58,148 nucleotides of DNA from NCBI GenBank assembly GCA_020627685.1, contig JAHDGK010000032.1:1-58148 (forward strand), in the 5' to 3' direction. Made by a program: the position numbers and the translations under genes. Origin of the DNA: Granulosicoccus sp. GTDB taxonomy: Bacteria; Pseudomonadota; Gammaproteobacteria; Granulosicoccales; Granulosicoccaceae. Under the pieces are notes generated by a model, which had not been told where the DNA came from, searched no databases, and saw nothing but the letters and a program-made list of their open reading frames with translations. Below are positions 1 to 58,148 of this stretch, in pieces (position 1 is the first letter of the stretch; each line of letters starts with the position of its first letter).

Positions 1-26
1 CCCCTACCCCTCTTAGAACCCCCATT

Positions 27-57
27 AGGCTGACCAGGTATGGTCAGCCTTTTTTTT
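27..57 (+). terminator. Rho-independent terminator of a gene left of the window
   Basis: A perfect 10-bp stem (27-36 with 41-50) closes a GGTA loop and is followed by a run of eight T (50-57). The T run lies on the plus-strand side only, so it ends a plus-strand transcript that enters from outside the window. The minus-strand flank (C-rich) has no T run, so it would not efficiently stop prmB transcription. Confidence 0.85.
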
Positions 58-86
58 GGGGCATCTGCGGGGCAAGAAGACTGACG

Positions 87-986
87 TTAAAAAGCCGACG
101 CTGCTGTTGTCAGATCCGAATAGCTCAAGACAAATACTCCATGACCTCCGTGTGCGAACTGTAGCCAACCAAACGGAATATGAGGGTATTCCGCTTCCAA
201 GGCTTCGCCACTGTTGCCCACTTCGACAATCAGATAACCGTCTTCGTGAAGATATTGGGCCGCCTCTTTCAACATAATGCGAACCAAATCGAGTCCATCT
301 TCTCCTGCAGCTAGCCCCATCGCAGGTTCATGGCCAAATTCCGAAGGCATTGAATTTATGTCTTGCGCATCGACGTAGGGCGGGTTGGAAATAATAAGTG
401 AGTACTTATCGGTGATTGGCTCAAACAGTGAACCTTGATACAAATTGATACGCTGCTGTAATCCATGTAATTCAACGTTCTTAGCAGCAAGCTGTAAAGC
501 TTCTGGGGATAAATCGGATGCATGGACACGGGCCTCGGGTAACTCAAGCGCACAAGCTATAGCTATACACCCGCCACCCGTGCACAAATCGAGAATAGCC
601 GGCTCTTCCACATGGTCGAGTAATCCGAAAAAACCGTCGCAGATAAATTCTGCAAGGGGGGATCTGGGCACCAAGGCCCGCTCATCGGTTAAAAAACGAT
701 GGCCGGCAAACCACGCTTCGCCGGTAATATAAGCGACAGGGATACGCTCCGTAATTCTACGGGTCAGATTTACATTGCAACTTTCACACTCTTTAGGCGT
801 CAAAGGCCGCGAATAGTCAGGAGCGACTAACGGCGATAACTTTAATGAGTGCAATATCAACCATGAAGCTTCGTCTATGGCCGTATCTGTCCCGTGACCG
901 AAAAACAGCTCATTGTCTTCAAAAGCCGCGGCCGCCGCTTTTATCGCTGTTTCAATCGTGTAATCCGTACCGCTTAGTAAAACCAA
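87..986 (-). CDS. prmB: Ribosomal protein L3 N5-glutamine methyltransferase PrmB
   Basis: SAM-dependent methyltransferase expected to methylate a glutamine of ribosomal protein L3 in the cytoplasm. The Rossmann SAM-binding motif (LDLCTGGGCIAIA) and the catalytic NPPY motif of the PrmB/PrmC family are present. The LFFGHGTD and VPRSPLAEF stretches are typical of PrmB rather than PrmC. The frame is open further upstream, to a TTG at 1067, but that would put its start 6 bases from the divergent sco start. I prefer the TTG at 986, which has GAGGG seven bases upstream and gives 299 residues, close to the usual length near 310. No in-frame ATG or GTG exists in the N-terminal region. The start is the only real doubt. 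Confidence 0.9.
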   Translation of the reverse strand: MVLLSGTDYTIETAIKAAAAAFEDNELFFGHGTDTAIDEASWLILHSLKLSPLVAPDYSRPLTPKECESCNVNLTRRITERIPVAYITGEAWFAGHRFLTDERALVPRSPLAEFICDGFFGLLDHVEEPAILDLCTGGGCIAIACALELPEARVHASDLSPEALQLAAKNVELHGLQQRINLYQGSLFEPITDKYSLIISNPPYVDAQDINSMPSEFGHEPAMGLAAGEDGLDLVRIMLKEAAQYLHEDGYLIVEVGNSGEALEAEYPHIPFGWLQFAHGGHGVFVLSYSDLTTAASAF

Positions 987-1028
987 TGCACTGCCCTCAA
1001 CCGGTGATCGAACACCGTAGCGGCATAG

Positions 1029-1034
1029 TATAAT
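1029..1034 (+). promoter_or_regulatory. Candidate -10 box for the sco gene
   Basis: A perfect TATAAT lies 39 bases before the ATG at 1073 and would start transcription near 1041. I see no convincing -35 hexamer at the usual spacing. It sits upstream of the preferred prmB start, which supports that shorter start. Confidence 0.4.
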
Positions 1035-1072
1035 GCTTAAGGGCGTAACCCCACTCCTCTGATTCAATTCCT

Positions 1073-1738
1073 ATGAAAAACAAACTGCCTCTTATTATTG
1101 TCTCTGTTATTGCGATCACGGCTGGTGTGTTTGCCTCTGCCATGTTCTCTAACAATGATACTTCTGCGCCCGGCCAAGACGCCCAGGCATTGGCTAGCCT
1201 TCAGGAATCACTAAAAACATCTATCGCTCTACCTCTGGATTTCAAAACAGTGCCTGATTTTCAGCTGCTAGATGTCAATGCCGAATCCATTGACCAAACT
1301 GTTTTTGATGACAAATGGAGCATCGTATTTTTCGGCTATACACACTGCCCGGATGTATGCCCCATAACACTGCAAATCATGAAAAACGTCGCAAGCAAAA
1401 TTGCGGCTCAAAACGGGGAATTGCCTCAAATAGTATTTGTATCCGTTGATCCGGTACGAGATACCAGCGAAGTGATGAAAAACTACATTAGCTTCTTCAA
1501 CGAAGAGTTCGTTGGAATTACAGGCGAACTCAAGGACGTCCATGCAATGACAAGATCACTGGGCATCGTTGCATCTTTCACCGCCAATAAAGATGACCCT
1601 GAGAACTATCTCGTAGACCACACAGCATCGCTGTTATTGATCGACCCTGAAAGACGTCTACGCGCTAAAATAAGCCCACCGCATGTTGCTGAAACAATCG
1701 TTGACGACTATTTGTTGATGACCAACCCTCCCAGCTAA
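1073..1738 (+). CDS. SCO1/SenC-family copper chaperone
   Basis: Membrane-anchored thioredoxin-fold protein of 221 residues. Family members bind copper and help assemble the CuA centre of cytochrome c oxidase. An N-terminal hydrophobic segment (about 5-25) anchors it. The copper motif C-P-D-V-C gives Cys92 and Cys96, and the third ligand is His183 in VDHTASLLLID; all three are in place. It diverges from prmB and lies 68 bases upstream of a second periplasmic copper chaperone. The pair is a common arrangement for copper delivery to respiratory oxidases. No strong ribosome binding site precedes the ATG. Confidence 0.92.
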   Translation: MKNKLPLIIVSVIAITAGVFASAMFSNNDTSAPGQDAQALASLQESLKTSIALPLDFKTVPDFQLLDVNAESIDQTVFDDKWSIVFFGYTHCPDVCPITLQIMKNVASKIAAQNGELPQIVFVSVDPVRDTSEVMKNYISFFNEEFVGITGELKDVHAMTRSLGIVASFTANKDDPENYLVDHTASLLLIDPERRLRAKISPPHVAETIVDDYLLMTNPPS

Positions 1739-1806
1739 AGCAAGGTCTGGGACACGTTCAATTGCCAGGCAACCACACGTAAAATTAAAAAGTTTACCTG
1801 CAAATA

Positions 1807-2358
1807 ATGAAAACGATAAGCAAAGCACTCTTGAGCACTTTGGCGCTCTTCGCATTTACCGTTTCAGCATCCTTCGCAAGCTCTCCTGAAATAAGCAATG
1901 CGCGTATTATTCAGCCCCCTCCTGGAGCCAAGGTTGCCGCCGCCTACTTCAACATCGAAAACACCGCCGCAGACTCACTGGTAATAACCGGTGCTAACAG
2001 CGATGATGTTCCGATGGTCAGCATTCATCTCAGCATTGTTGTCGATGATGTGGCCAAAATGCTCGAGCAGGAAAGCGTCACTATTGACGCTGGTGATACT
2101 CTAGAGTTCAAGCACGGTAGTTATCACCTCATGCTTATGGGTCTGACAGAACCTTTGGTTTCAGGCTCAAACTTATCATTTGAACTTCAAACCAGTGCTG
2201 GCACATTCCCCATCCAAATTCCGGTTCTCAGTCCAGACGAGGCAGCCAATATGTCAGCGGGAACTATGGATCATGGAAACATGAATCACGACAACATGAA
2301 TCACGATGCGAAGAAAAAAATGAAGCATGGTGATCACGGCAAAATGGAAAACAAATAG
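1807..2358 (+). CDS. PCu(A)C-family periplasmic copper chaperone
   Basis: Periplasmic protein of 183 residues with a signal peptide (about 1-24, ending ASFA-S). It carries the exact copper-binding spacing H-X10-M-X21-H-X-M: His74, Met85, His107, Met109. After the domain, residues 149-183 form a tail of repeated NMNHD-like units with five His and six Met, a second probable metal-binding region. Family members pass Cu(I) to Sco proteins or directly to cytochrome oxidase, which fits the Sco gene just upstream. The residue after the first His is Leu rather than the more usual Met or Thr. Its stop codon overlaps the psd start by one base (TAGTG). Confidence 0.9.
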   Translation: MKTISKALLSTLALFAFTVSASFASSPEISNARIIQPPPGAKVAAAYFNIENTAADSLVITGANSDDVPMVSIHLSIVVDDVAKMLEQESVTIDAGDTLEFKHGSYHLMLMGLTEPLVSGSNLSFELQTSAGTFPIQIPVLSPDEAANMSAGTMDHGNMNHDNMNHDAKKKMKHGDHGKMENK

Positions 2359-3224
2359 TGCCAAACAGCGCCGCTAACTTTATCGATTACCTCAAGACAT
2401 ATAGTCTTTATGTCCTTCCTCACCATGCGTTGACGCGTGTGGTGTATTGGCTCACTCGGCAAAACTCTAAGCTAACACCCTGGGTGATCGAAAAGTTTGC
2501 GGCCTCTTTTAATGTCGACATGAACGATGCAGTCGAGCCTGATTTAAAAAGCTACTCAACGTTCAACGCTTTCTTCACACGGGCGCTTAAACCCACCGCA
2601 AGACCCATTGCTGAAGGAATTACAGAAATAGCCTCACCGGCTGATGGCAGAATATCCGCTATTGGCGATATTCATGAAGCGCGAATTTTTCAGGCCAAGG
2701 GACGAGACTATTCATTACTGTCCCTACTCGGCGGCGACGGTATGGCAACAGAGCGCCTAGGCAATGGCCGCTTCACAACCATTTATTTATCGCCTCGCGA
2801 TTATCATCGCCTGCATATGCCCATTGCCGGGAAACTCATAAAACAAACACACGTTCCCGGAAGATTATTTAGCGTCGGTCCGCACACAGTCCGGGCGTTA
2901 CCGGATTTATTCGCCCGAAACGAGCGCGTTATTGCTCAGTTTGAAACCGATCATGGCCTAATGGCACTGGTGCTTGTCGGAGCGATGAACGTTGCCGCTA
3001 TTGAAACTGTTTGGGACGGGCTGGTCACGCCCCCGCAACGCAGCAGCATCTCCACTAAGACCTACCATGATCAATCTGTGATGTTGGAAAAAGGACAGGA
3101 AATGGGCAGGTTCAACATGGGTTCAACCATTATCGTGTTACTGGAGAACCCCGCGGCCTGGCGTGCTGATATGCAAGCCGGGGATGCCGTGAGAATGGGG
3201 CAATTTCTCGGACAAATACGTTAA
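2358..3224 (+). CDS. psd: Phosphatidylserine decarboxylase proenzyme
   Basis: Makes phosphatidylethanolamine from phosphatidylserine at the inner membrane. The 288-residue proenzyme has the self-cleavage motif as M-G-S-T, with predicted cleavage between Gly255 and Ser256; the Ser becomes the pyruvoyl group of the small subunit. Other family signatures are SPADGRI and the YHRLHMP segment with the catalytic His. The GTG start overlaps the preceding stop (TAGTG), so translation is probably coupled to the PCu(A)C gene. The last 87 bases overlap the 3' end of a convergent minus-strand gene. Confidence 0.95.
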   Translation: MPNSAANFIDYLKTYSLYVLPHHALTRVVYWLTRQNSKLTPWVIEKFAASFNVDMNDAVEPDLKSYSTFNAFFTRALKPTARPIAEGITEIASPADGRISAIGDIHEARIFQAKGRDYSLLSLLGGDGMATERLGNGRFTTIYLSPRDYHRLHMPIAGKLIKQTHVPGRLFSVGPHTVRALPDLFARNERVIAQFETDHGLMALVLVGAMNVAAIETVWDGLVTPPQRSSISTKTYHDQSVMLEKGQEMGRFNMGSTIIVLLENPAAWRADMQAGDAVRMGQFLGQIR

Positions 3225-3662
3225 CGCATCTTCAGCATCCCGTTCAAACCAAGCACGGGCACTTCCCTCTCGAAACGAATATCCCCAGCGGTCCATATCG
3301 AGAAACATGCGCTCACGACCCATGCACGGAATTAGCTCAGAAATCAGTATCTGTAAATAACAAACGGCCATCTCCTCAACCGCTGACCCTTTTGCATCTG
3401 TATGCAAATTCGCTCTTCGCTCATCACTCATGAGCAACCAATGACAAGCTTCATGAAGCGCAGAATGAACGGGTGTATCTGATCGGACAAACAAGGTATT
3501 TCTAATCAGACCGGCCTCTTCATCTCCCCAGTGACTTCCCGGGATTACTTCTCCATCTGCAACCTGCTCAATGCAAAGTCCGGTGTTCGACAGCACAGAC
3601 TCCAAACAATCTAGTCCGGACTCTGCAAGCCTCAATACCAAGTGTTCAGACAGTTCAGGCAC
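3138..3662 (-). CDS. Small HExxH protein, candidate divergent EpmC-like EF-P hydroxylase
   Basis: Third gene of the efp-epmA operon. I chose the GTG at 3662, which overlaps the epmA stop by eight bases (GTGCCTGA) and gives 174 residues; a TTG at 3710 would give 190. The central motif SALHEACHW contains HExxH (residues 70-74 from the GTG) followed by a conserved-looking ERR and an EE pair at 96-97 that could supply a third metal ligand. From memory, E. coli EpmC, which hydroxylates modified EF-P, has a similar SAIHEISHW core in a protein of about 180 residues. Membership of that family is inference from motif, length and context; an unrelated zinc peptidase is the alternative. Its 3' end overlaps convergent psd by 87 bases. 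Confidence 0.7.
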   Translation of the reverse strand: MPELSEHLVLRLAESGLDCLESVLSNTGLCIEQVADGEVIPGSHWGDEEAGLIRNTLFVRSDTPVHSALHEACHWLLMSDERRANLHTDAKGSAVEEMAVCYLQILISELIPCMGRERMFLDMDRWGYSFREGSARAWFERDAEDALTYLSEKLPHSHGIPGLHISTPGRGVLQ

Positions 3663-4632
3663 GCTGGTCGGTAAAACTGATGACTTGATCGATTGAATCG
3701 TGATTGCCAATCACCATATGCAGCCGGTTAAGACCGATGGCAATTCCAGCACAATCGGGCAGTCCTTCGGCTAGGGCCTCAAGTAAGTAGGTGTCCATCG
3801 GCATAGCCGGTTCGCCCATTTGCTCACGTTTTTGCAGATCATCCTCAAAGCGTTGTTGCTGCAGGCGTGAATCACTTAGCTCGTGGAAGCCATTGCCCAG
3901 TTCAATAGCGCCAAAGTAAACCTCGAAACGCTCTGCAATACTGCGCCCATCTTCATCGACACCCAGTCGTGACAACGCAGCCTGACTGCTCGGATAATCT
4001 TTTAACAGCACAAATGTACCCGATGGAAATTCGTTGATTACGAATTCATCCATAAACAAATCCAGCGCAGCATCCAGATCATTGCCAATAGACGTTGGAA
4101 AGCTCTTATTAGCATCTTTGAAGTAAGTTTTGATCATGGAGACGCTTGCGTTTTCAGGCCAACACTTAAGCCTTTCGAATACTTCAACACCATAACGACG
4201 CACCTGAACACCCGGCCAGTGCAAGTCGAACGCTTGCCAGATGTGTTTTAACAGGGACTGTGTATCAGTCATCAGAGCGTTGTGATCCATGTTCACGCGG
4301 TACCACTCAAGCAAGGAGAACTCAGGATTATGATACCGACCGGACTCCCCGGCTCTAAACACGGGCGCAATCTGATAGAGATCCGGTTGGGTCTGACTAT
4401 CTTGAGCATGTGCCGCCAAAAGGCGTTTCATAGGAAATTCGGGGGATGTGTGAAGATAACGCTGATCGTTGGTGCAGATACTGGGCACGTGAGGGTCTGT
4501 TGTCGCATGCCTTGAGAGTACAGGCGTGCATACCTCCAGTATGTTCTGCTCTTCCATCCATTGCCGAATGCAGCGACGCAGCGCTGCAGATTCCGTCAAG
4601 CTGGCGAGCGAAGCGCTTGGGCGCCAGCTCAC
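3655..4632 (-). CDS. epmA: EF-P (R)-beta-lysine ligase EpmA
   Basis: Truncated class II lysyl-tRNA synthetase paralogue that attaches (R)-beta-lysine to the conserved lysine of elongation factor P. It consists of the catalytic domain only (325 residues), with no anticodon-binding domain. Motif 2 spans about 91-111 (VFRAGESGRYHNPEF) and motif 3 about 296-304 (GIAIGLNRL). The start is GTG, nine bases after the efp stop, so the two form an operon. The partner aminomutase EpmB, which makes beta-lysine, is not in this window. The HExxH gene follows with overlap. Confidence 0.95.
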   Translation of the reverse strand: MSWRPSASLASLTESAALRRCIRQWMEEQNILEVCTPVLSRHATTDPHVPSICTNDQRYLHTSPEFPMKRLLAAHAQDSQTQPDLYQIAPVFRAGESGRYHNPEFSLLEWYRVNMDHNALMTDTQSLLKHIWQAFDLHWPGVQVRRYGVEVFERLKCWPENASVSMIKTYFKDANKSFPTSIGNDLDAALDLFMDEFVINEFPSGTFVLLKDYPSSQAALSRLGVDEDGRSIAERFEVYFGAIELGNGFHELSDSRLQQQRFEDDLQKREQMGEPAMPMDTYLLEALAEGLPDCAGIAIGLNRLHMVIGNHDSIDQVISFTDQRA

Positions 4633-4641
4633 AAAAGGCGA

Positions 4642-5208
4642 CTACTTAACCCGCGAAACGTATTCACCGCTTCTGGTGTCAATTTTAATTTTTTCGCCTT
4701 CTTCTATGAATAATGGCACCTTAACTACCGCACCGGATTCCATATACGCGGGTTTGGTTCCACCTGTAGCTGTGTCTCCACGTAAACCAGGATCAGTCTC
4801 TTTTATCACCATTTCAACGAAATTGGGAGGAGTCACCGCCAGCGGCTGCCCGTTATACAAGGTGACCTCGCAAACCGCCTCGTCCATGAGCCATAAATGA
4901 GCGTCCCCAACAGCTGTTTTATCGGCCGCGAGTTGCTCAAATGATTCAGGGTTCATGAAGTGCCAATACTCTCCATCGCTGTACAAGTACTGCATAGAGG
5001 TATCCATGACATCGGCAGATTCGACGCTTTCGCCGGATTTGAACGTTCTTTCGACGACTCGCCCTGTTTTCAGATTCCTAACGCGTGTTCGGGTAAATGC
5101 CTGGCCTTTGCCGGGTTTAACGAACTCATTGCTGACGATACTGTGCGGATCGCCATCCAACATGATTTTCAGGCCGCCCTTAAATTCGTTAGTACTGTAA
5201 TTTGCCAT
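4642..5208 (-). CDS. efp: Translation elongation factor P
   Basis: Binds the ribosome between the P and E sites and relieves stalling at polyproline stretches. The protein has 188 residues. The lysine modified in the EpmA pathway is present as Lys34 in the loop KPGKGQAF. The conserved C-terminal OB segment ([14 protein letters not shown]) is also present. It is the first gene of an operon with epmA and the HExxH gene. A TATAAT box lies about 54 bases upstream on the minus strand. Confidence 0.97.
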
Positions 5209-5261
5209 TGGGTTCTCGTGGTTACCTTTTACACGGGCAATCGGCCGCGCTGATCCCGTCC

Positions 5262-5267
5262 ATTATA
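5262..5267 (-). promoter_or_regulatory. Candidate -10 box for the efp operon
   Basis: The minus strand reads TATAAT here, 54 bases upstream of the efp ATG. No good -35 hexamer is visible at 16-18 bases. The remainder of the 227-base divergent gap (5209-5435) shows nothing coding. Confidence 0.4.
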
Positions 5268-5435
5268 ACGACACAATGATGCTTCCGCGCGCCCGCCCTG
5301 ATGGCTGAATCACCCAAAAGGACCACCTGTAAGTCGACAACCACTTATGTAACCTAAAATTGACCAAAAAACGCAGTATTTTTCCGATTTCCAGCTAGAG
5401 TTTAAGAGATCAACCACGTTTTCGCCCGCCACGTC

Positions 5436-6710
5436 ATGGCTTCAGATTGGTCTCTTCCACTCAGCTGCTTAATCTATGGATCCGATCTTATAAGGACCGG
5501 CGATGTCGCGGATAGGGTGCGGGCCTACAGCGACATTTCGCAAATTGACGAGGTGGCACGCCTTTCAAATTTTCGCGACCATTTAAGTCGGCACGCGTAT
5601 GATTTTGTCGTCGTGATGTTGGCGCACGCCGACGACAATCTTCCTGCCTGCATACTTCGTTACCCCGAACTAAAAGTCTTAGCAATTACTCCTGCTAGAA
5701 AAATCCACTCTCTAGACGACTGGATGGCCCAAGGAGCATCCGATGTTGTCAGCGCACAACGACGTGGAAAATGTCGGCATGCGTTGCAGAGAATCATCGA
5801 AGAATGCCGAGTTAAGGCTAAGCTGCGACTTGCCAGTGAAAAGTTAGCCTCACAGAATCGATTGCAAAAACTGCTGCTGAACTCTCAGGAACAAGCTGTA
5901 TTGCTCTGGCAAAACGGCACAGTGCTGGATTCCAACTGCCACTTGGACGAGCTTATAGGTTGCCATGCTTTAGATCCGCAAAGCCGAAGTATTGAGTGGA
6001 AACGCTGGATTTCCGCTCCCTGTTACGCACAGCTGCACTCCCCGGGTGAGCCCGTATCCGGTAAGTTGATTATCAGTAATCACAGAGGCCTCCAATACGA
6101 GGCGACTGTTGAACGCATAACGGTAGAGAGTGGAGATGCTCAACTCATCAGATTGAACACTCTTGCTATCGACAATACGGCGTGGAGCGAAGAAGCTCTC
6201 GACGCGACCACCGGTGTATTACTGCCGGAGGCGTTTTTAAATGCAATGGATTCCTGGCTTCAAAGCACGACTAAGAATCGCTACACCGTTGCTCAAATCA
6301 GCATTAACGAACCCGATTTACAAAACGATGAGAATGCGGCGAACAGCACAGTGAAAGAGTTGTTGTCTTATCGAATCGCGATGCGGCTTCAAGAAGAATT
6401 TAAAAAAGGGTCTCTTATTGGCCGAACGGGATCCACCACCATGACCCTGCTCCCGTTTCATACTCACAAGCATTCGCGTGAACTGGCAACTCGAATAAGA
6501 GAGTGTCTGGGTACGGTTGGCGAGCTTTTGGACGATGCGAATTGCATCCAAATCAGCACCTTGACCCTTGCGCCCAACACACTCAATGCCAGCGAAGTCA
6601 TCCATCGATTGAACCGACGCCAGCAATTTACTGATCGTCAAAAACCTTTGGCGTCGACCACAAGCAGGCCGACACCGGAAGATCTACCCGTGCTAAGCGT
6701 CCGCGCGTAA
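5436..6710 (+). CDS. Degenerate receiver / PAS-like / GGDEF-like protein
   Basis: Cytoplasmic protein of 424 residues that looks like a signalling protein stripped of its chemistry. Residues about 10-125 follow a receiver fold, but the phosphoacceptor position in DFVVVML is Met61 and the conserved Lys-Pro near residue 108 is absent. Residues about 150-245 resemble a PAS-type sensor. Residues about 255-400 follow a diguanylate cyclase fold (ATTGVLLPEAFLNAM, LIGR), but the GGDEF position reads GSTTM (332-336), so cyclase activity is very unlikely. It has its own divergent position from efp and overlaps htpX at the 3' end by 18 bases. Domain assignment rests on pattern, not on a search. Confidence 0.75.
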   Translation: MASDWSLPLSCLIYGSDLIRTGDVADRVRAYSDISQIDEVARLSNFRDHLSRHAYDFVVVMLAHADDNLPACILRYPELKVLAITPARKIHSLDDWMAQGASDVVSAQRRGKCRHALQRIIEECRVKAKLRLASEKLASQNRLQKLLLNSQEQAVLLWQNGTVLDSNCHLDELIGCHALDPQSRSIEWKRWISAPCYAQLHSPGEPVSGKLIISNHRGLQYEATVERITVESGDAQLIRLNTLAIDNTAWSEEALDATTGVLLPEAFLNAMDSWLQSTTKNRYTVAQISINEPDLQNDENAANSTVKELLSYRIAMRLQEEFKKGSLIGRTGSTTMTLLPFHTHKHSRELATRIRECLGTVGELLDDANCIQISTLTLAPNTLNASEVIHRLNRRQQFTDRQKPLASTTSRPTPEDLPVLSVRA

Positions 6711-7565
6711 TCTTGCGATACGAACATCTAAGGGCGGATGCGTAGAAGCCATTTTTGACAAGGCACCACCTGAGATTCCAAATGCCTGAAGCCTTTCAGG
6801 TAAGGCGGCACTTTCCTGGCTGCCGCGCTTAAGCGCTTCCAGTGCCGAAATCATATTTTCCCTGCCTGCCAGTTCAGCTCCACCGGCATCGGCCCTGAAT
6901 TCCCTCTGTCGGGAAAACCATGCAGCGATTAAGCTTGCCAGAAATCCGAATACGACATTCCCTAGAATGTTGCCGATGAAATATCCCATACCAAATCCAC
7001 CGCCACCAGAACGATTACCGCGCAGGGCGTTATCGATCATGGACCCTAAGATACGCGAGAAGATGATGACGAAGGTATTCAATACCCCTTGAATCAAACC
7101 CATAGTGACCATATCGCCGTTGTAAACATGGGCAACTTCATGACCCAGAACGGCCTCTACTTCCTCTTTTGACATGGTTTGCAGCAAACCGGTACTGACT
7201 GCAACCAGTGAATTGTTTTTATTCCACCCGGTAGCAAACGCGTTAGGCGAGTTTTGTTGGAATATACCGACGTCTGGCAAACCAATTCCGGACGCCTTGG
7301 CCTGAGCGTGTACCGTCTCTAACAGCCAGCGCTCAGTTTCATTGGTGGGTTGTTCGATAAGCTGCACACCCATAGAGCGTATAGCCATCGACTTGGACAT
7401 GAATAGAGAGACAAACGAGCCGATGAATCCAAACAGGGACGCAAAGATAATGAGTGAGACTGGACTTTGCCCAATCGCTTTATCTAAACCGAATATGGAT
7501 GTGATGATGCTGAACACGACCATTACGGCCATGTTCGTGCCTAAAAACAGAAGGATTCTCGTCAT
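6693..7565 (-). CDS. htpX: Membrane zinc protease HtpX
   Basis: Inner-membrane M48 metalloprotease that helps clear misfolded membrane proteins. The protein has 290 residues. Two hydrophobic segments lie at the N-terminus (about 4-25 and 35-55) and two after the active site. The zinc motif HEVAH is at 142-146 and the third ligand is Glu222 in REFRADAGG. A glycine-rich loop (GGGGFGMG) lies at 187-194. It lies 72 bases downstream of parC on the same strand, with a hairpin in between. Confidence 0.95.
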   Translation of the reverse strand: MTRILLFLGTNMAVMVVFSIITSIFGLDKAIGQSPVSLIIFASLFGFIGSFVSLFMSKSMAIRSMGVQLIEQPTNETERWLLETVHAQAKASGIGLPDVGIFQQNSPNAFATGWNKNNSLVAVSTGLLQTMSKEEVEAVLGHEVAHVYNGDMVTMGLIQGVLNTFVIIFSRILGSMIDNALRGNRSGGGGFGMGYFIGNILGNVVFGFLASLIAAWFSRQREFRADAGGAELAGRENMISALEALKRGSQESAALPERLQAFGISGGALSKMASTHPPLDVRIARLRADA

Positions 7566-7605
7566 CGATTAAATTCCCGTTTGGATCGTCTAAACAGCGT
7601 CAATG

Positions 7606-7624
7606 TAGGGGCTGATCGCCCCTA
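7606..7624 (-). terminator. Hairpin between parC and htpX
   Basis: TAGGGGC (7606-7612) pairs with GCCCCTA (7618-7624) around a five-base loop. There is no T run on either side, so it may be a weak or Rho-aided terminator or an RNA-processing structure rather than a classical intrinsic terminator. Confidence 0.35.
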
Positions 7625-7637
7625 ATCAAGGTTCCAA

Positions 7638-9923
7638 TTATTCTATGTCTATGGCATCAACTTTCTGGAAACCCCGAGGTAATTTACGGCCTCTTTGACC
7701 GCGGGCTCCCATGTAATCTTCCAGTTCACGGAATTTTATAACCGTGTGTCGCTTACCGCTTGTAACCCGTAGCTTTTGCTTGGGTGCCAACACAGTCAGT
7801 GCAATCATAGACTCCTCGCCCGACTTAAATTTCGACGCTGGAATACTATAAATTTTATTGCCCTTACCCTTGGCCATCTCCGGTAGTTCGCCCACTGGGA
7901 AACACAACAAACTGCCCGTATTACTGATGGCGCAAACGATATTGTCAGTCAGCGAGGTGACAACCGCTGATTTGATAACAGAGGCACCGGCCGGAACACT
8001 GATTACAGATTTGCCCGATTTATTACGACTAATAAGGTCGCCCAACCTGGCAACAAATCCATAGCCGGCAGTTGTGGAAAATAGATAACGCTCATCGTCA
8101 TCACCCATCATGACGCTGATAAATTTCGCGCCATCGGGTGGCTTTAAACGTCCGCTGATCGGTTCGCCCAATCCTCGAGCAGATGGAAAGCCATGCGCGG
8201 GTACGCAATATACGCGTCCGGTTGAATCCAGAAACATCGCTGTACGGTTTGTTCGGCCTCTGGCGTAACTTTGGAAGCTGTCTCCTGCCTTGTAGTTAAG
8301 CGCCAGCGGATCTACTTCCAAACCTTTACCGGCACGTACCCAACCCCGTTCAGATAAAACGACCGTAATGGGTTCACTGGGGATGAGATCGGCTTCGGAA
8401 ATTGCCTGCGCTGCCTCTCTTTGTACGATGGGTGAACGACGCTCATCACCGTAGGTGTCGATATCTTCTTGCAATTCTTTCTTGACGAGAGTCTTCATAC
8501 GACGCTCTGAACCTAAGGTTGCCTGTAGCTTGTCACGCTCTTGTTCCAAAGCCTCCTGCTCGCCACGAATTTTCATTTCTTCTAATTGAGCCAGATGGCG
8601 CAACTTTAATTCGAGAATAGCTTCTGCCTGTTCATCACTGATTTTGAAACGCTTCATGAGCACCGGTTTCGGCTCATCGTTGTTTCTTATGATGGCAATG
8701 ACCTCATCAATATTGAGGTAGGCAATCATTAAGCCTTCAAGCAAGTGCAAGCGCTTTTCCACTTTATCCAATCGCCATTGCAAACGCCTACGAACGGTCT
8801 CAACGCGGAAAGACAGCCACTCTTTAAGTATTCCAACCAGCGGCTTAACCTGAGGACGTCCGTTTAAACCGATCATGTTCATGTTGACGCGATAAGTGCG
8901 TTCAAGATCGGTTGTCGCGAACAGATGCTGCATTAAATTATCTGTGTCGACTCGGTTGCTACGTGGTGTTATTACTAGGCGAGTGGGATTTTCATGGTCA
9001 GATTCGTCGCGAAGATCTTCAACCATAGGAAGCTTCTTCGCATTCATCTGTGCGGCTATTTGCTCAAGAATTTTTGAGCCTGACACTTGAAAAGGCAAGG
9101 CAGTAATAATGACATCACCACCCTCTCGCTCATAGATAGCCCGGGCTCGTAAACTGCCGTTGCCTGTTTCATAGATATTGCGAATGTCCTCCGGCGAGGA
9201 AATAATTTCAGCAGAGCTAGGGTAGTCAGGGCCCTCTATATACTGCAGTAAATCGTCAAGAGTAGATTTTGGTTTATCCAGTAAATGAATACACGCCTTA
9301 CCCACCTCGGTTAAGTTATGCGGTGGAATGTCAGTTGCCATACCCACGGCAATACCCTGCGTACTATTCAACAAGATATGTGGCAGGCGTGATGGCAGTA
9401 ATGATGGCTCTGTCATCGTGCCGTCAAAATTAGGCGTAAAGTCGACAGTGCCCTGCCCGAGTTCCTGCAACAATGATTTTGAAAATTTCGCCAATCGCGA
9501 TTCGGTGTAACGCATGGCAGCAAAAGACTTGGGGTCGTCTTGTGATCCCCAGTTACCTTGCCCGTCTACCAGTGGATATCGATAGGTGAATGGCTGCGCC
9601 ATGAGGACCATCGCCTCATAACAAGCCGAGTCCCCGTGAGGATGAAATTTACCGAGGACATCACCAACCGTACGTGCAGATTTTTTATGCTTCGAAACAG
9701 CCGATAATCCCAATTCGGACATCGCATAAATTATTCGACGCTGTACAGGTTTTAGTCCATCACCGATATGCGGAAGCGCACGGTCAAGAATGACGTACAT
9801 GGAATAATCCAGATACGCCTTCTCTGTGTACTCGCTTAGGGCAAGTTCTTCAACTGGCTCGGGTGCTCGAACGGGAGCAGCGGCTACCGCCTTTTTTCGG
9901 GTTGTTTTTTTCTTCTGGGCCAT
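7638..9923 (-). CDS. parC: DNA topoisomerase IV subunit A
   Basis: Breakage-reunion subunit of topoisomerase IV, which decatenates sister chromosomes. The 761-residue protein has the catalytic tyrosine at Tyr139 ([10 protein letters not shown]). The quinolone-determining stretch [12 protein letters not shown] keeps Ser and Glu (Ser99, Glu103), the wild-type residues equivalent to E. coli Ser80 and Glu84. A basic N-terminal extension ([11 protein letters not shown], then an Ala/Pro stretch to about residue 24) precedes the conserved [18 protein letters not shown]. The ParC-type length and C-terminal domain separate it from GyrA. It begins two bases after the pgi stop, so the two are probably cotranscribed. 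parE is not in the window. Confidence 0.95.
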
Positions 9924-9925
9924 CG

Positions 9926-11578
9926 TCAGGCAAGCAAGTTATTAAGTTTTAGGGCTTTGTTGATCAAGCCGTTAGTAGATGAATCGTGCGATTTTACGGT
10001 AGCAGCCAATTCCATTTCCTGATGAATCGATTTAGCGAGCTGTTTTCCAAGTTCAACGCCCCATTGGTCGAAGGGGTTAATGTCCCAGATTGCCGCCTCG
10101 ACAAAAACCTTGTGTTCATAAAGAGCGATGAGCGCACCGAGCGCCTGAGGTGTTAACTGTTGAACCAGTAGCGTATTGCTTGGACGGTTCCCCGCAAAAC
10201 TGCGATGACCGGATAAACGTTCAATTTCGGCATCGCTAGCGCCGGCTTTTTGCATTTCAACCTTCAACTCTTCTTTGGTTTTGCCCATCATGAGCGCTTC
10301 AGATTGAGCGAAGCAGTTGGCCATGAGCAACTCATGATGAATACCCAGAGGGTTTAGGCTCTCAAGTGCCATGATGAAATCAGTGGGGATGATGTGAGTT
10401 CCCTGATGTACCAGCTGGAAATAGGCGTGCTGACCGTTGGTGCCAGGCTCCCCCCAAACAACCGGCCCGGTAGAGCAACTGATGGGAGTGCCATCAACGT
10501 GTACAGATTTGCCATTACTCTCCATCGTTAATTGCTGCAGATACGCAGGAAAACGGTGCAGATATTGATCGTACGGGGCTATCAAATGACTGTGCGCAGA
10601 CCAAAAGTTGTTATACCAGACCGTTAGCAGCGCCAAAATTACCGGCATATTTTCTGACAACGGTGCCGTCCGGGTGTGAACGTCCATATCATGAGCACCT
10701 TGCAAAAACTGCTCAAACCGATCCATGCCGATCGACAACATAAGCGGCATACCGATGGAGGACCAAAGCGAGTAGCGGCCACCCACCCAATCCCAGAAGC
10801 CGAACATGTTGTCTACATTTATGCCAAATTCCGAAACCGCCTCTTTATTTGTCGATAAAGCGACAAAGTGTTTAGACACATCACTCTCGGTAGCTGAACT
10901 GTCCAGAAACCAATCACGTGCTGAGTGAGCGTTGGTCAATGTCTCCTGCGTGGTGAAGGTTTTTGAAGCCACAATGAAAAGGGTTGTGTCCGGATCAACC
11001 TTCTTAAGCGTTGATACCATGTGCGACCCGTCCACGTTGCTCACAAAGTGCATGTTGAGACGCTCATGAGCAAACGGGGCAAGTGCCTCTACCGCCATCA
11101 GAGGGCCTAAATCTGACCCGCCGATGCCAATATTGACGACGTCGGTGATGGGTTTTCCGGTGTATCCCTTCCAGTCTCCGCTACGCACAGAATCGGTGAA
11201 AACCCGCAGCCTTGCCAACACGTCGTTGACTCCCGGCATGACGTCTTCTCCAGCCACCATGACAGGAGTGTTGCTGCGATTTCTAAGCGCGGTATGCAAC
11301 GCAGGCCTGCCCTCAGTGGGGTTAACCAATTCCCCGTCGAACATACTCTGCAGGCGCGTTTTCACATCGGAGTTTTCTGCCAATCGAAGCAAATTAGCCA
11401 GAGTGTCATCGGTGACATGATTCTTTGAGTAGTCCAGAAAAATCCCGGCAGCGTTTAACTGAAATTTTTCGAAACGCGCATCATCAGATTCAAACAGATC
11501 GCGCAGCGATGTGGACTTCACATCATCGTAATGGGCTGCCAGTGTTTTCCAAGCGTCAAGATCAACAGGATGAGTCAT
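9926..11578 (-). CDS. pgi: Glucose-6-phosphate isomerase
   Basis: Interconverts glucose 6-phosphate and fructose 6-phosphate in the cytoplasm. The 550-residue length fits the bacterial type. Both family signatures are visible: GIGGSDLGP with the downstream sugar-phosphate site (SKTFTTQET), and the [18 protein letters not shown] active-site block with the catalytic His. It is followed two bases later by parC, an unusual pairing that has no obvious functional link. Upstream it diverges from a PlsB-like acyltransferase. Confidence 0.97.
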
Positions 11579-11599
11579 GGTTTCCGGGGCGATTATCAG

Positions 11600-11629
11600 T
11601 CAACAGACCTAAGGGGTACACAGTATACT
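11600..11629 (+). promoter_or_regulatory. Candidate promoter of the PlsB-like gene
   Basis: TCAACA (11600-11605) and TATACT (11624-11629) are separated by 18 bases. Transcription would begin near 11636, which fits translation from the ATG at 11648 and not from the upstream frame that runs into pgi. Confidence 0.4.
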
Positions 11630-11647
11630 CTCCAGACACAGGCACTG

Positions 11648-13051
11648 ATGGAAAGGAGCGTGAGTTCAAACGTCGAAATACCGCTGTGGCTATTTCTGTC
11701 AGGGCTTTTCTTTGCCTCACTTTGGCTACTGCAGCATTTTCTGCTGCCCTCGGCCCGATGGGTGATCAGGCGCCGCGCCAATAACCTCATCGATGAAGTC
11801 AATAATAGACTGGCTTTGAGGATCCCCTCTTTCAAGCTGACACAGAGAACTGTGCTCGTCGATCGCTTGATTTACCACCCTAGGGTTATTGAACTGGTCG
11901 ACGAGCTTGCCATAGAGCTCAACGAGCCGCGTGAGGTGCTGATGAAAAAAGTCGGTGTTTATGCGCGGGAAATCGTACCGGCCTTCAACGCCTTGGTTTA
12001 TTTTAAAGCCGCTTATTGGGTGGCCCGCCGTTTGGTCCACGCGCTCTACCGGGTTAGGCTCGGCTTTGCCGATGATGCGGCATTGAAAAAGCTCGGTCCA
12101 GAATCAAGCGTTGTATTTTTGATGAATCATCGCAGCAATATGGACTACATCATCGCCACGTATCTGGCGGCCGAGAGAACTGCCCTGTCTTACGCAGTGG
12201 GAGAATGGGCACGCGTCTGGCCGTTGCAACAACTTATCCGCGCTATGGGCGGTTATTTTGTGCGTCGCGATTCAGGAGATCCTTTATATAGGCGCGTGTT
12301 GGAGTGCTACGTGCAGATGGCCGCAGAAGGCGGTGTTCCTCAAGCGGTATTCCCCGAGGGACGATTAAGCCGGGACGGCAAACTGGCTCCGGCCAAGCTT
12401 GGTTTACTAGGCTACATCACCAGAAACTTCGACCCGGATGGTGTCCGCGATATCGTGTTCATACCCGTTGGTATTAACTACGACCGAGTGATCGAAGATC
12501 GAACGCTACTTCGCGCTGCTGAAAAACTACCCAAACGCGGTCTGGCCGCATCAACTGCCACTTTTACGCGATATTTTGCCAAGACCCTATGGCAAACGCT
12601 ACTTGGTAAACGCTACCGAAACGGCTATGCCTGCGTCAATTTCGGCGAACCGGTTTCACTGCGGGAATGGATGAAAGATAGAGACATTAAAGCCAATCAG
12701 ATGGGTGACATCACACCCTTGGCTACGGACCTTATGCAACGTATCGGGAACATCACGCCTATATTGCCAGTCGCCCTGGTCACAACACTTTTCGCAAGAG
12801 ATACGACTGCTCGGTACAGTAGCCTGGAGCTGAAAGCAGAAGTGCTGGAGTTGCTCAAAGACTTAGAGCAGCGGGGTTACCGTGCCTACATACCTAGAAG
12901 TGACTACAACTACGCGGTCGATGTCGGTGTTCGAATGCTTACGCTTAGAAACATTCTGGAAGACAATGAGGGCGTGTTCTCGGCACGGCCGGAAGAACAC
13001 ACCCTATTGAGATACTACTCAAACTCAATTGCCCATTTACTGGACGACTAA
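11648..13051 (+). CDS. PlsB-like glycerol-3-phosphate acyltransferase
   Basis: Membrane acyltransferase expected to acylate glycerol 3-phosphate or a related lipid precursor. From the ATG at 11648 it has 467 residues, much shorter than E. coli PlsB (about 800). A transmembrane segment lies near the N-terminus (about 10-33). The catalytic HX4D is NHRSNMD (His161, Asp166). Other acyltransferase blocks are GGYFVRRD and FPEGRLSRDG (about 235-244). The frame is open back to 11531, but that region overlaps the pgi start and reads without conservation, so I take the internal ATG. The 3' end overlaps the DUF2853 gene by four bases. The exact substrate is not shown by the sequence. Confidence 0.85.
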   Translation: MERSVSSNVEIPLWLFLSGLFFASLWLLQHFLLPSARWVIRRRANNLIDEVNNRLALRIPSFKLTQRTVLVDRLIYHPRVIELVDELAIELNEPREVLMKKVGVYAREIVPAFNALVYFKAAYWVARRLVHALYRVRLGFADDAALKKLGPESSVVFLMNHRSNMDYIIATYLAAERTALSYAVGEWARVWPLQQLIRAMGGYFVRRDSGDPLYRRVLECYVQMAAEGGVPQAVFPEGRLSRDGKLAPAKLGLLGYITRNFDPDGVRDIVFIPVGINYDRVIEDRTLLRAAEKLPKRGLAASTATFTRYFAKTLWQTLLGKRYRNGYACVNFGEPVSLREWMKDRDIKANQMGDITPLATDLMQRIGNITPILPVALVTTLFARDTTARYSSLELKAEVLELLKDLEQRGYRAYIPRSDYNYAVDVGVRMLTLRNILEDNEGVFSARPEEHTLLRYYSNSIAHLLDD

Positions 13052-13362
13052 GAAATTTTGTCCATTGTATTGGTCGCCTGGGCCAACAAGTAATAGAAAG
13101 TCACTCGGCTTTTCTGCTTAACACCTTTCATTTGCTCGCACACTTTGGCAATACCCGCTTCTGCAGCGTCGGCATCCAGCTCAAGCTTTTTCTTGGCGAA
13201 GCCGTCACGAACACGGTTTAGCTCAGCCTTATCCGAACTTGAAACTAATGCAGCGTCTTTACTGCTCCGTAAAGCGATACCACAGTACTTAACGATGTTG
13301 TCGACACTTGTTTGATCGGGCGAATCTACGAATTTAGCTACATCAGCAGCGTAATCAGTCAT
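13048..13362 (-). CDS. DUF2853-family protein
   Basis: Small soluble protein of 104 residues. The opening DYAADVAKFV, the central IVKYCGIALRS and the KKKLELD segment match my memory of the DUF2853 family, whose function is not known. Its start overlaps the hflC stop (ATGA, four bases), so it is the last gene of the hflK-hflC transcript and is probably translationally coupled. Whether it acts with HflKC is unknown. Confidence 0.8.
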   Translation of the reverse strand: MTDYAADVAKFVDSPDQTSVDNIVKYCGIALRSSKDAALVSSSDKAELNRVRDGFAKKKLELDADAAEAGIAKVCEQMKGVKQKSRVTFYYLLAQATNTMDKIS

Positions 13363-14333
13363 GGCTTATTCTCTCCAGTTGGATTCATTGACTTCAAGTA
13401 CTCGAAGGCCTCGCTGGTGGTGGACATAATCAGCGTGGAATTATCTTTCATGACCGATTTGTACATATCCATGGTTTTCTGAAATTCATAGAAGTCGGCC
13501 GCTTCCGGGGTCTGATTATACGCTGCCGCATAAATTTCAGTAGCCTTGGCGTCCGCATCCCCCCTGATCTCTTCAACTTCCCGATAAGCCTCTGACTGAA
13601 TTCGCTTCAATTCGCGCTCACGATTACCGTTGATTCGAGCCGCTTCCCCGTTACCCTCAGATCGGAATCGCTCAGCAATTTGCCGTCGCTCACTGATCAT
13701 ACGTTCGTAAATTTTGGGTCTGACACTTTCGTTGTAATTGATTCGCTTGAAGCGGATATCGAGAAGCTCAATGCCGAACACTTGAACTTTAGGCGCGGCC
13801 GCTGCGAAAATTTCTTCCTCAACTAATGCCCGGCCTTTGTTTATCGGCACCAGCCCGCCCAATGTCCTTTGTTCTGAATCTGACAAGGAAGCATCTCTAA
13901 GAGGAACACGATCTTTGGTGGTTCGCACCAACTCAATAAGCTCGTGCTTAGCGACAGCATTTCGCGTCTCACTACCCAGAATATCGTCCAATCGGGATTG
14001 CGCACTTCGCTCATCTCTCAAACGCAGAAAATACTGCAGCGGGTCAGTAATTTTCCACCGCGCAAAGAGATCAACAGCGATGTACAGTTTGTCTTTCGTA
14101 GGCATGTTGCTTGGCGAGCCATCCCACTCCAGAATCCTTTTATCGATAGGATTAACTTCTTGAATGAACGGTGTTTTGAACTTCAGCCCAGCTTCTGTTT
14201 TCGGTTCGCCGACAGGCTTACCAAATTGAGTAATGATGACTTGCTCTGTTTCATCAACCGTGTACAAAGCGCCAGAAACAACCAGTAAAAATGCGGCTAT
14301 GATTATGCCTAACAGAATGCTCGTTATTTTCAT
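13359..14333 (-). CDS. hflC: FtsH modulator HflC
   Basis: SPFH/prohibitin-family protein of 324 residues that forms, with HflK, the periplasm-facing cage around the FtsH protease. There is one N-terminal membrane anchor (about 5-25), followed by an SPFH domain (VDETEQVIITQFGKPVG onward) and a helical charged region rich in Arg and Glu (about 215-265). The start overlaps the hflK stop by four bases. It is followed by the DUF2853 gene with the same kind of overlap. Confidence 0.95.
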   Translation of the reverse strand: MKITSILLGIIIAAFLLVVSGALYTVDETEQVIITQFGKPVGEPKTEAGLKFKTPFIQEVNPIDKRILEWDGSPSNMPTKDKLYIAVDLFARWKITDPLQYFLRLRDERSAQSRLDDILGSETRNAVAKHELIELVRTTKDRVPLRDASLSDSEQRTLGGLVPINKGRALVEEEIFAAAAPKVQVFGIELLDIRFKRINYNESVRPKIYERMISERRQIAERFRSEGNGEAARINGNRERELKRIQSEAYREVEEIRGDADAKATEIYAAAYNQTPEAADFYEFQKTMDMYKSVMKDNSTLIMSTTSEAFEYLKSMNPTGENKP

Positions 14334-15403
14334 CGTAGTGCTCCCGAAGCACCATTGAGGTGCATTAGTGGAAGCATCTGTTGAGAATTCTCATCCATAA
14401 TTATTTTGTTGTCTAAACCCGGCAGGACTTCCTGCAGTGTCTCTATATAAATCCGCCTTCGCGTCACGTCCGGCGCTTTGCTGTATTCCGTCAATATCGC
14501 ATTAAACCTTGCGGCATCACCCTCCGCCTCATTGACCCTTTGTAAGCGATAACCATCAGCGGCCCGGATACGCTGATCTTTTTCACCCTCAGCCAGTGGA
14601 ATCACTTTGTTGTACTCACGACGAGCGGCGTTAATCAAACTTTCTTTTTCTTGCTGCGCTTGATTCACCTCATTAAATGATTCTTGTACTGGTCGAGGTG
14701 GATTGATGTTTTTTAGCTGAACCTGATCAATGCTCACGCCAATTTCATACTTGGCAACCAGTGACTGCATTTCGGCAAGCGCTACGGTTTCAATTTCTTG
14801 ACGACCGATGGTAATGACCTCGTCCACCGAGCGATCTCCAACGACCACGCGCATCACAGACTCAGATAAATCTCTAAGCGTCTCACCGGGGTTGCGAACA
14901 TCAAACAAGTATTTCTGTGGCTCGGCAATGCGATATTGCACTACCCATTCAACAAGCGCTGCGTTTAAATCTCCGGTCACCATTTGACTCTGGTGAGAGA
15001 GGTCCGGACGACTTTGACTGCTGTTGGTAGCCCCCGCTGTTGCGAAGCCAAACTCTTGTTTCAACTGCCGTTTTACAGGCAGGATGGTGACTTTATCTAT
15101 CCCCAACGGAAACTTAAAGTGTAAGCCTGGATCTTGTTCAGAGACATACTTACCGAACCTTTGAACAATGCCTACAGAGTCACTCGGTATGGTGTAGTAA
15201 GCGGTATATCCAAGGTAGACAATGCCAGCAAGCAGCAGCAAACCAAAACTACCCAAAAAGCCAGCTACACCCGATCCACCACCTTTTCCGAAAGAGCCCT
15301 GAGTGACATTGCCACCTGCCGCTCCATTGCTATTTTCGTTAGGTGTTGCACGTGCATTCTTCAACTGACGCAATAAATCGTCGAGCGGATTGTTTCCTGA
15401 CAT
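14330..15403 (-). CDS. hflK: FtsH modulator HflK
   Basis: SPFH/prohibitin-family partner of HflC, 357 residues. A cytoplasmic N-terminal segment rich in Gly and Asn (about 1-48) precedes a single membrane anchor (about 50-70), the SPFH domain and a coiled helical region with many Glu, Arg and Ala residues. It starts the hflK-hflC-DUF2853 operon. The usual hfq-hflX genes do not lie upstream here; instead the gene diverges from a dienelactone hydrolase. Confidence 0.95.
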   Translation of the reverse strand: MSGNNPLDDLLRQLKNARATPNENSNGAAGGNVTQGSFGKGGGSGVAGFLGSFGLLLLAGIVYLGYTAYYTIPSDSVGIVQRFGKYVSEQDPGLHFKFPLGIDKVTILPVKRQLKQEFGFATAGATNSSQSRPDLSHQSQMVTGDLNAALVEWVVQYRIAEPQKYLFDVRNPGETLRDLSESVMRVVVGDRSVDEVITIGRQEIETVALAEMQSLVAKYEIGVSIDQVQLKNINPPRPVQESFNEVNQAQQEKESLINAARREYNKVIPLAEGEKDQRIRAADGYRLQRVNEAEGDAARFNAILTEYSKAPDVTRRRIYIETLQEVLPGLDNKIIMDENSQQMLPLMHLNGASGALR

Positions 15404-15429
15404 TCGTATATCCCATTAACCCATACAAG

Positions 15430-15459
15430 AGAATAGTTGGGCATCGCAGATTTGCACAA
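15430..15459 (-). promoter_or_regulatory. Candidate sigma-70 promoter of hflK
   Basis: On the minus strand TTGTGC (15459-15454) and TATTCT (15435-15430) are separated by 18 bases, ending about 26 bases before the hflK ATG. Confidence 0.4.
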
Positions 15460-15559
15460 TTTACGACTCGCGAATCATTACTAAAAATTGCTGTCAGAGT
15501 GGAGTGATGCATACCTGTTGTATGCTGGACAATGAACCCGACCGATATAGGAAAAAACG

Positions 15560-16444
15560 ATGACTGACTTAGACCATATTGATCAAAGAATTTATGACCT
15601 ATACGATGAATACTGTCATAGCGGAATGACGCGGCGCGACTTTCTACAAAAAGCCAGCGCGATAACCATAGCCGGCGTGTCCGGACTGGCAATGGCCCAA
15701 TCATTGTTGCCACGATACGCCCAGGCACAAACAATCTCATTTACTGACGAGCGCATCAAAGCAACTTACGTTGATTATGCCTCACCAGGTGGAACCTCTG
15801 GCGAGATGCGCGGCTATCTGGTCCAACCTGCCGCAGAAGGCCCCCACCCGGCGGTCATCGTTATTCACGAAAACCGCGGCCTTAACCCTTACATTGAAGA
15901 CGTCGCTAGACGATTCGCAACGATGGGTTTTCTGGCACTGGCACCCGACGGTTTATCGCCAGTAGGCGGCTATCCGGGTAATGACGACGATGGCAAAATT
16001 CTACAAAAAAGTCTCGATCAGACAAAACTGAAAACAGACATGCTCAACAGCGCGAAATTCGTGCAATCGCATGAACTATCAACCGGAAAACTCGGATCGG
16101 TCGGCTTTTGCTGGGGCGGCGGCACTACCAACTATCTTGCGGCACAAATGGGCGATGATCTTCATGCAGCAGTTCCTTATTACGGGGCAGCGTTAAAAGC
16201 CGAGGATGTGGCTAACGTTACCGCTCCGCTCATGGTGCAATCTGCCGAAGACGATAAGCGCATTAACGCCATGTGGCCGGATTTTGAAACCGCTCTTAAA
16301 AATAACGGCAAGAACTACGAACGCCATTTATATGCAGGTACACGACACGGCTTTCATAACAACTCGACTCCCCGCTTTAACAAGGAAGCAGCGGAGCTTT
16401 CAGAAAACAGGACTGTTGAGTTCTTTAAGCAGCATTTAAGCTAG
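15560..16444 (+). CDS. Tat-exported dienelactone hydrolase-family protein
   Basis: Alpha/beta hydrolase of 294 residues. The twin-arginine signal TRRDFLQ (Arg25-Arg26) with a following hydrophobic stretch and a cleavage site near AQAQ indicates folded export to the periplasm. The nucleophile is a cysteine in GFCWGGG (Cys184), as in dienelactone hydrolases; Asp231 or Asp232 and His263 (RHGFHNN) complete the triad. A start at Met23 would give a conventional short Tat leader and is an alternative. Substrate is unknown; the cytoplasmic chlorocatechol role of the founding enzyme is unlikely for an exported protein. No aromatic-degradation genes are nearby. Confidence 0.88.
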   Translation: MTDLDHIDQRIYDLYDEYCHSGMTRRDFLQKASAITIAGVSGLAMAQSLLPRYAQAQTISFTDERIKATYVDYASPGGTSGEMRGYLVQPAAEGPHPAVIVIHENRGLNPYIEDVARRFATMGFLALAPDGLSPVGGYPGNDDDGKILQKSLDQTKLKTDMLNSAKFVQSHELSTGKLGSVGFCWGGGTTNYLAAQMGDDLHAAVPYYGAALKAEDVANVTAPLMVQSAEDDKRINAMWPDFETALKNNGKNYERHLYAGTRHGFHNNSTPRFNKEAAELSENRTVEFFKQHLS

Positions 16445-16459
16445 TTTGGTATTCGATCT

Positions 16460-16501
16460 TCAGAACTCTTTGTCGGCGTTAGATCGACTAAAGAGTTCTG
16501 A
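16460..16501. terminator. Inverted repeat between convergent genes
   Basis: A perfect 12-base inverted repeat (16460-16471 with 16490-16501) flanks an 18-base loop, lying between the ends of the hydrolase gene and the oxidoreductase gene. Neither side has a long T run. A shared bidirectional terminator is the simplest reading. Confidence 0.5.
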
Positions 16502-16518
16502 GGGTTCAAAACTGCCGA

Positions 16519-17532
16519 CTAAGACCAATCACTCAAGACGACCTTACCTATCGCATCGCCTCTTTCGATGAGCGAATGCGCTTTTTTAAGATTCGTCGCG
16601 TTTATCGGGCTGATGGTTTCTGAGACTGTGGTACGCAAAGTGCCATTGTCTATTTGCTCAGATACATAATTGAGCAGGTTGTGCTGTTCGATCATATCCG
16701 GTGTTGTGAACATCGACCGAGCGAACATAAATTCCCAATGCAGACTGGCACATTTCGTTTTCATGACATCCATGGGCATGTCTGAATCGGTATTGTCTAT
16801 CGTGACGATGCCACCTTGCGGTTTGATCAGATCAACACACGTATTCCAATGACTCATGTCGTTGAATATGGCGATGTGATCAACAAACGGAAAACCAACG
16901 GCCCTTACCTGTTCTGCCATGGCCTCTTTATGATTGACGACATGGTCGGCACCTAATTCCCTCACCCACGCAGCAGATTCGGGTCGTGATGCAGTTGCGA
17001 TGACCACCAAACCAGCCTTTTTGGCCAGTTGAATACCTATTGATCCAACACCTCCTCCGGCACCAATGATAAGTACTGACTCGCCACTATTAGCACCATG
17101 AGGATCAATGCCTAGTCGATCGAAAAATGCTTCGTACGCTGTGATGGACGTTAAAGGCAAAGCCGCGGCAGATGCAAAAGATAAGGACGCAGGCTTTCTG
17201 CCAACAATTCTCTCGTCAACCAATTGAAATTCGGAGTTACTGCCAGAGCGCGTCAAATCACCCGCGTAAAAGACCTCATCACCGGCCTTAAATAATGAGA
17301 CTTCATCACCGACGGCCTCGACGATACCGGCGGCGTCATAACCGATAACCCTGGCAGGATTTTCTTCAGTATCTTTAGATCGGCGCACTTTCGTGTCAAC
17401 CGGGTTAACGGCAATGGCCTCAACGGCCACTAAAATGTCTCTACCACTGGCAGCAGGCTTCGGCAGTTCAAGATCCAGAAAGGATTCAGGATCATCAATG
17501 GGCAAATATCGTTTGAATCCAACGGCTTTCAT
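16519..17532 (-). CDS. Zinc-independent alcohol dehydrogenase / quinone oxidoreductase-like protein
   Basis: Medium-chain dehydrogenase/reductase of 337 residues from the ATG at 17532 (a GTG nine bases earlier is possible). The GroES-like N-terminal domain (AVNPVDTKVRR, VIGYDAAGIVEAVG) is followed by a Rossmann NADP-binding domain (LIIGAGGGVGSIGIQLAK). The cysteine cluster of zinc-binding members is missing, which points to the quinone oxidoreductase-like branch. Substrate is not evident. It stands alone on the minus strand between a convergent hydrolase gene and DUF1415. Confidence 0.88.
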   Translation of the reverse strand: MKAVGFKRYLPIDDPESFLDLELPKPAASGRDILVAVEAIAVNPVDTKVRRSKDTEENPARVIGYDAAGIVEAVGDEVSLFKAGDEVFYAGDLTRSGSNSEFQLVDERIVGRKPASLSFASAAALPLTSITAYEAFFDRLGIDPHGANSGESVLIIGAGGGVGSIGIQLAKKAGLVVIATASRPESAAWVRELGADHVVNHKEAMAEQVRAVGFPFVDHIAIFNDMSHWNTCVDLIKPQGGIVTIDNTDSDMPMDVMKTKCASLHWEFMFARSMFTTPDMIEQHNLLNYVSEQIDNGTLRTTVSETISPINATNLKKAHSLIERGDAIGKVVLSDWS

Positions 17533-17585
17533 GATGGGCACACCACGCTGTGTGATCTAAAAAAGTGTTTCAAAAGTCTATCAGA

Positions 17586-18137
17586 CTAGGCTCGCTCTAG
17601 AAGCTTTAACACCCCGCTCAAACCCAATTGCTCCAACGCGCGGATATTGTTCTCGGGGATGGACTCCGGGTCAGAATGCGCATCTACAGCTTTGCTGACA
17701 CTCGCCTCCTGTAGCAAATGCAATATCGGAAAGGGAGCCCTGTTCGTCCAGTTGCTGACATCTGATGGGGATGTTCCTTCAAATTGATAGTCCGGGTGAA
17801 AACTGGCTATCTGGAGGGTCCCGCTAAAACCCAGGTCTTCAAGCAAGGCCTCTGACAATGCCAGGAGGTCGAGATAATCGTCAAAATTCTCGTACCCTTC
17901 GGGCAGCACAAATAAAGTCGTTGCCTGATCATCTCCCCTCTCAAGCTTCGCAGCCTCCTCGGAAAAGGCTTGTAAGCATTGAGCCGTATCGGATTGCTCG
18001 GCAACCACAATGTGGATCTGGTTCTTGAGTCTCGGCCCACGTGCAAACGGGCACAAATTCAGACCGATAACCAGGGCATCCAACCAGTGTTCGGTCGCGT
18101 CAATTACAGAATCAGTCTTCAAAACGGGCTCGTTCAT
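17586..18137 (-). CDS. DUF1415-family protein
   Basis: Soluble protein of 183 residues. The N-terminal stretch WLDALVIGLNLCPFA and the FHPDYQFEG segment are characteristic of DUF1415 as I remember it; no function is established. A good ribosome binding site (GGGAGAG, about eight bases before the ATG) supports the start. It diverges from dapC with only 27 bases between the two start codons. Confidence 0.85.
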   Translation of the reverse strand: MNEPVLKTDSVIDATEHWLDALVIGLNLCPFARGPRLKNQIHIVVAEQSDTAQCLQAFSEEAAKLERGDDQATTLFVLPEGYENFDDYLDLLALSEALLEDLGFSGTLQIASFHPDYQFEGTSPSDVSNWTNRAPFPILHLLQEASVSKAVDAHSDPESIPENNIRALEQLGLSGVLKLLERA

Positions 18138-18151
18138 GGTTGGCTCTCCCG

Positions 18152-18157
18152 TATAAT
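18152..18157 (+). promoter_or_regulatory. TATAAT box directly before dapC
   Basis: A perfect TATAAT ends seven bases before the dapC ATG (18165), so transcription from it would begin at about 18164. It lies in an 11-base palindrome CGTATAATACG (18150-18160) that reads as a -10-like box on both strands. No ribosome binding site fits between it and dapC. Confidence 0.5.
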
Positions 18158-18164
18158 ACGGCGA

Positions 18165-19355
18165 ATGGTCAATTCAGAATTAAATCTATTACAGCCCTAT
18201 CCATTCGAGAAGCTTCGAACCTTGCTCGAAGGGATTGAGCCGTCGGCGCAAACTCCTATCTCTTTATCAGTCGGTGAACCCAAACATCCCGCACCTCAAT
18301 TTGTTCTGGATGCCCTTACCGACTCACTCAAGACCTTGGAGCAATATCCCAGCACACGTGGCTCCGATGAACTTCGCAACTCAATCGCTCAATGGTTATG
18401 CCAGCGCTTTGCTCTGAAGAACGCCGCTACTCTAGCTGAAAAGCACATACTTCCGGTCAACGGTACCCGCGAAGGCCTTTTTGCGATTGCTCAGTGCGTT
18501 CTGGATCGCAGCAAGTCAGCCGACAGCGTACTGATGCCGAATCCCTTCTACCAAATATATGAAGGCGCAACCCTCTTAGCCGGATGCAAACCCAATTTCT
18601 ACACCATTGATGAAAACGCAGATGCCAACCTGGCATCCATATCAGACAAAGATTTCGATGACGCCCAGTTAATTTATATTTGCACTCCCGGTAACCCTAC
18701 TGGTGCCGTCAATTCAATGAGTGCTCTTCAAGCACTTATTGAAAAAGCGCATCAACACGATTTTGTCATTGTCAGCGATGAATGCTATAGCGAGATATAC
18801 CGCAAAGATTCAGGCGCACCCTGCGGACTTCTTCAAGCCGCGTCGGCAATGGGATTAGAGACGTTCGATCGCTGCCTGGTTTTTCATAGTTTATCCAAAC
18901 GTTCAAACCTACCCGGACTGCGCTCAGGCTTTGTCGCCGGAGATGCAAATCTCATCAAACACTTTGCATCTTATAGAACCTATCAAGGCTGCTCCATGTC
19001 AGGAGCTGTTCAAAGTGCAAGCACAGCTGCCTGGAGCGACGAGCAACACGTCACCCAGAACAGGGCTGCCTACGATGAAAAATATGCAGCCGTAGTCAGC
19101 ATACTGAATACCAAGTTATCCGTGAAAACACCTCCAGCCGGGTTCTATCTATGGCCTGAGCTACCCACCGATGACCAGACATTTACACAGCGGTTGCTAA
19201 AAGAGCAAAACGTCCGGGCAGTACCCGGTAGTTTTCTTGCCAGAGCCACCACTGATAACGCAGTGAATCCCGGGCAAAATCGACTGAGATTAGCGCTTGT
19301 CGCGCCACTTGATGATTGCGTTCAAGCCGCCAACAGAATAATCCAGTGCCTATAG
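18165..19355 (+). CDS. dapC: Succinyldiaminopimelate transaminase
   Basis: PLP-dependent aminotransferase of 396 residues in the succinylase branch of lysine and diaminopimelate synthesis. The fold-type I motifs are present: NGTREGLF, the PNPFYQIYEG segment, CTPGNPTGAV, SDECYSEIY and the PLP lysine in SLSKRSNLPGLRSGF. The frame is open upstream to 17979, but that part overlaps the divergent DUF1415 gene; the ATG at 18165 begins the conserved NLLQPYPFEKL stretch. It is followed by dapD and a YffB-like gene in the order seen in many proteobacteria. The mRNA may be leaderless. Confidence 0.93.
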   Translation: MVNSELNLLQPYPFEKLRTLLEGIEPSAQTPISLSVGEPKHPAPQFVLDALTDSLKTLEQYPSTRGSDELRNSIAQWLCQRFALKNAATLAEKHILPVNGTREGLFAIAQCVLDRSKSADSVLMPNPFYQIYEGATLLAGCKPNFYTIDENADANLASISDKDFDDAQLIYICTPGNPTGAVNSMSALQALIEKAHQHDFVIVSDECYSEIYRKDSGAPCGLLQAASAMGLETFDRCLVFHSLSKRSNLPGLRSGFVAGDANLIKHFASYRTYQGCSMSGAVQSASTAAWSDEQHVTQNRAAYDEKYAAVVSILNTKLSVKTPPAGFYLWPELPTDDQTFTQRLLKEQNVRAVPGSFLARATTDNAVNPGQNRLRLALVAPLDDCVQAANRIIQCL

Positions 19356-19383
19356 GCACCCCAACCATTAAGAGATAACAACA

Positions 19384-20214
19384 ATGAGTGAACTAGAAAG
19401 CATCATTAACGATGCCTGGGAAAATCGCGACAATATCAGTACCGCCGATGCAAATGGCGAGGTTGGTAAATCGGTAGAGGAAGCTATTGCATTACTCGAC
19501 TCAGGAAAAGCCCGTGTTGCAGAACCACAAGGCGTTGGCAAATGGCAAGTCAACGAATGGTTAAAAAAAGCGGTATTACTCTCTTTCAGACTTCGCGACA
19601 ATGCTCCCATTGAAGCCGGTGGATTTACACGCTTCTACGATAAGGTGCCTGGTAAGTTCACTGACATGAGTGCCAACGAATTCCAAGCTGCCGGTGTGCG
19701 TGTCGTACCTCCAGCCATGGCACGAAAAGGGAGCTTCATCGCACCTAACACTATTCTTATGCCCTCCTACGTCAACATCGGCGCGTATGTAGATTCCGGC
19801 ACCATGGTTGACACGTGGGCAACCGTCGGTTCCTGTGCACAAATCGGTAAGAACGTTCACTTGTCTGGTGGCGTAGGAATCGGTGGCGTACTGGAACCAC
19901 TTCAAGCATCACCCACCATCATCGAAGATAACTGCTTCATTGGTGCACGCTCTGAAGTTGTAGAGGGTGTTGTGGTTGAAGAAGGCTCAGTAATTTCAAT
20001 GGGTGTCTATATCGGTCAAAGCACTCGCATCTATGATCGCGAACGCGACGAAGTTACCTACGGACGTATACCCGCGGGTTCTGTAGTTGTCTCGGGCAAC
20101 TTGCCTTCCAGCGATGGAAAGTACAGTCTTTACTGTGCTGTGATCGTTAAACGAGTTGACGAAAAGACACGTAGCAAGGTTGGAATTAACGAACTACTTC
20201 GACTAGCAGATTAA
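19384..20214 (+). CDS. dapD: Tetrahydrodipicolinate N-succinyltransferase
   Basis: Transfers succinyl from succinyl-CoA to tetrahydrodipicolinate in lysine and peptidoglycan precursor synthesis. At 276 residues it matches the usual length. The left-handed beta-helix hexapeptide repeats run through the middle (about 125-225, for example [21 protein letters not shown]). It lies 28 bases after dapC and 15 before the YffB-like gene, in one operon. Confidence 0.97.
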
Positions 20215-20229
20215 TTAAAGGACGCACTC

Positions 20230-20583
20230 ATGGCTGATTCGATTACCGTTTATGGTATTCCCAATTGCGATACGGTAAAAAAAGCCCGAAAGTGGCTTGA
20301 TGCGGCATCGGTCAGCTATGAGTTTCACGACTACAAGAAAAAAGGAATTGATGCAAAAACCTTAAAAGCGTTTAGCAAACAATTAGGTTGGGAGTCGCTT
20401 GTCAATCGTCGCGGCACGACCTGGCGGAAACTGGACGACGCTGACAAAGAAAACCTTACCGAAAGCAAAGCCATCGCACTAATGATTGAAAACACCAGCC
20501 TCATCAAACGGCCGGTGATTACCGGCGGTAAAGAGGTCTTATTAGGCTTTGACGCAGATTCCTATTCTGAAAACCTTCTTTAG
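20230..20583 (+). CDS. yffB: ArsC/Spx-family protein YffB
   Basis: Thioredoxin-fold protein of 117 residues, related to arsenate reductase ArsC. It has one conserved cysteine (Cys13 in IPNCDTVKKARKWL) and the family's NRRGTTWRKL and ITGGKEVLLGF segments. The physiological substrate of YffB proteins is not settled. Its place after dapD is typical of proteobacteria. An AAAGGA site precedes the ATG. Confidence 0.9.
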   Translation: MADSITVYGIPNCDTVKKARKWLDAASVSYEFHDYKKKGIDAKTLKAFSKQLGWESLVNRRGTTWRKLDDADKENLTESKAIALMIENTSLIKRPVITGGKEVLLGFDADSYSENLL

Positions 20584-20597
20584 GAACTGCAAACGAA

Positions 20598-21314
20598 TCA
20601 ATCGTGTTCGGCCATCTTTACGATTTTTAAAAATTCAGATCGGAAAGCTCGTCGATACAGTACCAATGCAATCCAGAATGTCGCGATGATAAATAACCAG
20701 GCATTTATCATCCAGGCGAAGGCTGCAAGTGCAAAGAAATACGCATTCAAACCTGTTGTGAAATGTTTGGCCGCTAGCGCATGAAGTCTTGCCAGTTTTT
20801 TCGCATAGTTTGATAAGTTCTCAGCACTCAACCCCTCTTCATCGCTATTCGACTCCTTGGGTGATGCGCCTATAAGAATAAGTATGTAGTTATAAAGTCG
20901 ATAACTCCATGCGAATTTAAAAAAGGCAAAAACAAAAATCAAAATTATTAACAGAAGTTTTATTTCCCACTGGAAACTGGTATCAGTCGTAGATGCCGGT
21001 ATTTCCTGAAGCAGAGCAACGCCTCTATCCGCGGCACCCAAACCTGCTACCAGACCACCCAATAACAAAACAGTGGTAGACGCGAAAAACAGTACGCCCT
21101 GCTGTAAGCCGTTTTGCAGAATGGCATCAATGGGGGAATCGCCACGAGCAACGACATTCAGCATCCATCGTTCCCGTTGGATAGCCATGGTGTAACTGAT
21201 GGTCTTTGTCCGAAATGGCGACGTATTGATCAGGTAAAAATGCAGAAACCAAACCGTGAAAAACCAGGTGATGGCTATTGCGTCAATCAGACCAAACCCG
21301 TAGAAATCATCCAT
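20598..21314 (-). CDS. DUF599-family membrane protein
   Basis: Integral membrane protein of 238 residues with four or five hydrophobic segments (about 8-28, 72-95, 115-140, 190-225). The opening LIDAIAITWFFTVWFLHFYL and the RRLYNYILILIG-like segment agree with DUF599, whose function is unknown. It is convergent with yffB, leaving only 14 bases. The 211 bases upstream (21315-21525) hold no recognizable gene. Confidence 0.8.
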   Translation of the reverse strand: MDDFYGFGLIDAIAITWFFTVWFLHFYLINTSPFRTKTISYTMAIQRERWMLNVVARGDSPIDAILQNGLQQGVLFFASTTVLLLGGLVAGLGAADRGVALLQEIPASTTDTSFQWEIKLLLIILIFVFAFFKFAWSYRLYNYILILIGASPKESNSDEEGLSAENLSNYAKKLARLHALAAKHFTTGLNAYFFALAAFAWMINAWLFIIATFWIALVLYRRAFRSEFLKIVKMAEHD

Positions 21315-21525
21315 AAACGAAATTTATCCCTTCTACGTCAGCTGCATTCTTCCTTAGCTCACGGATACTTTTAAGAGTCATGGTATGAATTGGATTCGCA
21401 AGCTGAAAAGCCAGCGCTTAATCATACGCAAAAAATCGCCGCAGGAAAGGCAAGAACACCGAATGCAGTAGGGTCTTAAACTTGACGCAAGTCTTAAAAG
21501 ACGGTTAGGTCAGGACAAATGGGTA

Positions 21526-22191
21526 CTATTCCCCTTTGAACCGGATGACATCTTTATCCTGATCGGTAGCATAGGATCTGACTTTTCCATTAGCCACATC
21601 GATGGCCTTAGGCAGATGATACAAGTGAGTACCTGCAAACACGAATTCAGCCGCATGCCCTCGTTGGAAAAAACCCAATCGGCTGGCGCTCTTGAAAAAA
21701 GCTTCGTTAGTCCAGTCGGTGGTTGTAACGATCGATTGCAGCATGCTCGGCCTCATGGACTCAAACGCGAAAGCAATCATGGCAGGGTTGACCCGCCGTC
21801 CTCGAAATTCAGGAAGCACATCCACCTTAAACAAATAGAAGCATCCCTTGGGAGCCTCCACACCAATTCCATGATAGGCAGGGCCCCCACTATTGTGGCG
21901 TGCCGGAATAGTGCCCGAGCCAAGAAATATAATGCCAACTATTTCACTATTTACGGTTGCCCCGATGCATAAGAACCGATATTTTTCGAAATCCTTAACA
22001 AACGTTTCATTGATGCCGAAACGATTCACCGAGGCCAGTGTCTCTAAGTCTTCCTTAGTAAGATACCGGCAGACGATCTCTTCACCGACTTCCGGCCGCG
22101 TGAATGTGCGCCTATCCAAGAAAAGGACACGCGTTATGTCGGCTGTACATACCTTGTTTAACGCTTTGTAGAAAAACGATTTAAGTAACAT
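21526..22191 (-). CDS. GNAT-type N-acetyltransferase-like protein
   Basis: Protein of 221 residues with a GNAT pattern: the substrate strand IVGIIFLGSG, the acetyl-CoA-binding segment VDVLPEFRGRRVNPAMIAFAFE, and the closing TNEAFFKSASRLGFFQRG. The function and acceptor are unknown. It diverges from the JmjC-like gene, with 135 bases between. Together with the next two genes it forms a small cluster of two acyltransferase-like proteins and one oxygenase-like protein. Confidence 0.75.
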   Translation of the reverse strand: MLLKSFFYKALNKVCTADITRVLFLDRRTFTRPEVGEEIVCRYLTKEDLETLASVNRFGINETFVKDFEKYRFLCIGATVNSEIVGIIFLGSGTIPARHNSGGPAYHGIGVEAPKGCFYLFKVDVLPEFRGRRVNPAMIAFAFESMRPSMLQSIVTTTDWTNEAFFKSASRLGFFQRGHAAEFVFAGTHLYHLPKAIDVANGKVRSYATDQDKDVIRFKGE

Positions 22192-22326
22192 GTCAGTTGA
22201 CCGAAACCAAAGATAAATAACCTCGACATTCGAGTGAAGCTACGTTGCAACTATCAAGCCGCACGTTAGCACCAAAAGGTGTCTTGCATCACACGATTCG
22301 ACCCGAAGTGGATATAGATAGCTAAT

Positions 22327-23298
22327 ATGAGTGACAAAGCCCCTATCCAGTGGACCAAAGAAGACTACGCCAAGTTTGGTGACGTCCCTATGGTCAACAA
22401 ACATGAATACCATCAGCGTACGTTATTTGATAAACCCGAACTGATCGCACTGCTCGACGAGTTTCCCCGCAAGTGGTTACAAGCATTTACCATGGGCGAC
22501 GATCCCTGCCGACCGGAAGAATGGTCCTGCGTAGATATCGCCGATGAGACAAACGGTGCTGACCTGTGGAGAGCGGTAGAAGGCGGACGCCTTTGGCTGA
22601 ACATCACTCATATAGAGGAGTTTAGCAATGACTATAAAGAACTCATCGAAGGCATGTACCAACATCTCGATGAAAATTGCCCGCATCTACAAAATCCTGT
22701 CGCAAACTACAGCACGCTGTTAATCAGCTCCCCCGGCGCGCAGGTTTACTACCACCTCGATGCTGAACCAAACATGCTATGGCATATGCGTGGTCAAAAA
22801 CGCCTATGGGTTTATCCGGCTATGGATACTCGTTTGGTTCCTCAGAATTTGCTTGAAGATATATACGCGGGTGAAATTGACGAAAACCTACCGTATGAAA
22901 CAAGCTTTGATGAGCACGCGGCGGAGTTTCTACTAACACCCGGTGATGTTGCATCGTGGCCTCATAACGGTCCCCATCGCTTACAGAACGTTGATATGAA
23001 CGTGTCGCTGGCCACCAGCTACTACACACCCGCTATTTATAAGCGTCAGTACGTGCAGCTCGCCAATCGATTTGTGCTCAGAGATCTAGGCATAAAGAAT
23101 CGAAGCATGACAGAAGAAGGTCCAATACCGTCTTTAAAGCGATTCACTTACCGCGCTGTCAATAAGATTAAGCCTTTTTCCCGTCGGGACCGAGCTGCGA
23201 CCTACGTGACTGACTTACAAATAGACCCGGATAGCGAGTTGGGCATCAGAAAACTTGATGAAGCACGCCCGGCCTCTTTCGCAAGGCTTGCAAGCTAA
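22327..23298 (+). CDS. JmjC-like cupin protein, probable Fe(II)/2-oxoglutarate oxygenase
   Basis: Protein of 323 residues with the jumonji/cupin signature. The iron ligands would be His and Asp of YYHLDAEPN and the later His of SWPHNGPHRLQN; the intervening LWHMRGQKRLWVYP is typical of cupin-8/JmjC oxygenases, where a Lys binds 2-oxoglutarate. Bacterial relatives hydroxylate proteins, peptides or small metabolites, so the substrate cannot be deduced. The stop lies 19 bases before the GNAT-like gene, suggesting joint transcription. The basic C-terminal region (RAVNKIKPFSRRDR) is unusual. Confidence 0.75.
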   Translation: MSDKAPIQWTKEDYAKFGDVPMVNKHEYHQRTLFDKPELIALLDEFPRKWLQAFTMGDDPCRPEEWSCVDIADETNGADLWRAVEGGRLWLNITHIEEFSNDYKELIEGMYQHLDENCPHLQNPVANYSTLLISSPGAQVYYHLDAEPNMLWHMRGQKRLWVYPAMDTRLVPQNLLEDIYAGEIDENLPYETSFDEHAAEFLLTPGDVASWPHNGPHRLQNVDMNVSLATSYYTPAIYKRQYVQLANRFVLRDLGIKNRSMTEEGPIPSLKRFTYRAVNKIKPFSRRDRAATYVTDLQIDPDSELGIRKLDEARPASFARLAS

Positions 23299-23317
23299 TC
23301 CATTATTGGGATTGACG

Positions 23318-24421
23318 ATGAGCCAGGTATCCAAAGCGACCATTCGAATTGAACATCTGATCAGCACTGATCAGTTCGATGCGATCGAATCGGATTGGAA
23401 CAGACTTCACTCGTTGTCACCTAGTGCTGGTTTCTTTAATAGCTGGTACTGGAATAGACTGTGGTGGGAACACTACGGCGATATGGGCACACTGCATATT
23501 GTCGTGGTCTACAACGACGATGTTATAGCAGCGATTGCCCCACTCTATCGATGTACAACACGTGCCCTCAGGTTTGCATCTGCCGACACCGTTCGATTTA
23601 TAGGTTCAGGCGGCAATACGTCACCGGATGACCTGGATGTTCTATTAAACCCACAGGCAGACGACGGGATCATTAAAGCACTCACTGATGACGTGCTTAA
23701 ATTAAGCTCACTTGAACGCCTGCAGTTTTCAGATTTACCCGAGAATTCTCAGTTTTTACAAACCCTACTAGAGCGGGCAACTGAACTGGGTTGGTCGATG
23801 CCGCTTCTGCAAAATCAGACGCGTCGCGTCCAGGCTTTACCAAATACCATCTCTGCCTACGAGAAAAGTCTAAGCCGCAACGCGCGCAAGCAGCGTAAAC
23901 GTCGCCGTCGCAAACTCAAGGAAGCCGGGGAGTTTAAGTTTCACCGTTGCAGGTCACCGGAAGAAATCGATCTTGCCTTTGCAGAACTCGTCACGCTTCA
24001 TCAGACACGACACGCAAGTAAAGGTGAGCAAGGCAGTTTCGGATCAGAGAAGTACCGAAGATTTCATCTGGCTCTCATGAAGGAAGCACTTAAGCGTGAT
24101 GAGCTGAGATTGATCGTTCTAGTGCTCAACGAAAAAACCATCGGTATTGAGTATTCGTTTTTCAGTAAGGGCACCATCATGTTCTTTCAAAACGGATTCG
24201 ACCCCAAGTACGAGGCATTAAGTCCGGGACATCTGTCCATGATGCATATCATTGACGAAGGCATTAAAGAAGGTGCCCATACCATGGATCTGCTCAAGGG
24301 TGAGTATGAGTACAAGTTATCGTATGCAAAAGATCAAACGCTAACGGTGGGGGTCGATGCATGGCGCAGTCAATTCATGTCGCTTGCATCAAGAGCTGTT
24401 CGATCAATCCGGGCCGCTTGA
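23318..24421 (+). CDS. GNAT_6/CelD-like acyltransferase
   Basis: Protein of 367 residues with the two-lobe GNAT arrangement of the BioF2/CelD-like group: an N-terminal lobe (FFNSWYWNRLWWEHYG) and a C-terminal GNAT lobe with LALMKEALKRDELRLIVLVLNEKTIGIEYSF and a DLLKGEYEYKLSYAKD segment. A very basic linker (ARKQRKRRRRKLKEAGE) joins them. Relatives occur in polysaccharide and lipid loci, where they transfer acyl or aminoacyl groups. The start is the ATG at 23318; the frame is open upstream into the cupin gene. Specific role unknown. Confidence 0.75.
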   Translation: MSQVSKATIRIEHLISTDQFDAIESDWNRLHSLSPSAGFFNSWYWNRLWWEHYGDMGTLHIVVVYNDDVIAAIAPLYRCTTRALRFASADTVRFIGSGGNTSPDDLDVLLNPQADDGIIKALTDDVLKLSSLERLQFSDLPENSQFLQTLLERATELGWSMPLLQNQTRRVQALPNTISAYEKSLSRNARKQRKRRRRKLKEAGEFKFHRCRSPEEIDLAFAELVTLHQTRHASKGEQGSFGSEKYRRFHLALMKEALKRDELRLIVLVLNEKTIGIEYSFFSKGTIMFFQNGFDPKYEALSPGHLSMMHIIDEGIKEGAHTMDLLKGEYEYKLSYAKDQTLTVGVDAWRSQFMSLASRAVRSIRAA

Positions 24422-24431
24422 ATAAGCGTCT

Positions 24432-25139
24432 TTACCCGTTTTTTGCTTTTCTTGCTCGCTCTTCGGTAGTCTCCGCCACCTTATTTCTTAAGTACACCGG
24501 CATGGCCTCTTCAGCCGGCACAAGCCTCCCTGCTGTCACGTTTGGCAAAGCAATATCGATTAAGTCCTGAGCATGTGGCCACGCATCTCGACGAATGTGT
24601 TCTCCACTTACAGAGAACCGGGTACGCAGGATTTCTTCATAACGTTCTGCGCCGGAACCCGCCCAGCTTATAGACGAGTCTGACGGTTGCGGTACGTCGG
24701 AAGGCAGACATATAAATTCTTCGCTGAGCGCACGCATGATTGACCCCTCTCCCAACTCGTAGCTGGCGAAGTACACCTCGTCCATTCGCGCATCCAGACT
24801 GACAGCGACCCGTTTATCCCCATGCAGACGATTAACTCCTTGTGCCACACTGTGCATAGTGGATATGCCTATCACCCCTACATCAGCACCCAAGGCAATT
24901 CCCTGGGTCAAAGCGACGCCGATTCTTACGCCCGTGAAACTACCCGGGCCGCGACCAAATGCCACACCATCAAGCTGCCGCGGCTTCAACGAGGCTTCAG
25001 CCATCAAGGCATCAATCATGGGCAATACGATAGTGCCATGTTGTTGCGCTGCAATGCGGTGGTCGCACAGCAAATCCGACCCTGTGAGCAAAGCGACTGA
25101 GCAAGCATCAGTGGAGGTTTCTATAGCTAATATATTCAT
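24432..25139 (-). CDS. tsaB: tRNA threonylcarbamoyladenosine synthesis protein TsaB
   Basis: Non-catalytic ASKHA-fold partner of TsaD, required for t6A37 formation on tRNAs that read ANN codons. The family motifs ILAIETSTDACSVAL at the N-terminus and GRGPGSFTGVRIG at about 63-75 are clear, and 235 residues is a normal length. The ATG overlaps the helicase stop by four bases (ATGA), the familiar dinG/yoaA-tsaB arrangement. tsaC, tsaD and tsaE are not in the window. Confidence 0.95.
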   Translation of the reverse strand: MNILAIETSTDACSVALLTGSDLLCDHRIAAQQHGTIVLPMIDALMAEASLKPRQLDGVAFGRGPGSFTGVRIGVALTQGIALGADVGVIGISTMHSVAQGVNRLHGDKRVAVSLDARMDEVYFASYELGEGSIMRALSEEFICLPSDVPQPSDSSISWAGSGAERYEEILRTRFSVSGEHIRRDAWPHAQDLIDIALPNVTAGRLVPAEEAMPVYLRNKVAETTEERARKAKNG

Positions 25140-27088
25140 ATCAACTCTTCATCTCGATGGGACTCACGCTCACGGCGATAAAAGTCTTCCACCTCATTAA
25201 GATCACGCGTTATGGGCATAGGTGGCAGGCTCGTTATGAAAACCTCACCATAGTTTCTGGAACGGATTCGCGGATCACACAACACGAGTACGCCACTGTC
25301 AGTTACGTCGCGTATTAGTCTCCCGACCCCTTGTTTTAATGCGATAGCCGCCTGCGGTATTTGATACTCGAAAAACGGGTTGCCACCGGCTTGTTTCATG
25401 TGTTCAATTCGGGCGCCCATTACGGGATCACCGGGTGAGCCAAACGGAAGTTTGTCGATCACTACCAATGATAATGCTTCGCCTCGTACATCAACGCCTT
25501 CCCAGAAACTACTGGTGCCGAGCAGCACGGCGTTACCAATTGATTGAAAAGCTTCAATCAATTCCCGTTTGGGCATTTGCCCTTGAATGAGCAACGGAAA
25601 TTCCACTTGATTTTCCAACAATCGAGCGGCCTCATGCATTGCACGATAACTGGTAAACAATAAAAATGCTCTACCCTGACTGGCTTTCAGAACAGGCTTA
25701 ATTTTTTCAACGATGCTACTGGTATAAGCCGAGCTTTGAGGCTCAGGTAAATCTTCGGGTAAATACAGGAGTGCGTTGTGTCGATAATCGAAGGGGCTGT
25801 CCACCTGAAGCTCGCGGGTGTCTTTCAAACCCAACTGCCCCTTAAAGTGACTGAAATCGCCCCCGACTGCGAGCGTTGCTGATGTAAAAACCCAGCTGGA
25901 TGTCATGGCTTCCATCGCGCGTTGAAAAGGTCCAGCAACGGTCATGGGAGTCATATTCAAACTAAAACCTGTACGAAACGTTTCGTACCAGTGAACATAC
26001 TCCCCATCGGCGGGGTTCTCCGCAAACCGTTTAAGGGAGTCGGCATGCACTAAAGCCCGCTTGTGACAACTTTCAAGCCCTTTACCTCTGCTTGCAGCCT
26101 CCTCTAGAGTCTCCGATAGAGCGCCCAGTAAAATGGTGAGTCTTTCCAGCTCTCTTTCTATAGCGGATGTATCTTTAATATTTATCCAGGCATCACGCCC
26201 CGGCTCGACCCCGAACGCTAAACGAAAATGTCGGACACCTGTTTCTAAATCTTGCGCAAGATCGCGAAGCTCACGCATATCCGGTGCTTCGTGTAGTTGT
26301 TCGCCAACGGTATCGCGCGCTAAATCGAGCAACTGCCGACTGCTGAGCTTACGGCCGAAAAACTGAGCTGCAATATCCGGTAGCTGATGAGCCTCGTCGA
26401 TTACAAAACCGTTTGCGCTAGGTAGAAGATCTCCGAATCCCTGCTCTTTCAACGCTAAATCAGCGCACAACAAATGGTGATTAACGACAACGATGTCTGA
26501 TTCCTGAGCTCGCTTGCGGGCTTTATGAACAAAGCAATCTGCCAGATCTTCAAACTCATGCTTAGAACAAAATTCGTCGTTAGAGACAATGAAGGACCAG
26601 ACCATAGAGTCCTCGGGGACTGCCATCACTTCAGCGATATCGCCAGTGGTTGTTGATCGTGACCAGTCAGCAATGGCTCTGAGGTGTTCTTGATATCGGG
26701 CGTCGAGTAGCGCCGGGTGACGCATGGCACGCTGCAATCGATGCTTACACAGGTAGTTTGCCCGTCCCTTTAACAGGCTGATGGACACACCACTGGAAAG
26801 CGCTCGATTGACCAGTGGTAGATCACTGTAGTAAAGCTGGTCCTGAAGGTGACGGGTGCCGGTCGATATGATGATCCGCTGGCCGCTTAGAATGGCAGGT
26901 ACCAGATAGGCAAATGTTTTACCGGTACCTGTGCCTGCCTCTCCGACAAGTTGAGCGGTATCTTCTAATGTGGAGAATATCGCCTCAGCGAGGTGCTGCT
27001 GCTCAACACGTGGCGCAAAGCCTGACAGATGCGAAGCTATAGGGCCATCATGCCCAAGCACATTTGTAATTGATTCAACTGATTCCAT
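25136..27088 (-). CDS. DinG/YoaA-type superfamily 2 DNA helicase with an altered Fe-S site
   Basis: XPD-like ATP-dependent 5'-3' helicase of 650 residues. Motif I is EAGTGTGKT (about 50-58), motif II is IDEAH, and motif VI is the QGVGRLIRD segment. YoaA-type proteins have a 4Fe-4S cluster held by four cysteines. Here Cys114 (NYLCKH), Cys174 (EFCSKH) and Cys185 (ADCFV) are present, but the position that normally completes the C-x4-C-x5-C group is Phe179. I read the codons directly (TTT) and the surrounding frame is intact. Overlap with tsaB supports YoaA rather than lone DinG. Confidence 0.88.
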   Translation of the reverse strand: MESVESITNVLGHDGPIASHLSGFAPRVEQQHLAEAIFSTLEDTAQLVGEAGTGTGKTFAYLVPAILSGQRIIISTGTRHLQDQLYYSDLPLVNRALSSGVSISLLKGRANYLCKHRLQRAMRHPALLDARYQEHLRAIADWSRSTTTGDIAEVMAVPEDSMVWSFIVSNDEFCSKHEFEDLADCFVHKARKRAQESDIVVVNHHLLCADLALKEQGFGDLLPSANGFVIDEAHQLPDIAAQFFGRKLSSRQLLDLARDTVGEQLHEAPDMRELRDLAQDLETGVRHFRLAFGVEPGRDAWINIKDTSAIERELERLTILLGALSETLEEAASRGKGLESCHKRALVHADSLKRFAENPADGEYVHWYETFRTGFSLNMTPMTVAGPFQRAMEAMTSSWVFTSATLAVGGDFSHFKGQLGLKDTRELQVDSPFDYRHNALLYLPEDLPEPQSSAYTSSIVEKIKPVLKASQGRAFLLFTSYRAMHEAARLLENQVEFPLLIQGQMPKRELIEAFQSIGNAVLLGTSSFWEGVDVRGEALSLVVIDKLPFGSPGDPVMGARIEHMKQAGGNPFFEYQIPQAAIALKQGVGRLIRDVTDSGVLVLCDPRIRSRNYGEVFITSLPPMPITRDLNEVEDFYRRERESHRDEELI

Positions 27089-27141
27089 AACCGGTGCCTC
27101 CCTGCTCCGGTTGGCGCAACTTTACGACTTAGCTTACGCTG

Positions 27142-27645
27142 TTACTGATATTGGTATTCTTGCACTTTCTTGTGCGCACTTCGAACGCCGAGAAGATCTC
27201 CACGCATGTTGCGTGCGTGCTCGATAATCATCCAATTTCTGTGCAGAAGCGGTCTGTTGTCTTCAGCAAACGCATTAGATTTGGTGGCGTAACTCTCAGC
27301 CAACGCGGCCTCAAGAGTATCCAACTGAATTTCGGCAGCACGGCTCCATAAAAGCGCATTCTGCGGGCTGACTTCCAACGCATCGTATAGAAGCTCTAGG
27401 GCAATTGCATCTTGATCATTTTTTCTGGCTTCTTCGGCGGCTGCCCACAGTTGAGCGACACGCTCGAAGTCTGTGTTTCCTCTGACTGAGCCGTCAGGAC
27501 GGCTTACGATAGGTGCCACCGCCTCGAGCTTCTGCTCAGGCTTGGGCTGCATTGCCGAGCAACCGGACAACACCAGTAAAGCTGCCACAAGCGCAGCAGG
27601 TTTAATCGCGCCGAAATGGTCAAAAACGTTATTTTTAGTATTCAT
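27142..27645 (-). CDS. TPR-like outer-membrane lipoprotein
   Basis: Lipoprotein of 167 residues from the ATG at 27645 (a TTG nine bases upstream is possible). The lipobox LSGC places the lipidated Cys near residue 29. The mature part is alpha-helical with TPR-like helices (AEEARKNDQDAIALELLYDALEVSPQNALLWSRAAEI). No specific function can be assigned. It lies 46 bases downstream of an OmpA-family lipoprotein on the same strand, and the two are probably cotranscribed. Confidence 0.8.
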   Translation of the reverse strand: MNTKNNVFDHFGAIKPAALVAALLVLSGCSAMQPKPEQKLEAVAPIVSRPDGSVRGNTDFERVAQLWAAAEEARKNDQDAIALELLYDALEVSPQNALLWSRAAEIQLDTLEAALAESYATKSNAFAEDNRPLLHRNWMIIEHARNMRGDLLGVRSAHKKVQEYQYQ

Positions 27646-27691
27646 TGAATTCAACTAAAGTGACACTCGTCATTTTGCCTTGCCGCAAAGA

Positions 27692-28294
27692 CTACAGCAA
27701 GCTCTCGATTATTTCGATCTCGATTCTACGGTTCCGTTCCCGACCTTCCAGGGTCGCGTTAGGTGCTCTGGGGCGGCTCTCGCCAAACGCAAACGGTTTG
27801 ATTTGCTCAGACCCCACACCTTCCTCGACCATAAAGGCGACAACAGCGTTAACCCGTTTCTTAGACAATTCTAGGTTATCCGCAGCGGATCCGCGGTTAT
27901 CCGTGTGCCCTTCTACCGAAAAAGTGGCGTTTGGGTAACGAATAAGACCATCGACTAATTTCCCGAGCACAATGCGTGATTCGACAGACAATTCGACTTC
28001 ATCCGGCGCAAATTTCAGCCCCTCAATGACACCTGTGACAATTTCGCAACCAGCGGGTCCAACAAACGTGTTGCGGGGTGTTTTCGCACAAGTATCAGCA
28101 TGATCCGCCACACCATCTAAGTCGCTATCCCGTTGAGTGGCATTTGTCCACTCGTACGGTACGGACGGGCTGGTTAGCAGACTCGACTTAACCCCGGAAT
28201 TATCCGCAACACTGCTACAACCAGAAATTGCGAGGCAGACAATCAAAAAGCTGGATTGAGAAAGCGCGGTTTTCAGTTTTGTTGTTATGGGCAT
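27692..28294 (-). CDS. OmpA-family peptidoglycan-binding lipoprotein
   Basis: Lipoprotein of 200 residues. The lipobox ISGC has its Cys at 26. A thrombospondin type-3-like calcium-binding repeat (DSDLDGVADHADTC) follows at about 57-72, with a disulfide-like Cys pair. The OmpA C-terminal domain carries the peptidoglycan-binding signature FSVEGHTDNRGSAADNLELSKKR and ends with RERNRRIEIEI. It probably tethers the outer membrane to peptidoglycan. It diverges from the propeller-SGNH-AT3 cassette across a 404-base gap. Confidence 0.92.
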   Translation of the reverse strand: MPITTKLKTALSQSSFLIVCLAISGCSSVADNSGVKSSLLTSPSVPYEWTNATQRDSDLDGVADHADTCAKTPRNTFVGPAGCEIVTGVIEGLKFAPDEVELSVESRIVLGKLVDGLIRYPNATFSVEGHTDNRGSAADNLELSKKRVNAVVAFMVEEGVGSEQIKPFAFGESRPRAPNATLEGRERNRRIEIEIIESLL

Positions 28295-28698
28295 TAAAAT
28301 TCGTTATTTCTCCATGCCCCATCCAAACTTACGGGTGCGTAATCGTTTGAGCAAAAATCACCCGGAGGCACACAATTCAAGACTCGCATGCTATCAAAGT
28401 ATGTCCTCTAAGATTTACCCCTTGGTCAGATTCAATCACGTCCGCCAAATGTATGACTTTAGTGCGTTACATTATTAACCGGAAGCTTGGCCAAGGTAAT
28501 GTGGGAATACCCCGACAACTTTAGATTGCCATCGAAAAGCCGCTATTCCCCCTAGGTGCGAACTATATACCGTGACCGATTGTCTAGGGGTTCGGGTATA
28601 CATTGCTCAATATTCAACTACTTCAGTAGATATCGAATTAAACAATTATCCACGATGAAATTGATCTTCTGATCAATGAATCATAGGAGTTAGTTTTA
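28295..28698. other. 404-base divergent intergenic region
   Basis: The only long gap in the window. It separates the OmpA-family lipoprotein from the propeller gene. I see no convincing coding frame and no tRNA-like fold. It must hold both promoters; the part from about 28550 is AT-rich. A hairpin lies at 28660-28677 just before the propeller gene. Confidence 0.6.
28660..28677 (+). promoter_or_regulatory. ATTGATC/GATCAAT inverted repeat in the leader of the propeller gene
   Basis: A perfect 7-base inverted repeat with a TTCT loop ends eight bases before the AGGAG ribosome binding site (28685-28689) of the GTG at 28699. It could be an operator or a leader hairpin that affects ribosome access. 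Confidence 0.4.
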
Positions 28699-30018
28699 GT
28701 GTTCCGATTCAAATTAACGGTATCGTCCATCGCTTTTCTTCTCACCTCTTTCGGTGCACACGCCAGTGAGAATCTTTGCGAAGGGTATGTAACCCACAAT
28801 AAGGGTGTGACGATTCCGCAAGTCCGCAAGCCGCCGTACATGAAATATTACAGAGAACCGGCATTTGGGACGAAGGTTATTCGCATCACCAATAGTTTGC
28901 CTGATGAGGTTCGCAAGCCTCCCTACAGTACTGTTCAGGCCTGGAATGCAGATGAGTCACTGTTACTCATGTGGACTCGAGCGAGGTCTTACACCACGCA
29001 TCAGTTGCTAGATGGACACACTTATAAAGTTGTCAGGGATCTGGATTTTACACCTAGCGATCTAGAAGACGTATTTTGGAGCCACTCGGATCCTGACGTG
29101 CTTTACTACATCAGTAAAATAAAACCCGATGCCGGTGAATTTAAGCGGTATAACGTCAGCACAAACAAATCGACAACGATTAAGGACTTTTCTCCATGGT
29201 GCGGCACCAGCATGCCAACCCCCGGTGGTGGCGTCCAAATGCAGTCCTTGGATGACGATTTATTCGGGTTTCGCTGCCTACCCTCAAATGGCAACAGAAT
29301 AATGCTGACGTATCGCCTCAGCACCGACACCGTAACCGTTGCCCCTATAGGTGAAGGGACTCGTTGGAGCGAATGGTTTGCACCGATTGCCACTCCAAGC
29401 GGAAAATCTCTTTGGTATCAAGGTACATCGCTGGCCCATGATCTTAAGACGATCAACCACACACTGGACATGTACAAGTACCATGAACACCAGAACTTAG
29501 GACGAACGCATGACGGGCAAGATGCAATGTTTACGCTGGGTTTCAATGAGTCACCGAAGGGTTGCGATGGAGATCCTGAAGACGGCGTAGGGCATTTAAT
29601 CGAGCACAACATGGAAACCGGAAAGTGTAGAAACGTCATCAGCAGAGCAGATGGCTACCCTTATACGACCAGCTCCACACATATATCTGCGCAAGCCTAT
29701 AAAAAACCTGGCTGGATTGCGATGTCAAGCGTAGGCAAAGGTCTTGAATGGCTGAAAAACGGTGAGAAAGCTCCTGCTTTATCATCTGAAATTTATCTGG
29801 TTAATACAGATCCAGACAACAAGGTAGTTTGCCGCTTGGCGCATCACAGGTCTTACGCAAAATTGGCCAGTAACGGCGACTACAGTGCATACTTCGGCGA
29901 ACCTCATGTCACAATCAGTCCATCCGGAACTCGATTGTTCTTTGGATCAGATTGGTATGACTCCGGAAGTGTTGACAGTTACATCATCGAGCTACCCGGA
30001 TACAAGCGTCCAGAGTAA
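28699..30018 (+). CDS. Secreted PD40/TolB-like beta-propeller protein
   Basis: Exported protein of 439 residues with a signal peptide (about 1-23, ending AHA-S). Repeated blade-like segments such as QAWNADESLLLMW, VFWSHSDPDVLYYI and HVTISPSGTRLFFGSDW resemble WD40-like PD40 blades of TolB-type propellers and oligogalacturonide lyases. I cannot point to a catalytic His set, so binding is as likely as catalysis. The GTG start has a strong AGGAG nine bases upstream. It is the first gene of a three-gene cassette with an SGNH hydrolase and an AT3 acyltransferase, which suggests a saccharide target. Confidence 0.7.
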   Translation: MFRFKLTVSSIAFLLTSFGAHASENLCEGYVTHNKGVTIPQVRKPPYMKYYREPAFGTKVIRITNSLPDEVRKPPYSTVQAWNADESLLLMWTRARSYTTHQLLDGHTYKVVRDLDFTPSDLEDVFWSHSDPDVLYYISKIKPDAGEFKRYNVSTNKSTTIKDFSPWCGTSMPTPGGGVQMQSLDDDLFGFRCLPSNGNRIMLTYRLSTDTVTVAPIGEGTRWSEWFAPIATPSGKSLWYQGTSLAHDLKTINHTLDMYKYHEHQNLGRTHDGQDAMFTLGFNESPKGCDGDPEDGVGHLIEHNMETGKCRNVISRADGYPYTTSSTHISAQAYKKPGWIAMSSVGKGLEWLKNGEKAPALSSEIYLVNTDPDNKVVCRLAHHRSYAKLASNGDYSAYFGEPHVTISPSGTRLFFGSDWYDSGSVDSYIIELPGYKRPE

Positions 30019-30036
30019 ATTCATGGTTCGACGGCC

Positions 30037-30720
30037 ATGAATTTACGTCGGGCATTGTGCCTTTGCCTGGTCGTGGGTATTGCCACGGCCTGTGTGTTTT
30101 TCGCACGAAAAAATAAACAAGAAGTTACGATTCGATGGACTGAAATCAACTATCTTGTCCAAGACTATTTCTCACCACCGTCGGCGACTAACCTTATGCT
30201 AGGCAGTTCCTCAATAGCCAGATTAGTCTCTGAAAAATATCTTGATCCGGCCTGTGGTGCATGGACTAATCGAGGTGTCGGGTCCTCAACAATAAAAGAT
30301 ACGCTTCGATATCTAAGGCTCACCAAGGCCAACGAAAGCATGAACAAGGTGATTCTCTACTTAGGGGAAAACGATTTAGCAACAGGGACCGACTTTCAAA
30401 CTGTTCTGGCTCGTTATAAAACCCTACTACAGGCGTTATCCGACAAATATAAAAACGCTACAGTCAATATCGTACCCGTCAAACCCTCTCTAAGCAGAAT
30501 GAGTACATGGGCGACTTTCCAGTCTCTCAATCAACGAATAGAGGAACTCAGTGAATCCCACGAAAAGTTAGTGTTCCACAATCCTGAGTGGATGGATGTT
30601 TATCGAAATGGATCTGATCACGAAACACATCCTTGGTTTCTCAGCGACGGCGTTCACTTGACGCATGCCGGTTATCTCGCATTTGCAGAACCCATTAACA
30701 AGGCCTGCACAAATCAATGA
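30037..30720 (+). CDS. Membrane-anchored SGNH/GDSL hydrolase
   Basis: Protein of 227 residues with one N-terminal membrane segment (about 6-24), so the enzyme part faces the periplasm. The SGNH blocks are all there: LMLGSSSI with the nucleophile Ser (57-59), the block II Gly in NRGVGSST, LGEND with Asn112, and DGVHLTHAG with Asp204 and His207. Proteins of this kind add or remove acetyl groups on polysaccharides. Its stop overlaps the AT3 start by four bases (ATGA), so the two are translationally coupled, as expected for a split AT3-SGNH pair. Confidence 0.85.
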   Translation: MNLRRALCLCLVVGIATACVFFARKNKQEVTIRWTEINYLVQDYFSPPSATNLMLGSSSIARLVSEKYLDPACGAWTNRGVGSSTIKDTLRYLRLTKANESMNKVILYLGENDLATGTDFQTVLARYKTLLQALSDKYKNATVNIVPVKPSLSRMSTWATFQSLNQRIEELSESHEKLVFHNPEWMDVYRNGSDHETHPWFLSDGVHLTHAGYLAFAEPINKACTNQ

Positions 30721-31808
30721 ATAGATTGCACTACATGGACTCTCTCAGGAGTGTCCTTATGGCCTTGGGTATCATTCTTCACACAGCCAATATCTACAGT
30801 GCAGAAATAACCTGGCGAATCAGCAGCGAAGATACAAGCACGTTCATTTTCTTTATCCGGGAAATCATCCATCTGTTTCGCATGCCGGCCTTCTTTATGG
30901 TCTCCGGTTTCTTTTGTGTCATGACGTTACAAAAATACGGGTCATCGCAATTTGTTAAGGTACGAATGAAACGTATTGCCGTCCCTTTGATCGTAACGGC
31001 TCTGACATTGAATAGCCTTCAAACGCTTATCCTACATCTGACGGGTTGGCAGCCTTTTGAATTTCCTAGCTACTGGTTAACAGGCGGTTGGATCTCCCAC
31101 CTGTGGTTCCTGATCAATTTGATCGTGTACTTTGCTGTTGCAGTTTTCTTATTTTCTTTCTTTAAGAGAACAACAAAATCGCTTCTTGACATGCTATCGG
31201 GCTTGGCGGCTAAACTTCCCATGCCAATAGTGCTACTGATAGCATCTTTATCAGGAGTTGGTGTTGTAGCGTTGTCTCCGCTGGGCTTTCCGCTCTATTC
31301 GTACTACGTATTCGACATACTAAATGTCTATATCCTGATGAAGTATCTGCCATACTTCTTTTTCGGGGCCCTATTATTTAACTCGAAAACCGTATTGAAC
31401 AATTTTTCTAACGTCTCGAATCTTGTTCTGGTTATTTACACCGTGGCATCGATAGGCGCTCTATTCTTGCTGACACCTCTGCTACCAGAGTCACTCTCTC
31501 CAGTGCTTGTTGCGTTTACCAGTAGTCTGGCTTCTTGGACGTTGTCCGCTGCGCTTTTTAAGTTCTTTCAAACGTTCTTCAATAAAAAGTCCGATTTTTG
31601 GTTATCTCTATCCGACTCTTCGTACACCATTTATTTGTTCCATCATCTTATTGTTATTAGTTTAGGACTCATCGCATTAGAGCTCGGCCTACCACCGTTT
31701 GTCGAGTTTCTCATCATCATAGTACTCACCGTGCTGGCAACAGTAGGAATTCATCGCTACCTTATCAACAAAATTCCATTGCTCAAGCTTGCGTTTAATG
31801 GCAAGTAG
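30717..31808 (+). CDS. Acyltransferase-3 family membrane protein
   Basis: Integral membrane protein of 363 residues with about ten transmembrane segments. The N-terminal LHYMDSLRSVLMALGIILHTANIY with its conserved His and the RMPAFFMVSGFF motif are typical of AT3 acyltransferases, which move acyl groups across the inner membrane onto periplasmic sugars. In many systems a C-terminal SGNH domain completes the transfer; here that activity is encoded by the preceding, overlapping gene. The 63 bases after it, before the convergent guaA, show no strong terminator. Confidence 0.9.
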   Translation: MNRLHYMDSLRSVLMALGIILHTANIYSAEITWRISSEDTSTFIFFIREIIHLFRMPAFFMVSGFFCVMTLQKYGSSQFVKVRMKRIAVPLIVTALTLNSLQTLILHLTGWQPFEFPSYWLTGGWISHLWFLINLIVYFAVAVFLFSFFKRTTKSLLDMLSGLAAKLPMPIVLLIASLSGVGVVALSPLGFPLYSYYVFDILNVYILMKYLPYFFFGALLFNSKTVLNNFSNVSNLVLVIYTVASIGALFLLTPLLPESLSPVLVAFTSSLASWTLSAALFKFFQTFFNKKSDFWLSLSDSSYTIYLFHHLIVISLGLIALELGLPPFVEFLIIIVLTVLATVGIHRYLINKIPLLKLAFNGK

Positions 31809-31871
31809 TCGCTTTTTTTCGAATTAGCGGCTCTACGCAGCTGATGCGCTCTTAGCAAAAACTGACTACGC

Positions 31872-33446
31872 TTATTCCCACTCAATCGTAGCGGGTGGCT
31901 TGCTGGATATATCGTAGGTCACCCGGGATATACGGGGTATGGAGTTGCAAATCTTACGTGAGACCTCGTCCAGAAAATCCCACGGTAGCTGAGCAGCCCT
32001 CGCCGTCATGAAATCAATGGTTTCCACAGCTCGCAAGGCAACAACATAGTCATATCGACGCCCGTCGCCTGTGACGCCAACTGACTTCACAGGCAAAAAC
32101 ACTGTAAAAGCTTGCGAGACCTTGTGGTAAAGATTATGAGCGTATAGAGCATCGATGAATATGGCATCGGCTTCGCGCAAGATATCCGCATACTCTTTGT
32201 TAATTTCTCCAAGAATACGGACACCCAAGCCGGGTCCCGGGAACGGATGCCGCTGCACCATCTCCGGAGGTAACCCTAAGTCGACTCCGATAGTGCGAAC
32301 TTCATCTTTGAAAAGTTCACGTAACGGTTCAACAAGTTTTAAACGCATTTCACTAGGGAGGCCACCCACATTATGATGCGACTTAATCAAATGCGCGCTT
32401 CCACTGGTACTAGCCGCAGATTCGATGACATCAGGGTAGATGGTGCCTTGCGCAAGCCATTTGGCGTTAGACAACTTTGCAGCCTCTTCTTCAAACACAT
32501 CCACAAACAGGTTGCCGATGATTTTGCGTTTTGCCTCGGGATCGGACTCACCAGACAAAGCCTTAAGAAATCGATCTTCTGCATCGACCCTTATGACCTT
32601 CACTCCCATATTGTCGGCAAAGGTTTTCATGACCTGATCGCCTTCATTCAAACGAAGGAGTCCGTTGTCGACAAATACACAGGTGAGTTGTGTTCCAATC
32701 GCTTTATGCAGTAACGCTGCTACAACAGATGAATCAACACCGCCTGATAACCCCAGAATGACCTCTTCATCTCCCACGGATTCCTGGACGCGTTTAATAG
32801 CATCGTCAATGATGTTGCCGGGTGTCCACAAGCCTTCACAACCGCAAACGTCCAACACAAAGCGCTGAAGTATTCTTGCGCCTTGAACAGTGTGTGTGAC
32901 TTCCGGGTGAAACTGAATGCCGTAACGATTTTGCGCCTCATTTGCGATAATCGCACAGGGCGCGTTGTCGCTTATGCCCACCAGGGTATAGCCTTCCGGC
33001 AAAGCCTCAACTCTGTCGCCGTGGCTCATCCAGACATCCAGCTGTGGTTTGTTGTTCTGAACTTTGTCTTGTAGACCAGCAAACAACAAAGGCTGGTTAA
33101 GAATATCTACAAGTGCATAACCAAACTCGCTGTGAGAGGACTGCGCGCGAACTTCGCCCCCCAACTGATGCACCATGGCTTGCATGCCATAACATATTCC
33201 CAGCAACGGAACATCGAGTGATAGAACCGCACCGGGAATTGTTGGAGAACCTTCTGCAATTACAGACTCAGGACCACCCGATAAAATGACGCCGCTAGGT
33301 TTAAAGGCATTAACAACGTCATCAGAAATATCCCAAGGGTGGATCTCACAATACACGCCACATTCGCGTACACGTCTGGCGATTAACTGTGTTGTCTGCC
33401 CACCGAAATCAATGATTAGAATTCGTTGGTCGTGAAGATCTGCCAT
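31872..33446 (-). CDS. guaA: GMP synthase (glutamine-hydrolysing)
   Basis: Converts XMP to GMP using ATP and glutamine. The 524-residue protein has the class I amidotransferase domain with nucleophile Cys in GICYGMQ and the His-x-Glu of FHPEVTHT, then the ATP-pyrophosphatase loop [14 protein letters not shown], and ends with the conserved TIEWE. It lies nine bases after guaB in a guaBA operon. Confidence 0.98.
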
Positions 33447-33455
33447 AACGTTAGT

Positions 33456-34916
33456 TCACACAATTCGATAGTTAGGAGCTTCTTTAGTCATTTGTACATC
33501 ATGTACGTGACTCTCTCTCATGCCAGCCCCTGTCACACGAACAAAAGTGGCTTCCTTTCTCATGGTTTCGATATCGGCAGCGCCGCAGTAGCCCATGCTC
33601 GATCTGATGCCGCCGATCATTTGATGAACAATCGCTGAGACTGGTCCTTTGTAAGGTACGCGTCCTTCAATGCCTTCCGGGACCAACTTGTCTTCTACGT
33701 CTTCATCATCCTGAAAATACCGATCACTGGAGCCGGCACGCATGGCACCTACAGAGCCCATACCACGGTAGGACTTGTAGGACCGCCCCTGATACAAAAC
33801 GACTTCACCGGGTGCTTCTTCTGTGCCTGCGAACATGCTTCCAACCATGACGGTAGATGCACCGGCAGCAACTGCTTTAGCCATGTCACCGGAGAATCGA
33901 ATTCCGCCATCGGCAATGAGCGGCACATCCGTTCCGGCTAAGGCAGTAGCCACATCGTGAATAGCCGTTATTTGCGGAACACCCACACCTGCCACAATTC
34001 GTGTTGTGCAGATAGAACCTGGGCCAATCCCCACTTTCACCCCGTCAGCTCCGCAGGCAACCAAATCGGTTGCAGCTTGTGCGGTGGCAATGTTTCCCCC
34101 AATTACCTGCACCTCAGGGAAGTGCTCTTTGATCCAGGAGACACGATTCAAAACACCCTGGGAGTGACCATGTGCCGTATCAACAATGAGCACATCGACA
34201 CCGGCTGAAATCAGTTCTGATACACGTTCATCGGTATCGGCACCGGTCCCGACTGCGGCACCAGCTAGCAAACGCCCTTGAGAATCTTTGCACGCGTTGG
34301 GGAAATCTTGAGCTTTGCGAATATCTTTTACGGTGATCATGCCACGCAGCTCGAAAGCATCATTGACCACCAGAACTTTCTCAATTCTATGTTTGTGTAA
34401 TTGTTCGATGGCCTCGCTTCTAGGGGCGTTTTCATGCACCGTTACCAAGCGTTCTTTGGGAGTCATGATGGCTGCGACTGGCTGATCAAACCGGGTTTCG
34501 AAACGAAGATCGCGCTGGGTGACTATTCCAACAAGTTTGTCGCCTTCAACAACCGGCAAGCCCGATATGCCAAGCCGTGCCGTCATGTCGATGACTTGTC
34601 GTATGGATGTGTCGGGGGAAATCGTTATAGGCTGAGTGACCACCCCGCTTTCATATTTCTTAACCCGTGATACTTCCAAAGCCTGATCTTGGATAGACAG
34701 GTTCTTGTGGATTATTCCGATACCCCCTTCTTGCCCCAGCGCAATCGCCAGACGCGACTCAGTGACTGTGTCCATGGCGGCGGACAGCAAAGGGATATTG
34801 AGAGTGAGCTTTTTAGTCAGCCGCGTAGAGAGGTTGACATCGCGCGGCAGGACTTCAGAGTGCCTAGGTGTTAACAGCACGTCATCGAAAGTAAGAGCTT
34901 CCTGGGAAACCAGCAT
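33456..34916 (-). CDS. guaB: IMP dehydrogenase
   Basis: NAD-dependent oxidation of IMP to XMP, the committed step to guanine nucleotides. The 486-residue protein has the catalytic loop [13 protein letters not shown] with its Cys, the flap residues near GSSDRYFQ, and an inserted pair of CBS domains (about 95-205). It is the first gene of guaBA and diverges from xseA across 70-130 bases, depending on the xseA start. Confidence 0.98.
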
Positions 34917-34950
34917 TGGACTAAACCAGAGTGAAACAGGATGCGGGCAA

Positions 34951-34956
34951 AGTATA
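34951..34956 (-). promoter_or_regulatory. Candidate -10 box for guaBA
   Basis: The minus strand reads TATACT here, 34 bases before the guaB ATG. The nearest TTGAAA upstream is 24 bases away, too far for a standard -35, so the promoter assignment is tentative. Confidence 0.35.
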
Positions 34957-35043
34957 CATTGATTAGACAGCCGTATTCATTTTCAACATGTGCAATTTTG
35001 GAATAGAAGCGGATCGCCAGCATCAGAGGTGTATGCTTGTGCG

Positions 35044-36381
35044 GTGGAGAAAAAAATATTTACAGTCAGCCGACTCAACCAGGAAGTACAAAAACTGCTT
35101 GAGTCAGGTTTCGGTACGCTCTGGCTTCAGGGAGAACTCTCGAACTTCAGCCGCCCTGCCAGTGGCCATTTCTATTTTTCAATCAAAGACAGCCAGTCGC
35201 AAATTCGTTGCGCCATGTTCAAGGGGCGAAATCGCTATATCGATTTCCAGCCGGCCAGCGGAGACGCCGTTGTTGTCAGAGGAAAACTGGGGCTGTATTC
35301 GGCCAGAGGCGATTTTCAACTCATCGTCGAGCACATGGAGCCTGCCGGAGCGGGCAAGCTACAAGCCGCATTCGAGGCGACTAAACGTGAGCTGGATGCC
35401 AAAGGCTGGTTTGATGTCAATAACAAACGGGAACTCCCGTCGCTTCCGCAAACCATAGGGGTTGTAACCTCCCCCACCTCAGCTGCTTTGCGTGATGTTC
35501 TTCAGGTACTGAATCGCCGTTACCGGCAATGCCGAATCATCATCTACCCCACGCTGACGCAGGGAAGCGCCGCCGCCCCGGCCATTGTTCGAGCACTTGA
35601 TCAGGCCAACAAACGAAACGAAGCAGATGTACTTTTGCTCGTGCGCGGCGGGGGCTCTCTCGAGGATTTATGGGCTTTCAATGAGCTCAGCGTTGCCACG
35701 GCCATTCGAGACAGCAACATTCCCATCGTTGCCGGTATTGGACATGAGGTAGATGTCACCATCAGTGATTTGGTCAGTGACTTACGCGCCCCGACCCCTT
35801 CTGCGGCTGCGGAGTTATCGACACCGGACACCCAAAGCCTGCAGTCGCGTGTTGAAGCGGCTTGTAAAAATCTAGCAAAAATACAACGAAATAGGCTTAG
35901 CGGCCTTACCCAGGCGTTGACAGAGCAACTCACCCGATTGCACCTGAGGCACCCAAGGCGTCAATTGAGTGAGCAAATGCAACGTGTTGACGAGCTGGAG
36001 CACCGCCTGCGGCGGGTTTGGCTAGCTATTCATGGCGGGAAAGCATCGAAACTGAGTGCAGCCAACATGCGCCTCGGCGCACATTCACCGGCACAACAAC
36101 TGGAGAGACATCGAAGCCAACTGGATGCACTAGCGTCGAGATTAGATGTCGCTGTGCAGAATCAACAGCACCTCGCCAAATCCCGGTTTGATATTCTAGC
36201 GCGAGCATTACACGGCGTAAGCCCGTTAGCCGTGCTGGATAGAGGGTACGCAATCGTTAAGAAAAATGAGACACCCGTCACTAATATTTCGGCGATACAA
36301 ACGGGTGACGAGATCACCACACGGCTGGCGAATGGCGAATTAGTAGCAATTGTCAGCAAAACAAAACTCATTGAAAATTAA
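35044..36381 (+). CDS. xseA: Exodeoxyribonuclease VII large subunit
   Basis: Catalytic subunit of exonuclease VII, which degrades single-stranded DNA. Conserved IFTVSRLNQEVQKLL at the N-terminus, then an OB-fold (LWLQGELSNFSRPASGHFYFSIKD), then the nuclease region with GVVTSPTSAALRD, RGGGSLEDLW and GHEVDVTI...DLRAPTPSAAAE, and finally a long coiled coil. The frame is open from a GTG at 34990; a GTG at 35029 or 35044 fits the family better. I use 35044 (445 residues). xseB is not in the window. Confidence 0.93.
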   Translation: MEKKIFTVSRLNQEVQKLLESGFGTLWLQGELSNFSRPASGHFYFSIKDSQSQIRCAMFKGRNRYIDFQPASGDAVVVRGKLGLYSARGDFQLIVEHMEPAGAGKLQAAFEATKRELDAKGWFDVNNKRELPSLPQTIGVVTSPTSAALRDVLQVLNRRYRQCRIIIYPTLTQGSAAAPAIVRALDQANKRNEADVLLLVRGGGSLEDLWAFNELSVATAIRDSNIPIVAGIGHEVDVTISDLVSDLRAPTPSAAAELSTPDTQSLQSRVEAACKNLAKIQRNRLSGLTQALTEQLTRLHLRHPRRQLSEQMQRVDELEHRLRRVWLAIHGGKASKLSAANMRLGAHSPAQQLERHRSQLDALASRLDVAVQNQQHLAKSRFDILARALHGVSPLAVLDRGYAIVKKNETPVTNISAIQTGDEITTRLANGELVAIVSKTKLIEN

Positions 36382-36468
36382 GGAATTTTATAAGTTTTCA
36401 TTGCAATAGTTCCCATTTACTGGTAAAACGCAGCGCTGCGAAATTCCGGACACGTACAGGTTAGTCCT

Positions 36469-37404
36469 ATGGCTAAAGTCACGCCCAAGAAGAACGCTAA
36501 CGCCGCCGCGAAGAAGACCGCGGCGACCAAAAAAACCGCAACGAAGGCTGCGAAAACCAGCTCGACTGCAAAGAAGAAGCCGGCTGCTAAGAAAGCGGCT
36601 GCTAAGGAGAAACCTGCCTTGCCAGAAGTTTCTGAAGACAGTAACGAAAAAAAGGTAGTTGCAAAGAAAGCAACGGCGAAGAAGGCCGCTGCCAAGAAAA
36701 CAGCCACCAAAAAGACAGCTGCCAAAAAAGCAGTCGCCAAGAAAAAAGCAGTCGCCAAAACTGAGACTGAAGCTCCAACTGCTGCCAAGAAAAAGGCCGC
36801 TAAGACGAGTGCTTCACCGGCTGCGAAAAAAACCGCTAAGAAGGCTTCAGCCTCTGCCGCTAAACCCAAAACGACTAAAAAATCGACCAGTAAAAAAGTG
36901 CCTGCTACAAATACACAAAAAGCCTCAGTTGACGTTGCCACAGCACCAGAATCCGACGCGGATGATGGCGACATGGATATGGATCTACCCAGATCAACTC
37001 AGCCAGCGGTTGTCCCGTACGAGCGTGACAGCAGTGGCCATTACATGAATGCTGAGCAGCTTGATCATTTCCGTAAAAAGCTGACCGAATGGAAGCAGCA
37101 GTTGATGGAAGAAGTTGATCGCACGGTCGGTCATATGAAGGATGACGCTACAAACTTCCCTGACCCCAATGATCGTGCGACTCAGGAAGAAGAATTCAGC
37201 CTGGAGTTACGCACACGCGATCGCGAACGTAAGCTCATCAAAAAGATCAACGAAGCGCAAAAGCGAATCGATGATGATGAATACGGATATTGCGAAACGT
37301 GCGGCATCGAAATTGGTGTCAACCGATTAGAGGCACGCCCGACAGCTGAACTTTGCATTGACTGCAAAACACTTGAAGAAATTCGGGAACGTCAAACTGC
37401 CTGA
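36469..37404 (+). CDS. dksA: RNA polymerase-binding factor DksA with a histone H1-like N-terminal extension
   Basis: DksA binds the secondary channel of RNA polymerase and, with ppGpp, reprogrammes transcription. The C-terminal part (about 190-311) is a full DksA: the coiled-coil tip keeps D-P-N-D-R-A (about 230-235) and the zinc finger has four Cys (CETCG and CIDC). Ahead of it lie about 185 extra residues, nearly all Lys, Ala and Thr in AAKK-type repeats for the first 150, then an acidic linker ([13 protein letters not shown]). That part resembles bacterial histone H1-like proteins and would bind DNA. E. coli DksA has only 151 residues. gluQ follows, as in many gammaproteobacteria. A start beside the core is possible but the upstream frame is intact. 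Confidence 0.93.
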
Positions 37405-37429
37405 TTAGCAATACCAAGCCTACGGTTCT

Positions 37430-38359
37430 GTGTTTACGGACTCGCCGCTGTCTGACGGGGGTCCCGGCTGTAACGAACAGAGAGCCGTAGGTAGATTTGC
37501 CCCGTCGCCGACGGGTGATCTACATTTCGGATCTTTGCTTGCCGCTATGGCTAGCTACTGCGATGTCAAGCAACAAGACGGACGGTGGCTTCTAAGAATT
37601 GACGATATAGACGGACCACGCTCGGTGCCCGGGTCAGCTGATGCCATCCAACGAACGCTGGAAGTCTTTGGCTTGGAGTGGGACGGTCCAGTTCAATGGC
37701 AAAGCCAACACCTTGATCGTTACCGATCGTCGCTGGATGAGCTGGTAAAAAAAGCCCTGGTATTCGCTTGCAATTGCAGCCGTCGTTCTTTGCCTTCCGG
37801 ACAGATATACCCAGGTAATTGCCGCAACAATATTCTGACTCGCGATCAGCAAAGCAATGACTACATGGTCCCAGACCATGCCTTGCGAATTGCCCTGACT
37901 GGCCAGCTTTATTTTCAAGACAAGGTGCAAGGTACTCAATCAACCCAACTTGAAGAACAAGTTGGCGATATCATTATCTGGCGGCGAGACAAACTGGTTG
38001 CCTATGCCCTGGCCTGTGCTGTTGACGACGCACAATCAGTCTCTCACGTTGTCAGAGGGGCAGATTTATTAAGCAACACCAGCGCACAAATAGCGATAAT
38101 GCGTGCTCTCAATCTACCCATACCCAGATATGCTCACATACCTGTAGCGATTGATAGTAATGGGGATAAATTGAGCAAACACTCTAAAGCACAGCCGATT
38201 TCATCACTGGCCGCGCTCCCCGTACTAATACAAGCTTGGAACTTCCTCGGGCAAGCAATGATAGAAGCTGAATCTGTCTCTAATTTCTGGGCTCAGGCGA
38301 TTAAGCTATGGCAGATTGAGAAGGTACCCAATACCATGAGGATGTGTTGTGAACCTTAA
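37430..38359 (+). CDS. gluQ: Glutamyl-Q tRNA(Asp) synthetase
   Basis: Attaches glutamate to queuosine in the anticodon of tRNA(Asp). It is a 309-residue paralogue of the GluRS catalytic domain without an anticodon-binding domain. The HIGH-like motif is GDLHFGSLLAA, the KMSKS-like motif is KLSKHSKA, and the zinc ligands are in CNCSRR and the later YPGNC. The start is GTG, 25 bases after dksA. It overlaps cbrX by 11 bases at the 3' end. Confidence 0.95.
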   Translation: MFTDSPLSDGGPGCNEQRAVGRFAPSPTGDLHFGSLLAAMASYCDVKQQDGRWLLRIDDIDGPRSVPGSADAIQRTLEVFGLEWDGPVQWQSQHLDRYRSSLDELVKKALVFACNCSRRSLPSGQIYPGNCRNNILTRDQQSNDYMVPDHALRIALTGQLYFQDKVQGTQSTQLEEQVGDIIIWRRDKLVAYALACAVDDAQSVSHVVRGADLLSNTSAQIAIMRALNLPIPRYAHIPVAIDSNGDKLSKHSKAQPISSLAALPVLIQAWNFLGQAMIEAESVSNFWAQAIKLWQIEKVPNTMRMCCEP

Positions 38360-38534
38360 ACCGGCAACCGATCACAGCCTACTTATTTTTCTGGTTGGCG
38401 TATTTCTTATCAACTCCCCCCTACGACAATGGTGGTCGGAACTGACCCTGCCCTGGTACGCCATGTACCTGCCTTGGTTAGTCATTATCTTGTTGGTTGC
38501 AATTAACCAGTTGAGGCAGCAGCGTGGGGATTGA
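38349..38534 (+). CDS. cbrX: Small membrane protein CbrX-like
   Basis: Protein of 61 residues with two hydrophobic segments (about 9-25 and 35-54) and a short basic C-terminus. It begins with a GTG inside the last codons of gluQ and overlaps the cbrA start by 11 bases. In Pseudomonas a small overlapping gene named cbrX occupies exactly this position and is translationally coupled to cbrA. I infer the same role here from position, size and topology; I have no sequence comparison. Confidence 0.7.
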   Translation: MNLKPATDHSLLIFLVGVFLINSPLRQWWSELTLPWYAMYLPWLVIILLVAINQLRQQRGD

Positions 38535-41439
38535 TCTTGCTCTACTGTTTGCTATTGCGCTGACCTACCTTGCTCTGCTGTTTGTCATTGCATGGTGCGC
38601 TGACAAAGAATGGCTCCCCGAAAAGTGGGTTCGATCCCCATTGGTATATTCACTGTCGCTAGGGGTTTATGCAACCTCGTGGACCTACTATGGCAGTGTC
38701 GGTTTGGCTGACAGAAGTGGCTTTGCCTTTTTGAATATTTATTTAGGGCTTACGGGTGCGTTTATTTTAGGACCGTATTTGCTTAGCCCCATATTACGTT
38801 TGTGTCGCGAAAACCAACTCACGTCAATCGCTGATTTGCTGGCCTTCAGATACGGAGGACGTGCTACCGGATTTGCAGTGACATCCTTCATGCTGATCGG
38901 GATTCTGCCCTACATTTCACTGCAAATTCGTGCGGTGACTGAATCCATACAAGTGCTAAGTCAACAGGTGCCTCCCAACCTACTGGCCCTTCTCTTCTGC
39001 GTCGCCATCACCGTTTTTGCCATATTGTTTGGTGCACGCCATCTAACGCCAAGAGAGAAACATCACGGTCTGGTTGTCGCCATTGCGTTCGAGTCTGCAG
39101 TAAAACTTATCGCTATGGTCATAGCCGGGCTATTTGTGGTTACTCAGGTTTTTGATTCTCCTGCGGCGATGAATGACTGGGCAGAGTCTCAACCGGACAT
39201 GATCAGCGGCTTGTATGAAACCAGCACAACGGGTCTTTGGCCCACCCTGTTATTACTAGCATTTTGCGCCGCGTTTATGCTGCCCCGGCAGTACCACATG
39301 ACATTTGTGGAGAATCAGGACCCTCGACACCTGAAAACAGCTTATTGGCTTTTTCCACTGTATCTGCTCATTTTAAATCTACCCATTGTGCCCATTCTGT
39401 TTGCTGGGAAATACCTGTCTTTGCCAATGGCTCCCGATTTTTACGTATTGGGTATGACCCTAACCCTGGGTAAAGAGTGGCTTGCCATACTTGTTTTTCT
39501 TGGAGGACTATCTGCTGCAAGCGCCATGATGATAGTAACCACCCTTGCATTATCATCAATGGTCGTGAATCACTTTCTATTGCCAGCGACAATGTCGAGC
39601 AATCAGGCAACAGATTTTTATCGACGTTTGCTTTGGGGCCGCCGATTGGTAATCTCAGCCATCATCGCAGCAGGCTACGGTTTTTATATCGTCATCGAAC
39701 TTAACGAAGGGTTAGCCAGTCTTGGCTTGATATCCTTTGTGGCAGCTGCGCAACTGTTACCGGGAATGTTTGGTTTACTGTTCTGGTCACGAGCGACTCA
39801 AACAGGATTTATCGCAGGGCTCATTGGCGGTGCTTTTGTCTGGTTTGCTTTGCTGATACTCCCTCTGGTCGATACCTCTTTCGTACCTAGCAACTGGACA
39901 TCCGTTTCAACCGATATCTGGACGCTATCGACCTTCTGCACACTAAGTGTTAATAGCCTGCTATTTGTATTGGGCAGTTTGTTAACCCGCCCCACCGCCG
40001 AAGAAACAAGCGCAGCACAGATCGCCAATGAATACGCAGAATTCTCTGGACACACCACAGGAATCGCACGTTCCGTTGCACACTATCGCTATTCACTACA
40101 GCAATCGTTAGGCAACAAGGTTGCAGCTCAGGAATTGCAACGAGCCTTGCAAGAAACACACATTGAGGACGATGAAACACGCAGTTCAGAACTCAGGATG
40201 CTTCACGATCAGCTGGAACGAAATCTGTCCGGCTTACTTGGACCTACATTAGCGCGAGAGATACTGCGAAAACCTATCTCCTCCTCTGAGGAAAGCGCCA
40301 GCTATTCAACCGATGCACGCTTTCTGGAGAGGCGCTTAGAAGCGTCGCGCGAACAGATGCGCGGACTGACCAAACAAGTCGATGATCTGCGTCAATATTT
40401 ACAAGATGTCTTGAAGCAACTGCCCCTTGGTGTCTGTTCAGTTTCCGCCAACGGTAGAATTTACCTGTGGAATTCCGCCATGCAGGAATTAACAGGCATT
40501 GCAGAAAGAGATGCCTATGATAAATCTTTGGACCAACTGGTAGAGCCTTGGGGAAGCTTACTGTCAGGGTTTACATCCTCTGAAGACAACCATCAGTTCC
40601 GATGCCGCGCATTTTTAGAGAACCGAAACGCAACAGTCAACTTACACAAAGCTGAAATCGGTGTAAGTGCCGGTCGGGATGACACCCTGGCTGGCCAGGT
40701 TATTCTCATGGAAGATCGCACCGATTTGGATACCCTGGAAAGCGAACTGGCCCATAGTGAAAGACTGGCCTCAGTCGGGCGTTTAGCAGCAGGTGTTGCT
40801 CATGAGATTGGCAATCCGCTGACGGGGATAGCAAGCATTGCGCAAAACCTGCATCACGATATCAATAGCAGCAGCGATGAACCTATTGTTCGCGAACAAA
40901 CCGATGACATCCTTACGCAGGTGGGTCGCATTAACACCATTGTTCGTTCATTACTGACTTTTTCACATGCTGATTCGGTTAACGAAGCCGCTAACGACGT
41001 CGTCGATGTGGCTGAGCGGGTGTCAGAGGCGATAAGGTTGGTTCGCTTGTCACCCGATACACGCCGGTTGGAATTCAAAGTATCGATGCCTCAAGATGCA
41101 TTGGTTATCGGCGATGCCAATCTACTCATGCAGGTGTTTGTCAATCTGATCAACAATGCCTGTGACGCATCTCCCAGTGGTGCCACTATCACAATCACAG
41201 GGCACATAGAAAACCACAAGCTGGTGGTCGAAACTATCGACCAAGGGCCGGGAATTGATCCGGCTCATCGCGAACAACTGTTCGAACCGTTTTTCACAAC
41301 AAAACCCGTTGGACAAGGTACCGGCCTTGGTTTATCGCTTGCCTACAGTATCGTCAAAAACCATCGCGGAAAATTGCGTGTTGGCGATAGTGACGAGGGT
41401 ACGAAGATGATCGTGACCCTCCCACTACACAATGAATAA
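38524..41439 (+). CDS. cbrA: Transporter-like sensor histidine kinase CbrA
   Basis: Hybrid of a sodium/solute symporter-like membrane domain and a histidine kinase, 971 residues. The first 480 or so residues hold about 13 transmembrane segments with SSS-family features (ATSWTYYGSVGLADRSGF, LPRQYHMTFVEN). Then come a linker with coiled coil, a PAS domain (about 630-735), a HisKA domain with phospho-His at about 760 (AAGVAHEIGNPLTGI), and an ATPase domain (NLINNACDAS, DQGPGID, GTGLGLSLAYSIV). CbrA of Pseudomonas controls carbon and nitrogen use and transports histidine. The GTG start overlaps cbrX. Confidence 0.93.
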   Translation: MGIDLALLFAIALTYLALLFVIAWCADKEWLPEKWVRSPLVYSLSLGVYATSWTYYGSVGLADRSGFAFLNIYLGLTGAFILGPYLLSPILRLCRENQLTSIADLLAFRYGGRATGFAVTSFMLIGILPYISLQIRAVTESIQVLSQQVPPNLLALLFCVAITVFAILFGARHLTPREKHHGLVVAIAFESAVKLIAMVIAGLFVVTQVFDSPAAMNDWAESQPDMISGLYETSTTGLWPTLLLLAFCAAFMLPRQYHMTFVENQDPRHLKTAYWLFPLYLLILNLPIVPILFAGKYLSLPMAPDFYVLGMTLTLGKEWLAILVFLGGLSAASAMMIVTTLALSSMVVNHFLLPATMSSNQATDFYRRLLWGRRLVISAIIAAGYGFYIVIELNEGLASLGLISFVAAAQLLPGMFGLLFWSRATQTGFIAGLIGGAFVWFALLILPLVDTSFVPSNWTSVSTDIWTLSTFCTLSVNSLLFVLGSLLTRPTAEETSAAQIANEYAEFSGHTTGIARSVAHYRYSLQQSLGNKVAAQELQRALQETHIEDDETRSSELRMLHDQLERNLSGLLGPTLAREILRKPISSSEESASYSTDARFLERRLEASREQMRGLTKQVDDLRQYLQDVLKQLPLGVCSVSANGRIYLWNSAMQELTGIAERDAYDKSLDQLVEPWGSLLSGFTSSEDNHQFRCRAFLENRNATVNLHKAEIGVSAGRDDTLAGQVILMEDRTDLDTLESELAHSERLASVGRLAAGVAHEIGNPLTGIASIAQNLHHDINSSSDEPIVREQTDDILTQVGRINTIVRSLLTFSHADSVNEAANDVVDVAERVSEAIRLVRLSPDTRRLEFKVSMPQDALVIGDANLLMQVFVNLINNACDASPSGATITITGHIENHKLVVETIDQGPGIDPAHREQLFEPFFTTKPVGQGTGLGLSLAYSIVKNHRGKLRVGDSDEGTKMIVTLPLHNE

Positions 41440-41444
41440 ATAAA

Positions 41445-42758
41445 ATGAAAAAACTACTCATTGTTGAAGATGAAGAAGTCATCTTAAAAGCGCTTAGGCG
41501 TCTTCTTGTCCGAAATCACTACGATGTTCATACAGCAACAACCGTGGAGCAAGCCCTTGAGGCGCAACCGCAATCGTTTGATTTAATTCTTGCTGATCTC
41601 AGACTACCCGGGGCTGAAGGCACATCCATCATTCCGGCCGCTGGAGCGGTGCCGGTTGTCATCATGACCAGTCACGCTAGTGTCCGTTCCGCTGTAGATG
41701 CCATGCGGCACGGTGCCATTGACTACATAGCGAAGCCATTCGATCACGATGAACTGTTGATGGTGATCGAAAGAGCGCTGCTGCAAAATCTACTTCAGGC
41801 ACAAAACCAGTCTCTTAAACTGGAATTACGTCGTACCCGTGTGTCCATGGACAACTATAAAAGCCCGGCAATTACCAGGCTGCTTGATGAACAGGAAGAC
41901 GATTTAAAGATCAAAAACTTTCAGCATTTACACGGTGAACGCGGCACCGAGCGCGAAGCTCTCGCAAGAGCTATGCATGAACGCAGTGAGCGATGTCAGG
42001 CACCCTTCGTTGTCGCAGATATCGGCGTAGACACCGCTGCCGCCGATGCCATGGATTTATTGGGTCATGGACACACTAGTATTAACGACGGATTACCGCC
42101 GGGCGGACTACTTCAAGCAGCACAAAATGGATGTCTGGTACTCAGGCATCCAGAACTGCTTTCATCAGAAGTTCAGCGAGAGCTCAGCGACGCCTTCAGC
42201 AAAAAGGCGCTCATGCTACCCGACGAAAATCGACAAAGAGCTATCAACGTCAATGTTGTCTCCATCAGTTACGAGCCCATCGAAACATTGCTTGCAGAAC
42301 AACAGATCATCCCTCAATTAGCTGAGCTGTTAGCGCAGAACCAGATAGAGGTTCCTCCCCTTCGACTGCACCCCGAAGATATCCTGCCAATAGCCGAGCA
42401 GCATCTTCAATCGTTAACGCACCGTCACGGTTTGAGACGAATCAAGATTCCACCCGAATCCGTTGCCGCACTAAAAGCCAATACCTGGCCCGGAAATGCG
42501 GCAGAACTGAGACATGTCATCTCAAGAGCGGTGTTTGTTACCAGAAGTAACACAATTTCAACGGCAGATTTGGGATTCGGACTGAATGAAGTGCAAGCAA
42601 GAGATTTGAGCCTCGATGAGTACTTCCGGTACTTCGTTCTAGCCAATCAGAATCAGCTTTCAGAGACGGATTTGGCCGCTAGACTGGGGATTAGCCGCAA
42701 AGCACTGTGGGAGCGTCGGCAGAAAATGAAGCTCCTGAGAGACGCGTCAGAGGACTAA
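41445..42758 (+). CDS. cbrB: CbrB-like response regulator with an ablated sigma-54 activator domain
   Basis: Response regulator of 437 residues. The receiver is intact, with phosphoacceptor Asp51 (LILADLRLP) and Lys98. The central AAA+ domain is recognizable but degraded: the Walker A position reads G-E-R-G-T-E-R-E (164-171) where G-E-x-G-T-G-K-E is expected, the Walker B acids are replaced (LVLRHPE, 231-237), and the GAFTGA loop that contacts sigma-54 is missing (LLGHGHTSIND). The WPGNAAELRHVI segment and a Fis-type helix-turn-helix (about 405-430) remain. It follows cbrA by five bases. It probably binds DNA and regulates without sigma-54. Confidence 0.88.
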   Translation: MKKLLIVEDEEVILKALRRLLVRNHYDVHTATTVEQALEAQPQSFDLILADLRLPGAEGTSIIPAAGAVPVVIMTSHASVRSAVDAMRHGAIDYIAKPFDHDELLMVIERALLQNLLQAQNQSLKLELRRTRVSMDNYKSPAITRLLDEQEDDLKIKNFQHLHGERGTEREALARAMHERSERCQAPFVVADIGVDTAAADAMDLLGHGHTSINDGLPPGGLLQAAQNGCLVLRHPELLSSEVQRELSDAFSKKALMLPDENRQRAINVNVVSISYEPIETLLAEQQIIPQLAELLAQNQIEVPPLRLHPEDILPIAEQHLQSLTHRHGLRRIKIPPESVAALKANTWPGNAAELRHVISRAVFVTRSNTISTADLGFGLNEVQARDLSLDEYFRYFVLANQNQLSETDLAARLGISRKALWERRQKMKLLRDASED

Positions 42759-42904
42759 AAGCGGGTGTACAAATCTGCAGTCATCAAGAATTCGAAAATT
42801 TAACTTATTCAAAATCAAACAGTTAAAAACTTTACTCAGGGCGGTTTGAATGTTCGTTACACACGGGTAAACTTCACCCATCATTGGTAACCAACAGTCA
42901 TCGT

Positions 42905-44842
42905 ATGTCGACAGACCGCACCTACCCTGTTCCAGCTGAACTCGCGCAGTCCGCACACATCAACGAAGAGCGATATGCAGAGATGTACGCACGCTCCATC
43001 GAGGACTCAGACGGCTTCTGGGGCGAGAAAGCTTCCGAATTTATTGATTGGTTTAAGCCTTGGGATCAAGTCCAGGATTGGGATTTTCACAAAGGCGACA
43101 TCAGCTGGTTTACCGGCGCAAAACTCAATGTGGCGTACAACTGCCTGGACAGGCATCTTGAAACGCGACCTGATCAAACAGCCATCATTTGGGAAGGCGA
43201 TGATCCTGAAGAATCCAGGCACATCACCTACCGGGAACTACACGACGAAGTCTGTCGTTTCTCAAACGCATTAAAGGGCCTGGGTGTTAAGAAAGGCGAC
43301 CGTGTCTGCATCTACATGCCCATGGTGCCTGAAGCCGCGGTAGCCATGCTCTCATGTGCCCGCATCGGAGCGGTTCATTCAATCGTCTTTGGCGGGTTCT
43401 CTCCTGATGCTCTGAAAGATCGTATTAACGATTCCGCATGCTCTATCGTCATCACAGCCGACCAAGGCTTACGCGGTGGTCGCAAGGTCCCTCTCAAAGC
43501 CAATGCTGATATTGCCTGTGAGAAAACCGATTGTGTGAAGCGCATGGTAGTAGTTCAACGTGGTGGTGAAGATGTTGAATGGAAAGACGGTCGCGACCTT
43601 TGGTATCACGAACTCATCTCAGGTGCTTCAAACGATTGTCCCGCCGTTGAGATGGACTCCGAAGACCCACTGTTTATTTTGTACACGTCAGGATCCACCG
43701 GAACCCCTAAAGGTGTTTTGCATACCAGCGGCGGATATATCCTCTATGCATCTATGACGCATAAGTACGTTTTTGATTACAAAGACGGCGACGTCTACTG
43801 GTGTACGGCAGATGTCGGCTGGGTAACCGGACATTCGTACATCGTGTATGGGCCACTGGCAAACGGTGCGACAACACTGATGTTCGAAGGCATCCCTACC
43901 TACCCTAGTGTGAGTCGTTTCTGGGAAGTCATTGAAAAGCACAAGGTCAACACGTTCTACACGGCACCTACCGCTATCCGTGCGCTCATGGCGCAAGGTG
44001 ATGAAGCCGTCACCAAAGTGGACAGAAGCTCGCTACGCTTGCTGGGCAGTGTTGGCGAACCCATCAATCCTGAAGCCTGGGAATGGTATTCCAAAGTGGT
44101 CGGTGATTCACGCTGCCCCATCGTAGATACTTGGTGGCAAACTGAAACCGGCGGTATTTTGATTACACCACTGCCCGGGGCGACAGAACTAAAGCCTGGT
44201 TCCGCAACGAAACCATTCTTCGGAGTTGTTCCGGAGCTGGTAGACGATCAGGGAAATATTCTTGAAGGAGCCGTCTCAGGCAACCTCGTCATAACACGAC
44301 CTTGGCCGGGAATGATGCGCTCTGTTTACGGCAACCATGAGCGTTTTAAAGAAACGTACTTCGCCATGTACCCGGGTTACTACTTCACGGGAGACGGAGC
44401 GCGACGTGATGAAGATGGCTACTTCTGGATCACAGGCCGAGTGGACGATGTTCTCAACGTTTCCGGGCACAGACTCGGTACCGCAGAAATTGAAAGCGCG
44501 TTGGTCTTGCATGAGGCGGTCGCAGAAGCGGCAGTCGTCGGCTATCCCCACGATATCAAGGGCCAGGGAATCTACGCTTACGTCACACTGATGAACGGTG
44601 TCGAGGCCACTGAAGAACTTAAGGCTGAATTGGTCACCCACGTTCGTGCTGAAATCGGACCTATAGCAACCCCTGACCTGCTTCAGTGGGCGCCAGGCTT
44701 GCCGAAAACCCGTTCAGGCAAAATCATGCGAAGAATTCTGCGCAAGATTGCTGAGAATGATGTGAGCAGCCTTGGAGACACGTCTACATTGGCCGACCCA
44801 AGTGTTGTTGATGGCTTGGTTGAAAACCGGGCTAACTCGTAA
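42905..44842 (+). CDS. acs: Acetyl-CoA synthetase
   Basis: AMP-forming enzyme that activates acetate, 645 residues from the ATG at 42905 (the frame is open to 42884). The P-loop-like [14 protein letters not shown], the WWQTETGG segment and the C-terminal [17 protein letters not shown] with the acetylatable catalytic Lys are all present. It follows cbrB after 146 bases, with no terminator obvious between, so CbrAB control is plausible. I see no sigma-54 promoter in that gap. Confidence 0.97.
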
Positions 44843-44857
44843 AAAACGACGGTAGAA

Positions 44858-44890
44858 AACAATGCGGGTGCACAGTGCACCTGCATTGTT
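44858..44890. terminator. Bidirectional hairpin between acs and the TlpA-like gene
   Basis: A 16-base inverted repeat (44858-44873 with 44875-44890, one G-T pair) sits between the two convergent genes. There is no strong T run after it in either direction. It probably serves both transcripts. Confidence 0.55.
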
Positions 44891-44902
44891 CGTTAGAAAA
44901 CT

Positions 44903-45424
44903 CTACAGCAGGTCGATGACCTTCTGAAGCAACGCTTCATCGTCCCATTCTCGAGGACCTAGCGCTTCCATCACGACCTTCCCTTCGGCGTCAACCACGA
45001 TTGTGGTGGGTAAGGCCCTGACACTCCAGTTGCCTAGAGAGTCCATATTCCCCAGAAGCGTCTTAAAGTCGATAGGAATCTCGGTTAAGAACTCTTCGAC
45101 CACGGGTCTGTCCTCGCCTGCATTGATTGCCAGCATTCCAATACCGTGCGGTTCGAGAATTTCCCACGCCCGGTTCATCGATGGAATTTCCTCGATGCAT
45201 GGGGGACACCATGTTGCCCAAAAATTGATGACCCAGTATTTCCCCTTCAAGGTTTCCGGATTCCAAGTTTGATCGTCTACATCGCTCAGGGAGAACTCAG
45301 GGAGCTCGCGATCCACCGAATCGAGGCCCTCGAAAGCGTGTAATGAAGGCGTCATGAACGAGGCAAAAACGAGAAGAAAAACCGCAACACCATTATTTCT
45401 AAGCTGCCGATATAGCCGTTTCAT
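44903..45424 (-). CDS. TlpA/ResA-like periplasmic thioredoxin
   Basis: Thioredoxin-fold protein of 173 residues with an N-terminal signal or anchor (about 13-30, ending LHA). The redox motif is C-P-P-C in WATWCPPCIEEIP, and the AlkC/TSA-type fold signatures (KGKYWVINFWATW, LPTTIVVDAEGKV) are present. Relatives reduce disulfides in cytochrome c maturation or protect periplasmic thiols. It stands alone, convergent with acs and divergent from the Smr gene. Confidence 0.9.
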   Translation of the reverse strand: MKRLYRQLRNNGVAVFLLVFASFMTPSLHAFEGLDSVDRELPEFSLSDVDDQTWNPETLKGKYWVINFWATWCPPCIEEIPSMNRAWEILEPHGIGMLAINAGEDRPVVEEFLTEIPIDFKTLLGNMDSLGNWSVRALPTTIVVDAEGKVVMEALGPREWDDEALLQKVIDLL

Positions 45425-45512
45425 CGTGTGTTCCTCATCGCATTTCTATCGATCAAAATCATAAGCGTTTCCTGTAAATACGTATTAAATATGTTGATGC
45501 TTGAATCACTTT

Positions 45513-45542
45513 TTATCAGTCCACCCACTGTGACCGTATAAT
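45513..45542 (+). promoter_or_regulatory. Candidate promoter directly before the Smr gene
   Basis: TTATCA (45513-45518) and a perfect TATAAT (45537-45542) are 18 bases apart. TATAAT ends five bases before the GTG start at 45548, so transcription would begin at or beside the start codon. Confidence 0.45.
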
Positions 45543-45547
45543 GAGGC

Positions 45548-46093
45548 GTGAGTGCAAAAAAAACAGTAAGCGATGACGACATGGCCCTCTTTCGGGAGGC
45601 CGTAGGCGACGTACGCTCAGTCGAAAATGACCGTATAGAAAGCACCGAACGCCCCACTGCCCCCCTTATACGTAAGACGGACCAAGATGATCGCTCCGTG
45701 ATGGATTCGCTGCTAGATGATTTGAGCGAAACAGATTTACTTGAAACCGGAGAGCATCTGTCATACACGCAGCCCGGCGTGCAACGATCAGTGCTCAGAA
45801 AGCTCAAAAGCGGCAGATATTCCTTGCAGTCGGAAATTGATCTTCACGGTCTGACGGTTAACGAGGCGCGTCAGGAGTTATCAGACTTCCTAAAAGCTGC
45901 TCAGGAAAGAAGACATCTGTGCATCCGAGTGATTCATGGCAAAGGGCGCAAAAACGCCGAACGCTCACCCAGACTCAAACCAGCGGTCAATCAGTGGCTT
46001 CAAAGGAACAAGCAAGTGTTGGCTTTCTGCTCTGCTCGGGTGAACGATGGAGGCACCGGAGCCGTCTACGTGCTGCTTAAACGTCCGTCATGA
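45548..46093 (+). CDS. Smr-domain protein
   Basis: Protein of 181 residues. The N-terminal half is acidic and probably flexible. The C-terminal Smr domain (about 95-180) carries IDLHGLTVNEA, VIHGKGRKN and the closing GGTGAVYVLLKR. Smr domains are nucleic-acid-binding and some are endonucleases; YdaL/SmrB-type proteins of gammaproteobacteria act on RNA at stalled ribosomes. Which subtype this is cannot be settled by eye. The start is GTG, with a promoter so close that the mRNA may be leaderless. Its stop overlaps the next gene by four bases. Confidence 0.88.
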   Translation: MSAKKTVSDDDMALFREAVGDVRSVENDRIESTERPTAPLIRKTDQDDRSVMDSLLDDLSETDLLETGEHLSYTQPGVQRSVLRKLKSGRYSLQSEIDLHGLTVNEARQELSDFLKAAQERRHLCIRVIHGKGRKNAERSPRLKPAVNQWLQRNKQVLAFCSARVNDGGTGAVYVLLKRPS

Positions 46094-47397
46094 TCATCAC
46101 CGACACGCTGTTACAGAGAAGAGCTGACGAGAATAATCCGATTGTTGTCGGCATGGTGGGCGCTGGCGCCATGGCCAAAGGTGTCGCCTTACAGCTCATC
46201 AAATACTGCCCTGGATTTCACCTCGCAGCTGTGAGTAATCGCACAGTATCTGCGGCTGAAGATTTGTATCGACAGGCAGGGGTAAGCACGCTAGCGCATC
46301 CAGATACTCAATCGGATTTGGATTCGTCAATTGCGCGTGGAGAATTCAGCGTTGTCGATGACCCGTCTTTACTCTGCCGCTCCGAACATATCGATGTATT
46401 GCTCGAGGTTACCGGAGCTGTCGAATTCGGAGCTCATGTGGTATCCGATGCTGTTGCGCACGCTAAGCACGTTGTCATGATGAACGCTGAATTGGATAGC
46501 ACCGTGGGCCCCATTTTAAAGACATATGCGGACCGGCAAGGTGTCATCTTAACGAACGTGGACGGTGACCAGCCAGGCGTACTGATGAATCTTTATCGCT
46601 TCGTTAAAGGCATTGGCGTCACACCGGTACTTTGCGGAAACATAAAAGGATTGCAAGACCCTTACCGCACTCCCACTACGCAAAAAGGGTTCGCAGAACG
46701 ATGGAAACAAAGTGCGCCGATGGTGACCTCATTTGCCGATGGAACCAAAATTTCGTTTGAGCAGGCTTTGGTCGCCAATGCCACTGGGATGCGTGTAGCT
46801 CAACGGGGTATGTTCGGTCCGAGTGTCAATAATTCAGAACATATTGACAACGCAGCAGACTGGTACCCGATTGACCTTACAACGCATGAAACGGGTATTG
46901 TCGACTACGTGGTAGGCGCAAGCCCGGGACCCGGCGTATTCGTTTTAGGAACGCACGACGACCCTGCACAAAAACACTTTCTTGAATTATACAAGCTTGG
47001 CACCGGACCGATTTATAGCTTTTATACGCCGTATCATTTATGCCATTTTGAAGTTCACAATACCATTGCAAGAGCGGTATTACTCAACGATGCCACCATC
47101 ACGCCAACTTTCGGCCCCTGTGTTGACGTCGTTGCCATAGCCAAGCGTGATTTACGCGCGGGGGAGAAACTCGATGGAATTGGTCACTATATGACGTATG
47201 GTCAGTGTGAGAACGCAGATCTTGTATATAAGCAGAAGCTGCTGCCCATTGGCCTTGCCGAGGGCTGCGTATTGACTAGAGATATCAAGAAAGACAGCAC
47301 CCTGACCTTTCACGATGTTGATATCCCCGATGGACGATTGGTTGATCAGTTAAGGACTGAACAAAACCAGTATTTTTTCAAGGAGAAACCCGAATAA
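46090..47397 (+). CDS. NAD(P)-dependent oxidoreductase with a SAF domain
   Basis: Protein of 435 residues. The N-terminal Rossmann fold (VGMVGAGAMAKGVALQL) resembles homoserine dehydrogenase and GFO/IDH/MocA enzymes, followed by LLEVTGAVEFGAHV. The C-terminal part (about 345-425, RDLRAGEKLDGIG, LTRDIKKDSTLTFHDVDI) is a SAF domain. Relatives are frequent in polysaccharide loci, next to CDP- or dTDP-sugar genes, but I know of no settled reaction. The ATG overlaps the Smr stop and its own stop overlaps rfbF (TAATG), so it belongs to the sugar cassette. Confidence 0.8.
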   Translation: MIITDTLLQRRADENNPIVVGMVGAGAMAKGVALQLIKYCPGFHLAAVSNRTVSAAEDLYRQAGVSTLAHPDTQSDLDSSIARGEFSVVDDPSLLCRSEHIDVLLEVTGAVEFGAHVVSDAVAHAKHVVMMNAELDSTVGPILKTYADRQGVILTNVDGDQPGVLMNLYRFVKGIGVTPVLCGNIKGLQDPYRTPTTQKGFAERWKQSAPMVTSFADGTKISFEQALVANATGMRVAQRGMFGPSVNNSEHIDNAADWYPIDLTTHETGIVDYVVGASPGPGVFVLGTHDDPAQKHFLELYKLGTGPIYSFYTPYHLCHFEVHNTIARAVLLNDATITPTFGPCVDVVAIAKRDLRAGEKLDGIGHYMTYGQCENADLVYKQKLLPIGLAEGCVLTRDIKKDSTLTFHDVDIPDGRLVDQLRTEQNQYFFKEKPE

Positions 47398-48173
47398 TGA
47401 AAGCGGTGATTCTGGCAGGAGGACTGGGTACACGTATTAGCGAAGAGACGTCAATCCGGCCAAAGCCGATGGTTGAGATCGGTGATATGCCTATCATATG
47501 GCACATCATGAAAATCTACGAACGTTTCGACATCACAGACTTCGTTGTGCTTTGTGGCTACAAAGGACACATACTGAAAGACTTTTTCGCAAGCTATGCC
47601 ATGCGGCGTTCTTCCATCGAAGTTGACATGCAACAAGGCACAGTAAATCTCTTGTCTCCCAATCGGGAAAAATGGAACGTTAAGCTCATTGATACCGGTG
47701 AGTCCACCATGACTGGTGGAAGAATTAAACGAGCAGCAGAGTACATTGGCGATGAAACCTTTCTTCTGACCTATGGCGATGGCGTCTGCAATGTCGACAT
47801 GACAAGCTTAATAGCAACGCACAAAAACGATAATGCACTTGTGACGTTAACCGCCGTGCAACCACCGGGGCGCTTTGGCGCTCTGGTTCTGGGCGATGCT
47901 CAAACGAGGGTTTCAGAGTTTCAGGAAAAACCTGAAGGAGATGGCGCTTGGATAAATGGCGGATACTTTGTGGTTGAACCCAAGGCCTTGGAATACATTG
48001 ACGGTGATAGCACCTCATGGGAAAAAGAGCCTCTCGTTAATATTGCCAAAGCAGGAAAACTTAGCGCCTACAAACACAGAGGTTTTTGGCAACCAATGGA
48101 TACGTTAAGAGATAAAAACTATTTGGAATCGCTCTGGGTGCAAGATAAAGCTCCATGGAAAACGTGGCAGTAG
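47397..48173 (+). CDS. rfbF: Glucose-1-phosphate cytidylyltransferase
   Basis: Makes CDP-glucose from glucose 1-phosphate and CTP, 258 residues. The nucleotidyltransferase signature GGLGTRISEETSIRPKPM and the downstream LTYGDGVCNVD and WINGGYFVVEPK segments identify RfbF. It overlaps the preceding oxidoreductase by one base and abuts the next gene (TAG-ATG), so the cassette is read as one unit. Confidence 0.95.
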   Translation: MKAVILAGGLGTRISEETSIRPKPMVEIGDMPIIWHIMKIYERFDITDFVVLCGYKGHILKDFFASYAMRRSSIEVDMQQGTVNLLSPNREKWNVKLIDTGESTMTGGRIKRAAEYIGDETFLLTYGDGVCNVDMTSLIATHKNDNALVTLTAVQPPGRFGALVLGDAQTRVSEFQEKPEGDGAWINGGYFVVEPKALEYIDGDSTSWEKEPLVNIAKAGKLSAYKHRGFWQPMDTLRDKNYLESLWVQDKAPWKTWQ

Positions 48174-48713
48174 ATGGACTTTCAATCAACAAACATTTTA
48201 GGCGCCTACCTCGTTCATTTAAACAAATTGGAAGATGAGAGAGGGTTTTTCGCACGCGTTTTTTGTGTCGATGAATTCAAACAGGCAGGCATTACAAGTG
48301 ACGTTGTCCAAGCGAATCTTTCGCACAATACTCACAAAGGAACCGTTCGGGGAATGCACTACCAGATAGCCCCGGCACTGGAAACTAAACTGGTACGCTG
48401 CATTAAAGGCTCTATTCAAGATACGATCGTCGACATGCGCCTCGACTCAGAAACATACAAGCAACATGTCTCAGTGACTCTTTCGGCAGATAACGGCAAC
48501 GCGTTGTTTGTACCGGCTATGTGTGCCCACGGATTCCAAACCCTTGAGGACAACACAGATGTGTTGTACATGGTATCCGGCGCATATACACCAGCTTATG
48601 AGCGTGGACTCAGACACGATGATCCGGCCTTAAGTATTAACTGGCCTTTGCCGGTTAATCATATTTCTGAAAAAGATGCGTCCTGGTCTCTACTTGAAAA
48701 CGTCAACACCTAA
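48174..48713 (+). CDS. RmlC-like sugar 3,5-epimerase
   Basis: Cupin-fold protein of 179 residues of the dTDP-4-dehydrorhamnose 3,5-epimerase family. The active-site segment is RGMHYQI, and the family's VDMRLDSETYKQ, VPAMCAHGFQTLED and GAYTPAYERGLRHDDP blocks are present. Lying between rfbF and rfbG, it is expected to act on CDP-4-dehydro-6-deoxyglucose or a product of it rather than on dTDP-4-dehydrorhamnose. That substrate is inference from position. Confidence 0.88.
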   Translation: MDFQSTNILGAYLVHLNKLEDERGFFARVFCVDEFKQAGITSDVVQANLSHNTHKGTVRGMHYQIAPALETKLVRCIKGSIQDTIVDMRLDSETYKQHVSVTLSADNGNALFVPAMCAHGFQTLEDNTDVLYMVSGAYTPAYERGLRHDDPALSINWPLPVNHISEKDASWSLLENVNT

Positions 48714-48714
48714 T

Positions 48715-49794
48715 ATGATTAACTCTGATTTCTGGCGTGGCAAAAAAGTTCTTCTGACCGGTCATACAGGCTTTAAAGGCAGCTGGATGTCACTCTGGCT
48801 TAACGAGCTAGGATGCACAGTCTATGGGTACGCACTACAACCGGATTCCTCTATCAATCTATACGAAGAAGCCGACGTTGATTCAATAGTTAACTCATTG
48901 ATAGCAGATGTCCGTGATGCCGATACTTTGAACAACTACGTTATGCAGGTGCAGCCTGACATCATCTTTCACCTTGCCGCACAACCCATCGTAAGAGAGT
49001 CATTTAAAGACCCAGTTGCTACCATTGACACCAACGTCATGGGAACGGTAAACCTTTTAGAGGCAGCCCGTAAAATAGATTCTGTAAAAGCAATTGTTGT
49101 TGTCACCAGTGACAAGTGCTACGACAACAAAGAATGGCAATGGGGGTATCGCGAAAACGAAGCACTCGGCGGACATGATCCCTACAGCGCAAGCAAGGCT
49201 TGCGCTGAGCTGATAACGCAATGCTACCGATTGTCTTTCATGGGCAACACAGGCGCTAACGCTCATCAATGTGCGGTTGCAAGCGCCAGAGCCGGAAATG
49301 TTATTGGTGGTGGCGATTGGTCCACTGACCGATTGATCCCGAATATCGTCGATAGCGTCAACAATGATATCGATGTCGTATTAAGAAACCCTTCAGCCAT
49401 TCGCCCTTGGCAACATGTGCTTGAACCATTGGCAGGCTACATTATGCTAGCTGAAAAACTCGCCACGGAAGGACACGCCTATGCCGAAGCCTGGAACTTT
49501 GGGCCGCAAGACAGTGATGCACGATCCGTCTCGTGGATAACTGAGCAACTCATTCAGTTGTTCGATTCTGAAAGCCATTGGCGCTTAGATAGCGCACAGC
49601 ATCCCCATGAGGCCCAACATTTAAAGTTGGATTGTTCCAAAGCACAAAACCGGTTGAATTGGAAACCCACATGGTCCCTGTCAGAATGTTTACATGAAAT
49701 CGTTGTATGGCATCAAGCTCACGCAGCCAATGAAGACATGCGTAAAGTGTCGCTTGAAACAATCCAGCGATATTCTAAAAAGATCGAAAGTTAG
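48715..49794 (+). CDS. rfbG: CDP-glucose 4,6-dehydratase
   Basis: Short-chain dehydrogenase/reductase of 359 residues that makes CDP-4-dehydro-6-deoxyglucose. NAD binding is by GHTGFKGSWM (about 16-25), and the catalytic Tyr-x3-Lys is in PYSASKACAE. SDKCYDNKEW is an RfbG hallmark. The start is the ATG at 48715, one base after the epimerase stop. It is the last gene of the cassette; no rfbH or glycosyltransferase follows. It overlaps the convergent EamA gene by four bases. Confidence 0.95.
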   Translation: MINSDFWRGKKVLLTGHTGFKGSWMSLWLNELGCTVYGYALQPDSSINLYEEADVDSIVNSLIADVRDADTLNNYVMQVQPDIIFHLAAQPIVRESFKDPVATIDTNVMGTVNLLEAARKIDSVKAIVVVTSDKCYDNKEWQWGYRENEALGGHDPYSASKACAELITQCYRLSFMGNTGANAHQCAVASARAGNVIGGGDWSTDRLIPNIVDSVNNDIDVVLRNPSAIRPWQHVLEPLAGYIMLAEKLATEGHAYAEAWNFGPQDSDARSVSWITEQLIQLFDSESHWRLDSAQHPHEAQHLKLDCSKAQNRLNWKPTWSLSECLHEIVVWHQAHAANEDMRKVSLETIQRYSKKIES

Positions 49795-50693
49795 CCCGAT
49801 ACCGGTTTTTTTCGAGACCAAAGCCTGCCGTCAATGATAGACAGCCCCAGTCCAATTAAGGCCATTCCGATGAAATGCTGACTGGACAGCCTTTCGTCTA
49901 AAAAGTAATAACCTAAGACAATGGCAGAGACGGGTATTAAAAACGTCACTAGTGATAAATTGACTGCTCCGGCAGATGACAAAATCTTAAAGTAGAGGAT
50001 GTAAGCCAAAGAGGTAGAAAACACAGCAAGTGCAACAACAGAAAGCCAAACACCGGTGCCCGGCATGGCAAGGGATAAGGGTTGGTCCACTATTAACGTG
50101 ATGGGAAGCAACAGCAACGTCGAGGCTGTCACCTGTCCTGCTGCTGTTGTTATAGGGTGCAAGCCCATCGTTTTAAATCGCCTGCCATACACACTGGCAA
50201 ATCCATAGGAGACTGCAGCGGCAATGATGGCCAGTTGCGGTAGCAAGGTATTTCCATCGAACGTGAGCTCTGCGAAACCAATCATATAGGCCGTCCCAAT
50301 AAAGCCGCAGATGACCCCGAGCAGTTTCGAAGCAGTCAGCTTCTCATCAGAGAGCAACAAGCCAGCGATGAGCACACCGAATAGAGGCGTAGTCGCATTA
50401 AAAATAGACGCCAGCCCTGAGTCTATATAACTCTGCCCCCACACGATGAGGGTAAACGGTATGACATTGTTTAATACCCCCATAAACAACAACGCAAACC
50501 AGGCAGCCATACTAGTTGGTGTAGGTATGCCGGTCGCGAACACCACCAACCAAAGCACAACAGCTGCAATGGAGACACGGCAAAAAACCAATGTCAGCAT
50601 AGGGAGCTCTTTGACGGCCACACCCACAAAGAAAAACGATCCACCCCACAACAGGGAGAGCGCGATCAGCAATGCCCAAGTGCGAGCATTCAT
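49791..50693 (-). CDS. EamA/DMT-family exporter
   Basis: Membrane protein of 300 residues with ten predicted transmembrane segments in two EamA repeats (SLLWGGSFFFVGVAVKELPML in the first, SYGFASVYGRRFK and VTFLIPVSAIVLGYYFLDERL in the second). Family members export amino acids or other metabolites; the substrate is not evident. I use the ATG at 50693 over a TTG at 50732. It lies convergent with rfbG and 88 bases downstream of the start side of the kinase gene. Confidence 0.88.
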   Translation of the reverse strand: MNARTWALLIALSLLWGGSFFFVGVAVKELPMLTLVFCRVSIAAVVLWLVVFATGIPTPTSMAAWFALLFMGVLNNVIPFTLIVWGQSYIDSGLASIFNATTPLFGVLIAGLLLSDEKLTASKLLGVICGFIGTAYMIGFAELTFDGNTLLPQLAIIAAAVSYGFASVYGRRFKTMGLHPITTAAGQVTASTLLLLPITLIVDQPLSLAMPGTGVWLSVVALAVFSTSLAYILYFKILSSAGAVNLSLVTFLIPVSAIVLGYYFLDERLSSQHFIGMALIGLGLSIIDGRLWSRKKPVSG

Positions 50694-50781
50694 GGATTTA
50701 TCGATGGCAGAAGTCAAAGGGGTAACTGGCAAAAGGCTAAAATCCGATCGTAACAGAACGCTCGGAATAAGAAACTGCTAA

Positions 50782-52095
50782 TTACGACTTCACTGTGAAC
50801 TGGAAAGAAAAACCGTTAGGTGACCTATTTTCAAAGGAAAGCTCACCACCAAGCGCTCCTGCTACCTCATGGCAAATAGCCAGACCTAAACCTGCGCCTA
50901 TTCCGGTTGCTCTATCATCCGGTCGGTAAAAAGGCTCATGGAGATTTTCCAAATGTGTTGTATCAACCCCTGGGCCGTTATCCAACACACGGAACACAAC
51001 ACTCCCACCTTCCCGATACAAATCGACAATAATTTCACCCCCTTCCGGTGTGAACTTTATCGCGTTAGACAATGCATTCCTTATCAAATGCTGAAGTTGG
51101 TTGTTTACGTCTACGACATCCACTGACTCAATTCTATTCACTTCAAGCTCAATATTTTTATCTTCAGCCAGTATGTAGAGATCAGCTATTTGCAGCTTTA
51201 GCTGCTCATCAAAACTTACAGTCACCGTGGCTTGTTGATCGACAGCTTGGGCCCTGGCTAAATCCAGCAACTGGTTCAATAGCCTTTGCAATCGTTGAAC
51301 ACTTTCTGTTAAAGACGCCTGGCGGGCCTCCTGTGTTTGCGGGTCAGGAGCCTTTTGTAAGTTTTCGAGCTCAAGCGATAGAGCAGTAATCGGTGTGCGA
51401 AGTTCGTGTGCAGCGTCAGCGATGAATCGGCGTTGACGTTGGTTATAGGCTTCATTCTTCTCAAGCAATGAATCAATCGCTGACACGAACGGCACGACCT
51501 CAACCGGAATATCCCCTTTGCTGCCTGAATCGAGCGTCAGTGAATTATCATCGCCTATTCGATGAGTCAGCCTATTGAGCGGTTTGAAACTATGCCGCAC
51601 AATCCAAGTGACCAATAAAGGAATTAAAAGCAGCAATAACAACAGTGGCAAAGCGGTATTGATGGCACTCTTTTTAGCGATTTCAGTGCTAACACTTAGC
51701 TTTTGTACAATCGCCAGACGGCTGTCACTGCTATCGCGTACAACAATAAGCACACGCCACAGTGTGCGCTTTGCCGCAATGGTATGAAATCCGTTTTTAA
51801 TGTCAGGTTTTATATTGAAACCGTGGCGATTGTTTCCGCCAACTTCCCAAACACGCACGCCGTCATCGTAGTCGGAGTCTTTAAATAGCGCGGGATCGTA
51901 TTGAACATCGATTTGGTTGCTGGTCAACAGGTTAGCAACAGACAAGAGCGTTTCGTCCTGATTGTCGCTTGCCTCCAGATAAGAGGACACAGCAGCAGCT
52001 CCGGTTGCTAGGATAAGCACCGCGATCAGCGTAATTAGTAACGCGACCGCCAGGCGCCTACTAAGTACCGGATTACCACTCGCCCGCTTTATCAT
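50782..52095 (-). CDS. Two-component sensor histidine kinase
   Basis: Membrane sensor of 437 residues. Two transmembrane segments (about 16-38 and 142-165) frame a periplasmic domain of about 100 residues. A HAMP-like region follows, then HisKA with the phospho-His in FIADAAHELRTPITAL, and the ATPase boxes QHLIRNALSNAIKF, DNGPGVD and GIGAGLGLAICHEVAGA. It resembles the PmrB/QseC group. The ATG at 52095 overlaps the regulator stop by one base (TAATG). The signal is unknown. Confidence 0.92.
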   Translation of the reverse strand: MIKRASGNPVLSRRLAVALLITLIAVLILATGAAAVSSYLEASDNQDETLLSVANLLTSNQIDVQYDPALFKDSDYDDGVRVWEVGGNNRHGFNIKPDIKNGFHTIAAKRTLWRVLIVVRDSSDSRLAIVQKLSVSTEIAKKSAINTALPLLLLLLLIPLLVTWIVRHSFKPLNRLTHRIGDDNSLTLDSGSKGDIPVEVVPFVSAIDSLLEKNEAYNQRQRRFIADAAHELRTPITALSLELENLQKAPDPQTQEARQASLTESVQRLQRLLNQLLDLARAQAVDQQATVTVSFDEQLKLQIADLYILAEDKNIELEVNRIESVDVVDVNNQLQHLIRNALSNAIKFTPEGGEIIVDLYREGGSVVFRVLDNGPGVDTTHLENLHEPFYRPDDRATGIGAGLGLAICHEVAGALGGELSFENRSPNGFSFQFTVKS

Positions 52096-52751
52096 TACTT
52101 CGGCACCATCCAACCTAGACCGCGAACATTTTTGATTGCACCTTTTTCTGTCTTTTTTCTCAGGCTGTGTATGAGGAATTCAATGGCATTGCTGTTGACC
52201 TCCTCATCCCAACCGTAGGTTTTTTCTTCGAGCTCATCTCTTGCGAATATGCGCCCTGGATTCAATAACAAGGCATGCAAAAGTCTGTACTCTTTTCCGG
52301 TTAATTCTATAGCCTCGTCTTTATAGGAGGCTTGTTTGTTGGAGGGGTCAATCGTAAACACACCATTTGAAAGCAACGGTTGGGCGTTGCCCGAGTGTCG
52401 GCGCGTTACTGCCCTCACTCGAGCCATCAATTCATCGACCCTAAAGGGTTTTACTAAATAATCATCAGCTCCTAAGTCCAACCCTGCGATACGGTCTTCG
52501 GTTGCATCCCTGGCTGTGATCATAATGACGGGAATTTGATTACCGTCTTGCCGCAAATTTTTCAGAACGCTTAAGCCATCCTTCTTGGGCAATCCGATAT
52601 CGAGCAACACCAATTCGAATGAACCTGCGCTAATGCTGGCCAACGCAGCGCTACCATCTTTGACCCAGTCCGCAGCCAACCCAGCGTCATCAAGAGCGCT
52701 GGCGATGGCTGCACCAATTTGTGGATCGTCTTCGACAAGTAAAATTCGCAT
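52095..52751 (-). CDS. OmpR/PhoB-family response regulator
   Basis: DNA-binding response regulator of 218 residues from the ATG at 52751. The receiver has the acidic pocket (LLVEDD), phosphoacceptor Asp in LVLLDIGLP (about 51) and Lys in DYLVKPFR. The winged helix (about 125-218) includes ELTGKEYRLLHALLLNPGRIF and NVRGLGWM. It resembles PmrA/QseB. It lies 16 bases after the small membrane protein gene and overlaps the kinase by one base. A matching tandem repeat is present in the operon promoter. Confidence 0.94.
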   Translation of the reverse strand: MRILLVEDDPQIGAAIASALDDAGLAADWVKDGSAALASISAGSFELVLLDIGLPKKDGLSVLKNLRQDGNQIPVIMITARDATEDRIAGLDLGADDYLVKPFRVDELMARVRAVTRRHSGNAQPLLSNGVFTIDPSNKQASYKDEAIELTGKEYRLLHALLLNPGRIFARDELEEKTYGWDEEVNSNAIEFLIHSLRKKTEKGAIKNVRGLGWMVPK

Positions 52752-52767
52752 AGGCTTAATGTTACGC

Positions 52768-53103
52768 CTAGTTGGCTTCAGTCGCTGCCGTCTCAGTCGC
52801 GTCAACCCGTGAATCAGATTGTGTATCTACGACAGGATCAGCCGCTGCTGCATCACGCTCCATCTTTTTCTTAAGCGCCCATGCTGACAACGCAATGAAT
52901 GGCACCAGAGCTAATGAAATTGCGATAAAAAATGCGCTGGCGAAAAAACCGGCAACCATTAACCCGACAACTGTCAGTGCAGCTATGGGACGAACAACCC
53001 ATCGGGTGAATGTATCCTGCTTGTCGAAATCCAGAATGCGATTGATTTCTTCGTTGTTCAATTTAGTGCCATCGATATTCAAAGTGTTTGTTGAGTTGAT
53101 CAT
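52768..53103 (-). CDS. Small membrane protein heading the two-component operon
   Basis: Protein of 111 residues from the ATG at 53103, which has AGAGGA eight bases upstream; the longer frame to 53220 runs through the promoter. A soluble N-terminal part of about 45 residues (NEEINRILDFDKQDTFTRW) is followed by one or two hydrophobic segments (about 48-90), a KKKMERD motif and an acidic C-terminus rich in Asp, Ala and Thr. I do not recognize a family. Its position ahead of the regulator suggests an accessory or target of the system. Confidence 0.75.
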   Translation of the reverse strand: MINSTNTLNIDGTKLNNEEINRILDFDKQDTFTRWVVRPIAALTVVGLMVAGFFASAFFIAISLALVPFIALSAWALKKKMERDAAAADPVVDTQSDSRVDATETAATEAN

Positions 53104-53129
53104 GCTTATGTCCTCTAGTTGTGTAAGTC

Positions 53130-53143
53130 CAGCAATATTGCTG
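53130..53143. repeat. 14-base perfect palindrome in the leader of the two-component operon
   Basis: CAGCAATATTGCTG is a perfect palindrome, lying between the probable -10 box and the ribosome binding site of the small membrane protein gene. It could be an operator or a leader hairpin. Confidence 0.45.
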
Positions 53144-53151
53144 TTATGGAC

Positions 53152-53186
53152 ATAGTAGGGAGCGAAAATTAGGAGAAACTTAGGAG
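53152..53186 (-). promoter_or_regulatory. Tandem PmrA-like box with -10 element
   Basis: On the minus strand CTCCTAA occurs twice (53186-53180 and 53175-53169), four bases apart and with an 11-base period. Written as hexamers it is CCTAAG-N5-CCTAAT, close to the PmrA box YTTAAK-N5-YTTAAK. A TACTAT -10-like box (53157-53152) follows 11 bases after the second copy, the position where such activators replace the -35. Confidence 0.6.
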
Positions 53187-53232
53187 CCCTAATGTTTAGA
53201 AACAAAACGGCAAAATGCACTTTAATGCATAT

Positions 53233-54045
53233 TTAACGTGAAGTAAGTCTCGCATACAGCCGGTCAAGCACCTGACGAACTTCTGGCTTGTGCCGTTCTT
53301 CGTGGTGCGTAACCAGCCACTGCATATGCTCAAGCTCATCAATGTCATCAGATATGCGCGAGATACCCGAAACATTCTCCCCAATAAAGGTCGGTAACAC
53401 GGTCTTGGCAGCGCCTGCAATGACCATATCCAAAGCACTGCGAGGATCATTCACCTCAACACAACGCTCATCGTTAATCTGTGATCGCATCCACTGAGCA
53501 CTCGGCGTGGGACTAAGACCGCAAGCCCAACAGTCAACCGCATCGTCAACCGCGTAAACGGCGAATCGGATTTTACAGGTATGCCTTCCAGCCAAACTAA
53601 TCTGTGTAGGACGGCGATTTCGGATACCAATAACAGCCTCCCGATGCGCTATATCCAGCGTTTCATTGGCCGAAATAAATTGAAGAACAACCGATGGGTC
53701 GCTGTTAAGCGACGCCACATGTCGGCTCAGATAATGAGTAACCCATGTGCCCGCAGATATTTTTATACGACGAATCGAGCCTGCGCCCGGGCGTATCAAT
53801 GGGCTAATACTGTCTTCTAGAGTGGTGGCTGTTTCGAGTAATTTTTGCCCCTGGTCAGTCAACGTGTATCCCCGAGGCAAGCGTTTGAACAAATCCTGTC
53901 CTATTCGACTCTCCAAAGCGAGCATACGCCTGCCTAAAGTCGGAGCACTCTTTTCAGTGATCTGAGCTGCTGCTGCCAAACCACCTCCCCTAGCCACAGC
54001 CAAAAAAAGCCGCAGATCATCCCAATCAAAGTTCGTTTCATTCAT
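53233..54045 (-). CDS. LysR-family transcriptional regulator
   Basis: Regulator of 270 residues, slightly short for the family. The N-terminal winged helix (about 6-65, DDLRLFLAVARGGGLAAAAQI, TLGRRMLALESRIGQDLFKR) is typical. The effector domain follows and is shortened near its end. It diverges from an aldo/keto reductase gene with 84 bases between, the usual layout in which a LysR protein controls its neighbour and itself. Confidence 0.9.
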   Translation of the reverse strand: MNETNFDWDDLRLFLAVARGGGLAAAAQITEKSAPTLGRRMLALESRIGQDLFKRLPRGYTLTDQGQKLLETATTLEDSISPLIRPGAGSIRRIKISAGTWVTHYLSRHVASLNSDPSVVLQFISANETLDIAHREAVIGIRNRRPTQISLAGRHTCKIRFAVYAVDDAVDCWACGLSPTPSAQWMRSQINDERCVEVNDPRSALDMVIAGAAKTVLPTFIGENVSGISRISDDIDELEHMQWLVTHHEERHKPEVRQVLDRLYARLTSR

Positions 54046-54068
54046 GAAATGAACATTACATTCAAAAC

Positions 54069-54084
54069 CATTGTTAATGCAATG
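54069..54084. promoter_or_regulatory. Candidate operator between the LysR gene and the reductase
   Basis: CATTG and CAATG form an inverted repeat with a six-base centre (54069-54084) in the 84-base divergent gap. It does not show an exact T-N11-A motif, so binding by the LysR protein is only a possibility. Confidence 0.3.
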
Positions 54085-54129
54085 TCAGAGTGATTCCATA
54101 TCAGCACCTTCATTAATCAGGAAACAGCC

Positions 54130-55122
54130 ATGAAATTCCTTGAATCAGAAACAGCGCCGCTTGGACTTGGGTGCTGGCCAATCGGTGGCGCCATGTACGC
54201 GGCTGACGGTCAATCATTGGGCTACACACAATCCGATGACGCTGAGTCAGTCAGAGCGATTCACGCAGCTCTCGCCAATGGCATTACCCTTTTTGATACG
54301 GCAGCCGCTTATGGTGCTGGCCATTCTGAAAGACTGCTTGCCAAAGCACTAAAAAATCGGCCAGACGCTCTAGTTGTAACAAAAATAGGTATCGCCATTG
54401 ATGAGAAATCCAGAACGCTGCTCGGAGAAGACAGAGATCCTGCAAATGTAAAAACAGCTATTGATGCATGTCTTACCAGACTCGATCGTGACGTCATAGA
54501 CCTGCTACTTCTGCACCCAAATGAAACGCCTATAGACGCGGCCGCCATGCTGTTTTCAGAAATGGAGAAAGCTATGCAACAAGGTAAGGTTAGAGCTTTT
54601 GGTTGGAGTACAGATTTTATCGCTAACGTAGACGCAACAAAACACCTTGAAGGATTTAAAGCAGTTGAACACGCGATGCACGTCTTGATGGATGCTCCCG
54701 ATATGCAACGACTGACAAAAGAGCAAAACCTGCATGCTCTGATACGCTCGCCTCTTGCGATGGGACTGCTGTCCGGGAAATACGACATCAATACCAGCAT
54801 CCCAAACGGGGACGTACGTGCGACTAATCAAGGCTGGGTTCAATACTACATTGATGGAAAACCCAATCCAGCCTATATGCAATTGTTTGATGCAATCAGA
54901 GAACTATTGCAATCAAACGGCAGAACGGTTGTGCAAGGTGCATTAAGTTGGCTCTGGGGAAAATCTGATCACAATATACCTATTCCCGGTGCGCGGACGG
55001 TCGAACAGGTTGAGGGCTTAGCCAAGGCGTTGTCATTTGGCCCACTACCCTCTCAGATTGTCTCTGAAATAGAGGGGTTAGTGGGTACAGAGTTTGTTAG
55101 CCATGGCGATAGTTCTCGTTGA
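54130..55122 (+). CDS. Aldo/keto reductase
   Basis: NADPH-dependent oxidoreductase of 330 residues with a TIM-barrel fold. Catalytic Asp and Tyr lie in ITLFDTAAAYGAGHSER, Lys in ALVVTKIGI, and His in LLLLHPNE. The cofactor-binding end reads NIPIPGARTVEQVEG. The substrate is unknown. A clear AGGAAA precedes the ATG. It is probably controlled by the divergent LysR protein; the EamA gene downstream could be part of the same unit. Confidence 0.92.
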   Translation: MKFLESETAPLGLGCWPIGGAMYAADGQSLGYTQSDDAESVRAIHAALANGITLFDTAAAYGAGHSERLLAKALKNRPDALVVTKIGIAIDEKSRTLLGEDRDPANVKTAIDACLTRLDRDVIDLLLLHPNETPIDAAAMLFSEMEKAMQQGKVRAFGWSTDFIANVDATKHLEGFKAVEHAMHVLMDAPDMQRLTKEQNLHALIRSPLAMGLLSGKYDINTSIPNGDVRATNQGWVQYYIDGKPNPAYMQLFDAIRELLQSNGRTVVQGALSWLWGKSDHNIPIPGARTVEQVEGLAKALSFGPLPSQIVSEIEGLVGTEFVSHGDSSR

Positions 55123-55133
55123 CTGCGTGCACA

Positions 55134-55164
55134 TTGAACGCTCAAGCGAGCAGTCTTGTATAGT
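55134..55164 (+). promoter_or_regulatory. Candidate promoter of the second EamA gene
   Basis: TTGAAC (55134-55139) and TATAGT (55159-55164) lie 19 bases apart upstream of the ATG at 55191. The spacing is slightly long, so this is tentative. Confidence 0.3.
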
Positions 55165-55190
55165 TATATACGTACACATTTAGTTTGCTC

Positions 55191-56171
55191 ATGTCTCTGC
55201 GGGTGCTTTGGCACTCACAGAGATTATCGCTTTTAGGTGTAAGCTTACTTAAATTAACTCAGAGAGACCACCTGAACACTAAAAGCGACAACCTCAAATT
55301 TGCAGTCTTAGTAATAGTGCTCACTGTACTAATGCTGTCTCTGGGTGATGCCATCATAAAAACACTCAGTTCCAATCTAGTGCTTTGGCAAATTTTTGTA
55401 CTGCGCTCACTGGTTGCAATCCCTTTGCTCTATGTGATTGTTCGTGCCCGTTATAAAGACATTAAATTCTCACCTATAGCAATTAAGTGGACCGTGGCTC
55501 GAAGCATCATGCTCGTTCTCATGTGGGTTTTCTACTACCTATCCCTTCCACACCTGCAACTATCAGTGGCCGCAGCAAGCTATTACACGCTCCCTATTTT
55601 TATTACGATCTTTTCAGCAATTCTTGTTAAAGAACCTATTTCAATTCGAGGTTGGATTGCTGTTTTAATAGGATTCATAGGAACTCTCCTAATAATTAAA
55701 CCTGTGCCCAGCGAGTTTAACGCCTATGCATTATTGCCTTTAGTGTCGGCCATGCTCTATGCGCTGGCAATGATATTAACGCGTACTAAATGTCGTAATG
55801 AAAACCCGTTGGTTCTTTCGATGGCGTTGAATGTAACTTTTATAACAGTCGGACTAATCGCAACAGTTTTAGGCCAACTCTTCTTCAACAATGAAAATCC
55901 GTCTTCGTTTATCTCGACCAGGTGGACAGCGATGGGATTAAATGAAGTGCTTGCAATCGGTCTATTAGGAATCGCAATCCTTGTTGCGAGTATTGGCACT
56001 GCGTTCGCTTATCAAAACGGCAAATCATCAACAATAGCCACGTTTGATTTTTCCTACGTAGGATTTGCAGTTATATGGGGAGCCCTGTTTTTCAGCGAAT
56101 TACCGGACTTACCATCATTATGTGGCATGGGTCTTATTGTGTTTGCAGGGATAATGGCTGTTCGAGAATAA
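55191..56171 (+). CDS. EamA/DMT-family transporter
   Basis: Membrane protein of 326 residues with ten transmembrane segments in two EamA repeats (LSLGDAIIKTLSSNLVLWQIFVLRSL; SLPHLQLSVAAASYYTLPIFI; and GTAFAYQNGKSSTIATFDFSYVGFAVIWGALFF in the second half). The frame starts at a TTG at 55185; I use the ATG at 55191. About 35 polar residues precede the first membrane segment, and the true start could be later. Substrate unknown. It ends one base before the convergent acidic gene. Confidence 0.87.
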   Translation: MSLRVLWHSQRLSLLGVSLLKLTQRDHLNTKSDNLKFAVLVIVLTVLMLSLGDAIIKTLSSNLVLWQIFVLRSLVAIPLLYVIVRARYKDIKFSPIAIKWTVARSIMLVLMWVFYYLSLPHLQLSVAAASYYTLPIFITIFSAILVKEPISIRGWIAVLIGFIGTLLIIKPVPSEFNAYALLPLVSAMLYALAMILTRTKCRNENPLVLSMALNVTFITVGLIATVLGQLFFNNENPSSFISTRWTAMGLNEVLAIGLLGIAILVASIGTAFAYQNGKSSTIATFDFSYVGFAVIWGALFFSELPDLPSLCGMGLIVFAGIMAVRE

Positions 56172-57464
56172 CTAAAAGCCGACGAATCGTTTTATCCAAG
56201 AGACAACGCGATTTGCCCATCTTTTAACAAAGCCCTGCTTTTTCTCTGGTTCAGATACTACCGAATTTGAATCAACAGCTATGGTGTCGTCAGGAACCTC
56301 TCGAACAAGCACCTTAGAGGTTATATCCAACGGAGATAGATCTGATGATTTCTCATCGTCAGAAGAATTTTCAACTGTTTCTTTTTTCTCAGCGGTATCA
56401 GAGACCAAGCCAGATTCAACTTCATCTGGCACAAGCTCGCTGTTTGTCGAAACAGCTGGTGCTGATTCAACTGTTGCCTCGCTTGAATTGACAGCATCTT
56501 TATTTTCAGTGGGAGTGACGGTCTCTGAGATATCTCCAATCTCAACAATGTAGGTGTCAGCGCTTTTCCTACTGACAGATTCGTCTTCGGAATTACGTTC
56601 GCCCAAATCAAGACTGCAATCCAGTTCTGATTCATCTGGTACAGCATTGTTGGTGCTGCTGTTTTTATCCGCAACCTCTGTACTTTGATCAACAAAATCA
56701 TTCGTTGAAACAGAGTCTACAAGGTGGCCTGCAAACGATATATTCTCGGAAAAAGCTCTGCGTAATTCTTGATGTGTTTGATCAGCAAGCTGCGTGTCTT
56801 CAGAATTGCTGTCGGAATTGCTGTCAAGTTCGCTGGCAAAATCCTCCCTGCTCGCAGCTTCGATTTCTGGTGATAAATCAGAGTTGTCGTCGGCATCGAT
56901 AATAACCGGATTACTTAGGGTGTCAAAAACCGACAACTCCTCAGAAGTATCTTGGGCATTTTCAGGATCATGCGCTACGGAGGCATCAAACTGGGTGGAA
57001 GCTTCCGACTCACTCAGACTGGTCTTTTCACTGACTTCACTGGAAGCGTGTAGGCTTTCAGCATCCGCGGAAGCGTTTTCAATCTCATCCGCCGAGATCT
57101 CTATAGATTCTTCGCTACTCTCTAAGTCCTCAAAAAAAGACTCAGTGTCGACAGCCGCAGACTCAAAAAACACGGGCGGTATTGAATTCAGCGTTTGCTC
57201 AAACTGCTGATAATTCTCAGTCTCATCCCAATTCTCATCGTCAAGTTCACTTGCCAAATCCTGACTGACTTGATCTGTTTCAATACTGGCAAGCTCTATG
57301 TCTACCGCACTTGTATCTATCGTTGAAAGCGCTGCCTCAATATCGAGATCTGATTCTGAAAGTGTTTCATCAGCCTCGGCACTCTCTTCCAAAATAGAGC
57401 GCTCAACAACGGGTTCGTCTTCATCTAATGTGTAATCGGGAACCAGGGCTTTGGAGACAGGCAC
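56172..57464 (-). CDS. Acidic low-complexity protein, possibly the 3' part of a broken gene
   Basis: Reading frame of 430 residues, dominated by Glu, Ser, Asp, Ala and Val, with no recognizable domain and probably disordered. The last 20 residues are basic and amphipathic (KRWANRVVSWIKRFVGF), a possible membrane-binding helix. The only available start is the GTG at 57464, which has no ribosome binding site. In the same frame the 35 upstream codons are open back to a TGA (57572-57570), which is the stop of the next acidic frame. It may be the second half of one gene interrupted by that TGA. Confidence 0.55.
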   Translation of the reverse strand: MPVSKALVPDYTLDEDEPVVERSILEESAEADETLSESDLDIEAALSTIDTSAVDIELASIETDQVSQDLASELDDENWDETENYQQFEQTLNSIPPVFFESAAVDTESFFEDLESSEESIEISADEIENASADAESLHASSEVSEKTSLSESEASTQFDASVAHDPENAQDTSEELSVFDTLSNPVIIDADDNSDLSPEIEAASREDFASELDSNSDSNSEDTQLADQTHQELRRAFSENISFAGHLVDSVSTNDFVDQSTEVADKNSSTNNAVPDESELDCSLDLGERNSEDESVSRKSADTYIVEIGDISETVTPTENKDAVNSSEATVESAPAVSTNSELVPDEVESGLVSDTAEKKETVENSSDDEKSSDLSPLDITSKVLVREVPDDTIAVDSNSVVSEPEKKQGFVKRWANRVVSWIKRFVGF

Positions 57465-57532
57465 ACCACTACGATCAAACTGACTTGATAATTTATAGAC
57501 ATCGCCAAGACGATCAAAACCGTTGTAGTTAG

Positions 57533-57548
57533 TCGCGATCCTTCGCGA
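57533..57548. repeat. TCGCGA hairpin/direct repeat just after the TGA
   Basis: TCGCGA occurs at 57533-57538 and 57543-57548 with TCCT between; the motif is self-complementary, so it is both a direct repeat and a six-base stem. It lies 21 bases past the TGA in the reading direction. Confidence 0.45.
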
Positions 57549-57569
57549 TGCGCCGTGCCCTCTTGCTAG

Positions 57570-58148
57570 TCAAGGCTCAGTGTTTTTACTCGCCGGCTCT
57601 TTAACGCTTTCACTCTCATCGGTTGAAGGGTCTAATACTTCAACGTCTGATTCGATGGTATCGGCCCCACCATACAAACTCGCGGAAACTACGGCAGTTT
57701 GACCGATGACTGCGCTATCTGATAACTCGACATCAGAATCTGACGAGGACAACTCAGACGAATCATCTGTATTCCGTGAAGAAAAGAATTTTGCGTCTTG
57801 CTCTTCTTGTGCCTGTAATTCCTGACGATGCTCTTCGGCAAAATCATCAATGACTCGGCGCAATTCTATTTCAGCATCACCGGTGGCTTGCTCGGATGCA
57901 TTCTCTTCATCATCTGAATCAGTATCCACCATGTGCGACTGCGCAGCATCATCCTCATTCGATGAATCGGAGCCCTCGCCTTGATCGACATTGGCATCAC
58001 TCGCCGAATGATCTGTCTCTTCACCAGATGTATTCGATGCCTCGTTGACTAAGCCTCCGTCAGGTTTTGATGTCGGCCATTCTTCCACGACGATGTCGTG
58101 CGCTGACACGATCTCCGGCTCAATGTTCTTTGGAGGTTCATCAGCATC
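57570..58148 (-). CDS. Acidic low-complexity protein, 5' end outside the window
   Basis: The frame is open from the right edge of the window to the TGA at 57572-57570, so its N-terminus is missing. The visible 192 residues are rich in Glu, Asp and Ser (DSDDEENASEQ, SSELSSSDSDVELSD) with one helical charged stretch (ELRRVIDDFAEEHRQELQAQ). A GTG at 58109 is available but the acidic frame continues past it without a break. The composition and the frame are shared with the gene that follows after the TGA. Confidence 0.6.
   Translation of the reverse strand, partial: DADEPPKNIEPEIVSAHDIVVEEWPTSKPDGGLVNEASNTSGEETDHSASDANVDQGEGSDSSNEDDAAQSHMVDTDSDDEENASEQATGDAEIELRRVIDDFAEEHRQELQAQEEQDAKFFSSRNTDDSSELSSSDSDVELSDSAVIGQTAVVSASLYGGADTIESDVEVLDPSTDESESVKEPASKNTEP

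Follow-up and report, generated by a model that had tools for sequence, protein, structure and literature searches.

The closest described counterpart of the protein considered here is EpmC (YfcM; PF04315; PDB 4pdn and 3wtr), the enzyme that hydroxylates Lys34 of elongation factor P (EF-P) in Escherichia coli. A first-pass annotation of the present locus had described EpmC as a protein of about 180 residues with a SAIHEISHW core and a gene unlinked to efp and epmA, and this description is accurate: E. coli EpmC has 182 residues and contains SAIHEISHW, and its gene lies at 2.444 Mb, that is, apart from efp (4.376 Mb) and epmA (4.383 Mb). PMC4231759 gives EpmC three strands and five helices, names His59, His63 and Glu98 as the metal ligands, likens the fold to that of YbeY, and treats the mechanism and the electron source of the EpmC reaction as unsettled. 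Among the titles listed by our literature search, which had most subscription papers outside its reach, none concerns a second family of EF-P hydroxylases.

The locus lies in a stretch of 58,148 nucleotides from Granulosicoccus sp. (the window), where three minus-strand genes follow one another in the order efp, epmA and a third gene whose product we call X. The first, efp (4642..5208), encodes an EF-P of 188 residues (TIGR00038, 255.4 bits versus a cut-off of 185.8) in which the loop FVKPGKGQ is the site of the modifiable Lys; after a gap of 9 bp, epmA (3655..4632) encodes the EF-P (R)-beta-lysine ligase of 325 residues (TIGR00462, 292.9 bits versus a cut-off of 286.9). The gene for X (3138..3662), a 174-residue HExxH protein for which no Pfam or NCBIfam family exceeds its cut-off, overlaps epmA by 8 bp (3655-3662). 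Its GTG start aligns with the ATG of a relative (locus L004); the reading frame is open as far as a TTG at 3710, which would give 190 residues. Residues 67-75 form the core SALHEACHW, which includes the HExxH motif (H70, E71 and H74; 3441..3455, minus strand), and a Glu pair follows (E96-E97; 3372..3377, minus strand) that may supply a third metal ligand. The operon position, the length, the overlap, the core and the Glu pair are all as the first-pass annotation had them. On the opposite strand, a convergent gene for a phosphatidylserine decarboxylase-like protein (psd-like; 2358..3224, plus), whose relatives match E. coli psd, overlaps the 3' end of the X gene with its own 3' end by 87 bp; it is a conserved neighbor, and we do not propose it as a member of the pathway.

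X belongs to a conserved family. A scan of genome contigs yields 36 loci, with titles that name Granulosicoccus, Solimonas, Hydrocarboniphaga, Nevskia, Stagnimonas, Rappaport, Plasticicumulans and others; nine loci from Granulosicoccus are the nearest, at 61-72% identity. An alignment of 33 members has 30 invariant columns; S67, H70, E71, H74, E96 and E97 are invariant, L69 and W75 are not; this invariance of the core residues means that the SALHEACHW motif is more than a chance occurrence. The consensus signatures of the 33 members are IPGSxWGxxEAGL, DTPVHSALHEACHW, EENAVCYLQ and DMDAWGYSF. X is present in 34 of 36 genomes of its own family (as partial copies only in G021 and G025), the exceptions being G011, which is without X, and G013, which has a weak match only; it is also present in 61 of 232 genomes in a survey of the class and in 11 of 299 in a survey of the phylum. 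A plasmid origin was considered and rejected, as X has zero matches in 72,556 plasmid records. We also find nothing relevant in NCBIfam and nothing meaningful among the sequences of solved structures, whether searched with X alone (best E 0.29) or with a profile of the family (best E 0.67).

The position of X is recurrent. In its own family, X lies 3' of epmA on the same strand in all 30 loci examined, the window included; in the class survey, X follows efp-epmA in seven of the 30 X loci examined (61 X genomes in total), three of them from its own family, two from family f55 and one each from f140 and f142. X stands beside efp-epmA in four families, in contrast to epmC, which is unlinked in E. 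coli and, in the 12 genomes of the class survey that have it, has neither efp nor epmA in the flanks examined (up to 1.5 kb). In the two f55 genomes (G089 and G209) and the f140 genome (G174), epmB and efp point away from each other, and epmB together with efp-epmA-X makes up one locus.

Across the 232 genomes of the class, X is nearly confined to those with EpmA. We counted EpmA as absent (39 genomes) when the best E-value was weaker than 1e-79, the level of lysyl-tRNA synthetase, or when there was no match; G091, G121 and G177 (1e-80 to 1e-85), two of which carry X, were counted as EpmA-bearing. With these definitions, 60 of the 61 X genomes contain EpmA, and X is found in one of the 39 EpmA-lacking genomes, where 10.3 are expected (hypergeometric P 3.5e-5 by genome and 1.9e-3 by family, uncorrected for the tree, the latter using hand-copied family labels and 153 assumed families). 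The single genome with X and no EpmA (G081) is in 590 contigs with 7% contamination. Nine families are mixed for EpmA: X occurs only beside EpmA in f51, f111, f113 and f114, EpmC occurs only beside EpmA in f52, and f29, f60, f118 and f124 have neither; the EpmA-lacking genomes of f51 and f113 look poorly assembled (G207 is without even a synthetase match, and G249 has EpmB). Among the 27 genomes of loci L011-L037, EpmA exceeds the cut-off in 23; the four others (L016, L033, L035 and L036) are all labeled MAG, and that of L016 is possibly the same assembly as G081.

EpmC, by comparison, exceeds its cut-off in only 12 of the 232 genomes, all of which contain EpmA, and never together with X (none of the 61 X genomes, none of the 12 EpmC genomes). 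This non-overlap has P 0.023 over all genomes, 0.0098 over the EpmA-bearing genomes and 0.018 by family, again uncorrected for the tree. The recurrent efp-epmA-X clusters, the presence of epmB in three of them, the near-confinement to EpmA genomes and the lack of overlap with EpmC make a role of X in EF-P modification well supported, and X very probably works in the EF-P/EpmA pathway. As evidence on X, this genomic context is stronger than likeness in sequence or fold.

The reading that we prefer, with a probability of roughly 0.6, is that X is an EF-P hydroxylase; most likely, it replaces EpmC as the enzyme that hydroxylates the EF-P lysine. In this mechanism, EpmA would first attach a lysyl group to the Lys of EF-P, and X would then hydroxylate the lysyl-modified Lys in place of EpmC, presumably with Fe(II) held by the two His of HExxH and the downstream Glu. 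X would then be a second enzyme for one reaction. EpmC is found in 12 of 193 EpmA-bearing genomes; if X is a hydroxylase, it adds 60, so that EF-P hydroxylation would be far commoner than annotation suggests. The genes epmB, efp, epmA and X would make a natural one-locus set for reconstitution.

The first-pass annotation had envisaged that X would make a one-operon pathway complete except for EpmB; the operon stands, and the exception proves to be understated, since the genome as a whole (99.5% complete) gives no EpmB match at E ≤ 0.001. The same model does reach distant relatives elsewhere: E. coli aside, it finds them in seven of 14 control genomes. In the organism's own family, EpmB exceeds the cut-off in 11 of 36 genomes and is represented only by a weaker, aminomutase-like match in six; 19 (including 18 of the 35 relatives) have no EpmB at E ≤ 1e-5, and 14 of these 19 are at least 90% complete, for example G017 (20 contigs, 100%). 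In the class, the EpmB positives at 1e-20 leave out eight of the 61 X genomes (G000, G017, G081, G117, G176, G185, G206 and G226; four of these were read from their absence in the list of positives), and G097, G168 and G214 have weak matches only. A switch in the lysine pocket of EpmA that tracks the loss of EpmB was looked for and rejected: the Ala at E. coli position 298, a lysine-pocket site, is kept in all 33 EpmA sequences set against the E. coli one, regardless of EpmB (12 come from genomes with EpmB, 15 from genomes without and six from genomes with a weak match), and there is no sign of a switch in the pocket. A survey of 725 genomes from 2010 names, in its available text, only two with yjeA (epmA) but no yjeK (epmB) (PMC2821294).

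Without EpmB, beta-lysylated EF-P, the known substrate of EpmC, may not exist in this organism, and the EpmB-less genomes raise a sharp question: which residue does EpmA put on EF-P? In one answer, Granulosicoccus and many of its relatives would use an EpmB-independent route in which the group put on by EpmA is not (R)-beta-lysine made by the cell itself (but, e.g., alpha-lysine) and X completes or proof-reads the modification, the X family being unrelated or very distantly related to EpmC. We regard this answer as doubtful; if true, it would add a lysine-type modification of EF-P that is new in kind.

The comparison of X with EpmC in sequence is suggestive. Only one Pfam family, PF04315, draws matches from more than two X members; the Pfam peptidase families draw at most one each, and M78 draws none from 33 members at E ≤ 1. 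The window protein scores 13.3-13.5 bits against PF04315, below the curated cut-off of 23.8 bits, and no scanned member reaches that cut-off (best 16.7 bits, E 0.0065); at E ≤ 1 the family is matched by 18 of 33 members (best E 0.0065) and, in a larger set, by 15 of 44. In the window's own genome, PF04315 matches X alone, also below the cut-off.

Profile-profile alignment (hhalign) of the 33 X members with 12 EpmC sequences gives a probability of 90, P 1.6e-6 and a score of 47.2 over 32 columns that run through SALHExxHW...RR; with the 44-member X set, P is 3.6e-6, and the global and no-context settings give weaker values (4.2e-5 and 6.7e-5, respectively). As controls, reversed EpmC gives P 0.39, 40 column shuffles score at most 17.5 versus 47.2, and YbeY gives P 0.051 (25 of 30 loci supplied usable sequence through a simple motif filter, the rest being left out). 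M78 peptidases give P 9.1e-4, about 570-fold worse than EpmC (12 of 30 loci usable through the same kind of filter, the rest left out); EpmC itself is as near to M78 (P 9.9e-4) as X is. When H59, E60 and H63 are masked in EpmC, P falls to 0.024 with the register unchanged, so most of the X-EpmC signal is the motif; because HExxH is invariant in EpmC as well as in X, the motif cannot discriminate between a peptidase and an EpmC.

X and EpmC are of similar length, contain SA[IL]HExxHW and then RR, have a Glu further downstream and occur in EpmA-bearing genomes. However, the Glu comes 22-23 residues after the second His in X and 35 after it in EpmC, and when the alignment is extended at low confidence, Glu98 of EpmC does not fall opposite E96 or E97; X has signatures of its own, IPGSxWGxxEAGL and DMDxWGY. 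X also lacks the DxGYWYxPDGR loop of EpmC and has RRxxLHTDAGG in its place; replacement of the loop in the E. coli enzyme causes severe activity defects, according to PMC4231759. YbeY (UPF0054; PF02130) differs from X in its three-His motif as well as in the poor profile P-value; the genome that contains the window also encodes a separate YbeY. Judged by sequence comparison, the likeness of X to EpmC goes beyond that of one generic HExxH family (M78) and suggests remote homology, short of proof. Of the first-pass proposal that X is a divergent EpmC-type protein, the part that concerns EF-P modification is well supported by linkage and co-occurrence; the EpmC type is only suggested, as profile comparison favors EpmC over M78 and the Pfam score and the missing loop speak against it.

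The predicted structure of X is consistent with either an EpmC or a zinc peptidase. AlphaFold2 models the window protein with confidence (mean pLDDT 90.0, pTM 0.87): the chain runs from N-terminal helices through three strands to the HExxH helix (65-77), and then come a short helix, the Glu helix (94-108, with E96 and E97) and three further helices; as modeled, this order agrees broadly with the published description of EpmC, with more helices in X. Foldseek finds nothing at E ≤ 0.001 for this model or for a second (the Stagnimonas aquatica member, pLDDT 89.1). When Foldseek-chosen chains are ranked by Z-score, EpmC (3wtr; Z 5.4, rmsd 3.9, 112 aligned) is first of 615 for the window model, in a tie with 3c37, a putative Zn peptidase (Z 5.1, rmsd 4.6, 120 aligned), and ArdC (6sna; Z 5.0, rmsd 4.8, 109 aligned); for the second model, EpmC (4pdn) is seventh of 458 (Z 4.0, rmsd 4.2, 109 aligned), below 3c37, ArdC and others. 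YbeY is not among the structural matches listed for either model, which excludes nothing. The modeled fold looks zincin-like, and it does not separate EpmC from the zinc peptidases.

The main rival to the hydroxylase reading is that X is a small gluzincin-like zinc hydrolase tied to EF-P, for example an enzyme that proof-reads the lysyl group added by EpmA or takes it off again. HExxH with its Glu and, 22-23 residues later, a second Glu is a usual pattern in zinc peptidases, and in X both the motif and the downstream Glu are invariant. Zincins (3c37, ArdC, abylysin and IrrE/PprI) are among the best structural matches (Z about 4 to 5), and as modeled X resembles such proteins and M78 (ImmA/IrrE) in its HExxH helix and small fold; a lysyl editor would also make sense where EpmB is absent and EpmA may attach alpha-lysine. 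We nevertheless consider a zinc hydrolase unlikely: the HExxH motif is equally invariant in EpmC, no Pfam peptidase family draws more than a single X member, the profile comparison prefers EpmC to M78, small gluzincin-like proteins are not known to be linked to EF-P, and the absence of X wherever EpmC is present better fits the replacement of one hydroxylase by another.

X could instead modify another component of translation, or another protein, and ride with efp-epmA in a translation block that includes prmB. The own family of the window, f55 and f142 do keep a block efp-epmA-X-psd that has prmB close by, and at 23 of the 30 X loci examined in the class survey the flanks of about 1.5 kb contain no epmA; this explanation fails to account for the occurrence of X in EpmA genomes (60 of 61) and its absence from the 12 EpmC genomes, and we hold it to be quite unlikely. 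We also looked in X loci for the neighbors of E. coli epmC (yfcL, yfcA, mepA, aroC, prmB, smrB, mnmC and fabB) and rejected the idea that X occupies the chromosomal position of epmC: of these eight, prmB alone is found, and only within efp-epmA-X-psd blocks. Least likely is that X is an ordinary metalloprotein unrelated to EF-P whose position and co-occurrence reflect the shared ancestry of the sampled lineages; the counts carry no tree correction, EpmC is rare in the sample and its non-overlap with X is modest (P about 0.02), but the linkage recurs in four families, extends to epmB in three genomes of two families, and in f111 and f114, with one sampled genome of each having both EpmA and X and one having neither, X comes and goes together with EpmA.

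A whole-genome search of the source genome found no homologue of EpmB (lysine 2,3-aminomutase), and the same result was obtained for 19 of the 36 genomes of its family, the source genome counted among them; nevertheless, efp, epmA and the gene for the 174-residue HExxH protein (X; 3138-3662, minus strand) are retained in the source genome and in family members in which no EpmB homologue was found.

These three genes are part of a larger block (87-5208), prmB ... psd / X-epmA-efp, whose arrangement is kept in the source organism's own family and in two other X-bearing families, f55 and f142. In the window, prmB is a candidate frame called by eye (87-1067), and it was matched in relatives. PrmB methylates a ribosomal protein, so this may be a block for translation-related modification. 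Between prmB and psd, reading of the translations by eye points to SCO1-like and PCuAC-like copper-handling genes (1073-2358). X and psd overlap tail-to-tail by 87 bp (3138-3224), and their open frames likewise overlap convergently in the Granulosicoccus relatives (loci L002-L010). Divergent from efp, a 424-residue protein is seen in translation (5436-6710); by eye, its N-terminal part is receiver-like and its C-terminal part resembles a degenerate GGDEF domain.

The phylum survey located two copies of X beyond the class Gammaproteobacteria, one in genome G402 (contig C228) and one in genome G267 (contig C66). The G402 copy, which may represent contamination, sits at the terminus of its contig.
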